The translations under genes and the position numbers were made by a program. The notes beneath the pieces are model-generated. The model saw only the letters and a program-made list of their open reading frames with translations. It was not told the origin of the DNA and made no database searches. A stretch of DNA of 64,000 nt, taken from contig JAJTID010000005.1 in NCBI GenBank assembly GCA_021300155.1, positions 1 to 64,000 of the forward strand, in the 5' to 3' direction. How positions within the stretch are numbered: position 1 is the stretch's first letter; each line of letters starts with the position of its first letter. The DNA is from Pirellula sp. (GTDB taxonomy: Bacteria > Planctomycetota > Planctomycetia > Pirellulales > Pirellulaceae). This document shows positions 1 to 64,000 of this stretch, in pieces.

Positions 1-342
1 GCGGTGAGTGGCGATATCGAAGATTCGTTGTGGTTGGTTCCGATCGAAGATCGTCAACGTCAAGGTTCACTGCGGAAGGGGATCGTGGAGGGGTTTACGT
101 TAGGCCAATATCTGTTGCTGGTCGACTATACGAGCCGCGTGGTTCGCAAGGGGAAGGCTGTCGTCTCCAGGGAGTTGGCAGGCATCTTTGAGCGACTTCA
201 AAGTAGCGCTGAGATTTGGAGTTAGCGCATCAAGCGGTTGCGCGAGAAGACGTGGGTAGGTCGCTTCTTGTCAGCTAGTCGCGATCGACTTCGAGCGTTG
301 GCCAGCAAGCTAGGTGTTCGGCATCTTGCGAACACTGGATGA
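1..342 (+). pseudogene. C-terminal relic of a REP-associated tyrosine transposase-like protein
   Basis: The reading frame is open from the window edge to a TAG at 223-225 and continues in the same frame to a TGA at 340-342. The part before the TAG (SLWLVPIEDRQRQGS, then FTLGQYLLLVDYTSR) and the part after it ([27 protein letters not shown]) together resemble the C-terminal tail of planctomycete Y1/REP-associated transposase-like proteins. The TAG therefore looks like a nonsense mutation. The last codons run into sequence belonging to the neighbouring truncated sulfatase on the other strand, so the tail is probably truncated too. The catalytic HUH and Tyr region would lie left of the window and cannot be seen. 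The family assignment rests on remembered motifs. Confidence 0.55.
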
Positions 343-564
343 ATGGCATTTGGCAGTATTGTAAAACTGGGTGAACCGCAGCCCCTTCGAGGCCAAACGA
401 TCAAGATTTGGCGTGGAAATCTCCGATCCATAACATCCAAGATCGGAAAACCCTAAATCATCCGCAAGAATGACGAGGATATTCGGCTTACCTTCAACCG
501 CGTGCAAAGTCCCCATCAGGACTTGAAGTACAAAAAGAGTAGTGAGTATCGCTTTGACCTTCAT
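310..564 (-). pseudogene. Sulfatase N-terminal fragment cut at the active site
   Basis: The fragment starts with a signal peptide ([18 protein letters not shown]) and the sulfatase opening [19 protein letters not shown], with the metal-binding Asp pair. It reaches YNTAKCHSS, where a family member would continue with Arg to complete the C-x-[SPA]-x-R formylglycine motif. Instead it runs into foreign sequence for about ten codons and stops at 310. The foreign part is the antisense of the transposase relic, and the junction is at about 338-345. The ATG lies 4 nt after the stop of the upstream sulfatase, so it is the last gene of that operon. About 400 residues are missing, so no activity is expected. 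Confidence 0.85.
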
Positions 565-567
565 GAT

Positions 568-2052
568 TTACCTTTGCTCTTCGTTGTCATAGCCGGGTTT
601 TCTTTTCCCGTTTCCATGAACGCTACGCATTGAATCGCCAAGGTCCTGACGAATGGACTCCGCGATGGCTGTCAATTCAGCAACAATTTCAGGATGGCTT
701 GCTGCAACATTCGTAAGTTCTCCAGGATCGCTGTCGAGATTAAAAAGTGACTGCTCAATTTGTTCAATCCGATATCCATGCCGCGTTGCGATGCCTTCAA
801 CGCCCGATTGCGTAATCGAAGTAGGTGCAAGCTTGCCCCAATTGGATGGCTTTCCTCCATGCCCTGGTTCACCGTCTGGCGTGATGTAAGGATGATCAAA
901 GTGAAGTTTCCATGAACCCCGCATCACGGCCTGCAACGCGGTCCCCGAGTAGAAGGACAGAATAGAATGGGTAGCTGTAGTTCTTGGAGTTCCTAGGATG
1001 AGGTCTTTTGCGCTACGCCCGTCAATTGGAAGCGTTGGTGGTTTGCCTCCGACAAGATCGGTGATCGTCGGGAGCCAGTCCATTCCTATGAACGGAGTCG
1101 CATCGACACGGCCAGCAGGTACTTTCCCAACCCATCGAACTAAACATGGAACTCGTACGCCACCTTCAAAGCTCGTTAGCTTCCCTTCACGTAAAGGCTT
1201 TGCAGATCCGGCGTGTTCACCGTACGAAAGAAAGGGGCCGTTATCAGAAATGAAGATAAACAGTGTTTGCTCGTCGAGTTCCAATTTTTTGAGCGCCTTT
1301 ACTAGCTCTCCAATAGACCAGTCAAGTTCCTGGATCACGTCCCCGTACAATCCAGCTTGACTGCTACCTCGAAACTTTTCCGATGCAAAGATCGGAACAT
1401 GTGGCATGACGTGAGGCAGATAGAGAAAGAAGGGCTTTGAAGCATTCCTTTCGATAAACTTCACGGCGCGATCGGTAAAACGTTTGGTAAACTGCGATTG
1501 ATCGGGGTCCGTTTCGACAATCTCTTTACCATCATGCAATGGCAGAGGCGGCATCTCGGATGCCAAGGACGGATGGAATTTGGAGTTGTCATTCGAGTAT
1601 GGGATTCCATACCACTCATCAAAGCCATGTCTCATAGGGTGGAACTTCATTCGTGTCCCCAGATGCCATTTCCCAATCCCGGCTGTCGTATAACCGACAT
1701 CTTTGAGCATTTCTGGCAACAACCATTCATCGTGGGCGATGCCGTCAAGGCTGGTATGATTGTAAGCTCCATGCATCCCCAATCGATTGGGGTAGCAACC
1801 AGTCATCAGCGCTGTCCGAGATGCAGTACATACGGCCTGAGGGACATAAAATCTCGTGAAACGAGTCCCTTCGCTTGCTAGTCGATCAAGGTGGGGCGTG
1901 GTGAATCCAACAGCGCCTTGTGTACCCATGTCAGCATATCCCATGTCATCGGCGACAACCAGAATGATGTTCGGTTTCTCCGCGAAACAATTTGGATGGA
2001 CACCGAATATAAAGAGCACACATGTACAAAACGTATGGAGGATCTTTTGCAT
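568..2052 (-). CDS. Secreted sulfatase (arylsulfatase A-like)
   Basis: This is a 494-residue exported sulfatase that should hydrolyse a sulfate ester on an unknown, probably polysaccharide, substrate. It has a signal peptide (MQKILHTFCTCVLFIFG, ending near FAEK), the metal-binding opening PNIILVVADDMGYADMG, the formylglycine motif CTASR near residue 75, GKWHLGT, and the second metal site FIFISDNGPF. The frame opens 30 codons upstream, but the ATG at 2052 puts the signal peptide first and clears the previous gene, which ends at 2108; a TAGGAG lies somewhat far upstream. All expected catalytic blocks are present and the length is normal. It sits in the leftward operon, 3 nt before the truncated sulfatase. 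Substrate class cannot be told by eye. Confidence 0.93.
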   Translation of the reverse strand: MQKILHTFCTCVLFIFGVHPNCFAEKPNIILVVADDMGYADMGTQGAVGFTTPHLDRLASEGTRFTRFYVPQAVCTASRTALMTGCYPNRLGMHGAYNHTSLDGIAHDEWLLPEMLKDVGYTTAGIGKWHLGTRMKFHPMRHGFDEWYGIPYSNDNSKFHPSLASEMPPLPLHDGKEIVETDPDQSQFTKRFTDRAVKFIERNASKPFFLYLPHVMPHVPIFASEKFRGSSQAGLYGDVIQELDWSIGELVKALKKLELDEQTLFIFISDNGPFLSYGEHAGSAKPLREGKLTSFEGGVRVPCLVRWVGKVPAGRVDATPFIGMDWLPTITDLVGGKPPTLPIDGRSAKDLILGTPRTTATHSILSFYSGTALQAVMRGSWKLHFDHPYITPDGEPGHGGKPSNWGKLAPTSITQSGVEGIATRHGYRIEQIEQSLFNLDSDPGELTNVAASHPEIVAELTAIAESIRQDLGDSMRSVHGNGKRKPGYDNEEQR

Positions 2053-2107
2053 AGTTCGATTACTTACTCCTAGGAAGCTATTTTCGAGCATGTGAATCGT
2101 TTCATGT

Positions 2108-3676
2108 TTACCGGCTTGCCCAAGGTATTTTTGTTTTTGCAATCCATTGAACCATCCGTTGACGAAGGTCTAAGATCGTTTCAACATACTCTCTTTTCTC
2201 CGCCAAATTATTCAATTGGTTTGAGTCCGTTTGCATGTCATAAAGCTCCTCCGTCCCGTCGGCGTACCGCATATAGGACCAGCGGTCGGAACGAAGAGCC
2301 GCATGAGGTTCGTTGTAAGAATACACTTCTCGATGGACAATCAAATCGGGATCGTTGAGCACGCGTACAAGCGAGGTGCCTTGAACGCTCTCCGGTATCG
2401 GCGCATCGGTCAGTTCGCACAGCGTAGGAAAGATATCTACGAGTTGTACAAGAGATCTAGTTCGTCCTGGTTTGATTCCCGGCGCCGCGATCACAAGCGG
2501 GACGCGTGTGACCTGCTCATGCAGATCTGATTTTTGCCAGAAGGAATGGTCACCCAGGTGGTAGCCGTGGTCGCTGGTGAAGACGATCGCTGTGCTATCG
2601 GTCAGTTCCAATCGTTCTAGTTCATCGAGAATTCGGCCCAACTGCTGATCCATAAACGTTACGCTGGCATAGTAACCAGACCACATGCGCCGCTGGTTTT
2701 CTGGGTACTGCCAAAGACCGTTCTTCTTCGAGTTTGAGCCAGAGATACCCTTGGGCGGAATATCGTCGAGATCATCCTGTGGGACATACGGCACTTCAAT
2801 TTTCGAGTGTGGGTACCGGTCAAAGAAGGTACGAGGAGCAACCATCGGATAATGAGGGCGAACAAATCCGGTCGCGAGTAGGAAAGGCCTTTCTTCGGAC
2901 TTGAACCGGCGCAGTAAATCCACGGTCCTGGATGCAGTTTTTGCGTCAGGCTGGTCCGATCCATCGCCATCGTAACTGACAGTAACATAAGGTCGGTGCG
3001 GGTCGCCTGTGGATTGGCGGTTCTCCAAAGACGTGGTGAAGATGTTCAGATTTAGGCAAGCGTAATCGCCGGGTGTGTGTGCCTCCAAGCCGGGCGAGTT
3101 ATATCGCTCGCTCCAACAAGCCGCCACATCGTCCCCATCGGTACCTGCGATAATATCGCCGGGTACGCGCATATGAAAGATCTTCCCCACACGAGCAGAC
3201 GCACGGCCCTGACCAATGAAGTGCTCACCTAACGTAATACCGGTTTTCCCGAAATATTGCCCCCGCATCAAAGAGGCTCTAGAAGGTGCGCACCAAGTAC
3301 CTTGGCAATACGCTCGTTCGAAGACAACGCCACGAGCGGCGAGGCGATCAATATTGGGCGTAGAGCAAATCGCGTCGCCGTAGCAACCGAGGACGCTTGC
3401 TCGAAGATCGTCGGAGATTATGAACAACACATTCTTAACTCGCCCATCAGCCAATGCCTGACTGCTAAGCAATAGCAACAAAGCATGAAAGACAAACCAG
3501 AACGTTGTAGTGGGCCTAGTGAAAGCCCCGAGCAATCGTGGATGCTTAGCAACATTCGCAAAGTAGATGAGGAAACCGCCATGCTCATTCAAACGGATCA
3601 AAGTAGAGACTCCCAAATTGTTATCGACAGATTCATAAATCGTTGCGCCAAATACGAACGTCATCAACCACGGCAT
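2108..3676 (-). CDS. Secreted sulfatase (iduronate-2-sulfatase-like)
   Basis: The protein resembles iduronate-2-sulfatase and choline-sulfatase-type enzymes. It contains NVLFIISDDLRASVLGCYG, the active-site motif CAPSR, the segment FVRPHYPMVAP, the FMDQQLGRILDEL helix and FTSDHGYHLGDH, which carries the second Asp/His metal site. The hydrophobic signal sequence FWFVFHALLLLLSSQALA begins only about 55 residues after the first ATG (3676). That start also overlaps the upstream gene by 44 nt, so a TTG near 3535 is a real alternative; no convincing ribosome site separates the two. Catalytic residues look complete. It is part of the leftward sulfatase operon. Confidence 0.92.
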   Translation of the reverse strand: MPWLMTFVFGATIYESVDNNLGVSTLIRLNEHGGFLIYFANVAKHPRLLGAFTRPTTTFWFVFHALLLLLSSQALADGRVKNVLFIISDDLRASVLGCYGDAICSTPNIDRLAARGVVFERAYCQGTWCAPSRASLMRGQYFGKTGITLGEHFIGQGRASARVGKIFHMRVPGDIIAGTDGDDVAACWSERYNSPGLEAHTPGDYACLNLNIFTTSLENRQSTGDPHRPYVTVSYDGDGSDQPDAKTASRTVDLLRRFKSEERPFLLATGFVRPHYPMVAPRTFFDRYPHSKIEVPYVPQDDLDDIPPKGISGSNSKKNGLWQYPENQRRMWSGYYASVTFMDQQLGRILDELERLELTDSTAIVFTSDHGYHLGDHSFWQKSDLHEQVTRVPLVIAAPGIKPGRTRSLVQLVDIFPTLCELTDAPIPESVQGTSLVRVLNDPDLIVHREVYSYNEPHAALRSDRWSYMRYADGTEELYDMQTDSNQLNNLAEKREYVETILDLRQRMVQWIAKTKIPWASR

Positions 3677-4352
3677 TACGCGGAACCGCCAGCCTCAACA
3701 TGCTTTTGGTTGGATGGCCGATTCCAGTAGACGAGAGACTTCCAACGCTCTTACCGTCAATCGATACCGAAAGTTGATTGCCATTGACCGTGACCTCGAC
3801 TTCGTACCACTTGCCGATTTGGAGGCTATTTGGAACCTTCTTGCTCTTGCCTTCTAGGGCAGACGATTGCTCGGCGGTCAATGGCTTCTTGGCTTGCCGA
3901 GCTTCGCGAATATCAAGCCGCATGTTGCCTGTCTTTAGGTCCTGAAGCAGCACTTCTTTGACGCTGATCTGAGTCACAAAGAGATGCCCTGCGTGGACCT
4001 CTTTGCATTGTAGATCTGCGAAATTCAGCCCGAGCTTATCGCGTTCATCCTCGAGCATGAACCTCACCCGTACGGTACCATTCTTAAATTCGGCGGGATG
4101 CGTGACCGATGCTGCGTGATCAGCCTCATCGTGCGTGGAAATATACATTGCGCCATTTCGAAGATCGACTTGCTTGTGTCCCTTTGCACGACTTTTGCTG
4201 TTGGTGCCCCAACCGTTTCCCGGCTCGTCAGTAATCTCTTGCGATTCCGATCGCTCAAAAGAGTCCTCAAAAATGAGTTTACCTCTATCGTCTGCTGCAA
4301 GTTCGCCGATCGTGAATGAAACAAGGGCTATAAACAAAAAACTTAATTTCAT
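3633..4352 (-). CDS. Secreted LamG/DUF1080-like jelly-roll protein
   Basis: This 239-residue protein has a signal peptide (MKLSFLFIALVSFTIGELA) followed by one beta-rich domain. The domain pattern is that of concanavalin-like DUF1080/LamG folds: LIFEDSFERSES at the start, FKNGTVRVRFML in the middle, WYEVEVTVNGNQLSVSIDG near the end, and a final VDDVRIWR. No catalytic residues can be assigned. Proteins of this kind are common beside planctomycete sulfatases and are thought to bind or process sugars; that role here is inference from the fold and the neighbours. It starts 22 nt after the broken sulfatase upstream and lies between sulfatase genes in the same operon. Confidence 0.75.
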   Translation of the reverse strand: MKLSFLFIALVSFTIGELAADDRGKLIFEDSFERSESQEITDEPGNGWGTNSKSRAKGHKQVDLRNGAMYISTHDEADHAASVTHPAEFKNGTVRVRFMLEDERDKLGLNFADLQCKEVHAGHLFVTQISVKEVLLQDLKTGNMRLDIREARQAKKPLTAEQSSALEGKSKKVPNSLQIGKWYEVEVTVNGNQLSVSIDGKSVGSLSSTGIGHPTKSMLRLAVPRNAVVDDVRIWRNDL

Positions 4353-4374
4353 TTGTTGGCTTTCGTTCTTGATA

Positions 4375-5118
4375 TCAATTGTTTTTCTGTTTTTTCGGTT
4401 TCAACGGGAAATCGGGAGACTCGACATGGGCTTGTGCCATGAGTTGTCCCAATCTAGCAACGATCTCAGGATGCTCGTTGGACACGTCGTGTGTTTCACC
4501 AAGATCCAAGCGGAGATTATAAAGCTCCGTTGGTTCACCGGGTGCATCGCGATAAATCTTCCAATCGCCTTGCCGCAACGCCTGTGCTGGCGCGGCTTCC
4601 CTATAGTGATACTCGCGAGTTTTTTGACTTCTCGATTGTCCCAACAACGTCGGTAGAATGGAGCCCCCATCCAACCCTTCGGGTGATGGCGTTCCGACAA
4701 TATCAGCAAACGTGGGAAGCATGTCTGCAAAATATGAAACATGATCTGTCGTACTTCCAGCCGCGATTTTGTTTGGCCAACGTCCGCGATACTCTGCCAG
4801 CGAGTCCTCGGGGACCGTAACTTCTGCATGAGGAATCGTGAACGCACCGTAGAAGAAAAACGTCTGATCCTTGTGCCGACGGATGAAATCGAGCGCGTAC
4901 TCTACGAACAGATCATGCGAATAAGCCTCGCGTTTTCCATTTTGATTTCCGACAATATCGACCCGCTTGCCATCGCGCCAAAGATAGCTCGGGGAGTACG
5001 TGTGAGCGTGAGTTTGGTCGAGGTAACCAAAGAAATCCGGTATTCCCTTATTCCATGATTCTCCGGATTGCGGAACAAACAGCGCGGCAAATGCGATAAA
5101 GTAGATCACTCGATTCAT
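4375..5118 (-). pseudogene. Sulfatase with two internal deletions (no catalytic motif)
   Basis: The frame is open for 247 codons and begins with a good signal peptide (MNRVIYFIAFAALFV). It then jumps directly to SWNKGIPDFFGYLDQTHAH, normally some 130 residues into an arylsulfatase. It continues normally to DSLAEYRG and jumps again to RWPNKIAAGS, skipping about 100 residues that would hold the second metal site. The C-terminal part (WKIYRDAPGEPTELYNL) is intact. The C-x-P-x-R motif, the N-terminal Asp pair and the DN(G) motif are all missing, so it cannot be an active sulfatase. Signal peptide and frame are nevertheless preserved. A frame extension to 5172 exists, but the ATG at 5118 is the natural start. 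Either a decaying copy or a retained pseudoenzyme. Confidence 0.85.
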
Positions 5119-5311
5119 GTTGTGTAACAAAGAGCCTAATCGATCAGGGAGCGAAGCAATGATCCAAATCAAATTTTATCGATATGGATTAGCTTCGTTT
5201 ACAGATGTCGACAATACAGTAAGGTCCATTCTCGCAAATGCATCGCTTTTTTGTGCGAGGAATACGAATTGTTGAAACTCTGAAAAGCCAATGCCGTTGT
5301 AGGTAAACGTT

Positions 5312-6829
5312 TCATGGCTTTACTGGAAAAATAGGCTGACCGCGTTTGGTAGCGGCATGTGCTTCGGACGTATCTAGGGCGATTCCGGGATCATCTTGCG
5401 AAGTGAGCCAACGGTCGAGTTCGTCACGCAAGTGTTTTTGAATCTGCGCGCATGTAGGATCGGCAGCGAGGTTCTTCATTTCTGCTGGATCCGTCGCCGT
5501 GTGGTACAACTCGTAAGTCGGTCGCATCAGGTAGCGCTGCACGAGCTTCTGAGTGTTGGAGTTTTCAACCGCTGTCGCCATCCATGACGACCAATAGGCA
5601 TTGTGGACTGAAGAACCGCCTAGAAGTCCCATCAAGTGTTTTTCAATATAGAGCGATTCAGGTGTTAAGTTGTGTATGTACCTATACTCTCCGTCAGTGA
5701 TGGATCGGATCGGATACGGAGGCCCTTCAGGGAAGTTATTATGAGTCGCGTAGGCAAACTTGCGATGGGTCATTTTGCCCCCCCGAAGAACTTCATCGAA
5801 ACTCGAACCGTCAAAACCATAGGATGAATCGGAAGGGTCGCCCCCGGCAATCGCGACAAGTGTTGGAGCGATATCAGCGTATTGCACGATAGCATCGGTT
5901 CGCTTGCCGGCGGCGATCACTCCAGGCCATCGCGCGATCAGAGTTGTGTGCAACCCAACGTCCCAACAAGTCCACTTGCTCCCCGGGAACTGAGCTCCTT
6001 GCTCGCTGCTGAACAGCACGACTGTGTTATCCGTTTGACCGGTCTCGTCAAGCGACTGTAAGATCTGGCCAACTTGGCCATCCATGTAAGTGATTTCGGC
6101 CAAATAAGCCGCGAAGTCTTGGCGTGTTTTCGGAGTATCTGCTAGATGCCTCGGAAGTTCGATTTTGTCGACTGGATACTGCGACCTGTCTCCCATTACC
6201 CATGGTACGTGCGGTTCCACCAAACCGATGACCAAACAGAAGGGGCGGGATTTATCACGGGTCATGAACTCACGAATACCGTCCAAATCGTGCGACTGCG
6301 TTGGCTCTCGAACGGCACTCGAGTCAAAGCCGCGAACGTTTTCGAATGGAAAACTATCATTCGGCTGAACGTGAACCTTACCAGCGATTCCGGCTCGATA
6401 TCCAAGCGGAGTCAGATAATGCGGAAGACTGCGTGTTCCCGGTCGGCAAGCACTGTGATTCCATGCACATCCATTGCGCAGCGGAAACTGGCCGGTGAAA
6501 AGCTCCGCGCGACAAGGCTGGCACATTGCAGAGCTAACATAGGCTTTGCCAAACGTTAAGCCCTGTGATGCCAATCGCTCGATATTAGGCGTTTTCGCAT
6601 TCACGCCACCATAGATCGACAAGTCGCTGAATGTGCAGTCGTCTGCGAGAATGACCAAGTAATTCGGCGGTGCGGCATGAACCGCATCGGTCACAAAAAT
6701 TGCGACTCCAAACAGCACAACGGTGGTAAACAATAAGCTCATGGCATGAGCCATGGACTTTTGCCGAACCATGAACTTGATCGGTTTGGCATTAGGCTTT
6801 GTTTCAATCTGAATTTGTTGCATGTACAT
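5312..6829 (-). CDS. Secreted sulfatase (N-sulfoglucosamine sulfohydrolase-like)
   Basis: This 505-residue sulfatase has the pattern of heparan N-sulfatase (SGSH)-type proteins: NYLVILADDCTFSDLSIYGG, active-site MCQPCR, then NGCAWNHSACRPGTRSLPHY, AGIAGKVHVQPND and the metal-site segment VVLFSSEQGAQFPGSKWTCW. The last is typical of the SGSH branch, where the usual DN pair is replaced. The export signal (MSLLFTTVVLFGVAIFV) lies about 30 residues after the first ATG; later ATGs at 6772, 6754 and 6742 are possible starts and none has a clear ribosome site. It is the first gene of the leftward sulfatase operon, separated by 193 nt from the next gene. Confidence 0.92.
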   Translation of the reverse strand: MYMQQIQIETKPNAKPIKFMVRQKSMAHAMSLLFTTVVLFGVAIFVTDAVHAAPPNYLVILADDCTFSDLSIYGGVNAKTPNIERLASQGLTFGKAYVSSAMCQPCRAELFTGQFPLRNGCAWNHSACRPGTRSLPHYLTPLGYRAGIAGKVHVQPNDSFPFENVRGFDSSAVREPTQSHDLDGIREFMTRDKSRPFCLVIGLVEPHVPWVMGDRSQYPVDKIELPRHLADTPKTRQDFAAYLAEITYMDGQVGQILQSLDETGQTDNTVVLFSSEQGAQFPGSKWTCWDVGLHTTLIARWPGVIAAGKRTDAIVQYADIAPTLVAIAGGDPSDSSYGFDGSSFDEVLRGGKMTHRKFAYATHNNFPEGPPYPIRSITDGEYRYIHNLTPESLYIEKHLMGLLGGSSVHNAYWSSWMATAVENSNTQKLVQRYLMRPTYELYHTATDPAEMKNLAADPTCAQIQKHLRDELDRWLTSQDDPGIALDTSEAHAATKRGQPIFPVKP

Positions 6830-7410
6830 TTCTTAACGATCGACTTCAGGGAGAGGCGAACCGGTTGAAAACAGCTGTCCAGCATCGCGCGTTGTTCGTA
6901 GACGTGGTTCTGGGCCAAGTTGCGATGGCAAACGTGAAGATGGATTTGAATGTCACGAAGCATACTTTAGCAGATCTTCGGATTTCGTTTTTTAACGTAG
7001 TCTAGGTTGGATCAGCACGATAGCGGACAGTCGCGTTGAATTGTCGTTGTTTTTCGCGGGTGATTGGAACAGCCACGGATTTGGTCTCTTTCAATTTGCA
7101 CCGTACGAATACTTTATTTTCACTGAAAACTCTTGCTGATCCATCGCAGGGCCCATGGTGAACACCACATTTGCGGGGGAATCTAGACCGTTTTTGAAGG
7201 CTATCATCATTCGTCGCCATGCTTCTAGCCTAGTGCAGGTCGACCACTGAAGTCTATTGCTGGCAAATTAATTCGGCTCTTATGCGTTACAATCCTAGGA
7301 TTCACACCACGTGGAATTGTAATGGACCTGATCGGTAAGCGAAGCTTCACCATTCCATGCAAGACTCGTCATGGCTAATACGGAAAAAAAGAACAAAGGA
7401 AGATTTGTCG
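6830..7410. other. Divergent promoter region between two sulfatase operons
   Basis: About 580 bases separate the divergent sulfatase genes, so promoters for both operons should lie here. A TACAAT at 7288-7293 could be a -10 box for the rightward gene but has no good -35 partner. On the minus strand a 72-codon frame (7220-7002) reads in a coding-like way (GPCDGSARVF, KLKETKSVAVPI) and could be a small gene or a gene remnant; I do not recognise it. Nothing else is supported. Confidence 0.35.
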
Positions 7411-8847
7411 ATGAAGCACTTGAAATGGTACAGTTCACCTCAATACTCACAGTCGCTTGCGCCGTCCACCATCGGTCTAATTCTCAGCTTTAGCTTCCTC
7501 CTCGCTGCCTTTTCCGCGCACGGCTCCGACAAGCCAAACATTGTGGTAATCATGGCCGATGATCTAGGCTGGAAGGATCTGCACTGTTACGGTAACGAAT
7601 GGATCGACACTCCGCATCTGGACCGCTTAGCGAAGCATGGAATGCAATTCCTGAATGCGTACGCAGCTGCGCCGGTCTGTTCTCCAACGCGAGCGGCAAT
7701 GATGACTGGGCTGTCTCCCGCGAGGTTGCGACTGACCAATCACGCACCAGGAAACCAGGACGGGTTCACACTGGAAGGGTCCGACTTGCAAGAAGCCGAA
7801 TCGATTCGAAATCTGGACCTGCATCATGTTACCATCGCAGAGCGACTGAAGGCTGCAGGATACAGAACGGCACATGTAGGTAAATGGCATCTCTCGTATG
7901 TTCCTAGAAAGCTCGATGCTACTGGAGAACGAGAAAAGAGCCTTAGGCCGGAAGCACAGGGATTTGACATTAATGTGGGTGGTTGTTTCCTAGGTGGTCC
8001 GCCTAGTTATTTCGCACCGTACAGGATCCCAGCATTGCAGGAGCACACAAAGGGCGAGTACCTTCCAGAGCGATTGGCCGACGAAGCAATTTCGTTTGTC
8101 GATAAAGAACGAGATGCTCCATTCTTTCTCAATTGGTGGCCTTATTCTGTACATTATCCGATGGAGGCTCAAGAAACGCTGATTGCAAAGTATCGCGAGC
8201 GTAAGGATATCGAAGATCCAGTTTATGCTGCGATGATCGAGGCGATGGATCGTGCCATCGGACGTTTTTTGGAGCACTTGGAATCAACAGGAATAGCACA
8301 GAACACTCTCGTGATATTCAAGTCCGACAATGGCGGGTACAACGGTGACAACCGTCCGTTACGAGGGATGAAGGGAATGATCTATGAGGGGGGGATTCGA
8401 ATTCCGTGGATTGTTCGCTGGCCAGGAGTTGTTAAACCGGGATCGGTGTGCGAAGTCCCCGTCATCAGTACGGATTGTTACCCCACATTACTTCAGGCGA
8501 CTGGATTGCAACGCGATGCCAATACACCGTTGGACGGTGAGAGCATCATTCCATTGATACAGCAGTCGGGTGACATCAAACGAGAGTCCGTTTACTTCCA
8601 CTATCCGAGTTATGCTTTTCACAAAAAAAATCGCTTGGCCAGCGCTATTAGGACTCGGAACTACAAATTGATCAAATACTACGACGACAACTCCCTGGAG
8701 CTCTACGACTTGATTACTGATATCGGGGAAACTCAAAATCTTGCTGCAGAACGACCTGAAGTCGTCAATCGCATGCTACACGATTTAGAGACATGGCTGA
8801 AAGAAGTCGGTGCTAAACTGCCTACACGAAAACCGCATAAAAATTGA
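7411..8847 (+). CDS. Secreted sulfatase (arylsulfatase A-like)
   Basis: This 478-residue exported sulfatase starts at the ATG at 7411, preceded by AAAGGAAG at good distance; the open frame reaches back to 7357. It carries a hydrophobic signal (IGLILSFSFLLAAFSAHG), KPNIVVIMADDLGWKDLHCY, active-site CSPTR at about residue 90 followed by AAMMTGLSPARLRLTNH, HVGKWHL, and the second metal site VIFKSDNGGYNGDNRPLRG. All catalytic blocks are present. It opens the rightward half of the sulfatase locus and is followed by about 450 bases without a clear gene. Substrate specificity is unknown. Confidence 0.93.
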   Translation: MKHLKWYSSPQYSQSLAPSTIGLILSFSFLLAAFSAHGSDKPNIVVIMADDLGWKDLHCYGNEWIDTPHLDRLAKHGMQFLNAYAAAPVCSPTRAAMMTGLSPARLRLTNHAPGNQDGFTLEGSDLQEAESIRNLDLHHVTIAERLKAAGYRTAHVGKWHLSYVPRKLDATGEREKSLRPEAQGFDINVGGCFLGGPPSYFAPYRIPALQEHTKGEYLPERLADEAISFVDKERDAPFFLNWWPYSVHYPMEAQETLIAKYRERKDIEDPVYAAMIEAMDRAIGRFLEHLESTGIAQNTLVIFKSDNGGYNGDNRPLRGMKGMIYEGGIRIPWIVRWPGVVKPGSVCEVPVISTDCYPTLLQATGLQRDANTPLDGESIIPLIQQSGDIKRESVYFHYPSYAFHKKNRLASAIRTRNYKLIKYYDDNSLELYDLITDIGETQNLAAERPEVVNRMLHDLETWLKEVGAKLPTRKPHKN

Positions 8848-9279
8848 CATCAACTGGCAGTTCACCCTTGCCCACACTGATGTATGCTTCGATTTTTATC
8901 GAGTATAGAATCGATGGAATTACTCAAAGTAAGCCGCAACAGGTCGGTTTCGCAACTGGAGGTTTTGCTAATGAAGTCTGTGGGGTAGTTTTGAAACAGT
9001 AACTCTGGATATGAACCTAAATAAGTTAATCGCAGTCGACAACGTGGAATTCGTTGCGGCGTTGCTTGGTTCTAGGCAAAGAACGTTGGGATAAGTTCTT
9101 CAACTCTCGCTTTACAGATTTTCCAGGAAACTTTGGCCTTCTCGAGAGCTCAATGACGCATTACTAAAAAAGCCTTGAATTGACATCACTGCGTCCTGGA
9201 ATTGCATGTAGTATGCCTGTCGATTCCCAATTGGAATGAATTGAGCGATTGAATTTATAAACTGGGGGGAATTGCCTTT
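8848..9279. other. Intergenic region, no gene recognised
   Basis: This stretch lies between a sulfatase and the FAD-oxidase operon. It contains a perfect TTGACA at 9180-9185, but the nearest TAGTAT is 23 bases downstream, too far for a standard promoter. Reading all frames shows only short, non-coding-like openings. The promoter of the following operon is expected in its right part. Confidence 0.4.
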
Positions 9280-9300
9280 ATGAAGGATTTGAGACTTTGA
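9280..9300 (+). other. Six-codon mini-ORF coupled to the FAD oxidase gene
   Basis: An ATG at 9280, preceded by a GGGGGGA that could serve as ribosome site, opens a six-codon frame whose TGA overlaps the ATG of the next gene as TGATG. The arrangement would permit translational coupling. It may be chance. Confidence 0.3.
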
Positions 9301-10661
9301 TGAGGACTTGGAATATTGGTATTGTGGGCGGGGGGCCGGGTGGGCTCATGACTGCCCACGCACTGCAAAAACTCGCTGACAAACCCATTCGAATCACGCT
9401 GTTCGAGGCCAGCAACCGGCTGGGCGGGAAAATCTTGACACCTCAGTTTCAAAAAGCATCTGTGAAGTTTGAGGCAGGTGCGGCTGAGTTCTACGACTAC
9501 TCACAACACGATGAAGACCCTCTGAAGTTACTTATTTCCGAATTGGGATTGTCCATCAGTCCGATGGCAGGTTCGGCAGTAATCGCGAACAATCAAGTAC
9601 TGTCCAATCTCGATGATATTCGAAACCATTTTGGAGCAAATGCCTATCAGTCGCTTGTCGAATTTGACCGCATAGCCCGGGATTGGATGACTCCACAAGA
9701 ATTCCATGAATCAGACTACCCCGATGGTGCCAACCAAAAGCCGGGATTGTATCGATTCGATTCATTGTTGGCTGAAATAGAAGAACCCTCGGCACGCAAG
9801 TACATTGAAGATTTAATTCATAGCGATCTTGCGACCGAGCCCAGCCAAACCAGCATCGCGTATGGTTTGCAAAACTATGTGATGAACAACGGGAAGTACA
9901 TGGATTTGTACAGCATCGAAGGGGGAAACGAACAATTGCCGCGAGCTCTCGCAGCTCGAATCAATGCAAATGTTCTGCTCAATCATCCTGTTTCGAGAAT
10001 TGACAAATCGACTGAGGGATCATGGAACGTGCAAACGATTCATGCTGGAAAAACCCAGACTCACGAATTCGATTATGTCGTGATCGCATTACCCCACAAT
10101 CATTTATCATCCCTCACGTTTGGCGGCGAGAGACTGAAAGCGGCTGTTGATAAGCACTACGGCTATTACCATTATCCGGCACATTACTTGCGAGTTACGA
10201 TTCTGTTCGACCGGCCTTTCTGGCGCGGCAGACTAACCGATTCCTTTTGGATGCTGGACCACTTCGGCGGATGCTGTCTGTATGACGAGTCATCCCGTGA
10301 GCCGGAATCGAAATATGGCGTGCTTGGATGGTTGATGGCAGGATCAGCGGCAGAAGAGTTGAGTGCTTTGGATGATGAGCAGCTGATTGAGCTCGCTCTG
10401 GATTCCCTGCCTGATTTTCTACCAGACGGGCGTGTTCATTTTCTCGAAGGCCATGTCTATCGCTGGTTGAACGCAGTCAATGCGATGCCAAGTGGGCTGG
10501 TTCCTCGGCGCCATGACCAACGCCACCAACCCGAACCGGACGAGCATCCGGAGCTGTTTCTGGTTGGCGACTACTTGTTTGATTCGACCCTGAATGGAGT
10601 TCTGGATTCGGCCAATTATGTGGCTGCCTGGATCGCCACGAACATTTCTGACACCCTTTAG
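9300..10661 (+). CDS. FAD-dependent amine oxidase/protoporphyrinogen oxidase-like protein
   Basis: This 453-residue flavoprotein has the N-terminal dinucleotide-binding motif GIVGGGPGGLMTAHAL, the ribose-binding Glu in LFEASNRLGGKI, and the C-terminal FAD-binding motif FLVGDYLFDSTLNGVLDSA, as in flavin amine oxidases and related desaturases. The substrate cannot be deduced. The ATG at 9300 is used because the frame's earlier TTG sits directly before it. It is the first of three same-strand genes (22 nt and 3 nt gaps) with an RMD1-like protein and a DUF1624 membrane protein, wedged into the sulfatase locus. Signal peptide and membrane segments are absent, so it is probably cytoplasmic. Confidence 0.88.
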   Translation: MRTWNIGIVGGGPGGLMTAHALQKLADKPIRITLFEASNRLGGKILTPQFQKASVKFEAGAAEFYDYSQHDEDPLKLLISELGLSISPMAGSAVIANNQVLSNLDDIRNHFGANAYQSLVEFDRIARDWMTPQEFHESDYPDGANQKPGLYRFDSLLAEIEEPSARKYIEDLIHSDLATEPSQTSIAYGLQNYVMNNGKYMDLYSIEGGNEQLPRALAARINANVLLNHPVSRIDKSTEGSWNVQTIHAGKTQTHEFDYVVIALPHNHLSSLTFGGERLKAAVDKHYGYYHYPAHYLRVTILFDRPFWRGRLTDSFWMLDHFGGCCLYDESSREPESKYGVLGWLMAGSAAEELSALDDEQLIELALDSLPDFLPDGRVHFLEGHVYRWLNAVNAMPSGLVPRRHDQRHQPEPDEHPELFLVGDYLFDSTLNGVLDSANYVAAWIATNISDTL

Positions 10662-10683
10662 ACATCAATTAATTTTCACTGCT

Positions 10684-11565
10684 ATGCTAGAACCGAGTTC
10701 TCAAGAATCCCGCCCATTACCCAATGGAATACCAGCCGGCTCGGAGCTGCTGCCTGTCGTCTTCACGGAGGATCGAAACAAGGGACATCGCTTGCTGCAT
10801 ACGTTACCGAAAGAGTTCCACACGTTTGCCGTCGTAGGACACTCAGGTAGATCTGTTGAGGGCGATCGATCGGGCAATCCAACCCAGCAGATTGAGTTTT
10901 TAACGGTACCGTCAGCGAGTTATCAAGCGAGTGAACTACAAGACATCGTGGGCGTATGGGTAGATGCTTCGACAACTTCAAAAACGCCTAGGCAAATGAT
11001 GACGTTGCAGGGGGCGGAAATTCATTGGAATGAGACACGCTTTGCGATTTTGGCCCCGCCAGAGCGACTTGAAGCATTGCGAACTGCGTTAATCGAAACC
11101 TGCTGGTTTGATGCCGAACTAGCTCGTCTCGAACGTGAGTTAGCAAGCGCCTGGCCGGAAATGCATCAGGATATGCCACTAGCTTTTAACTTCGACGAAA
11201 AATCGCTTCCGCGCCGAAAGGAACTTCAACGTCGATTCGAGCGAGTCACATCGATCCGATCACGGTTGCTCAGAATGTCACCATATGTTTATTGCCCTCA
11301 CATTTATCCGCCGACCTTGGCCAGCCAATTAGCTGAGCGATACCGCGAACGAACCCGTTTACTTCATCGACACGAAATAATCGACAGCCAGCTCGAAGTC
11401 TTTGAGCGAGTCTACGACAATTGCGGCCAACGCATCAGCGATTTTGTCCAAAGCCGAACGGGACATATTTTGGAATGGATCATTATCATCCTCTTGGTTT
11501 TGCAGATGGTGATTTGGGGCTTCGAGATTCTAACTTCACTGGAACCGACGACAGTCGCTCAATAG
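10684..11565 (+). CDS. RMD1/DUF155-like membrane-anchored protein
   Basis: This 293-residue protein has a soluble N-terminal part and a C-terminal segment rich in charged helices (RLERELASAWPEM, LPRRKELQRRFERV, HEIIDSQLEVFERVYD) leading into one strong membrane helix (WIIIILLVLQMVIWGFEIL). That order, including the ISDF and LEW residues before the helix, matches the RMD1/YagE (DUF155) family, whose biochemical role is unknown. The frame opens at 10594 inside the upstream gene; the ATG at 10684 follows that gene's stop by 22 nt and is preferred, although no clear ribosome site is visible. The stop lies 3 nt before the next gene, so the three are probably co-transcribed. Confidence 0.65.
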   Translation: MLEPSSQESRPLPNGIPAGSELLPVVFTEDRNKGHRLLHTLPKEFHTFAVVGHSGRSVEGDRSGNPTQQIEFLTVPSASYQASELQDIVGVWVDASTTSKTPRQMMTLQGAEIHWNETRFAILAPPERLEALRTALIETCWFDAELARLERELASAWPEMHQDMPLAFNFDEKSLPRRKELQRRFERVTSIRSRLLRMSPYVYCPHIYPPTLASQLAERYRERTRLLHRHEIIDSQLEVFERVYDNCGQRISDFVQSRTGHILEWIIIILLVLQMVIWGFEILTSLEPTTVAQ

Positions 11566-11568
11566 TCC

Positions 11569-12705
11569 ATGCGATACGCTTCCATCGATTGCTTGAAGAC
11601 GGTCGCCATCGTGGTCATGGTGCTGGTTCACTTCGCGGAGAATCTCTCGGGAGTCCAATTGCCGATCACGGGTCTTGGGGCGCCGCTGTTCACATTTTTA
11701 TCGGGCCTTAGTTATCGTTTGTGGGTTCATGGTCTCGAGGCAAAGGGAACTAACGACGAAGAAATTTCGAAACGCTCGATACGACGTGGCTTGTTTGTAT
11801 TTGCTGTGGGTTTCGCTTTCAATATTCTTGTTTGGCTACCTGAAGATACATTCAATTGGGATGTGCTGACGATGATTGGCTTTGCTTTGCTAGTGCTCAA
11901 TGGCCTGCGTCGATTGCCGGTAGTGATTTCTGTTTTCTTCGCTCTAGGAACGATCCTCATCAGTCCATTGCTGCGCGGAATGGCAGATTACCAATCCTAT
12001 TGGGTGAAAGGCTACTTTGAGGTTGACCTGACATTGCCCGACGTCATGATCGGATTTCTAGCCACTGGATTCATTCCCATATTCCCCTGGATCTCGTATT
12101 CCATCGCTGGATTGGTTACAGGGACAATACTGTTCCGCGACCAGTCGGCTGGTTTGTCCACGAGTTCTATCGTTTCAAGTGATAGCTCGAACTCATTTGT
12201 GTCAAAATTGATTTCCAATGGTTTACTGCCTGTTCTGACAGGCTGCGTATTGATAAGTTTTTCTGGAGTGTTGCTTGCACTGCGCCCCTATCTTCCCAAG
12301 GTTCTGTCGACACACTTTCTTGAGGGTTGGCACATGTTCCCGCCTACCATTGAATACGTTCTAGCAACGATTGGAATGGCATCCCTGCTGTTCGGATTGA
12401 CGCACAGGTGGATCGATCGTAAACGTTCTCGTTTTTTTACGGCCGGCATGTTAGACATAACCAAAACGTTCAGTCAGTATTCGTTCACAATTTATGTCGT
12501 GCATCATATGGTGCATCTCTGGCCCTTGTGGGTTTACGGATTCATCATGGACCATGAGAACTATTATTGGCGAGAAGCAATGAGTTTGAGGTGGTCGTTT
12601 CCGTTGGCCGTATTGTTTCTGGTGGTCTGCTATTTTGTATTGCGAAAGATTGGTCCGGACCGGCGACTGGGAATCGAAGGCTGGATGAGGTGGCTGTGTG
12701 ACTAG
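11569..12705 (+). CDS. DUF1624/HGSNAT-like membrane acyltransferase-type protein
   Basis: This 378-residue integral membrane protein has about ten hydrophobic helices. The N-terminus (SIDCLKTVAIVVMVLVHF) has the Asp, membrane helix and His pattern of the DUF1624 family, related to lysosomal heparan-alpha-glucosaminide N-acetyltransferase (HGSNAT) and to DUF418 proteins. It is followed by LGAPLFTFLSGLSYRLW. A second His-rich segment (YVVHHMVHLWPLW) lies near the C-terminus. HGSNAT moves an acetyl group across a membrane onto terminal glucosamine; whether this protein does so is inference. Its position among SGSH-like and iduronate-2-sulfatase-like genes makes a role in amino-sugar polymer breakdown attractive. 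Confidence 0.72.
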   Translation: MRYASIDCLKTVAIVVMVLVHFAENLSGVQLPITGLGAPLFTFLSGLSYRLWVHGLEAKGTNDEEISKRSIRRGLFVFAVGFAFNILVWLPEDTFNWDVLTMIGFALLVLNGLRRLPVVISVFFALGTILISPLLRGMADYQSYWVKGYFEVDLTLPDVMIGFLATGFIPIFPWISYSIAGLVTGTILFRDQSAGLSTSSIVSSDSSNSFVSKLISNGLLPVLTGCVLISFSGVLLALRPYLPKVLSTHFLEGWHMFPPTIEYVLATIGMASLLFGLTHRWIDRKRSRFFTAGMLDITKTFSQYSFTIYVVHHMVHLWPLWVYGFIMDHENYYWREAMSLRWSFPLAVLFLVVCYFVLRKIGPDRRLGIEGWMRWLCD

Positions 12706-13034
12706 TAACGGGAGTTGACAAACTTTCGCAGTTCTTGCCTTCGCAGTTCTTGAGAAGGGATCCGAGTTTTTTGAAGAGTTCCGATACGGAGTCGTTTTTC
12801 AAGAAATGTCCTAAGTATTTCTTGACTTAGCTGGGGTGTGACCAGATCTGCGATGCGAGCGATTAAGCAGTCGTGGCAGATGTATACGTTATCCTCGAAT
12901 TGACAATTGGTCTGTGAGGGAACCGGACTAGTTGCTAGGCGGAAGTTCTACCCGTGATCGTCTGCGGAAGCCAAAGAAAAGACTAGAATAGTGACGTCCT
13001 GACGAGAATTCCCTGGGAACAACATTCACATAGT
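12706..13034. other. Intergenic region with a short direct repeat
   Basis: The region between the membrane protein and the deleted sulfatase has no recognisable gene. TTCGCAGTTCTTG occurs twice (12725-12737 and 12740-12752, period 15). No good promoter or terminator was found. Confidence 0.4.
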
Positions 13035-13862
13035 ATGAAATCCATTCCGACTCTCGTACTTTTTATGCTGTCCATGTTGGTCAGTACACATGCTGCTCCT
13101 CACTTTCCATGCATGGCCCCGGAAGCAACGATTGCCAAGTTTCGCGGAAAATACAAAAAGGGCTGGGACGAACTCAGTCTCGCACGCCATCAACGTCAAG
13201 TTGAATCAGGACTCATTCGTGCATCGTGGAAGCCTCAAGCTCGCCCGGAATCCGGTATTAAAGGGAGATGCAACGGCAATGATCCCGGCGGTCCTGATTC
13301 CAACGTGTTCATCGGGCAGTGTTGGGCGCATTTGAACAATACACCATTTCGACTCTACAAACACTACAATCACGAGGGTGGAATTGCATCGCCGTTGATC
13401 GCCCATTGGCCTGCAGCATTAGGTGATCGATCGGATAAGTCTCCGTGGATTGACACTCCAACCCATTTGATCGACTTGATGGCGACATGCATCGATGTGG
13501 GAGCAGCACAATACCCGAGCGAATTCAAAGGCAACAAAATCACTCCGCTGCACGGTCAAAGCCTAACGCCGTTGCTAAATGGAAAAGGCGCATTCCCGTT
13601 ACGAAGCCTATATTGGGAACATGAGGGCAATGCTGCTGTTCGCGCGGGCGATCAAAAGCTCGTTCGAAAGGGACTACAGGAAGATTGGGAACTGTACGAT
13701 TTAAAGAGTGATAGAACCGAGCAATTCAACCTTGCCAAAGAGAACCCAACGCGAGTTGCTCAATTGCAATCGCAATGGAACTCTTGGGCCAAAGCTGCCA
13801 ATGTTCATCCAAAGCCCGGTGAGGAAACGCGAAAAGGCAATCGTGCTCAGAATGACAAGTAA
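13035..13862 (+). pseudogene. Sulfatase with two internal deletions (no catalytic motif)
   Basis: This is a 275-codon open frame with a clean signal peptide (MKSIPTLVLFMLSMLVSTHA). It then jumps to APHFPCMAPEATIAKFRGKY, a block that normally follows the active-site region by more than 100 residues. It runs normally to about RPESGIK and jumps again to PGGPDSNVFIGQCW, skipping the DNG metal site. The C-terminal half (NNTPFRLYKHYNHEGG to the end) is intact. The nearest relative in the window is the complete sulfatase at 15518-17191, which shares the KxxKGWDxL and LYKHxxHEGG-type blocks. The formylglycine motif and the metal ligands are missing. It shows the same two-deletion design as the broken gene at 4375-5118. 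Confidence 0.85.
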
Positions 13863-13911
13863 ACTACAAATTTGTCACAAGAATCAAACCATGAGAGATA
13901 GGACTACCTTT

Positions 13912-15384
13912 ATGAAAATGCTTGTTCCCAATTCCCTACTTTTTGCGATGGCGATCATAACAGCATCAGGTTTGACAATGGCAGCGGTACTGGGCAAAGA
14001 AGAATCTGCCCGCCCAAACCTACTTATCATGATCGCCGACGATCTATGCTGGCGAGACTTGGGGTTTCAAGGACATCCGGATGTCAAAACGCCCAATCTT
14101 GATCGTTTGGCAACAGAAGGCATGCGATTGGAGCGCATGTTTAATCCCGCTGCAACCTGTTCTCCCACTCGCAATGCATTGTATAGTGGTTTGCACTGCG
14201 TTCGAAGTGGTGCCTTTCCAAATCACACTCGAGTCTACGACGGCACCAAGACAATCTTCACTCACTTGAAGGAGATGGGGTATCGTGTCGGATTGCAAAA
14301 CAAGTCGCACGTCGGTCCAGCCAAGTCCTACCCATTTGAAGCCATCAGCGGTGCTGATGATCTAAGTGAAACAAAGAGATTTATTACACGCGAGAGCGAG
14401 CAGCCTTGGATGCTGTCTTACTGTTCAAATGATCCCCATGGCCCATGGAATCGCCGAGCCGGAGAGCCATTAGATCCCTCGAAGATTACCGTGCCTCCCT
14501 ATATGCATGACAACATCACGACTCGGCAACAATTGGCACTGTACTTCGATGAGATTACGAAATTCGATGAACAAGTTGGAAACTTGCTGAAACTAATCGA
14601 CGAATGTGACCAGCGAGACAATACTGTAGTTGTGTTTCTGTCGGAACAAGGGTGTTCGCTTCCGTATGGTGGAAAATGGTCGCTCTACGACACCGGTATT
14701 CGCGCATCGACAATTGTCCGTTGGCCAGGAAAGATTGCCCCGGGCTCGAAGTCAGAAAGACTGCTACAGTACACCGATATCGCTCCCACATTTATCGAGA
14801 TTGCCGGTGGCGATCCAAACAGGATCGACACGGGCTGTCCAGATGCTAATGGAAAACGTTCTTTTGATGGAACGAGTTTCCTGTCAATCCTCAAAGGTGA
14901 AGACAGAGCGATTCACGAACATGTGTTTGCTCAACATACAACGGTCGGGGTGAACGGTTACGAACAGCCATATCCAAGTCGCATGGTGCGTGACACACGC
15001 TACAAACTAATTCGCAATCTTGCGCCCGATAATGTGTTCACGATAGGAGGAATTCACAAAGGTGAGCCGCTCGACTCTTGGAAAAAAGATGCAAAGTCGG
15101 ATGCAAAACTTCAGAAGAGAGTGGATTGGCTTTTTCGACGCACAAGTGCCGAACTGTACGATTTACAAAACGATCCTTTTGAGATGAACAACCTCGCCTA
15201 CGATCCACAATATGCAGCGGTTCGAACGGCACTGCAATCAAAGCTTGACGCATGGATGGCTCAGCAAGGAGATCAAGGACTCGAGACGGAAATGCTGGCA
15301 ACAACCCGCCAAGGCAAACCTGACAAGGACGAAGCGTCATCGGAGACGCCTGCCAAAACAAAGAAGAAGAAAGCTGGAAACTAA
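13912..15384 (+). CDS. Secreted sulfatase (N-sulfoglucosamine sulfohydrolase-like)
   Basis: This 490-residue protein has a signal peptide (MKMLVPNSLLFAMAIITASG), RPNLLIMIADDLCWRDLGFQ, active-site CSPTR near residue 83, and the SGSH-type blocks GAFPNHTRVYDG, GLQNKSHVGPAKSYPFE, SNDPHGPWNRR and VVFLSEQGCSLPYGGKWS. The ATG at 13912 has a GGA eight bases upstream; an ATG at 13891 and a long upstream extension into the previous gene are less likely. The C-terminus ends in a lysine-rich tail (AKTKKKKAGN). With the gene at 5312-6829 it makes two SGSH-like enzymes in the locus. It follows the deleted sulfatase by about 50 nt and is followed by a paralogue 133 nt away. Confidence 0.92.
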   Translation: MKMLVPNSLLFAMAIITASGLTMAAVLGKEESARPNLLIMIADDLCWRDLGFQGHPDVKTPNLDRLATEGMRLERMFNPAATCSPTRNALYSGLHCVRSGAFPNHTRVYDGTKTIFTHLKEMGYRVGLQNKSHVGPAKSYPFEAISGADDLSETKRFITRESEQPWMLSYCSNDPHGPWNRRAGEPLDPSKITVPPYMHDNITTRQQLALYFDEITKFDEQVGNLLKLIDECDQRDNTVVVFLSEQGCSLPYGGKWSLYDTGIRASTIVRWPGKIAPGSKSERLLQYTDIAPTFIEIAGGDPNRIDTGCPDANGKRSFDGTSFLSILKGEDRAIHEHVFAQHTTVGVNGYEQPYPSRMVRDTRYKLIRNLAPDNVFTIGGIHKGEPLDSWKKDAKSDAKLQKRVDWLFRRTSAELYDLQNDPFEMNNLAYDPQYAAVRTALQSKLDAWMAQQGDQGLETEMLATTRQGKPDKDEASSETPAKTKKKKAGN

Positions 15385-15517
15385 ATTCCATCATACGAAC
15401 GCCTTCGATTTCTCACGAGGAATTTCAGCGATAATGTTCTGAGCCTTTGCATGAACTCCGGGGGGCTCTAATGGTTAAACTACGATTCGCTTCGACCTAA
15501 CAAGAACTTTTGATTAC

Positions 15518-17191
15518 ATGAAGACTCGACTAGTTATGGCTAGCCTTTTGGCTCTAGCATTTCAACTTTCCTCTTTCGGTACAGATCGACCGAACATCAT
15601 TGTCGTCTTAGCCGATGACCTTGGGTACTCCGACCTTGGTTGCTATGGTGGCGAGATCCCCACCCCTCATCTTGATTCTCTTGCGAAGGGCGGTGCACGG
15701 TTCTCGCAAATGTACAACTCGGCGCGTTGTTGCCCGACGCGTGCGTCGCTGATGACGGGACTTTATCCAACGCAGGCAGGGATCGGCGACTTCACGACGA
15801 ACAAACCTGCTGAGAATAAAGGCCCAGGGTATCTCGGCCGATTGCGAGATGATTGTGCGACAATGGCAGAGATGCTCAAACCTGCATCGTATCGCAGTTA
15901 TTACGTTGGCAAGTGGCACATGCACTCGACGACAGGCCCTATCGAACGAGGCTTCGATGAGTTCTATGGGTATACTCACGATCATTCCCATGATCAATAC
16001 GACCGCGACTATTATGAAAGACTTCCCAAGAATCGCGTCCACGAAATGAAGTACGACAAAGACAAATATTACGCGACAGATGCGTTCAACGATTACGCGT
16101 TAGAGTTCATTCGCCAGGGACAAAAAAGTGGTTCACCATGGCTCGTCTTCTTAGGTCACTCGTCGCCACACTTCCCCGTTCAAGCTCCTGCCGATCGCAT
16201 CGATAAGTTTGAGCAGATTTACTTGAAAGGCTGGGACAAATTGCGCGAAGAAAGATTTGCTCGCATGCAAAAGATTGGATTGGCCTCGGGACCGGCCTGG
16301 AAACTCAGCCCTCGTAGCATCGTGCCTGTTGACAAGTCAGAGATCGCCAACGGCTATCCAGGTGAAGCGAACCCTGCCTGGGATTCGCTTCCAGAAGATC
16401 GACGTCGTGATCTGGCGCGACGTATGGCCGTATTTGCCGCTATGGTCGAAGGTGTCGATCAAGGCGTCGGTCGCATCGTTCAGCACCTCGAGGAAACGAA
16501 AGATCTCGACAATACACTGATTCTTTTCACAAGCGATAATGGTGCATGTTACGAATGGGGGCCGTTTGGATTCGACGGTGTGTCACGAAAGGGCGAAACA
16601 ACCCTGTACTCTGGAGAAAGAATACGCGAAATCGGCGGGCGGGGTACGTATCATTCCTATGGAAGTGGCTGGGCAAATCTCGGCAATACTCCACTCCGTA
16701 TGTACAAGCACTTCACCCATGAGGGTGGAATCAACTCGCCGTTTATCGCCCATTGGCCCAAAGGATTTACACCTCGAGCAGACTGGATTCATGAACCGGT
16801 TCACGTGATGGATTTCGTTCCAACGATTCTCGCTGCTGCCCATGTTGAGCCGATCAAGCGGCTTGACGATGTGGCGATACAGCCGATCGAAGGCACGAAC
16901 CTGCTTCCGATCATGCGTGGTGAAAAACTTGCTGAACGAGGAATCGGATTTGATCACCAGGGTGCCCATGCTTGGCGAAAAGGAGATTGGAAGATCGTTT
17001 GGTCCAAGCGGATGCCATCTGAGATCAATTGGGAGTTGTATAACATCTCCGAAGACCGCTGTGAAATGAACGACTTAGCGACGAAACATCCTGATCGCGT
17101 GGAATCGATGGCAGCCGAGTGGACGCAGTGGGCAAAGCGAGTGGGCGTTATTTGGGAGCCAAGTAAAAAATCGCTCCGCGATCAATTGTAG
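15518..17191 (+). CDS. Secreted arylsulfatase
   Basis: This is a 557-residue sulfatase with signal peptide (MKTRLVMASLLALAFQLSSF), RPNIIVVLADDLGYSDLGCY, NSARCCPTRASLMTGLYP (formylglycine Cys near residue 71), YYVGKWHM, HSSPHFPVQAP, the second metal site ILFTSDNGACYEWG and the late block NTPLRMYKHFTHEGGI. It is the complete counterpart of the doubly deleted gene at 13035-13862. The residues from the start through SSP and those around DNGACYEWG mark what that copy lost. It lies 80 nt upstream of the fused sulfatase gene in the same direction. Confidence 0.93.
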   Translation: MKTRLVMASLLALAFQLSSFGTDRPNIIVVLADDLGYSDLGCYGGEIPTPHLDSLAKGGARFSQMYNSARCCPTRASLMTGLYPTQAGIGDFTTNKPAENKGPGYLGRLRDDCATMAEMLKPASYRSYYVGKWHMHSTTGPIERGFDEFYGYTHDHSHDQYDRDYYERLPKNRVHEMKYDKDKYYATDAFNDYALEFIRQGQKSGSPWLVFLGHSSPHFPVQAPADRIDKFEQIYLKGWDKLREERFARMQKIGLASGPAWKLSPRSIVPVDKSEIANGYPGEANPAWDSLPEDRRRDLARRMAVFAAMVEGVDQGVGRIVQHLEETKDLDNTLILFTSDNGACYEWGPFGFDGVSRKGETTLYSGERIREIGGRGTYHSYGSGWANLGNTPLRMYKHFTHEGGINSPFIAHWPKGFTPRADWIHEPVHVMDFVPTILAAAHVEPIKRLDDVAIQPIEGTNLLPIMRGEKLAERGIGFDHQGAHAWRKGDWKIVWSKRMPSEINWELYNISEDRCEMNDLATKHPDRVESMAAEWTQWAKRVGVIWEPSKKSLRDQL

Positions 17192-17271
17192 ATCAAGGGT
17201 GCCGAGCGTATTGGCACGTGGATGGTCAGTGAGGAAAGTGGAACAATCGAGATCTGTGAAGGAGCTAAACA

Positions 17272-20200
17272 ATGATGAGAACGATCGCTCTACTTTTGAT
17301 CGTACTGTTTTCGGACAAAAACGTCTTTGCGGTTGATGTTCAGTATTCTTCTAAACCCAATGTGCTATTCATCGCGATGGACGATCTCAACGATTGGGTC
17401 GGCTGCATGGGAGGGCATCCGCAGTCGATCACACCAAATCTCGATCGACTGGCCGCAGGTGGTGTGCTGTTTACTAACGCGCATTGCCCAGCGCCGGCAT
17501 GCAATCCGTCGCGTTCTGCTATTTTTACGGGAAGTGCTCCTCATCGATCTGGAGTGTATGACAATCGTCAATCGATGCGGCAGATCATGCCCACCGAGGA
17601 TATCATCCCGCAGTACTTTCGAAACCATGGCTATTGCGCAGCTGGTTCGGGAAAACTGCTGCATTACTTCATCGATGCTAAGAGCTGGGACGAGTATTTT
17701 CCAAAGGCGGAATCGGAGAATCCGTTTCCTGATACTTACTATCCGAAGGAGCGTCCAGTAAATTTAGAACGAGGTGGTCCATGGCAATACGTCGAAACGG
17801 ATTGGGCTGCATTAGATGTCACGGATGAAGAGTTCGGCGGCGACTGGTCGGTCAGTAAGTGGATCGGCGAACAGTTGAGCAAGCAACACGACAAGCCATT
17901 CTTTCTCGGTTGCGGTCTCTATCGACCTCACGAACCTTGGTTTGTTCCGAAGAAGTATTTCGAGCCTTTTCCACTCGAGTCGATTCAGTTACCACCAGGG
18001 TACAAAGAAGCTGACTTGGACGATGTTCCGGAAGCTGGGCGACGAGCGGCACGAAATAAGTACTTTGCCCACATTCAACAGCAAGGGCAGTGGAAAAAGG
18101 GGATTCAGGGCTATTTGGCGTCGATTCATTTTGCGGATGCAATGCTAGGTCGAGTGCTGGATGCTTTGGAATCGGGCCCGAATGCTAAGAACACGATCGT
18201 CATTTTATGGTCGGATCACGGTTGGCAATTAGGCGAGAAAGAACACTGGCAGAAGTTCACACTTTGGCGTGCGGTAACTCGCGTTCCGCTGATGGTGCGG
18301 GTACCAAGGAACGCGACAGAGGCTATTCCCGAAGGAACTCAAGCGGGGCAAGTCTGTGGAGCACCAGTGAATTTGCTCAGTTTGTATCCAACGTTACTTG
18401 ACCTCTGCAAACTTCCAGTAAATACAACGAATGACGGTCCAAGTCTGTTGCCTTTGCTTCAAGATCCAGCCAGAGCCGATTGGAATCACGACTCGATTAC
18501 CTACCTCGCCCAAAATGGAGCCTATGCCATCAGCCGAATATCGCAACGCTATATCCACTATGCTGATGGAACCGAGGAATTGTATGACATTGCGAAGGAT
18601 CCGCACGAATGGACGAATCTAGCTACGGCACCCGAGTCGCAGGAGCTATTGGATTCATTTCGAAACACAGCGCCGAAAGAGTTCGCTCAGCACGTTGAAC
18701 CAACGATGAATTCACTAGCGAAACTGACTTGGCATCCGGCAACCGCTGGAGCACTACCTTCATCGAAACCAGACGGCAATCCATTCTCTGTCCATTTCTG
18801 CAACAAACAACGTCAAGCGGTGGAACTGTTTTGGATCAGCCCTCAAGGACAATCAAAGTCGTATGGCTTGATTGATTCTGGAAAGACGGTGTCGCAGCAA
18901 ACTCGCCCTGGGGCTGTCTGGGCTGTTGCTAAATCAAAAGAGGAACCGAAGCTCGGGTATTTCGTTATCGGAGACCGCGCGGCTCAAGCAGTCATCCCAG
19001 CTAACCAACCCAATGTGATTATCATTCTGACGGACGATCAAGGTTGGAGCGATCTCGGATGCCAAGGGGTTCAAAAGGACATCAAGACGCCGCACATCGA
19101 TGCCCTGGCCGCGCGTGGTCTTCGTTGTTCGGCTGGCTATGTAACCGCGCCTCAATGTAGTCCTTCGCGAGCTGGGTTAATGACAGGCCGACATCAACAG
19201 CGATGGGGCATCGACACAAACCCTGACATGCCTCTGCCCACCGAGGCTGTGACAATTGCCGAACGTCTTCGTCCGTTGGGGTACCGCACCGGCTTTGTTG
19301 GCAAATGGCACCTAGAGCCCAATGTGACCTGTGTTGATTGGATGCGCCGCGAACTCCCCGAGATGGCGGGTAAGCCGCGTAATCAAGTTCGTATTCCTTG
19401 GAACAAGACCCAGCCTTTTTCGCCCCAGGCACAAGGATTCGACGAATACTTTTGGGGCGAGTTACGAAACTATCGAACGAATTATGAATTAGCGGGATCC
19501 ACTAAGGAGATGACACAGATCCAGAACAACGACTTTCGTATCGATGTTCAAACGGAGGCCGCTCTTAGTTTTATCAATCGTAACCACGCGTCACCGTTCT
19601 ATCTCCAGTTAAACTACTATGGCCCGCACACGCCTCTTGAAGCAACCCAGAAGTATCTTGATCGTTTCCCTCAGGAAATGCCGACTCGCCGCCGGTATGC
19701 GTTGGCAATGCTGGCAGCAATCGATGATGGGGTCGGCCGAGTAGTTGATGCATTGACCAAGCACAAACTTCTCGATAACACGCTTATCGTGATGACAAGC
19801 GACAATGGGGCACCGCTCAAGATGACCAAAACGGATTCGCCTATCGACAAAGACGCTGGAGGCTGGGATGGTTCGCTCAATGAGCCATGGGTCGGCGAAA
19901 AGGGGATGCTAAGCGAGGGTGGTATTCGTGTCCCGATGATATGGAGCCTTCCCAGCCAACTTCCCAGTGGCAAGACCTTCGACCGGCCAGTTAGCACATT
20001 GGATATTGCACCTAGTGTTCTACTACTGGCTGGCGGTAATTTTTCCGAAGCCAAAGACCAATTCGACGGAATCGACGTGATCGCTGCAATGAATGACATT
20101 CAGAATCCATCAACGCGCACGCTCTACTTCCGATTCTGGGATCAAGCTGCGCTTCGCCAAGGCAAGTGGAAATATATCTATGTCGGAGATGGCAGACGGT

Positions 20201-20382
20201 ACTTGTTTGATCTCGAAGGCGATGAACATGAAAACAAGAATTTACACGATCGGCATCCTGAACTAGCGGCCAAGCTTCACGAAGATCTTGCAGCCTGGTG
20301 TACCAATTTGAAACCTGGCGGCTTGCCAACTGGAAACAAGATGCGAGAACGGAATTGGTACGAGTTTTATTTCGCAAAGTAG
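17272..20382 (+). CDS. Tandem sulfatase with a VHL-beta-like linker domain
   Basis: This is a 1036-residue fusion starting at an ATG with a perfect AAGGAG seven bases upstream. Residues about 1-20 are a signal peptide. Residues 25-480 are an iduronate-2-sulfatase-like domain (VLFIAMDDLNDWVGCMGG, CNPSR with Cys 77, LWSDHGWQLGEKEHW). Residues about 506-566 read VHFCNKQRQAVELFWISPQG, then SYGLIDSGKTVSQQT, PGAVWAVA and LGYFVIG, the strand pattern of the von Hippel-Lindau beta domain. From 577 an arylsulfatase domain follows (NVIIILTDDQGWSDLGCQG, CSPSR with Cys 629, MTSDNGAP). Both active sites look complete. The VHL call is by motif only. In pVHL this domain binds peptides; here a protein- or substrate-docking role is inference. 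Confidence 0.92.
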   Translation: MMRTIALLLIVLFSDKNVFAVDVQYSSKPNVLFIAMDDLNDWVGCMGGHPQSITPNLDRLAAGGVLFTNAHCPAPACNPSRSAIFTGSAPHRSGVYDNRQSMRQIMPTEDIIPQYFRNHGYCAAGSGKLLHYFIDAKSWDEYFPKAESENPFPDTYYPKERPVNLERGGPWQYVETDWAALDVTDEEFGGDWSVSKWIGEQLSKQHDKPFFLGCGLYRPHEPWFVPKKYFEPFPLESIQLPPGYKEADLDDVPEAGRRAARNKYFAHIQQQGQWKKGIQGYLASIHFADAMLGRVLDALESGPNAKNTIVILWSDHGWQLGEKEHWQKFTLWRAVTRVPLMVRVPRNATEAIPEGTQAGQVCGAPVNLLSLYPTLLDLCKLPVNTTNDGPSLLPLLQDPARADWNHDSITYLAQNGAYAISRISQRYIHYADGTEELYDIAKDPHEWTNLATAPESQELLDSFRNTAPKEFAQHVEPTMNSLAKLTWHPATAGALPSSKPDGNPFSVHFCNKQRQAVELFWISPQGQSKSYGLIDSGKTVSQQTRPGAVWAVAKSKEEPKLGYFVIGDRAAQAVIPANQPNVIIILTDDQGWSDLGCQGVQKDIKTPHIDALAARGLRCSAGYVTAPQCSPSRAGLMTGRHQQRWGIDTNPDMPLPTEAVTIAERLRPLGYRTGFVGKWHLEPNVTCVDWMRRELPEMAGKPRNQVRIPWNKTQPFSPQAQGFDEYFWGELRNYRTNYELAGSTKEMTQIQNNDFRIDVQTEAALSFINRNHASPFYLQLNYYGPHTPLEATQKYLDRFPQEMPTRRRYALAMLAAIDDGVGRVVDALTKHKLLDNTLIVMTSDNGAPLKMTKTDSPIDKDAGGWDGSLNEPWVGEKGMLSEGGIRVPMIWSLPSQLPSGKTFDRPVSTLDIAPSVLLLAGGNFSEAKDQFDGIDVIAAMNDIQNPSTRTLYFRFWDQAALRQGKWKYIYVGDGRRYLFDLEGDEHENKNLHDRHPELAAKLHEDLAAWCTNLKPGGLPTGNKMRERNWYEFYFAK

Positions 20383-20695
20383 ACTGGAATGACTGTTGAG
20401 TTCGCGTCATTCGGTCACAAGCCGTTGCTGCCAATGCGAACAAAAAGTACTTCATATGGAAGCGAAAATGGCCCCCCTAGACTTCTAGTCCCACTGAGGA
20501 ATGCCCTACAGCAGGGATAAATCTATGGATACGAGTCGGCAACTATTGAAGTGGCATTTGGCATAGTAGCAAAGGGGCATAGTGTGTTTGAAGTTGAGCC
20601 AATCCAGTCATCTATAATTAACCCGTAGTAACGGCTCTCGAGTCAATTTTGGGGTGGACGCTTTCGCGTCTGGAGTTGGTTATCAGCCAACTTGT

Positions 20696-20768
20696 CGCGT
20701 CAGATGGGAGTCGAACCCGCGACCGTCAGTTTTCTAGACTGATGCTCTACCCACTGAGCCACTTCAAT
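20696..20768 (-). pseudogene. tRNA-like relic (anticodon loop reads AGA)
   Basis: Read on the minus strand, the D-arm (GCTC...GAGC around AGTGGGTA), a perfect five-pair anticodon stem (TCAGT/ACTGA) with loop CTAGAAA, a five-base variable loop and a T-loop TTCGACT are in correct order and spacing. The acceptor strands do not pair (ATTGAAG against CTGACGC), the T-stem has one mismatch and one wobble, and an AGA anticodon on a short variable loop does not fit any normal bacterial tRNA. It is therefore tRNA-derived but probably not functional. Confidence 0.65.
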
Positions 20769-20884
20769 CGATGTCGATTCTAGAGCCCGTGCATGGAACA
20801 CGATTAGCTAATTGTGTAAAAGCAGAGGCTACCGCGCCGTCGGAACCACATCGACCAAACGCTTGCTTCAAAGCAGGAACGGTG

Positions 20885-20965
20885 CGATTCGAACACTGTA
20901 TCCGGTTCTTGGCGATAGGCTTTGGAAACCTAGTCCGCTCCCAGGCGAACATCCCTGTAGAGACA
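20885..20965 (-). pseudogene. Second, weaker tRNA-like relic
   Basis: On the minus strand a hairpin GTTCGC/GCGGAC is followed by a five-pair stem with loop TTCCAAA, a 16-base spacer like a long variable arm, and a T-loop GTTCGAAT with only three stem pairs. No acceptor stem forms. The order matches a tRNA but pairing is poor, so this could be chance. Confidence 0.3.
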
Positions 20966-21377
20966 GCAAAAAAAGGCTGAGGAAAATCGTGAACGTATTT
21001 TCTAACCATTGCTCATTTGGCTATGGATTCTCGTACCACACCACTGATTCTCACGATTTCCACTCCAATAAATGTAAATGAATCGGGGACGACGTGAGCA
21101 TTCTACATTAAGAAACAGCCATGAACTCAGCGTCTCTCGTCAATGACAAAAAGGATTCTGCGTCATCGATTTCCCAAGGGCGAATAATGAGTCTTTGGGT
21201 GGTGAGCATAAGTCTGACATTGAAGCGGTCATGAAATCCCAACGATTATTGTAGACTAATGTCAAAATCCACCGTGGTGAGCTAACCGAACAGCAATCCA
21301 AGGCGCAAATTGTGGAATTGCTTATTGAAGATGGTTTGTTGGTCGCCGGCTAGACTCACGCGTTCTTGGAGTCGAGG

Positions 21378-21560
21378 CTACCCACGACCACTTTCACAGC
21401 AAGTCTCGCATATCCTGTGACACTTCGAGCATTGAAGCTTCGCGCGGATGTCAATCAGCGATCCTCCGCACATAGGGCAAGCCGGTTGGCATTGTTTCTC
21501 TGATTGCTTCACTTTCACGCCCGGATACGTCACTGCGTCGTAGTATACTTGCTCGGTCAA
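21378..21560 (-). CDS. Small zinc-ribbon protein
   Basis: This 60-residue protein has the pattern CPMCGG, then KLQCSKCH, then CETCCESGRG, i.e. three pairs of cysteines able to bind one or two zinc ions. Very similar small proteins (CPxCGG...IRAKLQCSKCH...CETCCxGGR) are familiar from planctomycete genomes, with unknown function. The only usable start is a TTG at 21560, 31 nt after the stop of the DUF1552 gene, with a GAG a few bases upstream. It is the last gene of the leftward group. Despite the small size, the conserved cysteine pattern makes it a real gene. Confidence 0.72.
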   Translation of the reverse strand: MTEQVYYDAVTYPGVKVKQSEKQCQPACPMCGGSLIDIRAKLQCSKCHRICETCCESGRG

Positions 21561-21591
21561 TCGACTCTACAACCTCTTCGCTTCGACAGGT

Positions 21592-22878
21592 TCATCCCCG
21601 TCGTAATTCTAGTCCCGTCAACGTCCCTGTGCTTGTGCCAAACTTGTCGACTTCGATTCCAAGTCGTTGGAGCATATTGACGTAAAGGTTGCACAACGGC
21701 GGCGGGTTGTTGGCATCGAAAGCTAAATGTTGACCATGCTGAAAGCCACCTCCGGCGACCAGGACCGGAAGGTTCTTGGTGGAGTGGCTGCTGCCATCGC
21801 CAAGGTTACTACCGAGGAAGACGGTGGTGCGATCGAGCAGGCTGTTACCGTCTTCCTGTGATTGATTGAGCTTGGCGAGCAGCTCTCGCACGGTCTTCAT
21901 GGTTTCCATTTCGACGATTTTGAGCTGTTCGAGTTTGCTCGGGTCTTTGCCGTGGTGTGAAAGATCGTGATGGCCGAGCGACACGCCCTCAATTGGTGGC
22001 GCGAAACTGGAGCCGGCTAGCATAATCGTGATCAGACGCGTCGAGTCGGTTTGAATCGCGAGATGGCTGAGATCGAAAAGCAGACGCGTGCGGCCGATGA
22101 GGTCAGCAGCGTTGGGGATGTCTTTGGGAGGCTCGACATTCACTTTAGGCTTTGGCGACTTTGACCAACTTTCGTCGATGACCATACGCTGTTCAAGTGC
22201 GCGAACGCTTGAAAGATATTCATCGAGTTTATCGCGGTCTTCGCTACCGAGGCCAGAACGTAACGAGTTGGCTTGAGCACTTACGTCATCAAGAATGCTC
22301 CGCCCATCTTCGAGACGACGAATCTGTTCCTGCACGTCTTCGTTCTTGCCTTCCAGGAACAATCGGGCGAAGACTTTGGAGGGCGAATTGTCGGCGGCGA
22401 TCAGTGCGCCGCTGCGAGTCCACGACAGGCCGCCCGAACCTTCACCGGATAATGCAAGGCTAGGGAATCGCGTCTGTGTGCCGATGGATTCTGCGGCAAA
22501 TTGGTCGAGCGAGATCGTGTTCCGGAAACCTGGTCGCCCTGCTCCCGGGGCACCTGTGAGAAAACTGGCAGAAGCTTGATGCGCAAAGCTCGATCCCATA
22601 CCTGCGTGCGATAAACCTGAGACGACAGTGAATTCGTCGCGGTAATCCTTCAGAATATCTAGGTAAGGAGAGGGTTCGTAATCCTTTCCAGATTGCGTCG
22701 GGAAAAAATTGTCAGGGTGCAATCCGAGCGGTGCGCAAATGCAAATCATTCGATGTGGCGGTTGACTATTACCGGAGGTATTGGAAGCCCGCGTGTTGTC
22801 ACCAGCGAAGGCATTGAGCCACGGGAGTGCAAGCGAGACACCCGTGGCGCGAATGAAGGTACGGCGGCGAATAATCAT
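21592..22878 (-). CDS. DUF1552 secreted protein
   Basis: This 428-residue protein begins with a twin-arginine-like export signal (MIIRRRTFIRATGVSLALPW) and has the DUF1552 pattern: MICICAPLGLHPDNFFPTQ, EFTVVSGLSHAGMGSSFAH, SLDQFAAESIG, the middle helix DRDKLDEYLSSVRALEQRM, and LVAGGGFQHGQHLAF near the end. DUF1552 proteins are nearly always encoded directly after DUF1592-family cytochrome-like proteins in planctomycetes, as here; their biochemical function is not established. A TTG at 22890 is possible, but the ATG at 22878 with GAG upstream is preferred. It starts 24 nt after the DUF1592 gene stop. Confidence 0.92.
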   Translation of the reverse strand: MIIRRRTFIRATGVSLALPWLNAFAGDNTRASNTSGNSQPPHRMICICAPLGLHPDNFFPTQSGKDYEPSPYLDILKDYRDEFTVVSGLSHAGMGSSFAHQASASFLTGAPGAGRPGFRNTISLDQFAAESIGTQTRFPSLALSGEGSGGLSWTRSGALIAADNSPSKVFARLFLEGKNEDVQEQIRRLEDGRSILDDVSAQANSLRSGLGSEDRDKLDEYLSSVRALEQRMVIDESWSKSPKPKVNVEPPKDIPNAADLIGRTRLLFDLSHLAIQTDSTRLITIMLAGSSFAPPIEGVSLGHHDLSHHGKDPSKLEQLKIVEMETMKTVRELLAKLNQSQEDGNSLLDRTTVFLGSNLGDGSSHSTKNLPVLVAGGGFQHGQHLAFDANNPPPLCNLYVNMLQRLGIEVDKFGTSTGTLTGLELRRG

Positions 22879-22902
22879 AGTTGTGCTCAATTAAGCTAAA
22901 GG

Positions 22903-25407
22903 CTATTTGCTCTGAAACAGGGGGCTCTGCACGATCTCATGGATCAACGCTTTGAATCCATAATTCTTGTCGCGGAGCCGATCGACGATCGCTTCGATCT
23001 GCGGCTTGTCAACGTAACTTGGAACAGCGCCAGTGCCATACGCAAGTAGTTTTTCAGTGAGGTTGCGGGCGAGTTGATCTTTGTCTTCGAGGATGAGCTT
23101 CTTATATTCGTCGATGTCGCGAAAGCTGCGTCCATCGGGCAATGTATCGGCGGGGTCCACGGCGGGCCCATTCCAGAATCGGACTCTGCGACCGTTGACT
23201 TCTCTTGGCTCGCCGGTGGCGCGGTATTGTTCGCGCCATCCACCGATGACGTCAAAACTTTCAAGCGCGAAGCCTGGTGGATCGATCGTTCGATGGCAGC
23301 TTGCACAGCTTTCTACATTGCGATGTTTGGCGAGTTGTTCCCGGATCGTTGTGGCACCACGAATGTCGGGCTCAATGGCTTCCACATCCAAAGGGGGCTT
23401 AGGTGGCGGTATGCCGAGGATGCGTTCCAGCACCCATGAACCGCGAATGATGGGAGAGGTTGTAGTGCCGTTCGCGGTAACTTTCAATACGCTGCCCATG
23501 GTAAGCAGCCCACCGCGGTGACTGTCGCTTGGCAGTGTCACCTTGCGCATTTCCATCCCCTCGATACCGGGAATGCCATAATGTTTCGCTAGTCTCGCGT
23601 TGAGAAAGGAAAAATCCGAACTAACAAAGTGAGTCAGCGGTAGGTCGTTCTTGAGCACTTCATCAAAGAACATCAAAGTCTCTTTGAGCATCGATGTTTT
23701 GAGGATGTCGTCGTATTCGGGGTAGAGTGTACCGTCGGGCAACGTAGCGTCGATGGCGCGGAGACTAAGCCATTGGCCGGTGAAGTTGGTGTTGAAAGCT
23801 TTGGCCTTTGGGTCACTGAGCAGCCGTTCGACCTGCTCGCGAAGCAGGTCAGATTCATGAAGCCGGTTTGCCGCAGCGAGTTGGAAAAGTTCTTCGTCGG
23901 GCATCGAACTCCAGAGAAAATACGAAAGGCGGCTAGCCAGTGCGAAATCGTCGAGCTTGGGGCCTTGCTCGCGAAGGAAAAGGAAGTCGGGAGAAACCAG
24001 TATGCCTTTGAGGCCCACCCGCATCGCTTGCTCAAAACTATAGTTTTGGTCCAGCTTCGACTTCACACGCGCGAGGAAGGGTTGAATGTCGGCGTCGTTG
24101 ATATTGCGGCGAAAAGCGCGACGCGCGAAGTCACGAAGGATGCGTTCGGCGTCAAGCATCGGTTGCGACGACACGACCTCAAAACGTTCCGGCGAGATGC
24201 GAGTCTGTTCTAGATCGCCAAAAATCGCTTTGTGACTCGGCGGCGGCCAGGACTCAAGGATGGGGCCTTCGACATCAACCCACTGGATCACAAGCCCGGG
24301 GCCGGTGTACTTGTCAGCACCAATTTTTTCGACCGCAGGTGGAAGGGCTGGCAAGCCTTCGGCGAGGATGCGGATTCGGTTCTCCGGTTCGAGTTGCTCG
24401 GTGAACTCGACGACGGTCGGTTTATCGGCGGGAACGGCGAAGTAATCGACGAGTCGCTCTTCGGTTACTTCTTTGAGTGTGCCGGCAGTAACGCGAAAAG
24501 CGATCGGTTTGCCCTCGCTTTGGAAACCGTAGCCAGAGATTCGAAAGCGATACTTGCCGCGAACGTGACTGCGAAAGTTCCACATGGTGACGCGAATATT
24601 CGCCGATTCCCAAGTTGCGAAGATGGCAACACCGTCGTCGGTGTGACGATAAACACTTCCTGTCGCTTTAACGGATTTCTCTTCACGGATGTCAAAGCGT
24701 TTCTTCTGAATCCACGGCTTTGGCTCGTTCGCAATGGCTTCGTCGAGCACGCGATCCGCAGCATCGAGATAGTTGCGCATCAGAAACGAAGAGGTGTGCA
24801 ACAGTTCAGCGTTGTTGTCGAAACCGTTCGTCGAAGTGTCCGGCGGCAGCAGGTCGGACAAATCTACATCGACACCCAGCAGATCGCGCACGGTGTTAGC
24901 ATACTCCGCCCGATTTAAACGCCGCATTACTACGCGGCCCTCGGTTTCCCTGCGAACGCGTTCTGCTTCTACCGCTTTTGTACTGATCCAGTTCATGACG
25001 TTTTGAACGTCTTTCACTGGCGGACGCGGCTCATCCTCGGGCGGCATGTTACCTTCCCTGAGTTGATCAAAAACCGTCAACCACTTTTCGCGGTTTTGAT
25101 TGTCATGGAAATCATCCGTCAGACTTGCAACAGAAAAGCCACCCTCTGCATTCGCGTCCGAATGACACTTCATGCAGTGACTAGCGAACATCTGCTTGGC
25201 GGGAACATCGGTCTCAGAAGCCATGATGTTCGAAGTGACGCACATTAGGTTCGAAGTGACGCACATTAGGATTGTGCAGACAACGGGCTTCCACATCGAT
25301 CGCGCAGCGACCCGTGTCCATAGCGCCGAGGAAAAGGCCCATGCTGGCATAGTGAGCGGATCCATGATGACTTCGGAGAGGAAGGTAATTCGCATAGTAT
25401 ACATCAT
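22903..25407 (-). CDS. DUF1592/DUF1588/DUF1585 cytochrome-like secreted protein
   Basis: This 834-residue protein has a haem-binding CMKCH motif near residue 78 (KQMFASHCMKCHSDANAEGG), then the planctomycete series: DUF1587 (MRRLNRAEYANTVRDLLGVD), DUF1595/DUF1592 (LASRLSYFLWSSMPDEELFQ), DUF1588 (HRGGLLTMGSVLKVTANGTT), a second CASCH and the C-terminal DUF1585 (LLAYGTGAVPSYVDKP). The start at 25407 has AAGGA seven bases upstream; this places an unusually long stretch before the hydrophobic signal, so later starts (25350, 25296) are possible. A seven-residue duplication (MCVTSNL, MCVTSNI) lies in the signal region. Family proteins are predicted periplasmic cytochromes of unknown role. It is co-directional with the DUF1552 gene. 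Confidence 0.92.
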   Translation of the reverse strand: MMYTMRITFLSEVIMDPLTMPAWAFSSALWTRVAARSMWKPVVCTILMCVTSNLMCVTSNIMASETDVPAKQMFASHCMKCHSDANAEGGFSVASLTDDFHDNQNREKWLTVFDQLREGNMPPEDEPRPPVKDVQNVMNWISTKAVEAERVRRETEGRVVMRRLNRAEYANTVRDLLGVDVDLSDLLPPDTSTNGFDNNAELLHTSSFLMRNYLDAADRVLDEAIANEPKPWIQKKRFDIREEKSVKATGSVYRHTDDGVAIFATWESANIRVTMWNFRSHVRGKYRFRISGYGFQSEGKPIAFRVTAGTLKEVTEERLVDYFAVPADKPTVVEFTEQLEPENRIRILAEGLPALPPAVEKIGADKYTGPGLVIQWVDVEGPILESWPPPSHKAIFGDLEQTRISPERFEVVSSQPMLDAERILRDFARRAFRRNINDADIQPFLARVKSKLDQNYSFEQAMRVGLKGILVSPDFLFLREQGPKLDDFALASRLSYFLWSSMPDEELFQLAAANRLHESDLLREQVERLLSDPKAKAFNTNFTGQWLSLRAIDATLPDGTLYPEYDDILKTSMLKETLMFFDEVLKNDLPLTHFVSSDFSFLNARLAKHYGIPGIEGMEMRKVTLPSDSHRGGLLTMGSVLKVTANGTTTSPIIRGSWVLERILGIPPPKPPLDVEAIEPDIRGATTIREQLAKHRNVESCASCHRTIDPPGFALESFDVIGGWREQYRATGEPREVNGRRVRFWNGPAVDPADTLPDGRSFRDIDEYKKLILEDKDQLARNLTEKLLAYGTGAVPSYVDKPQIEAIVDRLRDKNYGFKALIHEIVQSPLFQSK
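25229..25270 (-). repeat. Perfect 21-bp tandem duplication inside a signal sequence
   Basis: Two identical 21-bp units (25229-25249 and 25250-25270) lie side by side inside the DUF1592-family gene. Because the unit is a multiple of three, it duplicates seven residues (MCVTSN plus Leu/Ile) without breaking the frame. Confidence 0.95.
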
Positions 25408-25973
25408 GAATCGTTCCTTCGGTATGAAGCGTTCATTCCGTGTCGGCGATCGACGCTTTTGAAATGGTCTACTGTCCCCGCAGGTATTCGCCAGCGAGCC
25501 AGAGGCTGAAGAAGCAAATCACCGATGATTGTCAATCAAGCATGGTGAAACTTCTTGCGATTGGGTCCGTAAGTGGGGCAAATGATTCGGTGTCGGTAGG
25601 GATTCGAACACATGCACTCACTTCTGGGCGGTAGTGATGGAGGCCTATCATGCGATCGAAACCAACGTGGCAGCAAGTCCCAGCAAGAGGGTGTCTTTCA
25701 TCGCCTAGCTTTACAATCGTTGTGTCCGCATTTGCCCCTAAAGAGCCGAATACAGACGGATTCATGGATTAGGTATTCAACGCAATCGATCTTCAAAACC
25801 AAACCAAGTGAAAAAGTGCCTTCGTAGCGGAAGACGCGGGGTAGAAATCGAAGCTTGCTTTTTTGTAATCTTTCTGGCCTGTAAGTAATAGTTTGGTTGT
25901 GTAATACTGGCAATGGACAAGCGCCCACACCTTGAGATAAAGACTAGAAACGCAGTCTGAGACGATGTCCTGA
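25408..25973. other. Divergent intergenic region before the Dab module
   Basis: About 560 bases between the leftward DUF1592 gene and rightward dabA. No gene is convincing in any frame. At about 25588-25622 the minus strand reads GTTCGAATCCCTACCGACAC, like the T-loop and 3' end of a tRNA, but no other tRNA arm can be found. Promoters for both directions are expected here; none could be picked with confidence. Confidence 0.4.
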
Positions 25974-28900
25974 ATGATTGACACTCCACTGAATGCAACT
26001 ACGCCAGGAAATACTGCGAACCTTGATTTTTCGTCCATACGCCAGGCGATAGATCATGCAAAACATTACTTGCCGAGTCAGGGGCCTATCGCGGTTTTCA
26101 TCCACCACAACACACTTCATGCGTTTGAGAGTCTACCATTTGAAGAGGCTGTAATCGAAGGTTTACGCATTTATGGATCTCAACCGTATTGGCAAGAGTC
26201 GCGTTATCGCGAAGAAATGTCACGCGATAGGATTCAGCTTCAAGACTTACAAACGGTATTGAAACGTGATCTCGGCGAGTCGTGCCTGCGGGAAATTGCA
26301 CTTGGAACCACACGTTTTGATCTGCGCTACAATATGCTTCGTTACTCGCTTTCGACGGGTAGCGATTCAGAGATTCGCTGGCTTATGGCCCAGAGCGATG
26401 CATTGGAGCGGTTTCAGCTAGGCGTTGAACCGCAAGCGGGAATTGCACTTCTCGAAGCGACCAGGCACTGGATCATGCGTGATTTGCGATTGCATCTTGG
26501 CGATAGTTCGGCTGCCATCCCTTCATCCATTCGATCGGTATTTGATGAATTCCCGTTGCAATCGATTGAATCTTGGAGCGATTCCACTTGGCAACAACTA
26601 ACTCTTCAACTCCTATGGCGCATCTGTCAGGATGGAGTTCGTGGAACTCGAAGAATCGGGCATACTTCTTGTTCGGTGTCTCGGCATCGTGACATTCTAT
26701 TGAGCCTTTGCAGTTTTGATTGCGATGCACAAGTTCACGACTTGCTGATCCGCTTTACCTCCGCATTCTTGGATCAAGGGTTTGCTGGTTGGTCTATTCC
26801 TCAACGCGATGAGGGATTCTACAAGTGTTTTTTGTCTTTGTTTAGCGAGCGTTCTCCCTGGTCGGAGAACTGGCTACGCCCATTAAGGGCGTTGCTTGCC
26901 GAAGAATGCAAACTGGTTTATTCACCTATGGAGTCGATCGCGAACTCGTTGAACCACCTCGGCGTACCGGAAGAGAAACGAGATGAGTTTATCAAGAGAA
27001 CGCTATTGGCATTGCCCGGCTGGACGGGAATGGTTCAGCAAATGGCATCGAACGCAAGCTGGACATTGCATCCTGCTCCGCAAGACTCGTTAGAGGAGTT
27101 CCTCGCAGTTCGATTGCTGCTCGATCGACTTTCCGCGACCCTTTGCATGCGAATGTATTTGCCTAAATTGAATAAGTTGGCCGACTTGTTCGCAGTTGAA
27201 GTTAACAAACAAATTGATCTTCGCGAACAATCAGAGCAACAGATTGCTTTTTATGTGTTTCAGTTGGCTCAGAGATTGAATTGGACTCCGAGTGTGCTTC
27301 ATGCTTGGACTGCAAGCGAGTGGCAAACCGTCGTTGAGGAAATAGGGTTGTTTGACGATCTAGAACGGAGACGCGTTCTTCATTTAGCCTATGAGCATCG
27401 ATATAGGACTCAGATTCTCGATGCAGTTTCAGAACACTCGAAACTACCCTTGAAGATCCCAGAGAAAGTTTCTTTCCAAGTCATAACGTGTATCGATGAT
27501 CGAGAGGAATCCTTTCGTCGTCATTTAGAAGAATTAGACCCCAATGTAGAGACGTTTGGGGCAGCAGGATTCTTTTCGGTTCCGATGTATTTTCGCGGTG
27601 CTGCGGATGCGCATTTTATCCCGCTTTGCCCGGTGATCATGGTTCCAAAAAACTATGTGGAAGAGGTCGGACCTCTTTCTGCCAAGCAAGCTCAAGTTCG
27701 TCGAGCGCAGACGCGGCTTTTGATTGGAAAAGCATCCAAGTCGTTTCATCGAAGTAGTCGCAGTCTCTTTAGCGGCGTGTTGACCGCGATTTTTGGTTCG
27801 CTCAACGCATTCCCGTTGGTCGCACGAGTATTGTTTCCGAGACTCACCGCTCAAATTCGATCAACGCTAGGAACCTTGGTTCGTCCGACGATTGCGACGC
27901 AATTACGATTGGAGCGAGGGAGCGATTCTGTGGTAACAGAAAAAGGAGCGGAAGGATTTACACTTGTCGAGATGGCGAACATGATTGAGCGGTTGACGGG
28001 CGATCTCGGCATTCACCAGCGATTCGCTCCGCTGGTCATTGTTTTCGGGCACGGTTCTTCTAGCCTTAATAATCCTCACGAGTCAGCCTACAACTGCGGC
28101 GCTTGTGGTGGAGGGCAAGGAGGCCCAAATGCCAGGGCTGTTGCTCAAATGGCGAACGATCCGCGAGTCAGAGCAATCCTCAAAGATCGGGGAATTGTGA
28201 TTCCAGATTCGACACTTTTCGTTGGGGGGTTCCACAATACATGCGATGATTCTACTTCTTATTTTGATATAGATCGAATCCCTCCGAATCACGCAGAAAA
28301 GTTTGTAGCAGCGAGTGAGATTGTTGACAAGGCACGAAAGAAGAATGCACACGAACGCTCTCGCCGTTTCTATTCGCTGGACATGAGATGTAGCGACGAA
28401 GAAGCTATCAGGCATGTGGAGCGACGTTCCGAAGATTTAGCTCAAGTTCGACCGGAGTACAATCACGCAACCAATGCAGCATGTTTCGTTGGACGTAGAG
28501 GTCGGACGCGTGGCCTGTTCATGGATCGGCGATGTTTCCTTACGTCATACGACCCGACAACCGACGACGATGTAACGTCCATCCTAAATCGCATCATGCA
28601 GGCAGTGATCCCGGTATGCGGAGGTATTTCCTTAGAGTATTACTTTTCGACGGTAGACAATATTGGCTACGGTTGCGGAACAAAGCTACCGCACAATATC
28701 ACATCATTGATTGGCGTCATGGAGGGGGCCGCAAGCGATCTACGAACTGGTTTGAGCCAACAGATGGTGGAGATTCATGAACCAGTCAGAATCCTCTTTA
28801 TCGTCGAAGCCAAGCCTGAGTCCATTGTGTCCATCATGGATCGAAATCCTTTGATCAGCACTTATATTCGAAATCATTGGGTACAAATTGCCACGTTGGA

Positions 28901-29093
28901 TCCTCAATCCACTCGGATTCATTTGTTTCAAGGGGATCGGTTCGAAATCTATGAACCGGGCCCGCACGTCCTACCTACTGTTCAGGCTTCGCTCGATTGG
29001 TATCGCGGTTGGCGACAACCTCTGGGTTTTTCCACGGTGGAATCTCGGGCTTCTACATCACGGGCTAGCGCAGAGATGGAGGTTGTTTCGTGA
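25974..29093 (+). CDS. dabA: DabA inorganic carbon transporter subunit (DUF2309)
   Basis: This 1039-residue protein is DabA, the carbonic-anhydrase-like subunit of the DAB inorganic-carbon accumulation complex, thought to hydrate CO2 to bicarbonate at the inner face of the membrane using the proton gradient. The zinc ligands line up: Cys 506 and Asp 508 in TCIDDREESFRRHLEE, His 693 in VFGHGSSSLNNPHES, and Cys 708 in YNCGACGGGQGGPNARAV, with the two-residue and 15-residue spacings known for the family. The N-terminal hallmark IAVFIHHNTLHAFE is present. The length is normal for longer DabA proteins. Its stop overlaps the GTG of the next gene (GTGA), implying translational coupling with DabB. 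Confidence 0.95.
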   Translation: MIDTPLNATTPGNTANLDFSSIRQAIDHAKHYLPSQGPIAVFIHHNTLHAFESLPFEEAVIEGLRIYGSQPYWQESRYREEMSRDRIQLQDLQTVLKRDLGESCLREIALGTTRFDLRYNMLRYSLSTGSDSEIRWLMAQSDALERFQLGVEPQAGIALLEATRHWIMRDLRLHLGDSSAAIPSSIRSVFDEFPLQSIESWSDSTWQQLTLQLLWRICQDGVRGTRRIGHTSCSVSRHRDILLSLCSFDCDAQVHDLLIRFTSAFLDQGFAGWSIPQRDEGFYKCFLSLFSERSPWSENWLRPLRALLAEECKLVYSPMESIANSLNHLGVPEEKRDEFIKRTLLALPGWTGMVQQMASNASWTLHPAPQDSLEEFLAVRLLLDRLSATLCMRMYLPKLNKLADLFAVEVNKQIDLREQSEQQIAFYVFQLAQRLNWTPSVLHAWTASEWQTVVEEIGLFDDLERRRVLHLAYEHRYRTQILDAVSEHSKLPLKIPEKVSFQVITCIDDREESFRRHLEELDPNVETFGAAGFFSVPMYFRGAADAHFIPLCPVIMVPKNYVEEVGPLSAKQAQVRRAQTRLLIGKASKSFHRSSRSLFSGVLTAIFGSLNAFPLVARVLFPRLTAQIRSTLGTLVRPTIATQLRLERGSDSVVTEKGAEGFTLVEMANMIERLTGDLGIHQRFAPLVIVFGHGSSSLNNPHESAYNCGACGGGQGGPNARAVAQMANDPRVRAILKDRGIVIPDSTLFVGGFHNTCDDSTSYFDIDRIPPNHAEKFVAASEIVDKARKKNAHERSRRFYSLDMRCSDEEAIRHVERRSEDLAQVRPEYNHATNAACFVGRRGRTRGLFMDRRCFLTSYDPTTDDDVTSILNRIMQAVIPVCGGISLEYYFSTVDNIGYGCGTKLPHNITSLIGVMEGAASDLRTGLSQQMVEIHEPVRILFIVEAKPESIVSIMDRNPLISTYIRNHWVQIATLDPQSTRIHLFQGDRFEIYEPGPHVLPTVQASLDWYRGWRQPLGFSTVESRASTSRASAEMEVVS

Positions 29094-30478
29094 ATGTTGC
29101 ATTATGGACTCAAATCTTTGGTATTGTTGCAGCTTTATGTCCAGCCATTTTGCTTTTACTTTTAGGTTTTCGACTGCTAATCAATAGACCGATGAGCGAG
29201 TTGATTGTCGGTCGATGTTTGAAAGCGGCGGTCGGAATGAGTTTGGTCAGTTCCTTGGTAGTTTTAGTGATTATGCTGGCGACTGGTTCGCGGCGCGAGT
29301 TCATCGACTTTGGTGATATGGTCGCAATCCATGATGTTCATTTCCACTTTCATATGAAGTTTGTTTTTGATCGGCTAAGTGTGCCGATGGTCCTTCTATC
29401 ACTTGTTTTGTGTGGTACTGTCGGCACGTTTGGTTTGAGCTATCTTCACCGTGATGCCGGCTTTCAACGCTTCTTCGTCTGCTTTGCAATGTTCCTGACA
29501 GGCATGACCTTTGCTTCGCTTGCAGGAACAATCGAAACGTTGTTTCTTGGTTGGGAGCTCGTTGGTCTTTCATCTGCACTGTTGGTTGCATACTTCCATG
29601 AACGCTCTGCGCCGGTTACGAACGGGTTGCGAGTTTGGTCCGTATATCGACTAGCGGATGCCGCCTTCTTAGCTGCGGCGATTGCACTGCATCATCAGAC
29701 TGGAGGGGGAGATTTCGGTATTTTGATGGGGGATGAACCCTGGCCTGCAGGTACCGCTTCGCTCAGCAGCGGAACAGCGTTTCTTGTTGGTACATTTCTT
29801 TTGATTGCGGCCGCAGGGAAATCTGGCCTCGTGCCCTTCTCTGGATGGCTTCCACGTGCAATGGAAGGACCTACACCATCTAGCGCTATTTTTTACGGCG
29901 CGTTATCCGTTCATCTTGGTGCTTTCTTGTTACTCCGAGCTAGCCCAATCCTTGATCAGTCGACATTGCTTTGTGCCATGATCGTTATTCTTGGATTTGT
30001 GTCCGCAGTGTTTGCGGCACTAGCAGGTCGTGTGCAAACGGATATCAAGAGTGCGCTCGCATTCGCTTCCCTTACCCAAGTGAGCATCATCGTCGTTGAA
30101 ATTGGATTGGGCCTTCAGTATTTGGCTCTCGTCCACTTAATCGGTCACGCCTGCATGCGTTCTTTGCAATTACTTCGCGCTCCGACTCTGCTTCGAGATT
30201 ACAAAACGATGGAGAATGCGATCGGTGAATCGCTTGATCATGAATTGCCTAGGGTCCTTGCTTGGCTGGGTGTTTCTACGCAAAGAAAACTTTACCGAGC
30301 GGCGATGGAGCGAGGATATATGGATTCCATCTTGGATGAAGTCGTAGTGGGGCCGTTCCTTCGTTTGTTCTCGATCTTCAATTGCTGGGAGCAATCTTGG
30401 ACCCGCTGGTTGAATGGCTCGGAGAAGCCGTCTTTGTCTACGCCATTGCCGCAGGGATCAAAACTGAACGATGAATGA
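29090..30478 (+). CDS. dabB: DabB, NuoL-like membrane subunit
   Basis: This 462-residue protein has about twelve to thirteen membrane helices and the NuoL/NdhF (proton-conducting transporter) pattern. Glu 156 in LFLGWELVGLSS and Lys 244 in AAGKSGLVPFSGWLPRAMEG, followed by PTPSSAIFYGAL, are the charged residues of the proton channel. As in other DAB systems this subunit should anchor DabA and couple it to proton movement. It begins with GTG inside the dabA stop and overlaps the next gene by 8 nt. It is shorter than respiratory NuoL and lacks the long lateral helix, as expected for DabB. Confidence 0.88.
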   Translation: MNVALWTQIFGIVAALCPAILLLLLGFRLLINRPMSELIVGRCLKAAVGMSLVSSLVVLVIMLATGSRREFIDFGDMVAIHDVHFHFHMKFVFDRLSVPMVLLSLVLCGTVGTFGLSYLHRDAGFQRFFVCFAMFLTGMTFASLAGTIETLFLGWELVGLSSALLVAYFHERSAPVTNGLRVWSVYRLADAAFLAAAIALHHQTGGGDFGILMGDEPWPAGTASLSSGTAFLVGTFLLIAAAGKSGLVPFSGWLPRAMEGPTPSSAIFYGALSVHLGAFLLLRASPILDQSTLLCAMIVILGFVSAVFAALAGRVQTDIKSALAFASLTQVSIIVVEIGLGLQYLALVHLIGHACMRSLQLLRAPTLLRDYKTMENAIGESLDHELPRVLAWLGVSTQRKLYRAAMERGYMDSILDEVVVGPFLRLFSIFNCWEQSWTRWLNGSEKPSLSTPLPQGSKLNDE

Positions 30479-31883
30479 ATTGCATTTTCCGTGGCTTGAG
30501 CTGTGCATACTCTTCCCTGCACTAGCCGCATTATGGATAGGACGCATTCGCGACGAATCTCAATCACATTCCGCGGGACTCGCGGCTGCAGGCACAACTC
30601 TGTTTCTTACGATAGCAGGATGGATTGATTTTGAGACCCTTTTCTCGTTTGAAGCTCACGACCATTGGGATGTGGTCAAGTATCTGATCGGACGAGATGA
30701 GTTTGTTATCGATAAACTCAACGCTCCACTTTTGCCGCTGACAGCGTTACTTTACTTTTTGACAATGCTCGCGACGCCGAGAGTCAAGCTCGGAAAGTTT
30801 TCGTTTGGACTAGCATTACTTTCGCTTTCATCGACGCTCGCGGTGCTGAGTTGCAAAGAAACCTGGCTGCTCATCGCGTTGATCGGCATCAATTCAATTC
30901 CAATGTACGTTGATTTGCGGAGCCGACAAAAACCGACCCGTGTCTTTATCTTTCACATTGGTTTATCGACGCTGTTGATGATCGCTGGTGCTGCGCTCTA
31001 TCAATCTTCGGCGACGGATGCGGGAAGAGGTGCCGGCATCGTGTTGCTGGTCGTTGCTGTTTTGATTCGAAGTGGTTGCTCTCCATTGCATTGCTGGATC
31101 GCGGACCTATTCGAGAATGCAGCATTCGGGAATGCACTATTGTTCATAACCCCCCTAGTTGGCGCTTATGCAACGATGAGATTGGTATTGCCAATCGCGC
31201 CGGACTGGGCATTACGAAGTATTGCGATCCTATCATTGGCAACTGCTTTTTACGCGTCATGCATGACAGTAATTCAAGTCGATTCTCGACGTTTTTTCTG
31301 CTTTCTATTCCTTAGCCACTCAGCGTTAGTGCTTGTTGGGTTGGAGACAGCGACACCGATTGGACTCACGGGAGCTTTGTGCGTCTGGTTTTCGGTTTCT
31401 CTGTCATTAACGGGGCTCGGGCTTACTCTTCGGTGCGTAGAGGCGAGGACGGGGCCGATGGCGCTGAATCGATATCATGGAATGTACTCGCATATGCCTC
31501 ATCTGGCTGGTTTTTTTCTTCTGACAGGTTTGTCGGCGATCGGATTTCCGTGCACGATCGGTTTCACGGGTACAGAGTTGCTCATCGAGGCTGCTCTGGA
31601 GTTCTCGCCATGGGTAGGAGGAGTTGTTGTTTTATCCACTGCGTTGAATAGCATTGCAATTCTACGCGTTTACTTCCGCATTTTCACAGGCACGACACAT
31701 CACTCGACAATCCCGCTTGGGACGATCCCCTCGGAACGTATTGCCATCATGACATTCTCGATACTGTTGATCGGGGCAGGTTTGTGGCCGCAACCGGGAG
31801 TTCACTCGCGATATGATGCTGCTATCGAATTGCTGGACCATCGTGATGTCACGAAACAGCCAGCAGTAGAACCAGCTAACTGA
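30471..31883 (+). CDS. Second NuoM-like membrane subunit of the Dab module
   Basis: This 470-residue protein with about thirteen helices resembles NuoM/antiporter-type subunits (LLALSSTLAVLSCKETWLL-like region, LIRSGCSPLHCWIADLFENA, GLSAIGFPCTIGFTGTELL). The channel Glu of the family is replaced: the segment aligned to FEAMLIPMY reads IGINSIPMY, and the key Lys seven residues before the PLH motif is Arg. It starts inside the 3' end of dabB (8-nt overlap), so the two are coupled. Classical DAB systems need only DabA and DabB; a second, possibly non-pumping membrane subunit is unusual. Its role as part of the complex is inferred from gene order. Confidence 0.8.
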   Translation: MNELHFPWLELCILFPALAALWIGRIRDESQSHSAGLAAAGTTLFLTIAGWIDFETLFSFEAHDHWDVVKYLIGRDEFVIDKLNAPLLPLTALLYFLTMLATPRVKLGKFSFGLALLSLSSTLAVLSCKETWLLIALIGINSIPMYVDLRSRQKPTRVFIFHIGLSTLLMIAGAALYQSSATDAGRGAGIVLLVVAVLIRSGCSPLHCWIADLFENAAFGNALLFITPLVGAYATMRLVLPIAPDWALRSIAILSLATAFYASCMTVIQVDSRRFFCFLFLSHSALVLVGLETATPIGLTGALCVWFSVSLSLTGLGLTLRCVEARTGPMALNRYHGMYSHMPHLAGFFLLTGLSAIGFPCTIGFTGTELLIEAALEFSPWVGGVVVLSTALNSIAILRVYFRIFTGTTHHSTIPLGTIPSERIAIMTFSILLIGAGLWPQPGVHSRYDAAIELLDHRDVTKQPAVEPAN

Positions 31884-31980
31884 TTTGTAATGCGATCGCA
31901 ATCGCGAAAAGACGATGATGATTCTATACTCGGATGCCGAATCCAATATCTAACCGTGTCTTTCTTTTCGAGTACGACTC

Positions 31981-33987
31981 ATGTCAACCGAATCAATCGC
32001 TACCGAGGGAACCATCAGCCAATCGCCGCCCGTTGGTAATTTTGCTGGTTTCTTCAATTACTTTCGATACGATGCGCTTAGCGGTTTCCTCGTATTCCTT
32101 ATTGCATTACCTCTTTGCCTCGGAATCTCGTCCGCTTCCGAGTTTCCCATAGTAGCTGGTGTTTTGACAGCCATTGTTGGCGCGGTCTTGGCGCCACTCA
32201 TCTCCAATAGCGAACTGACTATCAAAGGGCCGGCGGCTGGATTGATTGTTATTTCGCTGGGAGCGATTCAAGAGATGCGAACCATCTATGGTAACGAAGG
32301 CGGGTACGCAGCCGTATTAGCTATCGGTGTCGTGGCGGGCGTGATTCAAATCGCCTTCGGGTTGTTGAGGAGCGGGATTATCGGCGAGTTCTTTCCCTCA
32401 GCTGTTGTTCATGGCATGTTGGCTGCGATCGGTGTCATCATCATTGGAAAGCAAACGCACACCTTGCTCGGTGTCCAGCCCGAAAGTCATGAGCCACTAG
32501 GATTGCTGGCCGAAATTCCTAAGTCGATTTGGAATATGGATCCTTACGTGGCGTTCATCGGTGGGCTCAGCCTGGCGCTTTTATTCGGTATGACATTCTT
32601 CAAAAACAAAACGATTAAGAAGATTCCAGTACCCATGTTGGTTATGTTGATGGCTATCCCTCTGGGGATGTATTTCGAACTAGGAGAACCACACAAGTAT
32701 ACATTTGGTGGTGTCGAGCACTTTATCTTGGAGAAGGCACTCGTAAACATCCCTTCTAATTTACTTGCAGCGATCACATTTCCGAATTTTGCATCCTTGC
32801 AAACGTTTGCCGCTTGGAAGTGGATTTTCATGTATGCGTTGATCGGCTCACTTGAGTCGATTCTAAGTGCCAAAGCGGTCGATATGCTCGATCCTTACCG
32901 ACGAAAATCAAACCTAAATCGCGATTTACTGGCTGTCGGCATTGGCAACACGGTGAGCTCGGCAATCGGTGGTCTTCCGATGATCTCCGAAATTGTTCGT
33001 AGCAAGGCGAATATCGACAACGGTGCCAAGACTCGGTTTGCCAATTTCTGGCATGGGTTGTTCCTGCTCGTAAGCGTTTCGTTTCTCGCGAACTTCATCC
33101 ATCTCATTCCCATGACTGCCCTAGCAGCCATGTTGATCTTTACCGGTTTTCGATTGGCATCTCCGAACGAGTTTCTCAAAGTATATAAAACGGGCCGCGA
33201 GCAACTATTCATTTTCGTTTTCACGATGCTAATGGTACTAGCGACCGACTTGCTGATTGGCATAATGCTCGGCATCATCTTAAAATTGGTGATTCATACG
33301 GCGAACGGAGTTCCCCTGTCCTCGCTATTCAAGCCTTTTCTGGATGTTCAGACGCTTGAAGATGGTAGTTGCATCGTCTTCGCAAGGCAGTCTGCAGTTT
33401 TTTCTAATTGGATCCCATTTCGTCGCCAAATAGAGCACTTAGGTTTTGTACAAAGGTCGAACGTTACCGTTGATTTGTCCGGAACCAAATTTGTGGATCA
33501 CACCGTGATGGAGAAACTCCATGAACTGCAAGAGGATTTTACGCACGAAGGTTTGAAGTTGGATATCATTGGACTAGAGAGTCATCGGCAAATGAGTTCT
33601 TCCAGCCTAGCGGCTAGAAAGCAACTCGGTGTTCCATTGATGCATCGTTTAACATTTACGCTACCGGCCAATCAGGAATCCGCGATCACTTCGATTTTGA
33701 GTCAGGTAGAACTGGTAGATTCGATTAGGAGCAACTGGATATCCTCGCTTCCTAACTCACTACACGTCAACCTGTTTAGGATGGAAGTCTTGATTTCGCG
33801 AGACAAAAGCCAACGCTTAATCGAAGCTATACGTCGTGAAATGCCCCACTTGATTGGTATGACTATGCTAATTGAGACTGTCGGTGTATTGCATTGTGGA
33901 GCAGACTCGTGGCCTTCTAGTATGATGGACACGAGAACTGAGATTAGCAATGTTCGTGACGATTTTGTTAAAAGCAGTATCAAATAG
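31981..33987 (+). CDS. SulP-family anion transporter with STAS domain (putative bicarbonate)
   Basis: This 668-residue protein has a SulP/SLC26 membrane domain (residues about 30-440: FLIALPLCLGISSASEFP, ELTIKGPAAGLIVISLGAIQ, GGLPMISEIVRSKANIDNGA), a STAS domain (about 450-560: VTVDLSGTKFVDHTVMEKL) and an extra C-terminal block (about 595-650: FRMEVLISRDKSQRLIEAI) that looks like the first half of a PII-like fold. SulP proteins move sulfate or bicarbonate; the position 97 nt behind the Dab genes favours bicarbonate, but specificity is inference. It is followed after 14 nt by the response regulator gene, so transporter and regulators are probably one operon. Confidence 0.88.
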   Translation: MSTESIATEGTISQSPPVGNFAGFFNYFRYDALSGFLVFLIALPLCLGISSASEFPIVAGVLTAIVGAVLAPLISNSELTIKGPAAGLIVISLGAIQEMRTIYGNEGGYAAVLAIGVVAGVIQIAFGLLRSGIIGEFFPSAVVHGMLAAIGVIIIGKQTHTLLGVQPESHEPLGLLAEIPKSIWNMDPYVAFIGGLSLALLFGMTFFKNKTIKKIPVPMLVMLMAIPLGMYFELGEPHKYTFGGVEHFILEKALVNIPSNLLAAITFPNFASLQTFAAWKWIFMYALIGSLESILSAKAVDMLDPYRRKSNLNRDLLAVGIGNTVSSAIGGLPMISEIVRSKANIDNGAKTRFANFWHGLFLLVSVSFLANFIHLIPMTALAAMLIFTGFRLASPNEFLKVYKTGREQLFIFVFTMLMVLATDLLIGIMLGIILKLVIHTANGVPLSSLFKPFLDVQTLEDGSCIVFARQSAVFSNWIPFRRQIEHLGFVQRSNVTVDLSGTKFVDHTVMEKLHELQEDFTHEGLKLDIIGLESHRQMSSSSLAARKQLGVPLMHRLTFTLPANQESAITSILSQVELVDSIRSNWISSLPNSLHVNLFRMEVLISRDKSQRLIEAIRREMPHLIGMTMLIETVGVLHCGADSWPSSMMDTRTEISNVRDDFVKSSIK

Positions 33988-34001
33988 GAACGAGGCAACG
34001 A

Positions 34002-34673
34002 TTGAAAGTCTTGGTTATCGAAGACGACGTGGTTCTGGGAAAAGCACTTCTCACCGGGTTAACGGAATCTGGGCATGCGTGCACATGGTCACAGAACGGA
34101 CTCGATGCAGTTCGGCTCGGTAGCGAACAGGTATTTGATGTTGCGGTTCTCGATCTCATGCTACCTGATTTGCCAGGATTGGATGTCCTCAAGGGGTTGC
34201 GAAATCATCTCCCCGGTATTCCGATCCTGATCCTGAGCGCGATGGGGACTGTCGAAGAGAGAGTGCATGGCTTGAACTCTGGTGCGGATGACTACTTAGT
34301 CAAGCCGTTTGCGTTTGCGGAATTGATTGCAAGGCTATCCGTACTTGAACGTCGCAAAGGACCGACGATCGAGACTTGCTTGCGTTCGGGCTCTCTGTTC
34401 ATCGAGTTGACCACTCGTCGGGTCACCCGCAACGATGTCGAAATTGACCTAACACCGACCGAGTACAAGTTATTGGAGTTCTTAATGCGCAATTCGAATC
34501 AGGTTGTCACTCGACGAATGTTATGTGAACATCTTTGGGAATCAGACTGGGAAGGTGTGACTAACGTGATCGAAGTTCACATCAATCGATTAAGAAACAA
34601 AATAAAAAAGGGATTCGATACGGATCTGATCCATACAATTCGGGGCAGCGGATATGAGCTTCGCGCGGATTAG
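34002..34673 (+). CDS. OmpR-family response regulator
   Basis: This 223-residue two-domain regulator has a receiver domain (MKVLVIEDDVVLGKALL, phospho-acceptor Asp 51 in VAVLDLMLPDLPG, Ser 79, Lys 101 in DDYLVKPFAF) and a C-terminal winged-helix DNA-binding domain (LTPTEYKLLEFLMRN, NVIEVHINRLRNKI, HTIRGSGYEL). It starts with TTG at 34002, six bases after a GAGG. Its 3' end overlaps the histidine kinase gene by 20 nt. Placement directly behind the SulP gene suggests it controls the carbon-uptake genes, which is inference. Confidence 0.94.
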   Translation: MKVLVIEDDVVLGKALLTGLTESGHACTWSQNGLDAVRLGSEQVFDVAVLDLMLPDLPGLDVLKGLRNHLPGIPILILSAMGTVEERVHGLNSGADDYLVKPFAFAELIARLSVLERRKGPTIETCLRSGSLFIELTTRRVTRNDVEIDLTPTEYKLLEFLMRNSNQVVTRRMLCEHLWESDWEGVTNVIEVHINRLRNKIKKGFDTDLIHTIRGSGYELRAD

Positions 34674-36147
34674 ATCAACCTTTCGATCGTTGCGATTTCG
34701 ATTAATGCTGCTCAACGCAATCGTTGTACTGCTCGCATCGATGGGTACCCTTATCGGGCTTCGAGCAGGTATTCGATTCGCATTGGTACATGAGTTGGAT
34801 CAGATTCTCGAAGAGGATCTCGATGAGATCGAACTGGATTTGGCCGCTGCTGGCGATCCAGGTTCAGCTACATTGTTTTCTCAATTAGACAGAAAAGCCC
34901 GCGGCCACATTCAGCATCGGTGGTTCGTGCTCATCCTTGCAGTGGATCCCAATGGATCAAATCTGAGGGCTGACGCAATACAGCGTTCTGATTCAAAACA
35001 AAGAGCGTTATCCAATAATGACAATCGTATTTGGCAGAGTGTGAATGTCCCTGCGGAAATTCGTATACCAGAAGTTTTCGCCAACGAGCCAATCACCCTG
35101 GGAGGCTATCGCGTTCTCGACCGGGTCGGTCGGTCTTCCGATTCTTCATCCGTCGGAATTCGAGTTGGCGCATCCATGAGCCTTATCGAGCGAGACCTAA
35201 CACTCATAGATAGGATCATTGGGATCGCATTTGGACTTGGGCTGGTCATCGCGCCCCTGGGAGGATACTGGCTCGCTGGTCGTGTGACTCGTCTGTTGAG
35301 TGCGATCATCAATACGGCGGATCGCCTCCGCCCAGAAAAACTGAACGAACGATTGTCGTTACGAGGAACCGGAGATGAGCTGGATCATCTTTCGCATACG
35401 CTCAATATGTTGTTGGATAGGATTGCTAACTTTCTGGAGAAGAGGAAGGACTTTCTTGCGAATGCGGCTCATGAACTTCGTACTCCCCTTGCTGCCCTAC
35501 GTAGCACTGCAGAAGTAGCTTTACGATCGCCGAGGACGTCCCTTGAGTATCAAGAATTGATAGGGACTATCGTCGAAGAGTGTCAGTCGCTAGAAGTGTT
35601 GGTGAATCAATTACTTCTACTAGCTGAAACGGAATCGGAAACGGAAACAATATTGCTGTCTGGCGAATCGATCGATCTTGGCGAATTGATTAAAAAGTCT
35701 TACGAGATGTTTATCGGAGTAGCAGAAAGTCGGTCGATCGACCTACATTTACAAGTCGTTCAAGTCGTCAAGGTCAAAGGCAATCGACATCACTTACGAC
35801 AAGTGGTAAACAATCTGATCGACAATGCATTGAAATTTACACCCGAGGGAGGCAGCGTTTCATTAACCATTGACAAAGCCACTGGCGATTCAAAGGCGAT
35901 CTTTACAGTGAAAGATACCGGAGTCGGTATCGCCGAGGAGGAAAAACCTCGGTTGTTCGATCGATTCTATCGCGGTGAACGCTCCAGGCGCAGAGACTCA
36001 CTAACGCGAGGCACAGGGTTGGGGCTGAGCATTTGCCGTGCTATCGTCGATGGACATGGCGGATCGATAACGGTCACCAGTCAAGTGGGCCAAGGGAGCA
36101 GTTTTCAAGTGTGCCTTCCACTTTACGACGAGCGAATTGGTGCATAG
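34654..36147 (+). CDS. Membrane sensor histidine kinase
   Basis: This 497-residue kinase has an N-terminal membrane helix (LRFRLMLLNAIVVLLASMG), a periplasmic sensor region of about 140 residues, a second helix (IIGIAFGLGLVIAPLGGYWL), a HAMP linker, the HisKA box FLANAAHELRTPLAALR with His 273, and the ATP-binding domain (VVNNLIDNALKFTPEGG, VKDTGVGIAEEEKPRLFDRF, RGTGLGLSICRAIVDGHGG). It overlaps its response regulator by 20 nt. The sensed signal is unknown; inorganic carbon or pH would fit the context. Confidence 0.94.
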   Translation: MSFARIRSTFRSLRFRLMLLNAIVVLLASMGTLIGLRAGIRFALVHELDQILEEDLDEIELDLAAAGDPGSATLFSQLDRKARGHIQHRWFVLILAVDPNGSNLRADAIQRSDSKQRALSNNDNRIWQSVNVPAEIRIPEVFANEPITLGGYRVLDRVGRSSDSSSVGIRVGASMSLIERDLTLIDRIIGIAFGLGLVIAPLGGYWLAGRVTRLLSAIINTADRLRPEKLNERLSLRGTGDELDHLSHTLNMLLDRIANFLEKRKDFLANAAHELRTPLAALRSTAEVALRSPRTSLEYQELIGTIVEECQSLEVLVNQLLLLAETESETETILLSGESIDLGELIKKSYEMFIGVAESRSIDLHLQVVQVVKVKGNRHHLRQVVNNLIDNALKFTPEGGSVSLTIDKATGDSKAIFTVKDTGVGIAEEEKPRLFDRFYRGERSRRRDSLTRGTGLGLSICRAIVDGHGGSITVTSQVGQGSSFQVCLPLYDERIGA

Positions 36148-36282
36148 GTAGGTCATTTATCTATTCCGCCCCAATTCTCTCGTGCTAGCTAATTATTTTC
36201 CTATGAAACTGGTGCCCGAGTACCGATCAAAATGTTGGCTCATGGAAATGCAGGCTGTGGAATGGATTCAGGATCGAGCATC

Positions 36283-37767
36283 ATGCGAATGCACAACTAC
36301 CATATTACTGCCTGTTTGGTTTCGGCATTCTCCGCGATGGCAATGGCACAGGAGGGATATATTCAGGCCCCCGCGGGGTTAGGCATGAATGAATCAAAAC
36401 CTCAACCCGCTTACACAATCGCGGCCCCATACGACGAACCGATTGACGTCCAAGAACTAACCCTTCGCCTGCAAACGTTAGAGGACAAAGAACGTCAAAC
36501 GGCGGTGCAATGGAAGAAGCTCCAAGACGCAAAAAAGCCTAGCGCCGAGAAGCCGAAGCTCCCCAACGTCGCCATCAATGGAGTGTTTCAAGCGGATGCG
36601 GTGAGCTTTAATCAAGGTGAAACAAGCAAAGAAGCGTACGGACGAATCGATGGCGGAGCCGACTTTCGACGGGCTAGACTAAGTGCAAAAGGCGCGGTCT
36701 CTGATCGCATGGATTACTTCATGCAGATGGATTTTGGTTTTTTCGGACGTCCGACATTCACCGATGTGTGGGCTGACTTTAAGGACGTAGGAAGCCTCGG
36801 TACTGTTCGTGTAGGTCAATGGAAGCAACCGTTCGGCTTGGAGACTGTTAGCAGTTTTCGATATACCACATTCATGGAACGCTCATCGCTTTTTCAAGCA
36901 TTCACACCATTCCGCCATATTGGAGTTGGCTTCTACAATCATGATGACAATCTCGATTGGACTTGGGCTGCATCTTACTTTCGAACCGGACAAGATCAGT
37001 TCGGCGGCTCGCTGAGCACCGACGGTGGCAACGGTGGGGCTGGGCGATTGACACATTTGCTTTGGCACAATGGCCCGAAGGGCGAAGACTACTTGCACGT
37101 CGGTGCTGGATACTTTCTGAACTCCCCACCCAACGATCGTATTCGATTCCGAAGTATTCCTGAAATTTTTGTCGGTGAGTTTGTGGTTCCGACAGGGGTC
37201 CCACTTGGGACGAGCGGACAACCTGTGCCCGATGTCGCCAATGGTACGCCCTTCTTTGTGGATACCGGGACGATTGCGGGAACAAACTTGACACAAACGA
37301 TTGGCTTAGAGTCGCTATGGGTGCGGGGCCCTCTTTCTTGGCAGAGTGAAGCGATGGGGTGTTTTGTAGATACTAGCCAAAATGGAAACGCTTTTCTCAA
37401 CGGCGCGTACTCACAAGTGGGATGGTTTTTAACCGGCGAGCATCGCCCCTACGATCGAAAGTCTGGAGCCATCGATCGTGTAATGCCGTTCCATAGCGTT
37501 TCCAAATGCGGAGGTGGTTGGGGGGCGTGGGAGATTGCTGGACGATGGTCCTATCTGGATGTTACCGACGGACAGATCATCGGCGGCTTGATGCAGAACA
37601 TGACAGTTGGGCTCAATTGGTATGTGAACCCGAACTGCAAATGCGTTTTCAATTACATTCACTCATGGGCTGATTCGCGACCTATTCGCAATGGAGTTAT
37701 CCAATCGAATGATTTCATCAGTTCGCAAACGGATGCATTTGGATTGCGCTGCCAGCTAGACTTTTAG
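36283..37767 (+). CDS. Outer-membrane anion porin, OprO/OprP-like
   Basis: The 494-residue product starts with a signal peptide (MRMHNYHITACLVSAFSAMAMAQ). A short coiled stretch follows (LTLRLQTLEDKERQTAVQWK), then a beta-barrel of the OprO/OprP (phosphate-selective porin) type with many alternating strands: RIDGGADFRRARLSAKGAVS, MDYFMQMDFGFFG, VRVGQWKQPFGLE, and a terminal strand ending in Phe (FGLRCQLDF), as needed for barrel assembly. The frame opens at 36232, but the ATG at 36283 places the signal peptide at the start and has an AGGA nine bases upstream. It is 135 nt downstream of the sensor kinase. An outer-membrane anion channel next to a bicarbonate system could admit bicarbonate; this is inference. 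Confidence 0.87.
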   Translation: MRMHNYHITACLVSAFSAMAMAQEGYIQAPAGLGMNESKPQPAYTIAAPYDEPIDVQELTLRLQTLEDKERQTAVQWKKLQDAKKPSAEKPKLPNVAINGVFQADAVSFNQGETSKEAYGRIDGGADFRRARLSAKGAVSDRMDYFMQMDFGFFGRPTFTDVWADFKDVGSLGTVRVGQWKQPFGLETVSSFRYTTFMERSSLFQAFTPFRHIGVGFYNHDDNLDWTWAASYFRTGQDQFGGSLSTDGGNGGAGRLTHLLWHNGPKGEDYLHVGAGYFLNSPPNDRIRFRSIPEIFVGEFVVPTGVPLGTSGQPVPDVANGTPFFVDTGTIAGTNLTQTIGLESLWVRGPLSWQSEAMGCFVDTSQNGNAFLNGAYSQVGWFLTGEHRPYDRKSGAIDRVMPFHSVSKCGGGWGAWEIAGRWSYLDVTDGQIIGGLMQNMTVGLNWYVNPNCKCVFNYIHSWADSRPIRNGVIQSNDFISSQTDAFGLRCQLDF

Positions 37768-37795
37768 CCCAGTGCGCATAAGTGCTCAGAGTAAA

Positions 37796-37884
37796 GCAGT
37801 TGTCCTCAACTGCTTGACGCCAGGGAATCGGTCCCAATCGAGGGCAGAGTTGACTGGCACTGCTGAAACAGTTGGGGACAACCG
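37796..37884. other. Two related hairpins after the porin gene
   Basis: GCAGTTG/CAACTGC with loop TCCT (37796-37813) is a perfect seven-pair hairpin. About 70 bases on, AACAGTTG/CAACCGTT with loop GGGA (about 37867-37886) has seven of eight pairs. The two are near-inverted copies of each other with nearly complementary loops. No T-run follows, so neither is a standard terminator. Confidence 0.5.
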
Positions 37885-37924
37885 TTCTACGATGAGGTAT
37901 TGGCTTTTGCCGATGTCGCAATTG

Positions 37925-38259
37925 ATATTCAGGACAGCTTTCCTTGAACGCCTATCGTTCCGCGAAACCCTCGCGGTCGTAGCATACCCTCAGTCGGCCC
38001 TTTGGAGTTGGCAAGGAACATTCATAGAACGCGAAGTGGCTAGCCGCCCTGTCGTTGCCAAGGATATCCGGTTCGCCACCAGTTAGTTCCATTTCATTAT
38101 CGACCACAACTTCGCGGGATCGCGTTGCAGCCGCGTTTCAACTTCTTCTCATACAACGCCTTCGTGGCGATTCATGTTCTCTGCAAACCGGGCTTTTAGC
38201 GTGGAAAGCAACGAAACGCTCTGTTGAGTGGTGAACCGAGTCTTCGATTTGGTGCTCAT
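37925..38259 (-). pseudogene. Broken DUF4256-type gene
   Basis: On the minus strand an ATG at 38259 opens a frame reading LSTLKARFAENMNRHEGVV. This matches the start of DUF4256 proteins (LKARFEKNMNRHKGxEW). A TGA (38149-38151) sits where the family has Trp, and the frame then continues with RDPAKLWS. A one-base deletion near 38099 shifts the frame to NEMELTGGEPDIL (family: NEMERTGGEPDVV), then FYECSLPTPKGRLRVCYDRE. A TAG follows at 37952-37954, and similarity fades soon after. One frameshift and two stop codons make it a clear pseudogene. The intact protein has about 190 residues and unknown function. It fills most of the gap between porin and rhamnulokinase. Confidence 0.8.
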
Positions 38260-38309
38260 CCGGCCGTCTTGCTTTCACGAGAATTCCGCAGGAGATTGTT
38301 CGTGTCAAT

Positions 38310-39800
38310 CTAGCGAGTTGCAATTTCCTTCAACCGCGAAGCAGCTTCGATCCAAACATCTGAATTCTTCGGTTCATAATTCTGAATATCGGGCATCGAT
38401 CGCATCCAACTACGAACCTCGACGATGGAACTGAATCGCCCCATAGCGACACATTGAGCTGCAACATTCCCAAGTGCAGTAGCTTCGACGGGTCCTGCGA
38501 CGACGCGGCGATTACACGCGTCCGACGTCATTTGACAAAGCAGTTTGTTCTGGACCCCGCCACCAACGATGTGGATGGTCTCAATCGAATATCCAATCAA
38601 GGATTCCAGCCCATGCAAGCACTCGCGATATCGCAACGCCAAACTCTCCAACGTCGCGCGCGCCAATCCTGCATCGTCCGGGATGGATTGATGTGTCTTT
38701 CGCAGATACTCTTCGACAGCGGTCAGCATGTCATCCGGAGCTATGAACATGGCGTGCTCAAGATCAATAAATGATTGAAGCGGTTTGGCCTGCGATGCTA
38801 TCCGCGTAAGCTCGTCCCAAGAATACTCTTTACCTCGCCTCTTCCATGATGCTCGGAGCTGTTGAAATGGCCACAAGCCCGCGATATTTTTCAACAGTCG
38901 AACGCTACCGTCAGCGCCTCCTTCGTTCGTAAAGTTCAGTTCCAAACAACGATCACTAAGAACAGGTGCAGCGAGTTCGACGCCCATCAAGGACCATGTT
39001 CCACTACTGATGTAGCACCAATTGGGTTTCGCTTCAGCGAACCCCGATGCGGGAACTGCGATCACCGCAGAGCCTGTGTCGTGCGTTGCGGGGACAATCA
39101 CTTCACAGCCGTCGTGCAAACCGGTTCTTTGTCGCAGTTTGGCTTTGACACTTCCAAGCTTCGTTCCTGGCTGTATTGGATCTAGAAACAATTTGCTCGG
39201 AATATGGAGAGCATCCAAGATCTTGGTGGACCATTTCTTCGTCGTCGGGTCGAGAAACTGCGTGGTGCTCGCGTTAGTGTATTCGTTTGTCTTCTCGCCT
39301 GTGAGTTGCCAATTCAAAAAATCCGGCACCATCAAAAACTGTTCTGCTATATCTAGCACGGGTGAACCCTCGAGACGCATGCTCCAGAGTTGATAGAGCG
39401 TGTTGATCTCCATGAATTGAATGCCACTGTTCCGGAAGATATCCGTCTTCGATAACTTCTCGAACGCCTTGAGCATCGTTCCGTTGGTTCGTGCATCCCT
39501 ATAGCAGAAACCGGGACCGAGCAAATCATCTTGTTTATCCAGCAGCACGTAATCGACGCCCCAAGTATCCACACCGACACTTCGAATGCGAGTTCCGAAT
39601 TGCTGGGCTGCGAGACTGATTCCCCGTTCTATCTGTTGCCATAGACCGAGCAAATCCCAATGGAGTCTCTTCCCAACATGGACAGGGGAATTCTCAAAGC
39701 GATGAACATCAACCAATTGAATCCGATCGCTCAAAATCTCAGCCGCGATCACACGACCACTCGAAGCACCTAAGTCAACGGCTAATACGATGTCAGACAT
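38310..39800 (-). CDS. rhaB: L-rhamnulose kinase
   Basis: This 496-residue FGGY-family kinase should phosphorylate L-rhamnulose with ATP to rhamnulose-1-phosphate in the cytoplasm. The rhamnulokinase pattern is clear: VLAVDLGASSGRVIAAEI with the phosphate-binding loop, HRFENSPVHVGKRLHWD, SVGVDTWGVDYVLLDKQ, CYRDARTNG, WQLTGEKTNEYTNASTTQ, the ATP-site IVPATHDTGSAVIAVP, YISSGTWSLMGVEL, and IHIVGGGVQNKLLCQMTSDA near the C-terminus. The length is normal. No other rhamnose genes are adjacent; the dead DUF4256 gene lies downstream. Sulfated rhamnose-containing polysaccharides are common algal substrates, so a link to the sulfatases is possible but not shown. Confidence 0.93.
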   Translation of the reverse strand: MSDIVLAVDLGASSGRVIAAEILSDRIQLVDVHRFENSPVHVGKRLHWDLLGLWQQIERGISLAAQQFGTRIRSVGVDTWGVDYVLLDKQDDLLGPGFCYRDARTNGTMLKAFEKLSKTDIFRNSGIQFMEINTLYQLWSMRLEGSPVLDIAEQFLMVPDFLNWQLTGEKTNEYTNASTTQFLDPTTKKWSTKILDALHIPSKLFLDPIQPGTKLGSVKAKLRQRTGLHDGCEVIVPATHDTGSAVIAVPASGFAEAKPNWCYISSGTWSLMGVELAAPVLSDRCLELNFTNEGGADGSVRLLKNIAGLWPFQQLRASWKRRGKEYSWDELTRIASQAKPLQSFIDLEHAMFIAPDDMLTAVEEYLRKTHQSIPDDAGLARATLESLALRYRECLHGLESLIGYSIETIHIVGGGVQNKLLCQMTSDACNRRVVAGPVEATALGNVAAQCVAMGRFSSIVEVRSWMRSMPDIQNYEPKNSDVWIEAASRLKEIATR

Positions 39801-40182
39801 AATTCTTTATAGAGGAGGAATGGATACGACGATGCTGGAAAATTGAGGATGCCCTCATTCCGAGAGGGGCGGCCAAAAGGCCGGGGAAGGTAATCTTAGT
39901 TGAGCAATTGCCACGAGCACTTCACCCTCCCCTCGCTCGACCCTCCCCTCGCTCGCCCCTCTTCCCTGAGGGAGGGTAGCTTCGCAGGACGGTCTCAAAC
40001 GCGTTCTAGCTCAAAGCCGAAGAACGCCTACCCCGCCAAATCGACTCCATGTGTTTGTAGCATATTTTTCATCCTGCGAGTAGCACGAAGAAACCTTGCA
40101 TGTCATGATTGTAGCCTCCTCCATGATCGTGACGTACCGACCTTTCGAATCTTTTGCCATTAGCAACTCGAATATGCATTCC
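39801..40182. other. Divergent intergenic region with GC-rich tandem repeat
   Basis: The gap between rhamnulokinase and the CBM9-transglutaminase fusion carries GGCC/GGCC with an AAAA loop, a tandem 16-bp repeat (39924-39955) and a CCCTGAGGGAGGG inverted element. This looks like an interspersed repeat rather than coding DNA. No gene or clear promoter was found. Confidence 0.5.
39924..39955. repeat. Tandem 16-bp GC-rich repeat
   Basis: CCCTCCCCTCGCTCG occurs twice in tandem (39924 and 39940, period 16, differing only in the last base of the unit). A third partial copy (CCCCTCTTCCCTGAGGG) follows. The composition differs from the flanking genes and the unit has no reading frame. Confidence 0.85.
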
Positions 40183-43100
40183 ATGAACAAACTCCGCATG
40201 CTGTTTTTCCCTGCTTTGTTCCTCTGTTTCAATCTTGCAACAGCAGATGAACGGATGGGGGATTGGCAACACATGAAGTCTATCCGCCCCGAGGGCTACA
40301 TCTGTTTGTTCTCGAAGAGCCCTATCGAGTTGGACGGGAAACTCGAGGATGCTGCTTGGCAATCAGCCCCGTGGACGGATGACTTTGTCGATATCGAAGG
40401 CGATGCAAAACCGAAACCTCGCCAACGCACTCGCGCGAAGATGCTGTGGGACTCGCAGAATCTATACATTGCTGCTGAGTTGATGGAAACGCATCTTCAA
40501 GGGAAGTTGACGGAACATGATGCTGTGATCTTCCAGGACAACGATTTCGAAGTGTTTATCGATCCGGATGGCGACAATCATCAGTATGTTGAGTTCGAAA
40601 TGAACGCCCTCAACACCACGTGGGATCTGTTGCTCAATCGTCCCTACAAAGATGGTGGGAAAGCGGACAATGGATGGGAATTTGATGGCCTCAAATCCGC
40701 AGTCCATCTCGACGGAACATTGAACGACCCGTCGGATCAAGACAAGGGTTGGACGCTGGAAATCGCGATCCCCTGGACAGCATTCAGAAAATCTCCCGTG
40801 AACGCTTATCCTCCCAAGCAAGGGGATCGATGGCGAATCGACTTCTCCCGAGTGGAATGGCAGTTCGATGTCGTGGATGGCAAGTACGTGAAGAAACCCA
40901 ACACCAAAGAGGACAACTGGGTTTGGTCACCGCAAGGGATCATCGATATGCATCGCCCCGAACGTTGGGGATTCGTGCAATTCGAGAAGGCAGAAACAGT
41001 TCCAGCCAAGTATGTCGAGGATGCCAGCTTGGTGGCTCGTGACACGTTGATGGAAGTCTACCATCGTCAAAGGAGCTTCCATGGTCGAAACAAAAAATGG
41101 GCAACCGCACCAGAGGAGCTTGGAATTTCCGCAGAGAGTCTTCCCACCATCCAACATGTTCGCATCGATCTCAACGACGCCGGCTACCAAGCTTCTTATT
41201 CGGTCAAACCTGCAGGCAAGAACTCATTGCCGGTCTGGAATGTGAACCAAGACTCGCGACTCTGGTCGACCTGGAGAACACTAAGCGACTTGGAGGACCT
41301 AAGTCCCAAGGTAGAAATGGCCCTTACTAAATCCGGGGAGAATCGCCAGCAGCTAGAGCTGGCTCTGGAGCAATGTCCAGACGAACAATTCGAGTCCATG
41401 CAGTTCCTCGTTGCGAATATGCCGGACCGAGACGTGACGAGCTTGAGCGCGAATTTCCTGCTCGAGAATACGCAACTCGCTTGGGAAGCATGGAAGGCTT
41501 CCCCGTGGAAAGATCAAATCACAAAAGAGATCTATCTTAACGAGATCTTGCCTTACGCGAACATCAACGAAAGTCGTGATGACTGGCGTCGAGACTTCCG
41601 AGAACGGTTCTTGCCATTGATTGCTGAGGCAAAAACGATTTCGCAAGCGGCCGCGATGATCAACCAAAAGTTGTTCGCATTAGTCAACGTCCGCTACTCC
41701 ACCAAACGAGCGAAAGCGGATCAAAGCCCACTCGAATCGATGCGATCAGGGCTTGCTTCATGCACTGGTCTATCCATCCTCATGATAGATGCTTGCCGCG
41801 CATGCGGCATTCCTGCTCGTTTTGTTGGCATTCCGTTATGGCCGGACAAGAGCGGTAATCACTCGTGGGTGGAAGTCTGGGACAATGGGTGGCACTTTAC
41901 GGGAGCTTGTGAGGCGAATGGCGACGACCTAGACAAGGCTTGGTTTACCGATCGAGCATCGACTGCGATCCGAGACAATCCGTTACACTCGATTTATGCC
42001 GTTAGCTTTCAGAAAACGCCACTGGCATTCCCTCTCGTTTGGAATCGATCTATCGACTACATCCGAGCGGTCAATGTCACTGATCGTTACACCCAATTGA
42101 AGGTAACGCGCCCCGCGGGAACGGCCAAAACCATGTTTCGCGTCTTGGACTCCAAGACCAAAGAGCGTGTGACGGCGAAACTGAGTATTGCGGATTCGGC
42201 AGGTAAAATTGTTTCAGAAGGCAATTCGAATGATGAGCGATTCGACGCAAACGATCACTTGTCATTTTATCTGCCAGATGGGCACTCGTTCACCGTGACT
42301 GCTTTCTTGGGGGACCAGAAGGTAACGAAGGATTTCAAAGCGGAAAATCGCGACAGACCCATCGAGTTGGTATTGGTATCGACCCAAGGTAGCAATGCCA
42401 CTATCGAGCGCGTCCTTGAATCGCCGACGAATTCGATCGATGCATTGAAGAAGTTTCTCGCGAGCGCGTCCGACTCCAGGCAGCCCATCGAACAGATGGC
42501 AGAATTCAAGAAGCCTCTCTCTCGCGATGAGGCGAAGGAGGCTGCAAGATTGCTTTACGAGGATCGAATATCCAACTTGCGAAAAACTCGTGCTCAGGAG
42601 ATGGAGCAGAATGAGTTGGGCATCGACAATCTCAAGATGCCTTTCGCGTACAAGATCTTTGGCGACAAACCAGCGTCAGGTCGCAGTTTGTACATTTCCA
42701 TGCACGGTGGCGGGGGAGCTCCACCGCGCGTGAACACCCAACAATGGGAGAACCAAAAGAAACTCTATCAAGTAGAAGAAGGTGTGTATCTGGCCCCGCG
42801 AGCACCGACCGATACATGGGATCTTTGGCATCAATCGCATATCGATCGATTCTTTGATCGATTGATCGAGAATTTGATTGTATTCGAGGACGTCAATCCG
42901 AATCGAGTCTTCTTGTTGGGTTACTCCGCAGGAGGAGATGGTGTTTATCAATTGGCTCCGCGACTAGCTGACCGATTTGCGGCCGCTTCGATGATGGCAG
43001 GACATCCCAATGAAACATCACCGCTCGGGCTTCGGAATCTTCCATTTTCGTTACACATGGGTGAAAAAGATTCGGCTTACAATCGAAACAAAATCGCCGC

Positions 43101-43584
43101 CGAGTGGAAGGATAAACTTGCCGAGCTGCGGACTAGCGACCCGAACGGCTACGAGCATTTCGTTAAGATCCACGAGGGCAAAGGGCATTGGATGGACAAG
43201 CAGGATGCGGAAGCGCTTCCGTGGATGGCCAAGTTCGAAAGGAACACAACACCAACAAAGATTGTATGGAAGCAAGATGACGTCAAGGTGAGTCGATTCT
43301 ACTGGCTAGCCGTTGATCCCGCAGAAGTGCGAGACCGCGCCTTGATCGTTGCCAATCGGGATGGCCAGACCATTGAACTGCAATCGACCGAGGCAGATCG
43401 TATTCGGATTTTGCTGAATGATACGCTGATCTATTTCGACAAACCAGTAAAAGTCACATCTGGAGGAAAAACATTATTCGAGGGGCGCGTTGAACGAACG
43501 ATTGCGGCGATATCCAAATCATTGCAGGAGCGTCTTGATGGTACGTTCGTCTACTCCGCAGAGATCACGGTTTCTCTGAAATGA
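40183..43584 (+). CDS. Secreted CBM9-transglutaminase-esterase fusion protein
   Basis: This 1133-residue exported protein has three recognisable parts. Residues about 1-22 are a signal peptide (MNKLRMLFFPALFLCFNLATA). Residues 30-240 form a CBM9-type carbohydrate-binding domain (IELDGKLEDAAWQSAPWTDD, FEVFIDPDGDNHQYVEFEMN). Residues 450-620 hold a transglutaminase-like protease fold with Cys 527 in ASCTGLSIL and His 560 in NHSWVEVW. Residues about 850-1010 form an alpha/beta hydrolase with Ser 915 in LLGYSAGGDGVY and His 1002 in GKGHWMD. A beta-rich tail ends the protein. The frame opens at 40096; the ATG at 40183 gives the signal peptide. A carbohydrate-bound esterase/peptidase is the likely role; the substrate is unknown. 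Confidence 0.9.
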   Translation: MNKLRMLFFPALFLCFNLATADERMGDWQHMKSIRPEGYICLFSKSPIELDGKLEDAAWQSAPWTDDFVDIEGDAKPKPRQRTRAKMLWDSQNLYIAAELMETHLQGKLTEHDAVIFQDNDFEVFIDPDGDNHQYVEFEMNALNTTWDLLLNRPYKDGGKADNGWEFDGLKSAVHLDGTLNDPSDQDKGWTLEIAIPWTAFRKSPVNAYPPKQGDRWRIDFSRVEWQFDVVDGKYVKKPNTKEDNWVWSPQGIIDMHRPERWGFVQFEKAETVPAKYVEDASLVARDTLMEVYHRQRSFHGRNKKWATAPEELGISAESLPTIQHVRIDLNDAGYQASYSVKPAGKNSLPVWNVNQDSRLWSTWRTLSDLEDLSPKVEMALTKSGENRQQLELALEQCPDEQFESMQFLVANMPDRDVTSLSANFLLENTQLAWEAWKASPWKDQITKEIYLNEILPYANINESRDDWRRDFRERFLPLIAEAKTISQAAAMINQKLFALVNVRYSTKRAKADQSPLESMRSGLASCTGLSILMIDACRACGIPARFVGIPLWPDKSGNHSWVEVWDNGWHFTGACEANGDDLDKAWFTDRASTAIRDNPLHSIYAVSFQKTPLAFPLVWNRSIDYIRAVNVTDRYTQLKVTRPAGTAKTMFRVLDSKTKERVTAKLSIADSAGKIVSEGNSNDERFDANDHLSFYLPDGHSFTVTAFLGDQKVTKDFKAENRDRPIELVLVSTQGSNATIERVLESPTNSIDALKKFLASASDSRQPIEQMAEFKKPLSRDEAKEAARLLYEDRISNLRKTRAQEMEQNELGIDNLKMPFAYKIFGDKPASGRSLYISMHGGGGAPPRVNTQQWENQKKLYQVEEGVYLAPRAPTDTWDLWHQSHIDRFFDRLIENLIVFEDVNPNRVFLLGYSAGGDGVYQLAPRLADRFAAASMMAGHPNETSPLGLRNLPFSLHMGEKDSAYNRNKIAAEWKDKLAELRTSDPNGYEHFVKIHEGKGHWMDKQDAEALPWMAKFERNTTPTKIVWKQDDVKVSRFYWLAVDPAEVRDRALIVANRDGQTIELQSTEADRIRILLNDTLIYFDKPVKVTSGGKTLFEGRVERTIAAISKSLQERLDGTFVYSAEITVSLK

Positions 43585-43616
43585 TAAGGTTTGGCTCATC
43601 AGTTTCTTCGTTTAAC

Positions 43617-43722
43617 CGTCAGCCGCTGCGGCTGGAGATTTAACGAGCACGAAAAACCGAAGAACGACGCGTCTCGATTCCCCAAATGCGCAACTTCAAA
43701 ACCTACGCGTCGGGTTGTGGTA
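43617..43722. repeat. Possible REP-type intergenic element
   Basis: Between two convergent genes lies CAGCCG/CGGCTG with a CTG loop (43620-43634), then the palindrome GACGCGTC (43666-43673) and a second ACGCGTC core (43705-43711). Sequences with ACGCGTCGGGTT cores recur between genes in Rhodopirellula-type genomes as I remember them. With a REP-associated transposase relic in the window, a REP-like element is plausible. It may also act as a two-way terminator. Copy number cannot be checked here. Confidence 0.4.
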
Positions 43723-43734
43723 AACAATTTTGGT

Positions 43735-44145
43735 TTAGTCGCTCGAATCTTGCTTCGAATTCATTTGAAGCTTGGAAGCTTGCTCCTCCCTAACTTCGAC
43801 ATAAGCGTCAACAAAAGCACTGTCGTAAGATTGGTATCGTTGGCGTTTGATTTCGTGCGCCCTATGGTGTATTTCCTCGGTTGTGACTGGGCGATATCTT
43901 GACTGAAGATACATGACCCCAGGCCATGCCAGGGAACAGCAACACGACCCGAGGATCAAACCGATGATCATCTTGCCGATCCGTTGCTCTTGGGCTCGTA
44001 TTCGCCCTTGCTCTCTTGCCGCTTCTTGTACGAGAGGTCGAAAGTGTTCGGATGGCACGACATAGTCCTTGGCCGCAAAGATTATTGCTTCCAATTGGCG
44101 CTCTGCTTCATTCGGATTGAAGGCCTCTTCCGTCTTATCTGTCAT
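43735..44145 (-). CDS. Small membrane protein paired with the ECF sigma factor
   Basis: This 136-residue protein has an N-terminal cytoplasmic part (FNPNEAERQLEAIIFAAKDY), one membrane helix (MIIGLILGSCCCSLAWPGVM) and a charged C-terminal part outside. The start ATG at 44145 overlaps the sigma factor gene end by 11 nt, so the two are translated together. Sigma factor genes followed by an overlapping single-pass membrane protein usually encode a sigma/anti-sigma pair; no zinc-finger or other known anti-sigma motif is visible, so the regulator role is inferred from context. Confidence 0.75.
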   Translation of the reverse strand: MTDKTEEAFNPNEAERQLEAIIFAAKDYVVPSEHFRPLVQEAAREQGRIRAQEQRIGKMIIGLILGSCCCSLAWPGVMYLQSRYRPVTTEEIHHRAHEIKRQRYQSYDSAFVDAYVEVREEQASKLQMNSKQDSSD

Positions 44146-44701
44146 GACAAGCCTCACTTTCGAAGACTCGCAACTTGGTCGTTAGCTTTTGCAGCGCGTA
44201 TCGATAGCGGCTGGCTGCGGTCGGCAACGTGCAATCCAAAACGTCCGCGATTTCTTGAAAGGTCAAGCCCTCCCATATCTTGAGCACAACGACCTCGCGT
44301 TGGTCGGTTGGCAAACTTCGGAGGGCCAGCCAAACGGCGCGATGTGTTTCTGCTTGTTCTACTTCATCGACGCTGGTGGAAGTGAGCAGATCCGAGAGGC
44401 CCATACCCAAGGTCCATCGGCGTTTCTTCCGCAGGACAACAAGCGATTCGTTTCGTACCATGCGGAGAAGATAATGCCAGGGATTGTCTGCCTTTGCCAG
44501 AATCAGCGGTCGCGAGACGATAGAAACCAAAGCGGACTGCACCGCATCTTCGGCATCGTGCTGGTTTCGAGTGATGGTTACGGCCAATCGAACGAGCCGA
44601 TCGGCGGTCAAATCATAAAGTCCCGACAAGGCGGGAGGCCCGCCCTCGGCAATCAAGTAACCGTATTTTCGTACTTTTTCGGTAAACAGTAAATCGACCA
44701 T
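44135..44701 (-). CDS. ECF-type RNA polymerase sigma factor
   Basis: This 188-residue sigma-70-family factor has region 2 (LYDLTADRLVRLAVTITRNQ, then DAEDAVQSALVSIVSRP, and WHYLLRMVRNESLVVLRKKR) and region 4 (ALRSLPTDQREVVVLKIWEG, LTFQEIADVLDCTLPTAASR). These bind the -10 and -35 elements of target promoters. Size and order are typical for ECF factors. It overlaps a small membrane protein gene that is a candidate regulator. The target genes are unknown. Confidence 0.92.
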   Translation of the reverse strand: MVDLLFTEKVRKYGYLIAEGGPPALSGLYDLTADRLVRLAVTITRNQHDAEDAVQSALVSIVSRPLILAKADNPWHYLLRMVRNESLVVLRKKRRWTLGMGLSDLLTSTSVDEVEQAETHRAVWLALRSLPTDQREVVVLKIWEGLTFQEIADVLDCTLPTAASRYRYALQKLTTKLRVFESEACHDR

Positions 44702-44757
44702 GGCTTATTGAAGATGCGCAAGGCTCTTGGCTTTGTCTAACGAATTTCAAATAAGAT

Positions 44758-46245
44758 CTATTTCACTTCCTGCATCAGTTTTCGGATTACTGGAGAAACG
44801 ATGATGAGCAAGACACCCGCGACCAAAGCGTACAGAGACAATTGGAGATAGCCGCTGGTGTATGCCTCCAACTTTTCGGTAAGCGGTGCAGCTTCGTCAG
44901 GAGTGCTCATACCTGCACCGAGTAGTCCAGCGACATACTGTCCGTAGGCACTCGCTAGAAACCACATCCCCATCATCATGCCACCCATCTGTTTGGGGGA
45001 GAGTTTGGTCACGATCGAAAGTCCAATAGGCGATAAGCAGAGTTCGCCGATCGTGATGACTAGGTAAGCGGCCGTGAAGACATTGAGAGACGTGATTCCT
45101 TCGGCGTTCGCGAAGAACTTGGTCGCGTAGAATACATAAAATGCACCTGCCAAGAAGAGGAAAGCCAGTCCGAATTTCACTACGGTATTGGGTTCAATCT
45201 TCTTGCTCGCCATCCAAACCCAGAGCAATCCTAGAAGAGGACTGAACAAAATCACGAAGAGTGAGTTGCTCGTGTTGTTCACAACGTTCGGGTCCATCGT
45301 TATTCCCAAAAGGGAATAAGTTAAATTCTTCTCCGCGAACAAACTTAGCGAGCCACCACTTTGTTCGAAAAATGCCCAAAACACGATCGAGAACAAGATG
45401 AATATGAAGGCAGCTATTAGTTTTTTCTGCGTCGCAACGTCCCCTTGTCTTACCGTTTCGAATATAAAGTAAACGACTGCAATTGGACCGATCGAGTACA
45501 TGAAATAGTCCGTGTAGTCTGTGTTCCTGATCATGATGTAGATCAGCGGAATACTCAGAATAGATCCGATGTAAACCATCAACTCTCGTATTCGACGCTT
45601 GGAACCATCTAAGCTCATCAACGGTGATTTACCGATGGGGCCTAATTGACTTTGTGTAAATCCAAAGGTCCCGACTCCGAGCATCATGACGATTGCTGCG
45701 GCGAGGAATGCATAGCTCCAGCTATAGTACTTACCCAACCAAACGCAAAGTGCGCCACCCAGCAACGCACCGATATTGATTCCAGAATAAAACAGTCCAA
45801 AGCCCGCGTCTCTTCGGCTATCCCCTTCTTTATATAATTCGCCGACCATCGACGAGATGTTGGGCTTAAAGAAACCGGTTCCAATGATCGAAAGCGTGAT
45901 CCCAAAATAGAACAAATCGTTCGGAGAAAAGGCAATCAACAAATTGCCGATGATCATAATGATCCCACCAAAAAAGAGCGATCTCTTGAAACCCAATATC
46001 TTGTCAGCGAAGATTCCGCCGATAAAGGTGAACGCGTATACGAACGCTTGGATCGCACCGTACTTGAGGTTTGCTTCTTTCGAAGTTAGACCTAGCTGCC
46101 CGACCATAAAGATGGCCAGTACCCCTCGCATTCCATAGAAGCAAAATCGCTCCCACATTTCGGTAAAGAACAAGTACCAAAGCTGCTTTGGATACTTACC
46201 TTTGAACGATTGGATTTGCTCCAAAGTGATTTCGCTGCTGCTCAT
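44758..46245 (-). CDS. POT-family peptide transporter
   Basis: This 495-residue major-facilitator protein has twelve to fourteen helices. The POT/PTR2 proton-coupled oligopeptide transporter signature is clear: FTEMWERFCFYGMRGVLAIFM contains the ExxER motif, and NIGALLGGALCVWLG-like and ITIGELCLSPIGLSIVTKLS segments follow in the expected places. It would import di- and tripeptides with protons. It lies 55 nt downstream of a longer paralogue on the same strand, and the two are probably co-transcribed. Confidence 0.92.
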   Translation of the reverse strand: MSSSEITLEQIQSFKGKYPKQLWYLFFTEMWERFCFYGMRGVLAIFMVGQLGLTSKEANLKYGAIQAFVYAFTFIGGIFADKILGFKRSLFFGGIIMIIGNLLIAFSPNDLFYFGITLSIIGTGFFKPNISSMVGELYKEGDSRRDAGFGLFYSGINIGALLGGALCVWLGKYYSWSYAFLAAAIVMMLGVGTFGFTQSQLGPIGKSPLMSLDGSKRRIRELMVYIGSILSIPLIYIMIRNTDYTDYFMYSIGPIAVVYFIFETVRQGDVATQKKLIAAFIFILFSIVFWAFFEQSGGSLSLFAEKNLTYSLLGITMDPNVVNNTSNSLFVILFSPLLGLLWVWMASKKIEPNTVVKFGLAFLFLAGAFYVFYATKFFANAEGITSLNVFTAAYLVITIGELCLSPIGLSIVTKLSPKQMGGMMMGMWFLASAYGQYVAGLLGAGMSTPDEAAPLTEKLEAYTSGYLQLSLYALVAGVLLIIVSPVIRKLMQEVK

Positions 46246-46300
46246 GAATCAATAGAAGTGGTTGAATTTTTGATGAATGGAACATGGGAAAGATTGTGAA

Positions 46301-48142
46301 CTACTTGCCGCCCGTCTTCGCTCGCATGATCGCGTCAATTTTCCTCACCATAACAAAGAGGAGTAACGAAGAGACCGCAGCACCGCCAAAGTTAATCCAG
46401 AAAACAAGGGCTTTGTTTGGGCTATCTTCTCCGAAGTGGCCCAAAACTCCGGCGAGCTTATTGCCGATCGAAGTCGACAAAAACCAACCGCCCATCATAA
46501 GTGCGGTCAAACGTGGTGGGCTGAGTTTCGAAACGAGCGACAGTCCCATCGGACTAAGGCAAAGTTCGCCGATCGTGATTACCGCGTAAGTCGTTACCAA
46601 CCACATAGGCGATACTTTGGTCTGTCCATTTCCGCTCGCATAAACCGCAGCGATCATGACCAACGTAGAAAGGGCGGTGATCGCCAGTCCAAGTGCGATC
46701 TTGGTTGCGGTTGATGGCTCCTTGCCACGCCCCGCCAGAAATGTAAAGAACGCGACAACCACTGGCGTGAGAATAACGACAAAGAACGGATTCAATGACT
46801 GGAATAGTTCCGTGTTGACAAGCCCCAGTGTTGCGTCTTCCTTGGGCCACTGTTCTTTCGGCAAGATTTGCAGGTAGCTATTGAGTTTCGATTCTTCAAA
46901 ACTTAGCTTGCCATCTTCTAAAAGCTTACCAATCATTGCCGTTCCGGCCGCTTCGGATTCGATGGCCATGACGGCTGAGAAAACTGCAGCCGTATCTTCA
47001 GCATTGGAGTCTGTTTTTTCCACTTTGGCGTTAGGCCCTAAAGCGGATGCTATCTCTTCCGCGGCATTTTTCTTTTTGCCGGAGAACTTGATCACATAGG
47101 GACTATTGGATTCATTGCCATCTTGGACAACCACGCCGGGAACACTAGATACCTTCTCTGCAAAACCCACTTTTTCAAAGCCGCTGACCATTGACTCAGG
47201 CACTTCTCTCCAGGTGTGTTTCTCGGCCCAAGCGGTCAAAACATTGCCATTTTGGTGGAACACTGCCCAGAAGATGATGACCACAATAAAAATATAAAGT
47301 AGTGATCCAATGGAGCCACGATCCTCACTAGAGGCTCGAAAGAAGAGGCTGGCGTAGTAACAGACGACAGGGATACAGGCAAAAAGAAAGGCATCCGCCG
47401 TTTTTGAACCAAAAACGGGGTTACCGAGAACAGTCGACGAAAAGTATCCAATCACGGCAAAGATAAACGCCGGGACGAAAATGATGCTGCAGATTTTCCC
47501 GAGCGGCATGTCCTCCGGTTTCGCAGGTTTGATAACGTCGGCACGGGCCACTCGCGATTGCAAAAGGATAAAAGTTACCAATCCAATCATCATTCCAATG
47601 CCTGCAGAAGCAAAGGCAGCACCCCATCCATATTTATTGCGAAGATACGCGGCAACAAAATTACATGCGAATGCACCGATGTTGATACCCATGTAGAAGA
47701 TGTTGTAACCCTTGTCCTTCAGCGGCGAATGCTCGGGCGTGTTGTAAAGGTTTCCTAGTAACGTCGAAATATTTGGTTTGAAAAGACCGTTGCCCAAGAT
47801 GACCAGAAGCAATGCGAAACAGAACGCCTCGAAACCTGGAATTGACAAGGTGAAATACCCTGCGGCCATCAACAATCCACCCGCGATGATCGTCTTGCGA
47901 TAGCCAAAAATCCGGTCTGCAAGCAGCCCTCCCAAAAAGGGAGTCAGATAAACCAAGGCGATGTATGTGCCGTAGATATCGTTTGCACTCTTGCCGTCCA
48001 ATCCCAATCCGTCTTTGCCGTCGGTCATGTACAAAAAGAGAATGCCAATCAGCAAATAGTAACCAAACCTTTCCCACATCTCTGTAAAAAACAATGGATA
48101 CAATCCCTGGGGATGTGACTGTTTGCTAGATGGTTCTGCCAT
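46301..48142 (-). CDS. POT-family peptide transporter with large inserted loop
   Basis: This 613-residue POT transporter carries LFFTEMWERFGYYLLIGILF with the ExxER motif, NGLFKPNISTLLGNLY, and ITIGELCLSPMGLSLVSKLS near the C-terminus. It is about 115 residues longer than its neighbour because of a polar insertion (residues about 305-440, from HTWREVPESMVSGFEKVGF to WPKEDATLGLV) between central helices, facing one side of the membrane. The insert has alternating strand/helix character (VPGVVVQDGNE, VIKFSGKKKNAAEEIASAL), suggesting a folded domain of unknown role. It is upstream of the shorter paralogue and divergent from the sigma factor at 48279. Confidence 0.9.
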   Translation of the reverse strand: MAEPSSKQSHPQGLYPLFFTEMWERFGYYLLIGILFLYMTDGKDGLGLDGKSANDIYGTYIALVYLTPFLGGLLADRIFGYRKTIIAGGLLMAAGYFTLSIPGFEAFCFALLLVILGNGLFKPNISTLLGNLYNTPEHSPLKDKGYNIFYMGINIGAFACNFVAAYLRNKYGWGAAFASAGIGMMIGLVTFILLQSRVARADVIKPAKPEDMPLGKICSIIFVPAFIFAVIGYFSSTVLGNPVFGSKTADAFLFACIPVVCYYASLFFRASSEDRGSIGSLLYIFIVVIIFWAVFHQNGNVLTAWAEKHTWREVPESMVSGFEKVGFAEKVSSVPGVVVQDGNESNSPYVIKFSGKKKNAAEEIASALGPNAKVEKTDSNAEDTAAVFSAVMAIESEAAGTAMIGKLLEDGKLSFEESKLNSYLQILPKEQWPKEDATLGLVNTELFQSLNPFFVVILTPVVVAFFTFLAGRGKEPSTATKIALGLAITALSTLVMIAAVYASGNGQTKVSPMWLVTTYAVITIGELCLSPMGLSLVSKLSPPRLTALMMGGWFLSTSIGNKLAGVLGHFGEDSPNKALVFWINFGGAAVSSLLLFVMVRKIDAIMRAKTGGK

Positions 48143-48278
48143 AAAACCTGATCGTAAGGATGGGGGAAACAGACGGTACGGTTGAGGATTGGCTTATAGT
48201 AACCTAAACTTCTCCTTTCGTGTAAGCGATGTGTGGGGAATCAGGTTGCGAATCCGTAGCTTCGGTTACAATGAGCTT

Positions 48279-48896
48279 ATGTTATTCGACTCGCAAGAAA
48301 TCTTATTGAAGGCTCGTGACGGTGACGAAAAAGCCAAGGGGGAACTTTTGGAGCGTTTTCGTCCCTACTTGAACGTCATCGCTCAAAGACACCTCGATGA
48401 AAGACTCCAAGGGAGACTCGACTTTACCGACGTCGTCCAAACGACCTTTCTCGAAGCCTCCCGCGACTTCCCTGCCTTTCGGGGCGAGTCGGTGGATTCC
48501 TTGCTCGCCTGGCTGAGAAACATCCTTCGAAACAATATTCACACCGCCCACCAACAACACCTTGCGACTCAGAAACGGTCCGCACGTTTGGAGACGCGTA
48601 TATCGATCGCTTCGGAGTCCGGCGGCAGTTCACTTGGGATGGAACATATCATTCCGTCCGACACATCGACGCCCAGCCAACGCATGATGAAGAATGAGGC
48701 GGCCGCCGATCTCGCATTATGTTTGGAACGTATCCCTGAAACACAACGCCAAGCAATTCGACTTCGCTATCTCGAAGGGTGCTCTCTTCGCGAGATTTCT
48801 GAGAAGATGGGTAAATCAGAGATGGCCGTTGCTGGCTTGCTCAAACGGGGGCTACGAACCCTGCGCGAAGGCATGGACCAGAGTAGCACGTCTTAG
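48279..48896 (+). CDS. Sigma-70-family RNA polymerase sigma factor
   Basis: This 205-residue sigma factor has region 2 (LLERFRPYLNVIAQRHLDER, LDFTDVVQTTFLEASRDFP, WLRNILRNNIHTAHQQHL) and region 4 (CLERIPETQRQAIRLRYLEG, LREISEKMGKSEMAVAGLLK). A long linker separates them, as in the planctomycete family of sigma factors that often act with serine/threonine kinases. The frame opens at 48189, but the ATG at 48279 matches the family N-terminus (MLFDSQEILLKARDGDEKAK). No membrane partner follows; the next gene is a TerB-like protein 84 nt on. Confidence 0.88.
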   Translation: MLFDSQEILLKARDGDEKAKGELLERFRPYLNVIAQRHLDERLQGRLDFTDVVQTTFLEASRDFPAFRGESVDSLLAWLRNILRNNIHTAHQQHLATQKRSARLETRISIASESGGSSLGMEHIIPSDTSTPSQRMMKNEAAADLALCLERIPETQRQAIRLRYLEGCSLREISEKMGKSEMAVAGLLKRGLRTLREGMDQSSTS

Positions 48897-48980
48897 TCGA
48901 ATCAATTTACTAGTCGAATCATTTCAATCGTATACAGATCAGACAATCCACGTTCGCTAACCTTCGTGCAATCGCAGTTC

Positions 48981-49565
48981 ATGAATCAATCAACTTTTTC
49001 GCAGTACCAACAATCGCTTCATGACGCATTTTTCACGGATCCAGACCAAGAACTGTTTGACTTTCTTCGTAGCGAAAGAGAAGAGCAGCGAGATGAACAG
49101 CGGTCCCGCTTAGCTTCCATCGCTGGCGTTCACGATCCGAAGGTCCTCGAAACACTTCAAAGGGCCGGGATAACACCAGCCTCTATGGCAGCTTTTTGTC
49201 TTCTTCCGTTGGTTCGATTGGCCTGGGCTGATGAGTCGATCCAAGACAATGAGGACGATTTCATTCTGCGCGTTGCGACCGAAGATGGTATCCAGTATGG
49301 GACTCCATCGTATCGATTGCTCAGCAAATGGCTGGAAGAAAGACCATCCGAAAAAATGATCAACGCTTGGTCTAGCTATGCTCAAGCGTTGGCGCGTGAG
49401 CTCGACGAGGCCTCCTACCAAAGTGTTGTGGCGGCGACATTGGGGCGAGCCCAAAGGGTAGCCGAAGCGTCGGGCGGATTTCTAGGCTTAGGGGCAAAAG
49501 TTTCCGAGAACGAACAACTCGTCTTGCATGATCTTGCGCATGCCCTAAATCGAACAGGTTCTTAG
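48981..49565 (+). CDS. TerB-like domain protein
   Basis: This 194-residue, all-helical protein has a middle segment AAFCLLPLVRLAWADESIQDN, then FILRVATEDGIQYG and LLSKWLEERPSEKMINAW. These resemble the TerB (tellurite-resistance B-like) fold, in which Asp/Glu in the WADExI motif may bind metal. The protein ends with LGLGAKVSENEQLVLHDLA. Function in this family is poorly known. A GTG at 48966 opens the frame; the ATG at 48981 is preferred. No signal peptide or membrane helix is present, so it is probably cytoplasmic. Confidence 0.65.
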   Translation: MNQSTFSQYQQSLHDAFFTDPDQELFDFLRSEREEQRDEQRSRLASIAGVHDPKVLETLQRAGITPASMAAFCLLPLVRLAWADESIQDNEDDFILRVATEDGIQYGTPSYRLLSKWLEERPSEKMINAWSSYAQALARELDEASYQSVVAATLGRAQRVAEASGGFLGLGAKVSENEQLVLHDLAHALNRTGS

Positions 49566-49773
49566 GCTTTTCTGCAACATAACGAGGTGAAATCCACACT
49601 CCCTCTACCGAGGCTGCAGTCTTTCGTGTGGTATTGACCTCACGGTCGCTCACTAAGTACATTCCCCCAAACTACCCAGATTCGAATCGGCCAGAGGAGC
49701 AACAAGTGTTGTTCGCTGACCGAGAATCAAGTGCTCGCAGCTCACTTGAAGTGCTTTCACGGAGGAACGCGCA

Positions 49774-51660
49774 ATGTACCAGACATCTTATTTCCGCAAG
49801 CAGTGTTTTCGGAGCATGCTCTTGCTATCGATGGCAGCTTCCGCCGTTGATTTGCTATCGTCAACTGCACTTGCACAAAACCAACTTGGCAGGCAAACGA
49901 CAAAGCCCGTCAATGCGACTCCAGCCTCCTCCAAATCCGCCGCTCCTGCCGATGGAACTCCCCTCGTTGCGGCTGTCGTCAATGGACAACCGATATCGAT
50001 CAACGAGCTTGCACAACAATGCCGGCTCCGTTTTGGCGAGGAAATCCTCGAGGATTTGATCAACAAAACTCTGATCTTCCAAGCTTGCCAAGCACAGCAG
50101 ATTACGATCACGGAAAAGGATGTGGATGCTGAGATTTCTCGGATCGCGTCTAAATTCAATCTTAGTACTCCGATGTACCTGAAACTCATCGAAGACGAAC
50201 GTGACATTTCTCGTGGCCAATATGCCGCAGATATCATTTGGCCTATGTTGGCTCTTCGGAGCCTTGCTCGATCCAGTATCACGGTCTCGCCACAAGAAAT
50301 TGATAGAGAATTCCAAGGTGAGTTCGGACCAAAAGTCAAAGTGCGAATGATCGCTTGCAAGGATCAGAACAAGCTGGCACAGCTCCAAAAACAAGCGATC
50401 GCTCAGCCCGAGCTCTTTAAAACACTAGCGAAAGAGCATAGCGAAGATTCGGTTAGTGCCAGCGTCGAAGGGCTTCTTCCTCCTATTCGACGCTTTAGCG
50501 GGGACGATGAATTGGAAACCGTTGCATTCAATCTACAGCCCAATGAGGTTTCCAAGATCATGAATGCAGGTGAGATGTTCGTTATCCTGCAATGCGTTCA
50601 TCACATGCCAGGGGCTACTCCTCCCGCGGCGCAGATGCAGGAGATTCAAAATCGAATCAAGAACGATCTTGAAGATCGCAAGCTGCGTGAATCTGCAGAG
50701 TCCGTGTACGAGACACTTCGCAAGAACGGCTCGACAACGATCGTGCATGGTAAGCCTGAGTTGGAAAGCCAATACCCAGGTGTAGCGGCTATCGTAAATG
50801 GTCAGTCCATCGCAATGGACTATTATGACAAAGAGTGCGTCAAGCGTTACGGTAAGAAGATTCTCGAAGGAGAAATCAACCGCAAGCTAATTGAGAATAC
50901 TCTCGCGGCTTCGAAACTACAGGTCTCGCAAGAAGACATCAACGCAGAGATGGCCGAAGCAGCGACATACTTCGGGTTTCTAACCAACAACGGCGCGCCC
51001 GATGTCAATCGATGGATCGAAAGCATCCAACGGGACGAAGGAATGTCCCCTGAACTCTATGTTCGTGATGTAATTTGGCCGACCGTAGCGTTGAAGAAGC
51101 TGACTCAAGGTCAAGTTCAGGTTACAGAAGAGGATCTTCGCAATGGCTTTGAATCGAATTATGGTCCTCGTGCGGAAGTTCTCGCCATTGTGCTTAGCAA
51201 TCAACGCACAGCCCAACAGGTTTGGGACCTCGCTCGTAATAACCCCACCGAAAAGTTCTTTGGAGAGCTAGCCAGCCAGTACTCCGTGGAGGATAGTTCG
51301 AAGAGCAACTTTGGAAAAGTTCCTCCGCTTCGCAAACATGGTGGCCAGCCGAACTTGGAGAAGGCTGCCTTTGAGCTTGAACCTGGAAAAATCTCTGGCA
51401 TCATCGAGGTAGGAGGTCGATACGTTATCTTGCGATCGCAAGGATTTACGAGCCCCGTGGTTCAAGATTTCAATGCGGTCAAAAACGAGGTCTATAAAGA
51501 TCTGCTGGAGAAGAAGCAACGCTTCACGATGGACCAGTATTTGAGAAAGCTTCGGGACAATGCAGAGATAGCAGACTACTTGGATCCGAAGAAAAGCCGA
51601 GTGAGCGCTTCCGAGACAGCGGCTGCAGTCCAGCAATTGCAAAAGGAAATCAAACGATAG
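49774..51660 (+). CDS. Secreted double parvulin peptidyl-prolyl isomerase (SurA/PpiC-like)
   Basis: This 628-residue exported protein has a signal sequence (MLLLSMAASAVDLLSSTALAQ) and two repeats, each with a SurA-type N-terminal segment (VAAVVNGQPISINELAQQC; VAAIVNGQSIAMDYYDKEC) and a parvulin domain (KEHSEDSVSASVEGLLPPI; SQYSVEDSSKSNFGKVPPLR; FELEPGKISGIIEVGGRYVI). It should act in the periplasm or at the outer membrane as a foldase/chaperone. The GGAGG six to ten bases before the ATG at 49774 decides the start. The two halves are diverged tandem copies. The next gene starts 22 nt downstream with its own GGAGG, so the two are co-transcribed. Confidence 0.87.
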   Translation: MYQTSYFRKQCFRSMLLLSMAASAVDLLSSTALAQNQLGRQTTKPVNATPASSKSAAPADGTPLVAAVVNGQPISINELAQQCRLRFGEEILEDLINKTLIFQACQAQQITITEKDVDAEISRIASKFNLSTPMYLKLIEDERDISRGQYAADIIWPMLALRSLARSSITVSPQEIDREFQGEFGPKVKVRMIACKDQNKLAQLQKQAIAQPELFKTLAKEHSEDSVSASVEGLLPPIRRFSGDDELETVAFNLQPNEVSKIMNAGEMFVILQCVHHMPGATPPAAQMQEIQNRIKNDLEDRKLRESAESVYETLRKNGSTTIVHGKPELESQYPGVAAIVNGQSIAMDYYDKECVKRYGKKILEGEINRKLIENTLAASKLQVSQEDINAEMAEAATYFGFLTNNGAPDVNRWIESIQRDEGMSPELYVRDVIWPTVALKKLTQGQVQVTEEDLRNGFESNYGPRAEVLAIVLSNQRTAQQVWDLARNNPTEKFFGELASQYSVEDSSKSNFGKVPPLRKHGGQPNLEKAAFELEPGKISGIIEVGGRYVILRSQGFTSPVVQDFNAVKNEVYKDLLEKKQRFTMDQYLRKLRDNAEIADYLDPKKSRVSASETAAAVQQLQKEIKR

Positions 51661-51682
51661 TTTTCCTCGGAGGACGCTCGAT

Positions 51683-52480
51683 ATGAAGGACAGGGGACAA
51701 CGTCGTCGATTTCCGCGAAACAGACGGACTGTTTTGGAGATTATACAGGCAGCCAAATCGGTGCCTGCATTTCCCTTGGAAACGACGATTTCCGTCACGA
51801 AGATCGAGGCGGCCAGGAAAGCTGCGGCTGTTCGTATCGGATGGACGGCGATATTCGCGAAAGCCTTTGCCAAAGTTTGCGACGAAAACGATCAGTTGCG
51901 AGAGACATTCATCTCGTTACCATTTGCAAGTCTATATAAACATCCGACGAGCGTTTGTTCTGTATCGGTCCATCGCAAAGATGACGCAGGCGCAGATCGG
52001 CTGATATGGGGGCGAATCGAGAACGCTTCTTCTAAGTCTCTCGCGGAGATTCAGCAATTTCTAAACGATTGCGTTTCGCTTCCGTTGATGGACGTCTATC
52101 GCGATGGATTATTGCTAGAGAGAACCTGGTGGATTGTTCGCAGGATTGCATGGTGGTGGATCATGCGTTGCAGTGGGCGAAAAAAATCCAGGTTCATCGG
52201 GACGTTTTCTATTTCGAGCCTGGGTGGCAAAGGGTGCCTCAACAGCCTTCATCCTCTGATCACGACCTCCAGCATTGCGTTTGGGCCTATCGGCCCGGAC
52301 GGTCTCATGCGAGTCGTTTTGATCTGCGACCATCGAGTACTGGACGGAATGGCAGGCGCTGTAGCGTTGCAATCGCTGGCCAACGTGATGCAGACGAGTA
52401 TCCTCGAAGAATTGGGACTTTTGACCAATTCGCTTCGCTGCGAAGAGCCCGTTAACGATGTTCGCTTCTCGATGGCATAG
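51683..52480 (+). CDS. Stand-alone E2-type acyltransferase domain protein
   Basis: This 265-residue protein resembles only the catalytic domain of 2-oxoacid dehydrogenase E2 acyltransferases. The C-terminal half has TFSISSLGGKGCLNSLHPLI, then IAFGPIGPDG and the active-site motif DHRVLDGM (HxxxDG). No lipoyl or E1/E3-binding domain is present, and the N-terminus is only a basic stretch (RGQRRRFPRNRR). It probably forms the usual trimeric acyltransferase fold but its acyl donor and acceptor are unknown. GGAGG upstream of the ATG supports the start. It is coupled to the parvulin gene and converges with the hydrolase gene at 52517. Confidence 0.75.
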   Translation: MKDRGQRRRFPRNRRTVLEIIQAAKSVPAFPLETTISVTKIEAARKAAAVRIGWTAIFAKAFAKVCDENDQLRETFISLPFASLYKHPTSVCSVSVHRKDDAGADRLIWGRIENASSKSLAEIQQFLNDCVSLPLMDVYRDGLLLERTWWIVRRIAWWWIMRCSGRKKSRFIGTFSISSLGGKGCLNSLHPLITTSSIAFGPIGPDGLMRVVLICDHRVLDGMAGAVALQSLANVMQTSILEELGLLTNSLRCEEPVNDVRFSMA

Positions 52481-52487
52481 CCATCGA
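52469..52487. other. Perfect eight-pair hairpin over a stop codon
   Basis: TCGATGGC/GCCATCGA with loop ATA spans the stop codon of the acyltransferase-like gene, between two convergent genes. It has no T-run on either side, so it could halt ribosome-free transcription weakly or be chance. Confidence 0.4.
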
Positions 52488-52516
52488 TCTGAAAGAGTAT
52501 GTGCTTTAACAACGGA

Positions 52517-54418
52517 TTACGGCAGAATACCTAGCGTGAGACGACTCGGATGCGAGGCGCTTCGCAGAATTTTGTGCGTCGCTTTTTGAAAGTCGCCAGG
52601 CTCGGCGTTGTAGATGTTGGGCACGAATTTTTGCGGATTGAGATCCACGAGCGGGAACCACGTACTCTGGATATGGATCATCAACCGATGCCCCTTTTTG
52701 AAACGATGAAGAACATCGAGCAATTCCAATCGAACTTTCGTCGCAACGCCCGGTTCAAACGGCTTGGGGGCTTCGAATGAATCCCGAAAGCGACCACGTA
52801 TCACTTCGCTTCGCACCATCATTTGATAATTCGGTAACGTATCAGCCACTGTTCCATCAGGCTGTACATCGATCAGCTTCACCACGAAATCGGCGTCTGT
52901 TCCTGTGGTGGTAACCCACAACTCGACATCGATCGGCCCCGCAACGACCATGTCTTCTTCCATCGGCTTGGTTTGATAGACGAGCACATCGGGTCTTCGT
53001 GCCGCAAATCGTTGATCTTCTGCCATATACTCGACGGTCATGCGTGGCGTAATGGCTTCGGTGTATGGCACCGGTTTGGCTGGATCGCTAATGTATTCGT
53101 CAAAGGCTACTGCCGAATCTTGCTTTGGAGGGTCACTGGAGAGAGTGCCTGCGGATTGCAGAGGGCTCGTCGATGGACCTAGGTAGAGCGTTTGCGATTT
53201 CGCTTGCTGAGGCGGCCAATGCGTAAACGTACGCCATTTATTGGAGCCGGTTTCAAACACCGTCGACTCAGACAAGGCTGGGTGATTTGCGTCCTTCAAG
53301 TACTTTTCAAAGAAAGGAAACTCGATCTCAGCCCGATAGAACGCGGCCGTCTTGGAACCGAACGACACAGCACCCAGTTTGTCCCCGTCGCTCGACGCCC
53401 AGCCGCCGTGAATCCATGGTCCGACCACGAGAACATTGTTAACCCCCGGGTTCATCTTCTCGATCGCCGCGTATGTTTTGAAGGATCCGAACAGATCTTC
53501 TGCATCGTACCAGCCCGTAACCACCATGACAGCCGGAGCGACGTTCTTCAAGTGTGGCAAGATCGCTCGCTTTTTCCAAAACTCATCTCGATTCGGATGA
53601 GCCATCATATCATTCCAGAATGAGACTCTTCCTTTGAGGTGGCGACGATTGATTTCTTGGATCGTGCCAGCATTGAGAAAGAGATTGTAGCCATCGATCG
53701 AGGGCAAAACTTCCGATACAGGTTTCTCGGCACTAGGTCCTTTGCGTTCATGGGCGTTGTTGTTGAGCCAGCGATACGCATGCGCTAAGAAGAACGCGCC
53801 GTTGTGTAGGAAGTCATCAAAGTACCAATCACCAACCGGAGCTTGAGGCGAAACGGCTTTGAGCGCTGGGTGTGCATCGATCATTCCAGCGGAACAGTAG
53901 AAGCCCGGGTATGAAATGCCGTACATCCCAACGCGACTGTTGTGATTGGAAACATTCTTGAGCAACCACTCGATCGTATCAAACGTGTCCGAGCTCTCGT
54001 CCACTTGGTCGGGGGTAGACTTCTTCGAAATGTGCGGAGTCACTTGTTCAAAGTTTCCTTCCGACATAAAGCGACCGCGAACGTCCTGGTTCACGAAGAT
54101 GTATCCTGCTTTGACAAAATGATCGCTTGGACCTAGCGACGTAGGCAACGAGTCCTTGCCATACGGAGAGCATGAGTACGGCGTCCGCTTCATGAGGATG
54201 GGGTAAGTTTTCGTTGTATCTTTGGGGCTAAAGATGACCGTATGAAGCTTGACCCCGTCTCGCATGGGGATCATCACTTCCTGCTTCTCGTAACGAAGCC
54301 GAATAAGACTTTCTAGGCTAATCGTATCCTGTGCGACTGTATGCGAGTTCGGATGCGAGACGATGATGAAGATCAACGCGACTAGCCATCGAGCCAAAAG
54401 ATAATTCCGTGTTGCCAT
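52517..54418 (-). CDS. Secreted CocE/NonD-family hydrolase
   Basis: This 633-residue exported hydrolase has a signal sequence (LLARWLVALIFIIVSHPNS), then the X-Pro dipeptidyl-peptidase/CocE fold: VMIPMRDGVKLHTVIFSP, RTPYSCSPYG, YIFVNQDVRGRFMSEG, nucleophile Ser in VGMYGISYPGFY, GWYDAEDLFGSFKTY with the Asp, and PWIHGGWASSDG with the His. The C-terminal jelly-roll (IDVELWVTTTGTDADFVVKL, HRLMIHIQSTWFPLVDLNP) completes the family layout. Substrates in this family are acyl esters or proline peptides; which applies here is unknown. It converges with the acyltransferase-like gene. Confidence 0.92.
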   Translation of the reverse strand: MATRNYLLARWLVALIFIIVSHPNSHTVAQDTISLESLIRLRYEKQEVMIPMRDGVKLHTVIFSPKDTTKTYPILMKRTPYSCSPYGKDSLPTSLGPSDHFVKAGYIFVNQDVRGRFMSEGNFEQVTPHISKKSTPDQVDESSDTFDTIEWLLKNVSNHNSRVGMYGISYPGFYCSAGMIDAHPALKAVSPQAPVGDWYFDDFLHNGAFFLAHAYRWLNNNAHERKGPSAEKPVSEVLPSIDGYNLFLNAGTIQEINRRHLKGRVSFWNDMMAHPNRDEFWKKRAILPHLKNVAPAVMVVTGWYDAEDLFGSFKTYAAIEKMNPGVNNVLVVGPWIHGGWASSDGDKLGAVSFGSKTAAFYRAEIEFPFFEKYLKDANHPALSESTVFETGSNKWRTFTHWPPQQAKSQTLYLGPSTSPLQSAGTLSSDPPKQDSAVAFDEYISDPAKPVPYTEAITPRMTVEYMAEDQRFAARRPDVLVYQTKPMEEDMVVAGPIDVELWVTTTGTDADFVVKLIDVQPDGTVADTLPNYQMMVRSEVIRGRFRDSFEAPKPFEPGVATKVRLELLDVLHRFKKGHRLMIHIQSTWFPLVDLNPQKFVPNIYNAEPGDFQKATHKILRSASHPSRLTLGILP

Positions 54419-54535
54419 GCTGATGACGCTCTGTTTGGTGGTGCTAAAGTCTGATTCTGCACAGCGATGATTACTGTGAACGTTAACATGCTAAAGCAAA
54501 TTGGGCCTGGTTGCTACAGTTCGATACAGCCCGTT

Positions 54536-54573
54536 ACCTGGAGAATTGGGACCTGGAGAATTGGGCTTATGAT
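54536..54573 (+). promoter_or_regulatory. 15-bp tandem repeat and candidate promoter of the helicase gene
   Basis: ACCTGGAGAATTGGG occurs twice in direct tandem (54536-54550, 54551-54565). TTGGGA at 54546-54551 and TATGAT at 54568-54573, 16 bases apart, could form a sigma-70-type promoter created in part by the duplication. The transcript would have a leader of roughly 75 bases before the helicase. Confidence 0.4.
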
Positions 54574-54655
54574 TTTGTATACGTTCGACTACTATTAGTA
54601 GATTGTTTTTTTCTATGTAGTAACCCTCCCCGGTTTGGAGGGCTTTGAGGCGTCT

Positions 54656-56185
54656 GTGTCAATCAAGTTTTCTGAGCTTCCGATCATTCCGGAGATTCAA
54701 TCTGCCCTTAAGTCATTAGAGTATGAAATTCCGACCCCTATCCAAGAAGGGTCTATTCCATCCCTCTTGGACGGAAGAGACTTGTTAGGGTGCGCTCAAA
54801 CGGGGACGGGAAAAACCGCAGCCTTTGCGATTCCCATCCTGCAAAAGATTCAGCAGATGGGACAATATCCCATTCCTTATGAACCGCTAGGGCTGATCAT
54901 TGCCCCGACTCGAGAACTCGTCGTTCAGATTTCCGAGAATATCAGTGCTATCGGGAAACATACAAAAGTTCGACATACAAAAATTTATGGGGGTGTCGGA
55001 CAGCGGCCTCAAGTGGCTGCATTGGCAAAGGGTGTCCACCTCCTGGTTGCAACACCTGGACGATTGTTGGATTTGATCGACCAAGAATATTGTTTCCTAT
55101 CAAAGCTTCAGTTCTTTGTTTTGGATGAAGCGGACCGAATGCTGGACATGGGCTTTATGCCTGATGTTCAAAAGATCGTCCGGCTGTTGCCTCGAAAGCG
55201 CCAATCCGTTTTCTTGTCCGCAACCATGCCGGCTCCCATTGAAAAGCTGGCAGCTGCACTACTACACAATCATGTCACCGTGATGGTGACTCCGCCCTCG
55301 ACGACTGCCGAACGCGTCGAGCAACGGGTCATGTTCGTCGATCGTGGGAACAAACGAAAACTGCTCGATCGATTGCTCGAAGATCCAGCTCGATCGCGTG
55401 TGCTTGTTTTCATGCGTACGAAACATGGTGCCGACCGACTATACAAGTCGCTTGTAGATGCCGGCGTTTCTGCAGAAGGGATACACGGAGGGCGATCGCA
55501 GAATGCCCGGCAACGCGTTCTCACTGCATTTCGAAATGGTGAAGTTCGTGTATTGATCGCAACCGACGTTGCTGCTCGCGGGATCGATATCGACAACATC
55601 AGTCACGTCATCAATTTTGATGTTCCTGTCGAAGCTGAATCTTACGTGCACCGAATTGGAAGGACGGCTCGCGCGGGAGCCAGCGGTGAGAGTATCACTC
55701 TTTGCGATGGTGAGGAATTCAAGTACCTGCAAGAGATCGAGAAAACGATAGATATGACGATCCCTGTCGATCGTGATCACCCTTACCATTCCATTACCGC
55801 CGAGGACGCAGAACTACACAAGTACGATAAATTCGCTCGCCCGAAAGAGCCGCGCAGCACCAAGCGAGGTGTTTCGACCCGTGGGCCTCGCGTAAAGACA
55901 ATGGGTGGATCGCGGGATGGGGGGCGAGATGCACGCGGTCGCGATAACACGCCTGCCAGCAACCGAACGCGCTCGCAGGATATGGGTCGCTCCCAAGGAG
56001 CAGTTGCTGGGGGCCCTTCTCGAAGAAAATCTTCAGAGCAGCAGAGTGAACGCAGCGAAGGAGGTGCTGTTACGCAAAGACGCCGATCCATTAGTGGCAA
56101 GGTCAAGAAGATTAAGCTGCGATCACCATCATCACAAACGACAAAATTTGGCAAACGGTCGCGACCAAAATCCAAACGGAGATAG
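54656..56185 (+). CDS. DEAD-box RNA helicase (RhlE-like)
   Basis: This 509-residue helicase carries the Q-motif (KFSELPIIPEIQSAL), Walker A AQTGTGKT, APTRELVVQ, GGVGQRPQ, VATPGRLLD, DEAD in VLDEADRMLDMGF, SAT, and motif VI YVHRIGRTARAG. A basic, low-complexity tail of about 110 residues (rich in Arg, Gly, Ser, ending KFGKRSRPKSKRR) follows and would bind RNA. The GTG at 54656 is chosen because a GAGG lies five bases upstream; a TTG at 54635 also opens the frame. RhlE-type helicases unwind structured RNA, often at low temperature or in ribosome assembly. Confidence 0.94.
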   Translation: MSIKFSELPIIPEIQSALKSLEYEIPTPIQEGSIPSLLDGRDLLGCAQTGTGKTAAFAIPILQKIQQMGQYPIPYEPLGLIIAPTRELVVQISENISAIGKHTKVRHTKIYGGVGQRPQVAALAKGVHLLVATPGRLLDLIDQEYCFLSKLQFFVLDEADRMLDMGFMPDVQKIVRLLPRKRQSVFLSATMPAPIEKLAAALLHNHVTVMVTPPSTTAERVEQRVMFVDRGNKRKLLDRLLEDPARSRVLVFMRTKHGADRLYKSLVDAGVSAEGIHGGRSQNARQRVLTAFRNGEVRVLIATDVAARGIDIDNISHVINFDVPVEAESYVHRIGRTARAGASGESITLCDGEEFKYLQEIEKTIDMTIPVDRDHPYHSITAEDAELHKYDKFARPKEPRSTKRGVSTRGPRVKTMGGSRDGGRDARGRDNTPASNRTRSQDMGRSQGAVAGGPSRRKSSEQQSERSEGGAVTQRRRSISGKVKKIKLRSPSSQTTKFGKRSRPKSKRR

Positions 56186-56261
56186 AGGGGCCCCACGCTT
56201 ACCGCATTAGCCACGACACAAACTCATTGATTTCCAACTAGAGACGCATGACATTTATTGA

Positions 56262-56585
56262 ATGCAATTGAAATCTATGGTACCACTTTTTCGAATCGTT
56301 GGATTACTCGAAGGTATTTCTTATCTCGTGCTACTCGGCATCGCGATGCCTCTTAAGTACCTTGCTGACATGCCAATCGCTGTAACCATCGTCGGCGGGA
56401 TGCACGGGGGATTGTTCGGGGCCTACGTGGCGTTGGCTATCCTTTTGGCGATTGTATATCGATGGCCTCTATGGCGTTTGGCCTTCGCTATGCTGGCCTC
56501 AGTCGTTCCGACGGGAACGTTCTGGTTCGATCATCACATTCGGTCGTTACCATCAACAAAAGATCGCCCAAGCCAAGATCGCTAG
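56262..56585 (+). CDS. DUF3817 integral membrane protein
   Basis: This 107-residue protein has three membrane helices: FRIVGLLEGISYLVLLGIAM, then IVGGMHGGLFGAYVALAILL and AFAMLASVVPTGTFWFDHHI. The motifs LEGISYLxLL, HGxLF and PxGTFxFD are those of DUF3817 proteins (YdzA-like), whose function is unknown. It ends 35 nt before the TIGR03790 lipoprotein gene and may be co-transcribed with it. Confidence 0.85.
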   Translation: MQLKSMVPLFRIVGLLEGISYLVLLGIAMPLKYLADMPIAVTIVGGMHGGLFGAYVALAILLAIVYRWPLWRLAFAMLASVVPTGTFWFDHHIRSLPSTKDRPSQDR

Positions 56586-56620
56586 TTTTCCCCACATCTA
56601 TCCTTCAAAGGATCACAATA

Positions 56621-57907
56621 ATGCGAAAGCGACTATTGCCAAGCTGCCCTGTATTCGCGGCGTTCCTATCGATTCTTGCATGTGCGCTCCTCTGCGGATG
56701 CAAAGAGTCAGCGGCGCCTATCGATGCGGCTAACAGTGATCGATCTAGCGACAAGCCTATTGAGCCATTGGGGGCTCCGGCCAAGGTGGATTCGATTCTG
56801 GATCGAGTCTTGATCATCGAGAATGCAAATAGCCCTGCTTCCATCGAGATCGCTCGCTATTATCGCGAGAAACGTGGCGTAACCAATTCGTTCTCTGTTC
56901 GATGCGCGGATTCATCGCTCAATGCTGAATCCGAGACCCTCGATTTCAGCGCCTATGAAGAGCTGATTGCAAAACCTCTGCGAGAATACTTAGCTTCGAA
57001 ACCCAAGATCGATTTTATCGTCTTGACGAAGGGGATTCCGATACGACTATCTAACGCTCCTGTTGGTTTTGCACCCGGGCGGCCTTCGCTCGATTCTTGC
57101 GTGGCAGCTTTGGATTACTTTGGTAGAAGCGACTGTCTACGGACGATCATCGTCGAGAACGACTTGAAGGGGACTGCTTATGTGAACCGTTTTTGGAACT
57201 CCAAGGAACGCTTCTCGCACGCAAAGCACGGAGGTTATTTGGTAACAAGGCTGGATGGCTACACGATAGAATCGGCGAAAGCATTGATCGATAACTCCAT
57301 CGCAAGTGACGCAGCTAGACCGACGGGAGTGATACTGCTCGATTCCATGGCGTTAGCGGATCCAGTGGATATTTCCAAGGTGCCACTTAATCCATTTCCC
57401 GCCGGAATGAAGGATATGGAGACGATTGCGGAGATCGGTTGGGGAGAATGGAATGTCGATTTGTTCGCAGCCAGCCAGTACTTGATCTCCAATGGGCTTC
57501 CAGTGGAGTTTGATCGGACGGAGAACTTTATCGGTAATCGACAGTGGCTAATGGGATACGCATCTTGGGGAAGCAATGACGCAAAGTACATCGCTGAAAA
57601 CTATAAGTCACTTCGGTTTGCACCTGGAGCAATTGCAGAAACAGCCGTCTCCACTGGTGCTCGTACGTTTTTACCGACATCCGGCGGGCAGTCGTTGATT
57701 GCGGATTTGATCGAATCTAAAGTGACAGGGGTGAAGGGCTATTGTGACGAACCATTTCTCTTGGCAGTCGCATCGCCAAGTGTGTTGTTTGATCGCTATA
57801 CACGTGGCTGGACGATGGCGGAGAGTTTTTACGCGGCTTCGCGGTTTGTCGGTTGGGAAGATATCGTCATAGGCGATCCAATTGCGGCGCCGTATGCCCG
57901 CCGATAG
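56621..57907 (+). CDS. TIGR03790-family lipoprotein
   Basis: This 428-residue protein has a lipoprotein signal (FLSILACALLCGC, Cys as lipidation site) and the pattern of TIGR03790 proteins: VLIIENANSPASIEIARYY with YREKRGV, IDFIVLTKGIPIRLSN, and a late segment FLPTSGGQSLIADLIESKVT. The family is known only by sequence. The ATG at 56621 is preceded by AAAGGA at eight bases; the open frame begins much earlier, within the DUF3817 gene. Position on the inner or outer membrane cannot be told. Confidence 0.8.
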   Translation: MRKRLLPSCPVFAAFLSILACALLCGCKESAAPIDAANSDRSSDKPIEPLGAPAKVDSILDRVLIIENANSPASIEIARYYREKRGVTNSFSVRCADSSLNAESETLDFSAYEELIAKPLREYLASKPKIDFIVLTKGIPIRLSNAPVGFAPGRPSLDSCVAALDYFGRSDCLRTIIVENDLKGTAYVNRFWNSKERFSHAKHGGYLVTRLDGYTIESAKALIDNSIASDAARPTGVILLDSMALADPVDISKVPLNPFPAGMKDMETIAEIGWGEWNVDLFAASQYLISNGLPVEFDRTENFIGNRQWLMGYASWGSNDAKYIAENYKSLRFAPGAIAETAVSTGARTFLPTSGGQSLIADLIESKVTGVKGYCDEPFLLAVASPSVLFDRYTRGWTMAESFYAASRFVGWEDIVIGDPIAAPYARR

Positions 57908-57917
57908 GTATCGCGGT

Positions 57918-59825
57918 TTATATGGGATTCCATTTCCAACGCGAAAACGCTTCGAGCGCGAAGAACTCAGGGAGCCCAACACGATTGTAAGCATCCGCAG
58001 TACCACGGTTGCGGTCTTCAGCTCGTTGCCAAAACTCCCGCGGGTCGGAGCCGGGGAATAAGGCTTTATCCTTCTGGCTTTCGTGCATGAAGATAGATTG
58101 TCTCTTGAGTGCCAAATCGCCAGGGCTCAGAGGGACGGCTATTTCAATTTCGTGGAGCGGATACTCTTGCCACGCCCCACGATAGAGCAAGACATCAGGG
58201 GTTTTCTCATTGCGTGACCTCATGTTGAGCAACGCAGCGAAAATCGCCTCGGCGCAGACACGGTGCGTTCCGTGAGGATCTGCCAAATCCCCAGCCACGT
58301 AAATCTGATCTGGAGAGGTTCGCATCAACAAATCTTCGATGATAGCGATATCCTCAGCGCCAACAGGATTCTTGGCGATCGTTCCCGTGCGATAGAAAGG
58401 CAAATCTAAAAAGTAAAGGTTGGCTTCTTTGCAACCGATTGCAATAGCAGCCGCTCGAGCTTCGCTTTGACGAATCAGCCCCTTGATCTTGAGCAATGCT
58501 TCGTTATCTGGGTGACCAGGGCGTTTTTGATCGATCGCTTGTTTAACATCGCTTGCAAGTTGACTTGATCGATCGCGTTCGATTTGAAACAACTGATTGT
58601 AGTCCGCAACTAATTCAGCGACCCGTCGCGCATCATGATCAAAGACAGCGATATTCCCGCTGGTCATGTACGCGATGTGTACATCGTGGCCATCTTCGAT
58701 CAATCTAATCAATGTACCACCCATGCTGATCACGTCATCGTCTGGATGCGGACTGAAGCATAATGTCTTTTTCGGTGAAGTACCAGCGGGATGGTAGTCA
58801 ATCGTGTCCAGCATCCAACGAAAGACCTTTTGAGCGATAACTTCCGCTGGTCCATGATGCCTAAGCAGTTGATGCAAGTCATGAGCACGAAAATCGTCGG
58901 CATCCAACTTTAACAATGCTTTCCCTGTTTGGTTGCAGAGCCAGAGTGTGGCGCGCTTTACTAAATCATCGTCCCATGTCACATTCCCGAGTAGCCACGG
59001 CATCGATGCTCCCTTGAGAAGAGATGATGCTGGTCCATCCAATAGTACACGCACATCGCCGTGCTCTTGAAGATACGATGCAGGGACGCGATCCGTCGTT
59101 GGTTTCTCGAGAGCTTCGGCAATGATTTTGGCTTTGTGTTCACCGATGGCCAGCAGTAACACACGTCGCGCGCTCAATATCCCACTCAAGCCAACAGTCA
59201 TCGCCTGCATAGGCACATTTTCTTCTCCGAAGAAATCGCTTGCCACCCCACGTCGAGTAATCGGATCGAGTGTACAAAGTCGCGTTCGGCTTTTCTTCAC
59301 CGAAAAAGGTTCGTTGTAGCCAATGTGACCATTGATACCGATGCCGAGCAGTACCAAATCGAATCCGCCTGCGTGCTGGATAGCTTCGTCAAATCGCCTG
59401 CAATGCAAATCCACATCGCTGGGATGCAATTGACCATCCAAAAAGTAGACTTGATCTGCCGGGATGTTCACATGATCGAGGAGCTGTCGTTGTAGCCATA
59501 ATCGATGGGATTGCGGACTATCAGCAGGCAGTCCATAAAACTCGTCGAGAAGGAACAAAACGACGGAGGATAGGTCGAGTCCTTCTTCGCGATGTAATCG
59601 AATGACTTCTCGCAAAGTCGCGAGTGGTGTTGAACCTGCAGGCAAGCCAATGACGGTTCGTTGCCCCAACGCGGCTCGCTCTCTAACTAAGCCGGCTACG
59701 ATATGAGCTGCGTAGTTTGCCATTTCCCCGATCGTCTCGAAACAAAACGATGGTATGAGCGTTCCGGAAACTGGTCGGGCTCGCGAAGCTATTCGCGGCA
59801 TGGTATCACTTCGATGTTGAATCAT
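57918..59825 (-). CDS. nagB: Glucosamine-6-phosphate deaminase/PIG-L deacetylase fusion
   Basis: The 635-residue fusion protein has an N-terminal NagB domain (residues about 10-270: TVIGLPAGSTPLATLREVIR, VLFLLDEFYGLP, LVLLGIGINGHIGYNEPF, RVLLLAIGEHKAKIIAEAL). Its C-terminal PIG-L/LmbE domain (about 390-635) has the zinc motif FSPHPDDDVISMGGTL and DPHGTHRVCAEAIFAAL. NagB converts glucosamine-6-phosphate to fructose-6-phosphate and ammonia; the PIG-L half would remove an acetyl group from a sugar. Fusions of this type occur in Bacteroidota and Planctomycetota. The frame extends to 59909 into the divergent gene; the ATG at 59825 or 59801 (GAAG upstream) is the start. It would handle amino sugars, in line with the sulfatases. 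Confidence 0.9.
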   Translation of the reverse strand: MIQHRSDTMPRIASRARPVSGTLIPSFCFETIGEMANYAAHIVAGLVRERAALGQRTVIGLPAGSTPLATLREVIRLHREEGLDLSSVVLFLLDEFYGLPADSPQSHRLWLQRQLLDHVNIPADQVYFLDGQLHPSDVDLHCRRFDEAIQHAGGFDLVLLGIGINGHIGYNEPFSVKKSRTRLCTLDPITRRGVASDFFGEENVPMQAMTVGLSGILSARRVLLLAIGEHKAKIIAEALEKPTTDRVPASYLQEHGDVRVLLDGPASSLLKGASMPWLLGNVTWDDDLVKRATLWLCNQTGKALLKLDADDFRAHDLHQLLRHHGPAEVIAQKVFRWMLDTIDYHPAGTSPKKTLCFSPHPDDDVISMGGTLIRLIEDGHDVHIAYMTSGNIAVFDHDARRVAELVADYNQLFQIERDRSSQLASDVKQAIDQKRPGHPDNEALLKIKGLIRQSEARAAAIAIGCKEANLYFLDLPFYRTGTIAKNPVGAEDIAIIEDLLMRTSPDQIYVAGDLADPHGTHRVCAEAIFAALLNMRSRNEKTPDVLLYRGAWQEYPLHEIEIAVPLSPGDLALKRQSIFMHESQKDKALFPGSDPREFWQRAEDRNRGTADAYNRVGLPEFFALEAFSRWKWNPI

Positions 59826-59875
59826 GTTGTATTTATGGACTGATTGACGGTGCAACCGATCGTAAGGACTCGTTT

Positions 59876-60424
59876 GTGAACACTCCATTGTATTCCACAC
59901 TTTTCGCACTACGGGATCAGCTTTTCCATTCTGGGAAAAGCCTTGTTTTGGCAGAGAGTTGTACCTCAGGAATGGTTGCAGCGAAACTCGGAATTATTCC
60001 TGGGATTTCTGAATTTTTCTGCGGCTCCATGGTGGTTTATCAGTCCCAAAGCAAAATGGACTGGTTGGGGATCGACGCGACCGGGCTATCGGATCCGAAT
60101 CGAGGCCCCGTTAGTGAGTGGGCGAGTTTGTCCCTGGCCAAGGGTATTCTTCGTGCGACTTCTCGCGCGTCTGTATCGGCCGCCATAACGGGCCATTTCG
60201 GGCCAAACGCTCCAACCCACCAGGATGGGCAAGTATTCTGCGCCTTAACGACCAGGGAAGGGCACGTCCGACAATGGAGCTTCCGACTAAGTTCGCCAGC
60301 GCCCATACTCATGACGGATTGCGAATTGAGGCATGCTCGGCAAGAAGAAGCCACTTTTCGCTTTCTTGGTTGGATGTGCGAAATGCTTCCTACAACTGAC
60401 GATTCCGAAGTCGGTCTTGAATAA
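59876..60424 (+). CDS. CinA C-terminal-type nicotinamide-nucleotide amidase
   Basis: This 182-residue protein is the stand-alone CinA C-terminal domain (PncC type), which deamidates nicotinamide mononucleotide in NAD recycling. The motifs LVLAESCTSGMVAAKLG, FFCGSMVVYQSQSKMDWLGI, VSEWASLSLAKGI and AAITGHFGPNAPTHQDGQVF are present. It starts with GTG at 59876 preceded by AAGGA at seven bases. It is divergent from the nagB fusion gene (50 nt apart). Confidence 0.88.
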   Translation: MNTPLYSTLFALRDQLFHSGKSLVLAESCTSGMVAAKLGIIPGISEFFCGSMVVYQSQSKMDWLGIDATGLSDPNRGPVSEWASLSLAKGILRATSRASVSAAITGHFGPNAPTHQDGQVFCALTTREGHVRQWSFRLSSPAPILMTDCELRHARQEEATFRFLGWMCEMLPTTDDSEVGLE

Positions 60425-60587
60425 AGCGTCGATGTAGCCGAATGGTCGAGTAATTAAGCCAAAGGTAAGGCTGGAGTTGCATGGAATGATTCCGATTTGG
60501 GGCTAGAAGGGGGGATCATCACGCCTACCGCGCTATCATGGTCCGAGAAGGTTTTTTTGAATCGTCAAAATCGCTCCGATTTTTCCG
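60425..60587. other. Intergenic region upstream of the RRM promoter
   Basis: No gene is visible. The segment GTAGCCGAATGGTCGAG (from about 60435) is like the D-arm of a class II tRNA, but no anticodon or T-arm follows, so it is not called as one. Confidence 0.35.
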
Positions 60588-60616
60588 TTGACTTGGCATT
60601 GTTGGGTTCCGATAAT
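60588..60616 (+). promoter_or_regulatory. Sigma-70-type promoter of the RRM gene
   Basis: TTGACT (60588-60593) and GATAAT (60611-60616) are 17 bases apart and each match the consensus in five of six positions. Transcription would start near 60623, leaving an untranslated leader of about 240 bases before the GTG at 60866. Confidence 0.65.
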
Positions 60617-60865
60617 CCGTTCGTTGTTGCCTAGGTTTGCCAACCTGTTCCACATGCTGATGTTTTGTTTTCATGGCATGCGCTGATGATTTGGTTGACG
60701 CTCCAATGGTTTTGTTTTTTGGGAGCTGTTTCAACAAGGATGGACCAATCGCGTGTTGGCAAAATGACTTGATGGATTGGCTCGCTATTTGTTTGTTTGC
60801 CGTTGCCTATCGCTAAATGCTGCGTTGAGGTATTGCGGTGTTGTCGAAAAGGGTTTGGTTACGTG

Positions 60866-61318
60866 GTGAATATTTACGTTGGAAATCTTTCGTTTCGAGC
60901 AACGGAAGATGAAGTGAAGGAAGCTTTTGCGAGATTCGGTGAAGTCGCGAAGGTTAGCATTATTGTCGACCGTGAAACTGGTCGCTCTAGAGGTTTTGCA
61001 TTTGTCGAAATGCTGAACGCAGATGAGGCGAAAGCCGCAGTTGAAGGCTTGAATGACCAAGAAGTTGCTGGCCGTAGAATTTCTTGCAATGAAGCTCGAC
61101 CTCGCGAACCTAGGCCATCATTCGGTGGCGGCGGCGGTGGTGGCGGAGGCGGAGGTGGTCGACGAGGTGGTGGCGGCGGAGGCGGTGGCTATCGAGGTGA
61201 TCGCGATGGCGGTGGCGGTGGCGGTGGTGGATACGGCGGTGGTGGTTACGGTGGAGGCGGCGGCTATGGTGGTGGTCGCGGCGGGCGTGGAGGCGGCAGT
61301 GGTGGCGATCGCTACTAG
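60866..61318 (+). CDS. Glycine-rich RRM RNA-binding protein
   Basis: This 150-residue protein has one RNA recognition motif (residues 1-80) with RNP2 IYVGNLSF and RNP1 SRGFAFVEM, followed by a C-terminal tail of about 65 residues made mostly of Gly with Arg and Tyr (RGG and GGY repeats). The layout is that of cyanobacterial Rbp and plant/animal glycine-rich cold-induced RNA-binding proteins. The start is a GTG at 60866 (a second GTG lies just before); the frame extends to 60797 without RRM features. The gene has its own promoter upstream and a strong terminator 33 bases after the stop, so it is transcribed alone. Confidence 0.92.
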   Translation: MNIYVGNLSFRATEDEVKEAFARFGEVAKVSIIVDRETGRSRGFAFVEMLNADEAKAAVEGLNDQEVAGRRISCNEARPREPRPSFGGGGGGGGGGGGRRGGGGGGGGYRGDRDGGGGGGGGYGGGGYGGGGGYGGGRGGRGGGSGGDRY

Positions 61319-61351
61319 TATTTAGTCTTTTCCAAACCGAATTCAAATACT

Positions 61352-61381
61352 AAGGCGGAGCACATGCTTCGCCTTTTTTTT
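61352..61381 (+). terminator. Intrinsic terminator of the RRM gene
   Basis: The stem AAGGCGGAGC/GCTTCGCCTT (one G-T pair) with loop ACAT is followed by eight T residues, 33 bases after the stop codon. This is a textbook rho-independent terminator. Confidence 0.92.
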
Positions 61382-61482
61382 GTTCAGAATTGATTACTAG
61401 CAGCCCTCACCCATCGTTGCCTAGTCCACATCATCACGCTTAGGAGATTGTCCGATTTAGTAATCCTCCCGCTGGTAGGGCG

Positions 61483-61511
61483 AAGTGCTAATAAAGACTT
61501 TATTAGCACTT
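61483..61511. repeat. Perfect 14-bp inverted repeat with one-base centre
   Basis: AAGTGCTAATAAAG and CTTTATTAGCACTT flank a single A. The 29-base near-palindrome lies in a 280-base non-coding stretch between the RRM terminator and the converging reductase gene. It has no T-run. A DNA-binding site, a transposon end or a MITE-like relic are possible. Confidence 0.9.
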
Positions 61512-61661
61512 TACCCGCCGCGTGAGTGTGGGATTCTGTGTCACTCGCTCGCGCGACTGGTTGTGATCGGTCCTATGCCATCAGGCAAATCCATTGAATC
61601 AGAAGCCTCCTAAAGGCGGATTCTCCCAGAGGTAGTGCGACCTTTGTTTCTAGATGGAGCT

Positions 61662-62645
61662 TCACTCATAGATAGGAAAGTAACTTCCGAACGCTTGTTC
61701 ACAAAAGACACCTGGATCATTGAATCGTTGCCCCCGATCTAAAGATGCTATCGCTGACATTTCATCATCGCTTAGCTCAAAGGTCGAGATATCAAGATTT
61801 TCTTGGAGTCGGGCAGGCCGACTCGACTTGGGAATGACGGCTGTTCCTCGCTGTACTCCCCAACGGAGCACAACCTGCGCTGGCGTTCTACCGTGCTTGG
61901 AAGCGATTTCGCGAACCGCCGGTAATTCCAAAACCGAATCGGACTCTTTTGCCATCCCAAGTGGCACGTAGGATGGGGCACCCAGCGGCGAAAACGCCGT
62001 AAATGCAATCGACTCTTGTTGGCAGTATCGGAGCAGTTTGGGTTGCGTCAAATAAGGATGTGACTCTACCTGTAAAACACCTGGACGAATCGAACACTGC
62101 GTGAGCAAATCTCGGATCAACGAGATATTGAAATTGCTAACACCAATTGTTTTTGCCAACCCGGAGCGTGCCACCTCTTCCATCGCCTCCCATGTCTCTA
62201 TGATGGGGACAGGATCATATTCCATTTTGGGGCTCGGTACCGTCGGATCATAGAACCAGCCTGCCGGATAACGCGTTTCGAGCGGAACATACCTCAACGA
62301 TATCGGAAAGTGTATCAGATACAGATCGAGGTAGTCCAATCGGAGATCCGATAGAGATTTCTTGATCGCGGGCAGCACATGCTCTGCACGATGGTTTGTG
62401 TTCCAAAGTTTGCTGGTTACCCAAAGATCTTCGCGAGCACAAAGCTTCTCCCGCAGTAGGGCCGACTCGATTCCTAGCCCAACCTCCAATTCGTTGCCAT
62501 AATCCGAGGCACAGTCCAAATGACGATAGCCCATTCGAATCGCTTCGACCGTTAGTTTAGTCGCTTGTTCGTTGGGAACTTTCCAAAAACCATAGCCAAC
62601 CGAGGGTATGGGTTTTGAGTTTTTGACTGGCAAATCGGAGCACAT
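61662..62645 (-). CDS. Aldo/keto reductase
   Basis: This 327-residue NADPH-dependent reductase has the AKR barrel signature and catalytic tetrad: Asp and Tyr in YRHLDCASDYGNELEVGLG, Lys in LWVTSKLWN, His in YLDLYLIHFP. Further motifs are KTIGVSNFNISLIRDLL and the coenzyme site TAVIPKSSRPARLQENL. The carbonyl substrate is unknown; sugars or aldehydes are usual. The ATG at 62645 gives the normal N-terminus. No operon partner is adjacent. Confidence 0.94.
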   Translation of the reverse strand: MCSDLPVKNSKPIPSVGYGFWKVPNEQATKLTVEAIRMGYRHLDCASDYGNELEVGLGIESALLREKLCAREDLWVTSKLWNTNHRAEHVLPAIKKSLSDLRLDYLDLYLIHFPISLRYVPLETRYPAGWFYDPTVPSPKMEYDPVPIIETWEAMEEVARSGLAKTIGVSNFNISLIRDLLTQCSIRPGVLQVESHPYLTQPKLLRYCQQESIAFTAFSPLGAPSYVPLGMAKESDSVLELPAVREIASKHGRTPAQVVLRWGVQRGTAVIPKSSRPARLQENLDISTFELSDDEMSAIASLDRGQRFNDPGVFCEQAFGSYFPIYE

Positions 62646-62842
62646 AGTATTCGTTATTGAAAAGAGGGACCATCAAGTACGTGACGGATCCGGATTGTAT
62701 CCACTTGACGCTGATTGTCTGCGAACAAATGGAACACCAAATCATGAAGTATGATTATTTTCGAGTACAATTAGGGTTCTCGAGTGCTTTACCCAATTGA
62801 TCGATGCGGGTTCTACTTTTCTCATCTGTTTTTGGTGGTTTC

Positions 62843-64000
62843 ATGAAGAACTTCCTTGTATTCCCTTTGGGAATCCTCTTGTTGCTTCCAATCCAGTGCT
62901 TCGCTTTCCAATCACCAAACAAACCTGGTGCTCCCCAAGAAAAACCAGGCGTTCCAGGTAGGTCTGGCTCTTCTTCCAAACCTGGAAGCAAGCCAAAGGA
63001 CAAACCGAAGACGCCACCTGCAAAACCGTCCGTTCCAAAGCCCGGCACAACCAAATTAGAAAAAACCGAGCTACCGGCGGCGGTCACAACGAAACCTACT
63101 AAGCCCCCGTTTTCGGTTGCAAAGATAGAAAGTGCAACCAGAAGCTCCGTAGAAGAGGCAGCGGCCAAGATTGATGCGATCCTAGAAAAGGATTGGGCCG
63201 CCCACAATGTCGAGCCCCAACCACTTTTGAAGGATGAACAGTTCCTGCGTCGTGTCTATCTGCAATTGGGAGGTAGAATTCCAACATTGGTTGAAGCTGG
63301 TAAGTTCTTGACTTCCAAATCCGAATCTAAACGGATGGAATTGATTGACGAACTACTGGCAAGCCCGGATTACGTCAGCCACACCTACAACTACTGGGCT
63401 GATGTTCTTCGCCTCACGGAGAAACCGAACAATAACATCATCCTGGAGCCCTACCTGGCTTATGTAAAGGAAGCCATCGCGGAGAACAAACGTTACGACA
63501 AGTGGGTTCATGAAATGCTAACGGCGAATGGCAAGGTATGGGAGAACCCTGCCGTTGGTTTTCAAATCCGTGACGATGGTATGCCACTGCCATACGTGGA
63601 TAATACCGTCAAGGTTTTTCTGGGAAAACAGATAGGTTGCGCACAATGCCACGATCATCCGTTTGATTCTTGGACCCAGAAGCAGTTCTATGAGCTCGCT
63701 GCATTTACAGCAGGAATCAGGACCCGTTTGAATAAGAACGATCCTGAGATGAAAAAGGGAGGACTCACGCCGAACGATCTTATCAAACAGGCTCGCGACA
63801 AGGCGCCGGACGGGAAAATCAAAGGACCTTTCCAAAACTTGGTTCAAGCGAACTCCTATTCTGTTCAGCATGCAAATCGACCGTTGAAACTACCTCATGA
63901 TTATCAGTACTCCGACGGCAAGCCGAATGAAGTTGTTACCCCAAAAGTTCTTTGGGACAAAGTCCCAGATTCCGCGGCGAAGGCCGATCGGAGAGAACAA
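62843..64000 (+). CDS. DUF1549-family secreted protein (3' end outside the window)
   Basis: The frame from the ATG at 62843 is open to the window end (386 codons). It starts with a signal peptide (MKNFLVFPLGILLLLPIQCF), then a Pro/Lys/Gly-rich linker of about 70 residues, then the DUF1549 pattern: FLRRVYLQLGGRIPTLVEA, SKRMELIDELLASPDYVSH, and FLGKQIGCAQCHDHPFDSW with a haem-like CAQCH. Complete proteins of this family usually continue with DUF1553 and are often followed by a DUF1501 gene. They are predicted periplasmic cytochrome-like proteins of unknown function, typical of planctomycetes. Confidence 0.9.
   Translation, partial: MKNFLVFPLGILLLLPIQCFAFQSPNKPGAPQEKPGVPGRSGSSSKPGSKPKDKPKTPPAKPSVPKPGTTKLEKTELPAAVTTKPTKPPFSVAKIESATRSSVEEAAAKIDAILEKDWAAHNVEPQPLLKDEQFLRRVYLQLGGRIPTLVEAGKFLTSKSESKRMELIDELLASPDYVSHTYNYWADVLRLTEKPNNNIILEPYLAYVKEAIAENKRYDKWVHEMLTANGKVWENPAVGFQIRDDGMPLPYVDNTVKVFLGKQIGCAQCHDHPFDSWTQKQFYELAAFTAGIRTRLNKNDPEMKKGGLTPNDLIKQARDKAPDGKIKGPFQNLVQANSYSVQHANRPLKLPHDYQYSDGKPNEVVTPKVLWDKVPDSAAKADRREQ

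Follow-up and report, generated by a model that had tools for sequence, protein, structure and literature searches.

Why should a bacterial sulfatase carry a domain that resembles pVHL, the hydroxyproline reader of animal oxygen sensing? The question is raised by a 64,000-nucleotide stretch of DNA from Pirellula sp. (GCA_021300155.1, contig JAJTID010000005.1, positions 1-64,000; hereafter the window, to which all coordinates refer), in which a gene encoding 1036 aa (17272-20382, + strand) contains two sulfatase domains (PF00884 matched twice, E 1.4e-94) and, in the linker between them, a proposed VHL-beta-like domain. We approached it by computing the fold, the architecture, the pocket pattern and the gene neighbours of relatives.

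The linker of a bimodular sulfatase

The N-terminus of the protein is signal-peptide-like, as judged by eye, and is followed by a first sulfatase module (17332-18759, +) that is S1_7-like, with 6hhm as its nearest solved structure. Its formylglycine-type motif, C-N-P-S-R, lies at 17500-17514 (+), and the C, N, P and R are invariant across the 36 rows of alignment A4. The second module (19006-20379, +) is like the carrageenan sulfatases (S1_19/S1_16) by PF00884 and structure comparison, and it carries C-S-P-S-R at 19156-19170 (+), the C-x-P-S-R pattern being present in this module in all 13 bimodular frames listed. Both modules are type I (S1) sulfatases by their PF00884 domain and C-x-P-S-R motif, and the names S1_7 and S1_19 are those of the nearest solved structures. 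The full-length predicted model has a pLDDT of 77.7 and a pTM of 0.69. The first module with its VHL domain is probably a secreted S1_7-like sulfatase, and its predicted site of action is outside the cell.

Two further PF00884 sulfatase genes lie upstream on the same strand (13708-15384 and 15518-17191, both +). Downstream of the gene, a tRNA match at 20702-20763 (-) exceeds the Rfam gathering score (44.5 versus 29 bits), ARAGORN reports no tRNA in the window, and a second tRNA-like stretch at about 20860-20960 was recognized by eye only. Beyond the sulfatase cluster are genes for a DabA inorganic-carbon transporter subunit (25974-29093, +) and a member of the sulfate permease family (31981-33987, +).

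The linker is a VHL beta domain of 81 aa (18763-19005, +), assigned by profile and predicted fold, and it forms the C-terminal domain of the first module. The original prediction had placed it at 18780-18990 between the two sulfatase domains; the position is correct and the extent, at about 18763-19005, goes slightly beyond those limits. VHL is the only Pfam family matched by the linker (E 0.0038, 17.7 bits, below the cut-off of 21). In alignment A1, which comprises the window domain and 29 relatives from BLAST (30 members), Pfam VHL is matched by 25 of the 30 at E<=0.1, with a best value of 5.2e-11, and two sulfatase-type relatives score above the cut-off (G043:C17, 23.4 bits; G246:C221, 29.1 bits). 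When the A1 profile was compared with the PDB, 24 VHL sequences came first (E 9.3e-6 to 5.4e-5), followed by one kinase-domain protein at E 0.035. An AlphaFold2 model of the domain (116 aa, 81-row alignment, pLDDT 78.6, pTM 0.64) superimposes on residues 63-154 of pVHL, the whole beta domain, with a Z of 11.7 and an rmsd of 1.8 A over 83 residues; all 50 entries listed in the structure comparison are VHL entries, and each of the 50 rows that Foldseek lists belongs to a VHL complex (best E 9e-7).

The profile search and the structure prediction by which the identification could have failed thus returned a VHL match and a pVHL beta-sandwich, and the VHL-beta identity, supported by profile and fold, survives. 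An accidental likeness, for which the one argument is that the single window sequence falls under the Pfam cut-off (17.7 versus 21 bits), is extremely improbable given that profile, single-sequence and fold searches are concordant and that sulfatase-type relatives exceed the cut-off; we discarded chance resemblance on the Pfam matches of the A1 members, the PDB profile search and the fold match. A search of plasmid records with the VHL linker gave no match.

Distribution of the VHL domain in bacteria

Relatives were sought in 100 Pirellulaceae genomes, where 30 VHL-sulfatase places were listed (5 of them bimodular), and in a collection of species genomes, where 80 of 99 loci found were kept, these 80 having been located with the pattern Q[QSR][TS]RPGAVW. 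The titles of the 80 loci name Planctomycetota, Verrucomicrobiota and Kiritimatiellota, together with one record labelled Rhodospirillaceae. In both searches the VHL domain is usually the C-terminal end of the sulfatase, and in the 95 frames counted that lack a second module the stop codon follows 0-15 codons past the domain. In a tree of 99 first modules (last 80 residues excluded; supports are SH-aLRT), 86 rows have no second module after the VHL domain, 11 have a second module of the window type, and two Mariniblastus rows have one of another type; the 86 include four rows of distant sulfatase subfamilies, as well as L081 and L105, which have additional sulfatase modules ahead of the VHL-bearing one. 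Among the bimodular loci, L045 and L049 come from Rhodopirellula and Neorhodopirellula strains.

The VHL domain is, then, the C-terminal domain of a large S1_7-like sulfatase family of Planctomycetota and Verrucomicrobiota. Among other sulfatases it is widespread as a C-terminal module and not as an insert specific to bimodular enzymes. The suggestion that it is an unusual insert in a bimodular sulfatase, which might position the two active sites, finds no support, given that 86 rows of 99 have no second module behind the domain and that 95 frames end after it, and we have dropped the notion of an insert special to bimodular sulfatases because single sulfatases are the majority. The 11 bimodular rows require two changes on the tree, inside a supported clade of 17 rows (99, SH-aLRT). 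Judged from sequence, the second module was added later, by a fusion within one Pirellulaceae clade, and the Mariniblastus fusion is separate. Since a supported set of five rows places two single ones (L010 and L038) next to the window, the second module may subsequently have been lost, or fusion may have happened twice.

Fusion between sulfatases seems to be recurrent in this family, as two loci have further sulfatase modules ahead of the VHL-bearing one (two in L081, 1189-5706; one in L105, 3025-6240). At two others the sulfatase and the VHL domain are in separate frames (L014, 854-1854; L072, 1076-2076), a split that is either a frameshift or an assembly error.

VHL domains are also present on quite different bacterial proteins. 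Searched with the A1 profile, the genome of the window yields a single further VHL protein, a DPPIV-type peptidase on contig C173, and Pfam VHL is matched above the cut-off in 42 of 294 Planctomycetota genomes. Among 30 VHL proteins fetched from that survey, 20 have DPPIV_N; the remaining ten comprise six that match zinc-metallopeptidase models (M90/ATLF; only one above the cut-off), one LRR protein, one with GH127 domains, and two with VHL only. The GH127 match (L154) was at one stage taken for a DPPIV protein and is a separate frame of 305 aa with the GH127 middle and C-terminal domains and VHL. The domain also occurs on additional DPPIV-type proteins, on SASA esterases and LRR proteins, on a kinase and, in one case (L165), at the C-terminus of an S9 peptidase. 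The many different hosts, above all enzymes, indicate that VHL is an accessory domain. In one Planctomycetota group (L163, L164 and L174), neighbouring genes each have a terminal VHL, and they encode an SASA esterase, an LRR protein and a GH127-type frame. GH127 enzymes act on hydroxyproline-bound arabinose.

The hydroxyproline pocket

According to excerpts of two papers, the hydroxyproline site of pVHL consists of W88, Y98, H110, S111, H115 and W117, of which S111 and H115 bond the hydroxyl of hydroxyproline (PMC9528729, PMC6650433). By alignment, the equivalents in the window domain (all + strand) are W521 for W88 (18832-18834), Y531 for Y98 (18862-18864), T544 and R545 for S111 and Y112 (18901-18906), A548 for H115 (18913-18915) and W550 for W117 (18919-18921). 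Four of the five positions W88, Y98, S111, H115 and W117 are therefore kept or conservatively replaced (W, Y, T, A, W) and H115 is lost, such that the window domain does not have the full reader pocket of pVHL.

Internal and sulfatase-type domains differ at this site. In the internal set (38 distinct domains, of which Pfam assigns 34 to DPPIV-type proteins) the pocket is intact: H115, Y98, W117 and S/T111 are each found in all 38 and W88 in 37, and among the 35 that share less than 70% identity with one another, the six best-conserved columns out of 54 are N78 and those of the five pocket residues. The sulfatase-type set (105 distinct domains) retains W88 in 98 cases, Y98 in 92 (with F in 12), S/T111 in 104 and W117 in 102, whereas H115 is replaced by A in 96 (and remains H in 1) and Y112 by R in 96. 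Four frames among the 105 that were first assigned by the domain alone are sulfatases, with 61-64% identity to the first module. Since the 80 pattern-found loci were selected with a pattern that covers some of the pocket residues, conservation at those residues is partly built in. A motif-independent check was made with 29 A1 rows, from which L034, a non-sulfatase, was excluded, and it gave W88 in 23, Y/F98 in 28, S/T111 in 29, W117 in 27, H115 to A in 21 and Y112 to R in 24. In the other C-terminal class (24 rows), the H115 position is H in 10, A in 8 and N in 6. In the VHL-domain tree a supported branch (98, SH-aLRT) separates the sulfatase-type domains from the others; it is the only branch used from a tree that has few columns and many unresolved forks.

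As H115 is lost in nearly all sulfatase-type domains, the binding of plain hydroxyproline is not predicted. It might be argued that the domain is simply a structural part of the first sulfatase, a stabilizer or C-terminal cap, and later a spacer, with no ligand of its own. Its attachment to one sulfatase family, on one side of the branch, and the loss of the key polar residue H115 are what such a part would look like; we regard it as rather unlikely because the pocket aromatics and S/T111 remain conserved and the same fold is found on unrelated enzymes. Under the recognition role that we prefer, the retained aromatics and S/T111 would still form a binding site, and the replacement of H115 by A and of Y112 by R could admit an O-glycan on the 4-OH of hydroxyproline or an anionic group. 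With alanine in place of H115 there would be room around the hydroxyl of hydroxyproline, which makes O-glycosylated hydroxyproline the foremost candidate ligand.

Hydroxyproline catabolism near VHL-sulfatases

Excerpts of PMC4113996 list four enzymes for the hydroxyproline pathway: the epimerase (2AZP is a 4-hydroxyproline epimerase), a DAAO-superfamily oxidase, a DHDPS-superfamily deaminase and an aldehyde dehydrogenase. At one of the 80 loci (L053), a same-strand run of four genes comprises an epimerase-like gene, the VHL-sulfatase, a member of the DHDPS family (nearest 2hmc, 4mpq and 5czj) and a D-amino-acid dehydrogenase gene, so that the three neighbours are of enzyme types belonging to that pathway. 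The epimerase-like gene matches the NCBIfam 4-hydroxyproline epimerase at E 3.6e-114 and PDB 2azp at E 2e-102; this match, like the other epimerase matches, is under the curated NCBIfam cut-off. An epimerase, deaminase-like or dehydrogenase gene is present at 9 of the 80 loci (L050, L051, L053, L060, L083, L090, L097, L107 and L108), L084 has an Xaa-Pro-type peptidase only, and 71 of the 80, many of them shortened, have none of the three genes. Four of 20 Pirellulaceae regions are also positive, namely L183 (on the opposite strand), L186, L192 and L196, of which L196 is the same place as L107. The 20 regions are those that come next in listing order once the bimodular places and L010 are set aside, and their choice was made with the deaminase-like places known. 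The total is 12 distinct positive loci, all with single VHL-sulfatase genes, and in the first-module tree close kin among them are L050, L051 and L060, and L083, L090, L097 and L108.

A VHL-DPPIV gene is beside the epimerase as well at L083 and L097. Both are from Verrucomicrobiaceae, and in each a single same-strand cluster (L083, 2191-8970; L097, 2642-9277) contains two VHL-sulfatases, VHL-DPPIV and the epimerase-like gene. A DUF885-like gene recurs behind the Xaa-Pro-type peptidase at three loci (L050, 8399-10045; L051, 8462-10159; L186, 16274-17965) and may be a member of the same pathway; the names M24 and DUF885 are ones that we presume to apply.

The deaminase-like gene allows a comparison with a base rate. 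It is found in 51 of the 100 Pirellulaceae genomes, at 52 places, and lies <=10 kb from 3 of the 30 VHL-sulfatase places, where about 0.05 would be expected (P 1.6e-5; all 30 listed places, Poisson, with an even spread of genes assumed, and with genes on separate contigs scored as not near because distances were taken by coordinates). At one of the three (G087) the deaminase-like copy is shortened and has an internal stop. Near 20 other copies of the 52, an epimerase is found in 7 cases and a dehydrogenase in 6, which supports the deaminase-like assignment. The gene is also commoner in genomes that have a VHL-sulfatase (22 of 29 versus 29 of 71; Fisher P 0.0013, without correction for phylogeny).

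The bimodular enzymes examined have no such neighbours. Hydroxyproline genes sought in the window gave no match at 1e-15; the 10 bimodular loci from the species-genome search, some cut by contig ends, show none of the three genes; and within 10 kb of the 5 bimodular Pirellulaceae places there is no deaminase-like gene, the one gene compared there. The genome of the window does have a proline-racemase-family gene and a deaminase-like gene, on other contigs. In 20 VHL-DPPIV regions there was no epimerase and no deaminase-like gene, and one weak dehydrogenase match (32% identity).

We consider it unlikely that the ligand is something unrelated to hydroxyproline, for instance a sulfated glycan or a partner protein, and that the neighbours belong to general scavenging clusters. 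The remodelled pocket with its conserved Arg at Y112, the resemblance of the modules to algal-polysaccharide sulfatases and the absence of hydroxyproline genes from most loci all fit that explanation, yet the neighbours are specifically an epimerase, a DHDPS-family gene, a D-amino-acid dehydrogenase and an Xaa-Pro-type peptidase, in several lineages, and their frequency in Pirellulaceae exceeds the base rate. Our reading is that, in several lineages at least, VHL-sulfatases help the cell to use material that contains hydroxyproline.

Proposed role and comparison with known systems

The VHL beta domain is the C-terminal non-catalytic module of the first sulfatase, behind which a second one was later fused. 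We propose, with about even confidence, that it serves for recognition and guides the enzyme to proteins that bear hydroxyproline and are probably glycosylated and sulfated. As to the original suggestion that the domain might bind protein partners, we favour such a recognition role, in which hydroxyproline-type compounds are the leading candidate for the inferred ligand because of the fold, the pocket and the gene neighbours of relatives. The VHL module would direct the sulfatase to such proteins, and in related bacteria the freed hydroxyproline would pass through 4-hydroxyproline epimerase, oxidation of D-hydroxyproline and the DHDPS-family deaminase. Algae contain sulfated hydroxyproline-rich glycoproteins. 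More tentatively, bacterial VHL domains might in general be hydroxyproline-recognition modules outside animal oxygen sensing, with the pVHL pocket on the prolyl peptidases of PVC bacteria and the H115A/Y112R pocket of the sulfatases serving for glycosylated or sulfate-bearing hydroxyproline, and these, together with Xaa-Pro-type peptidases and the catabolic pathway, may constitute a system for exploiting sulfated hydroxyproline-rich glycoproteins, for example those of algae.

Bacterial relatives of pVHL are hereby given a concrete and testable role, the basis of which is a pocket intact on bacterial prolyl peptidases and altered on sulfatases, and neighbours tied to hydroxyproline breakdown in several relatives. 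This suggests a possible bacterial route of attack on sulfated glycoproteins that are rich in hydroxyproline, and it points to new binding domains for hydroxyproline or glyco-hydroxyproline.

The open-licence papers searched include none that describes a VHL domain from sulfatases or from planctomycetes, and one that does so for another bacterium. Like the protein of the window, one from Litorilituus sediminis is bacterial, has a Pfam VHL domain and is predicted to be secreted, but it is a small hypothetical protein and no sulfatase or hydroxyproline link is given in the excerpt of that source (PMC9002001). With the pVHL beta domain (PF01847) the window domain shares the fold over residues 63-154, with W88, Y98 and W117 identical and S111 present as T. 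It differs in having A at H115, Q at H110 and R at Y112 and in being attached to a sulfatase, in a bacterium. No alpha domain, the part by which pVHL binds elongin C as an E3 ligase adaptor, was seen: the match stops at pVHL residue 154 and the second sulfatase begins at 19006. The solved structure nearest to the first module, the S1_7 ulvan sulfatase FA22070 of Formosa agariphila (6hhm, Z 38.3), matches only model residues 2-452, which is the sulfatase part without the VHL domain. The nearest to the second module is the kappa-carrageenan sulfatase PsS1_19B (6prm, Z 42.2, model residues 553-1004), which, unlike that module, is a single enzyme that is not fused to a VHL-bearing sulfatase.
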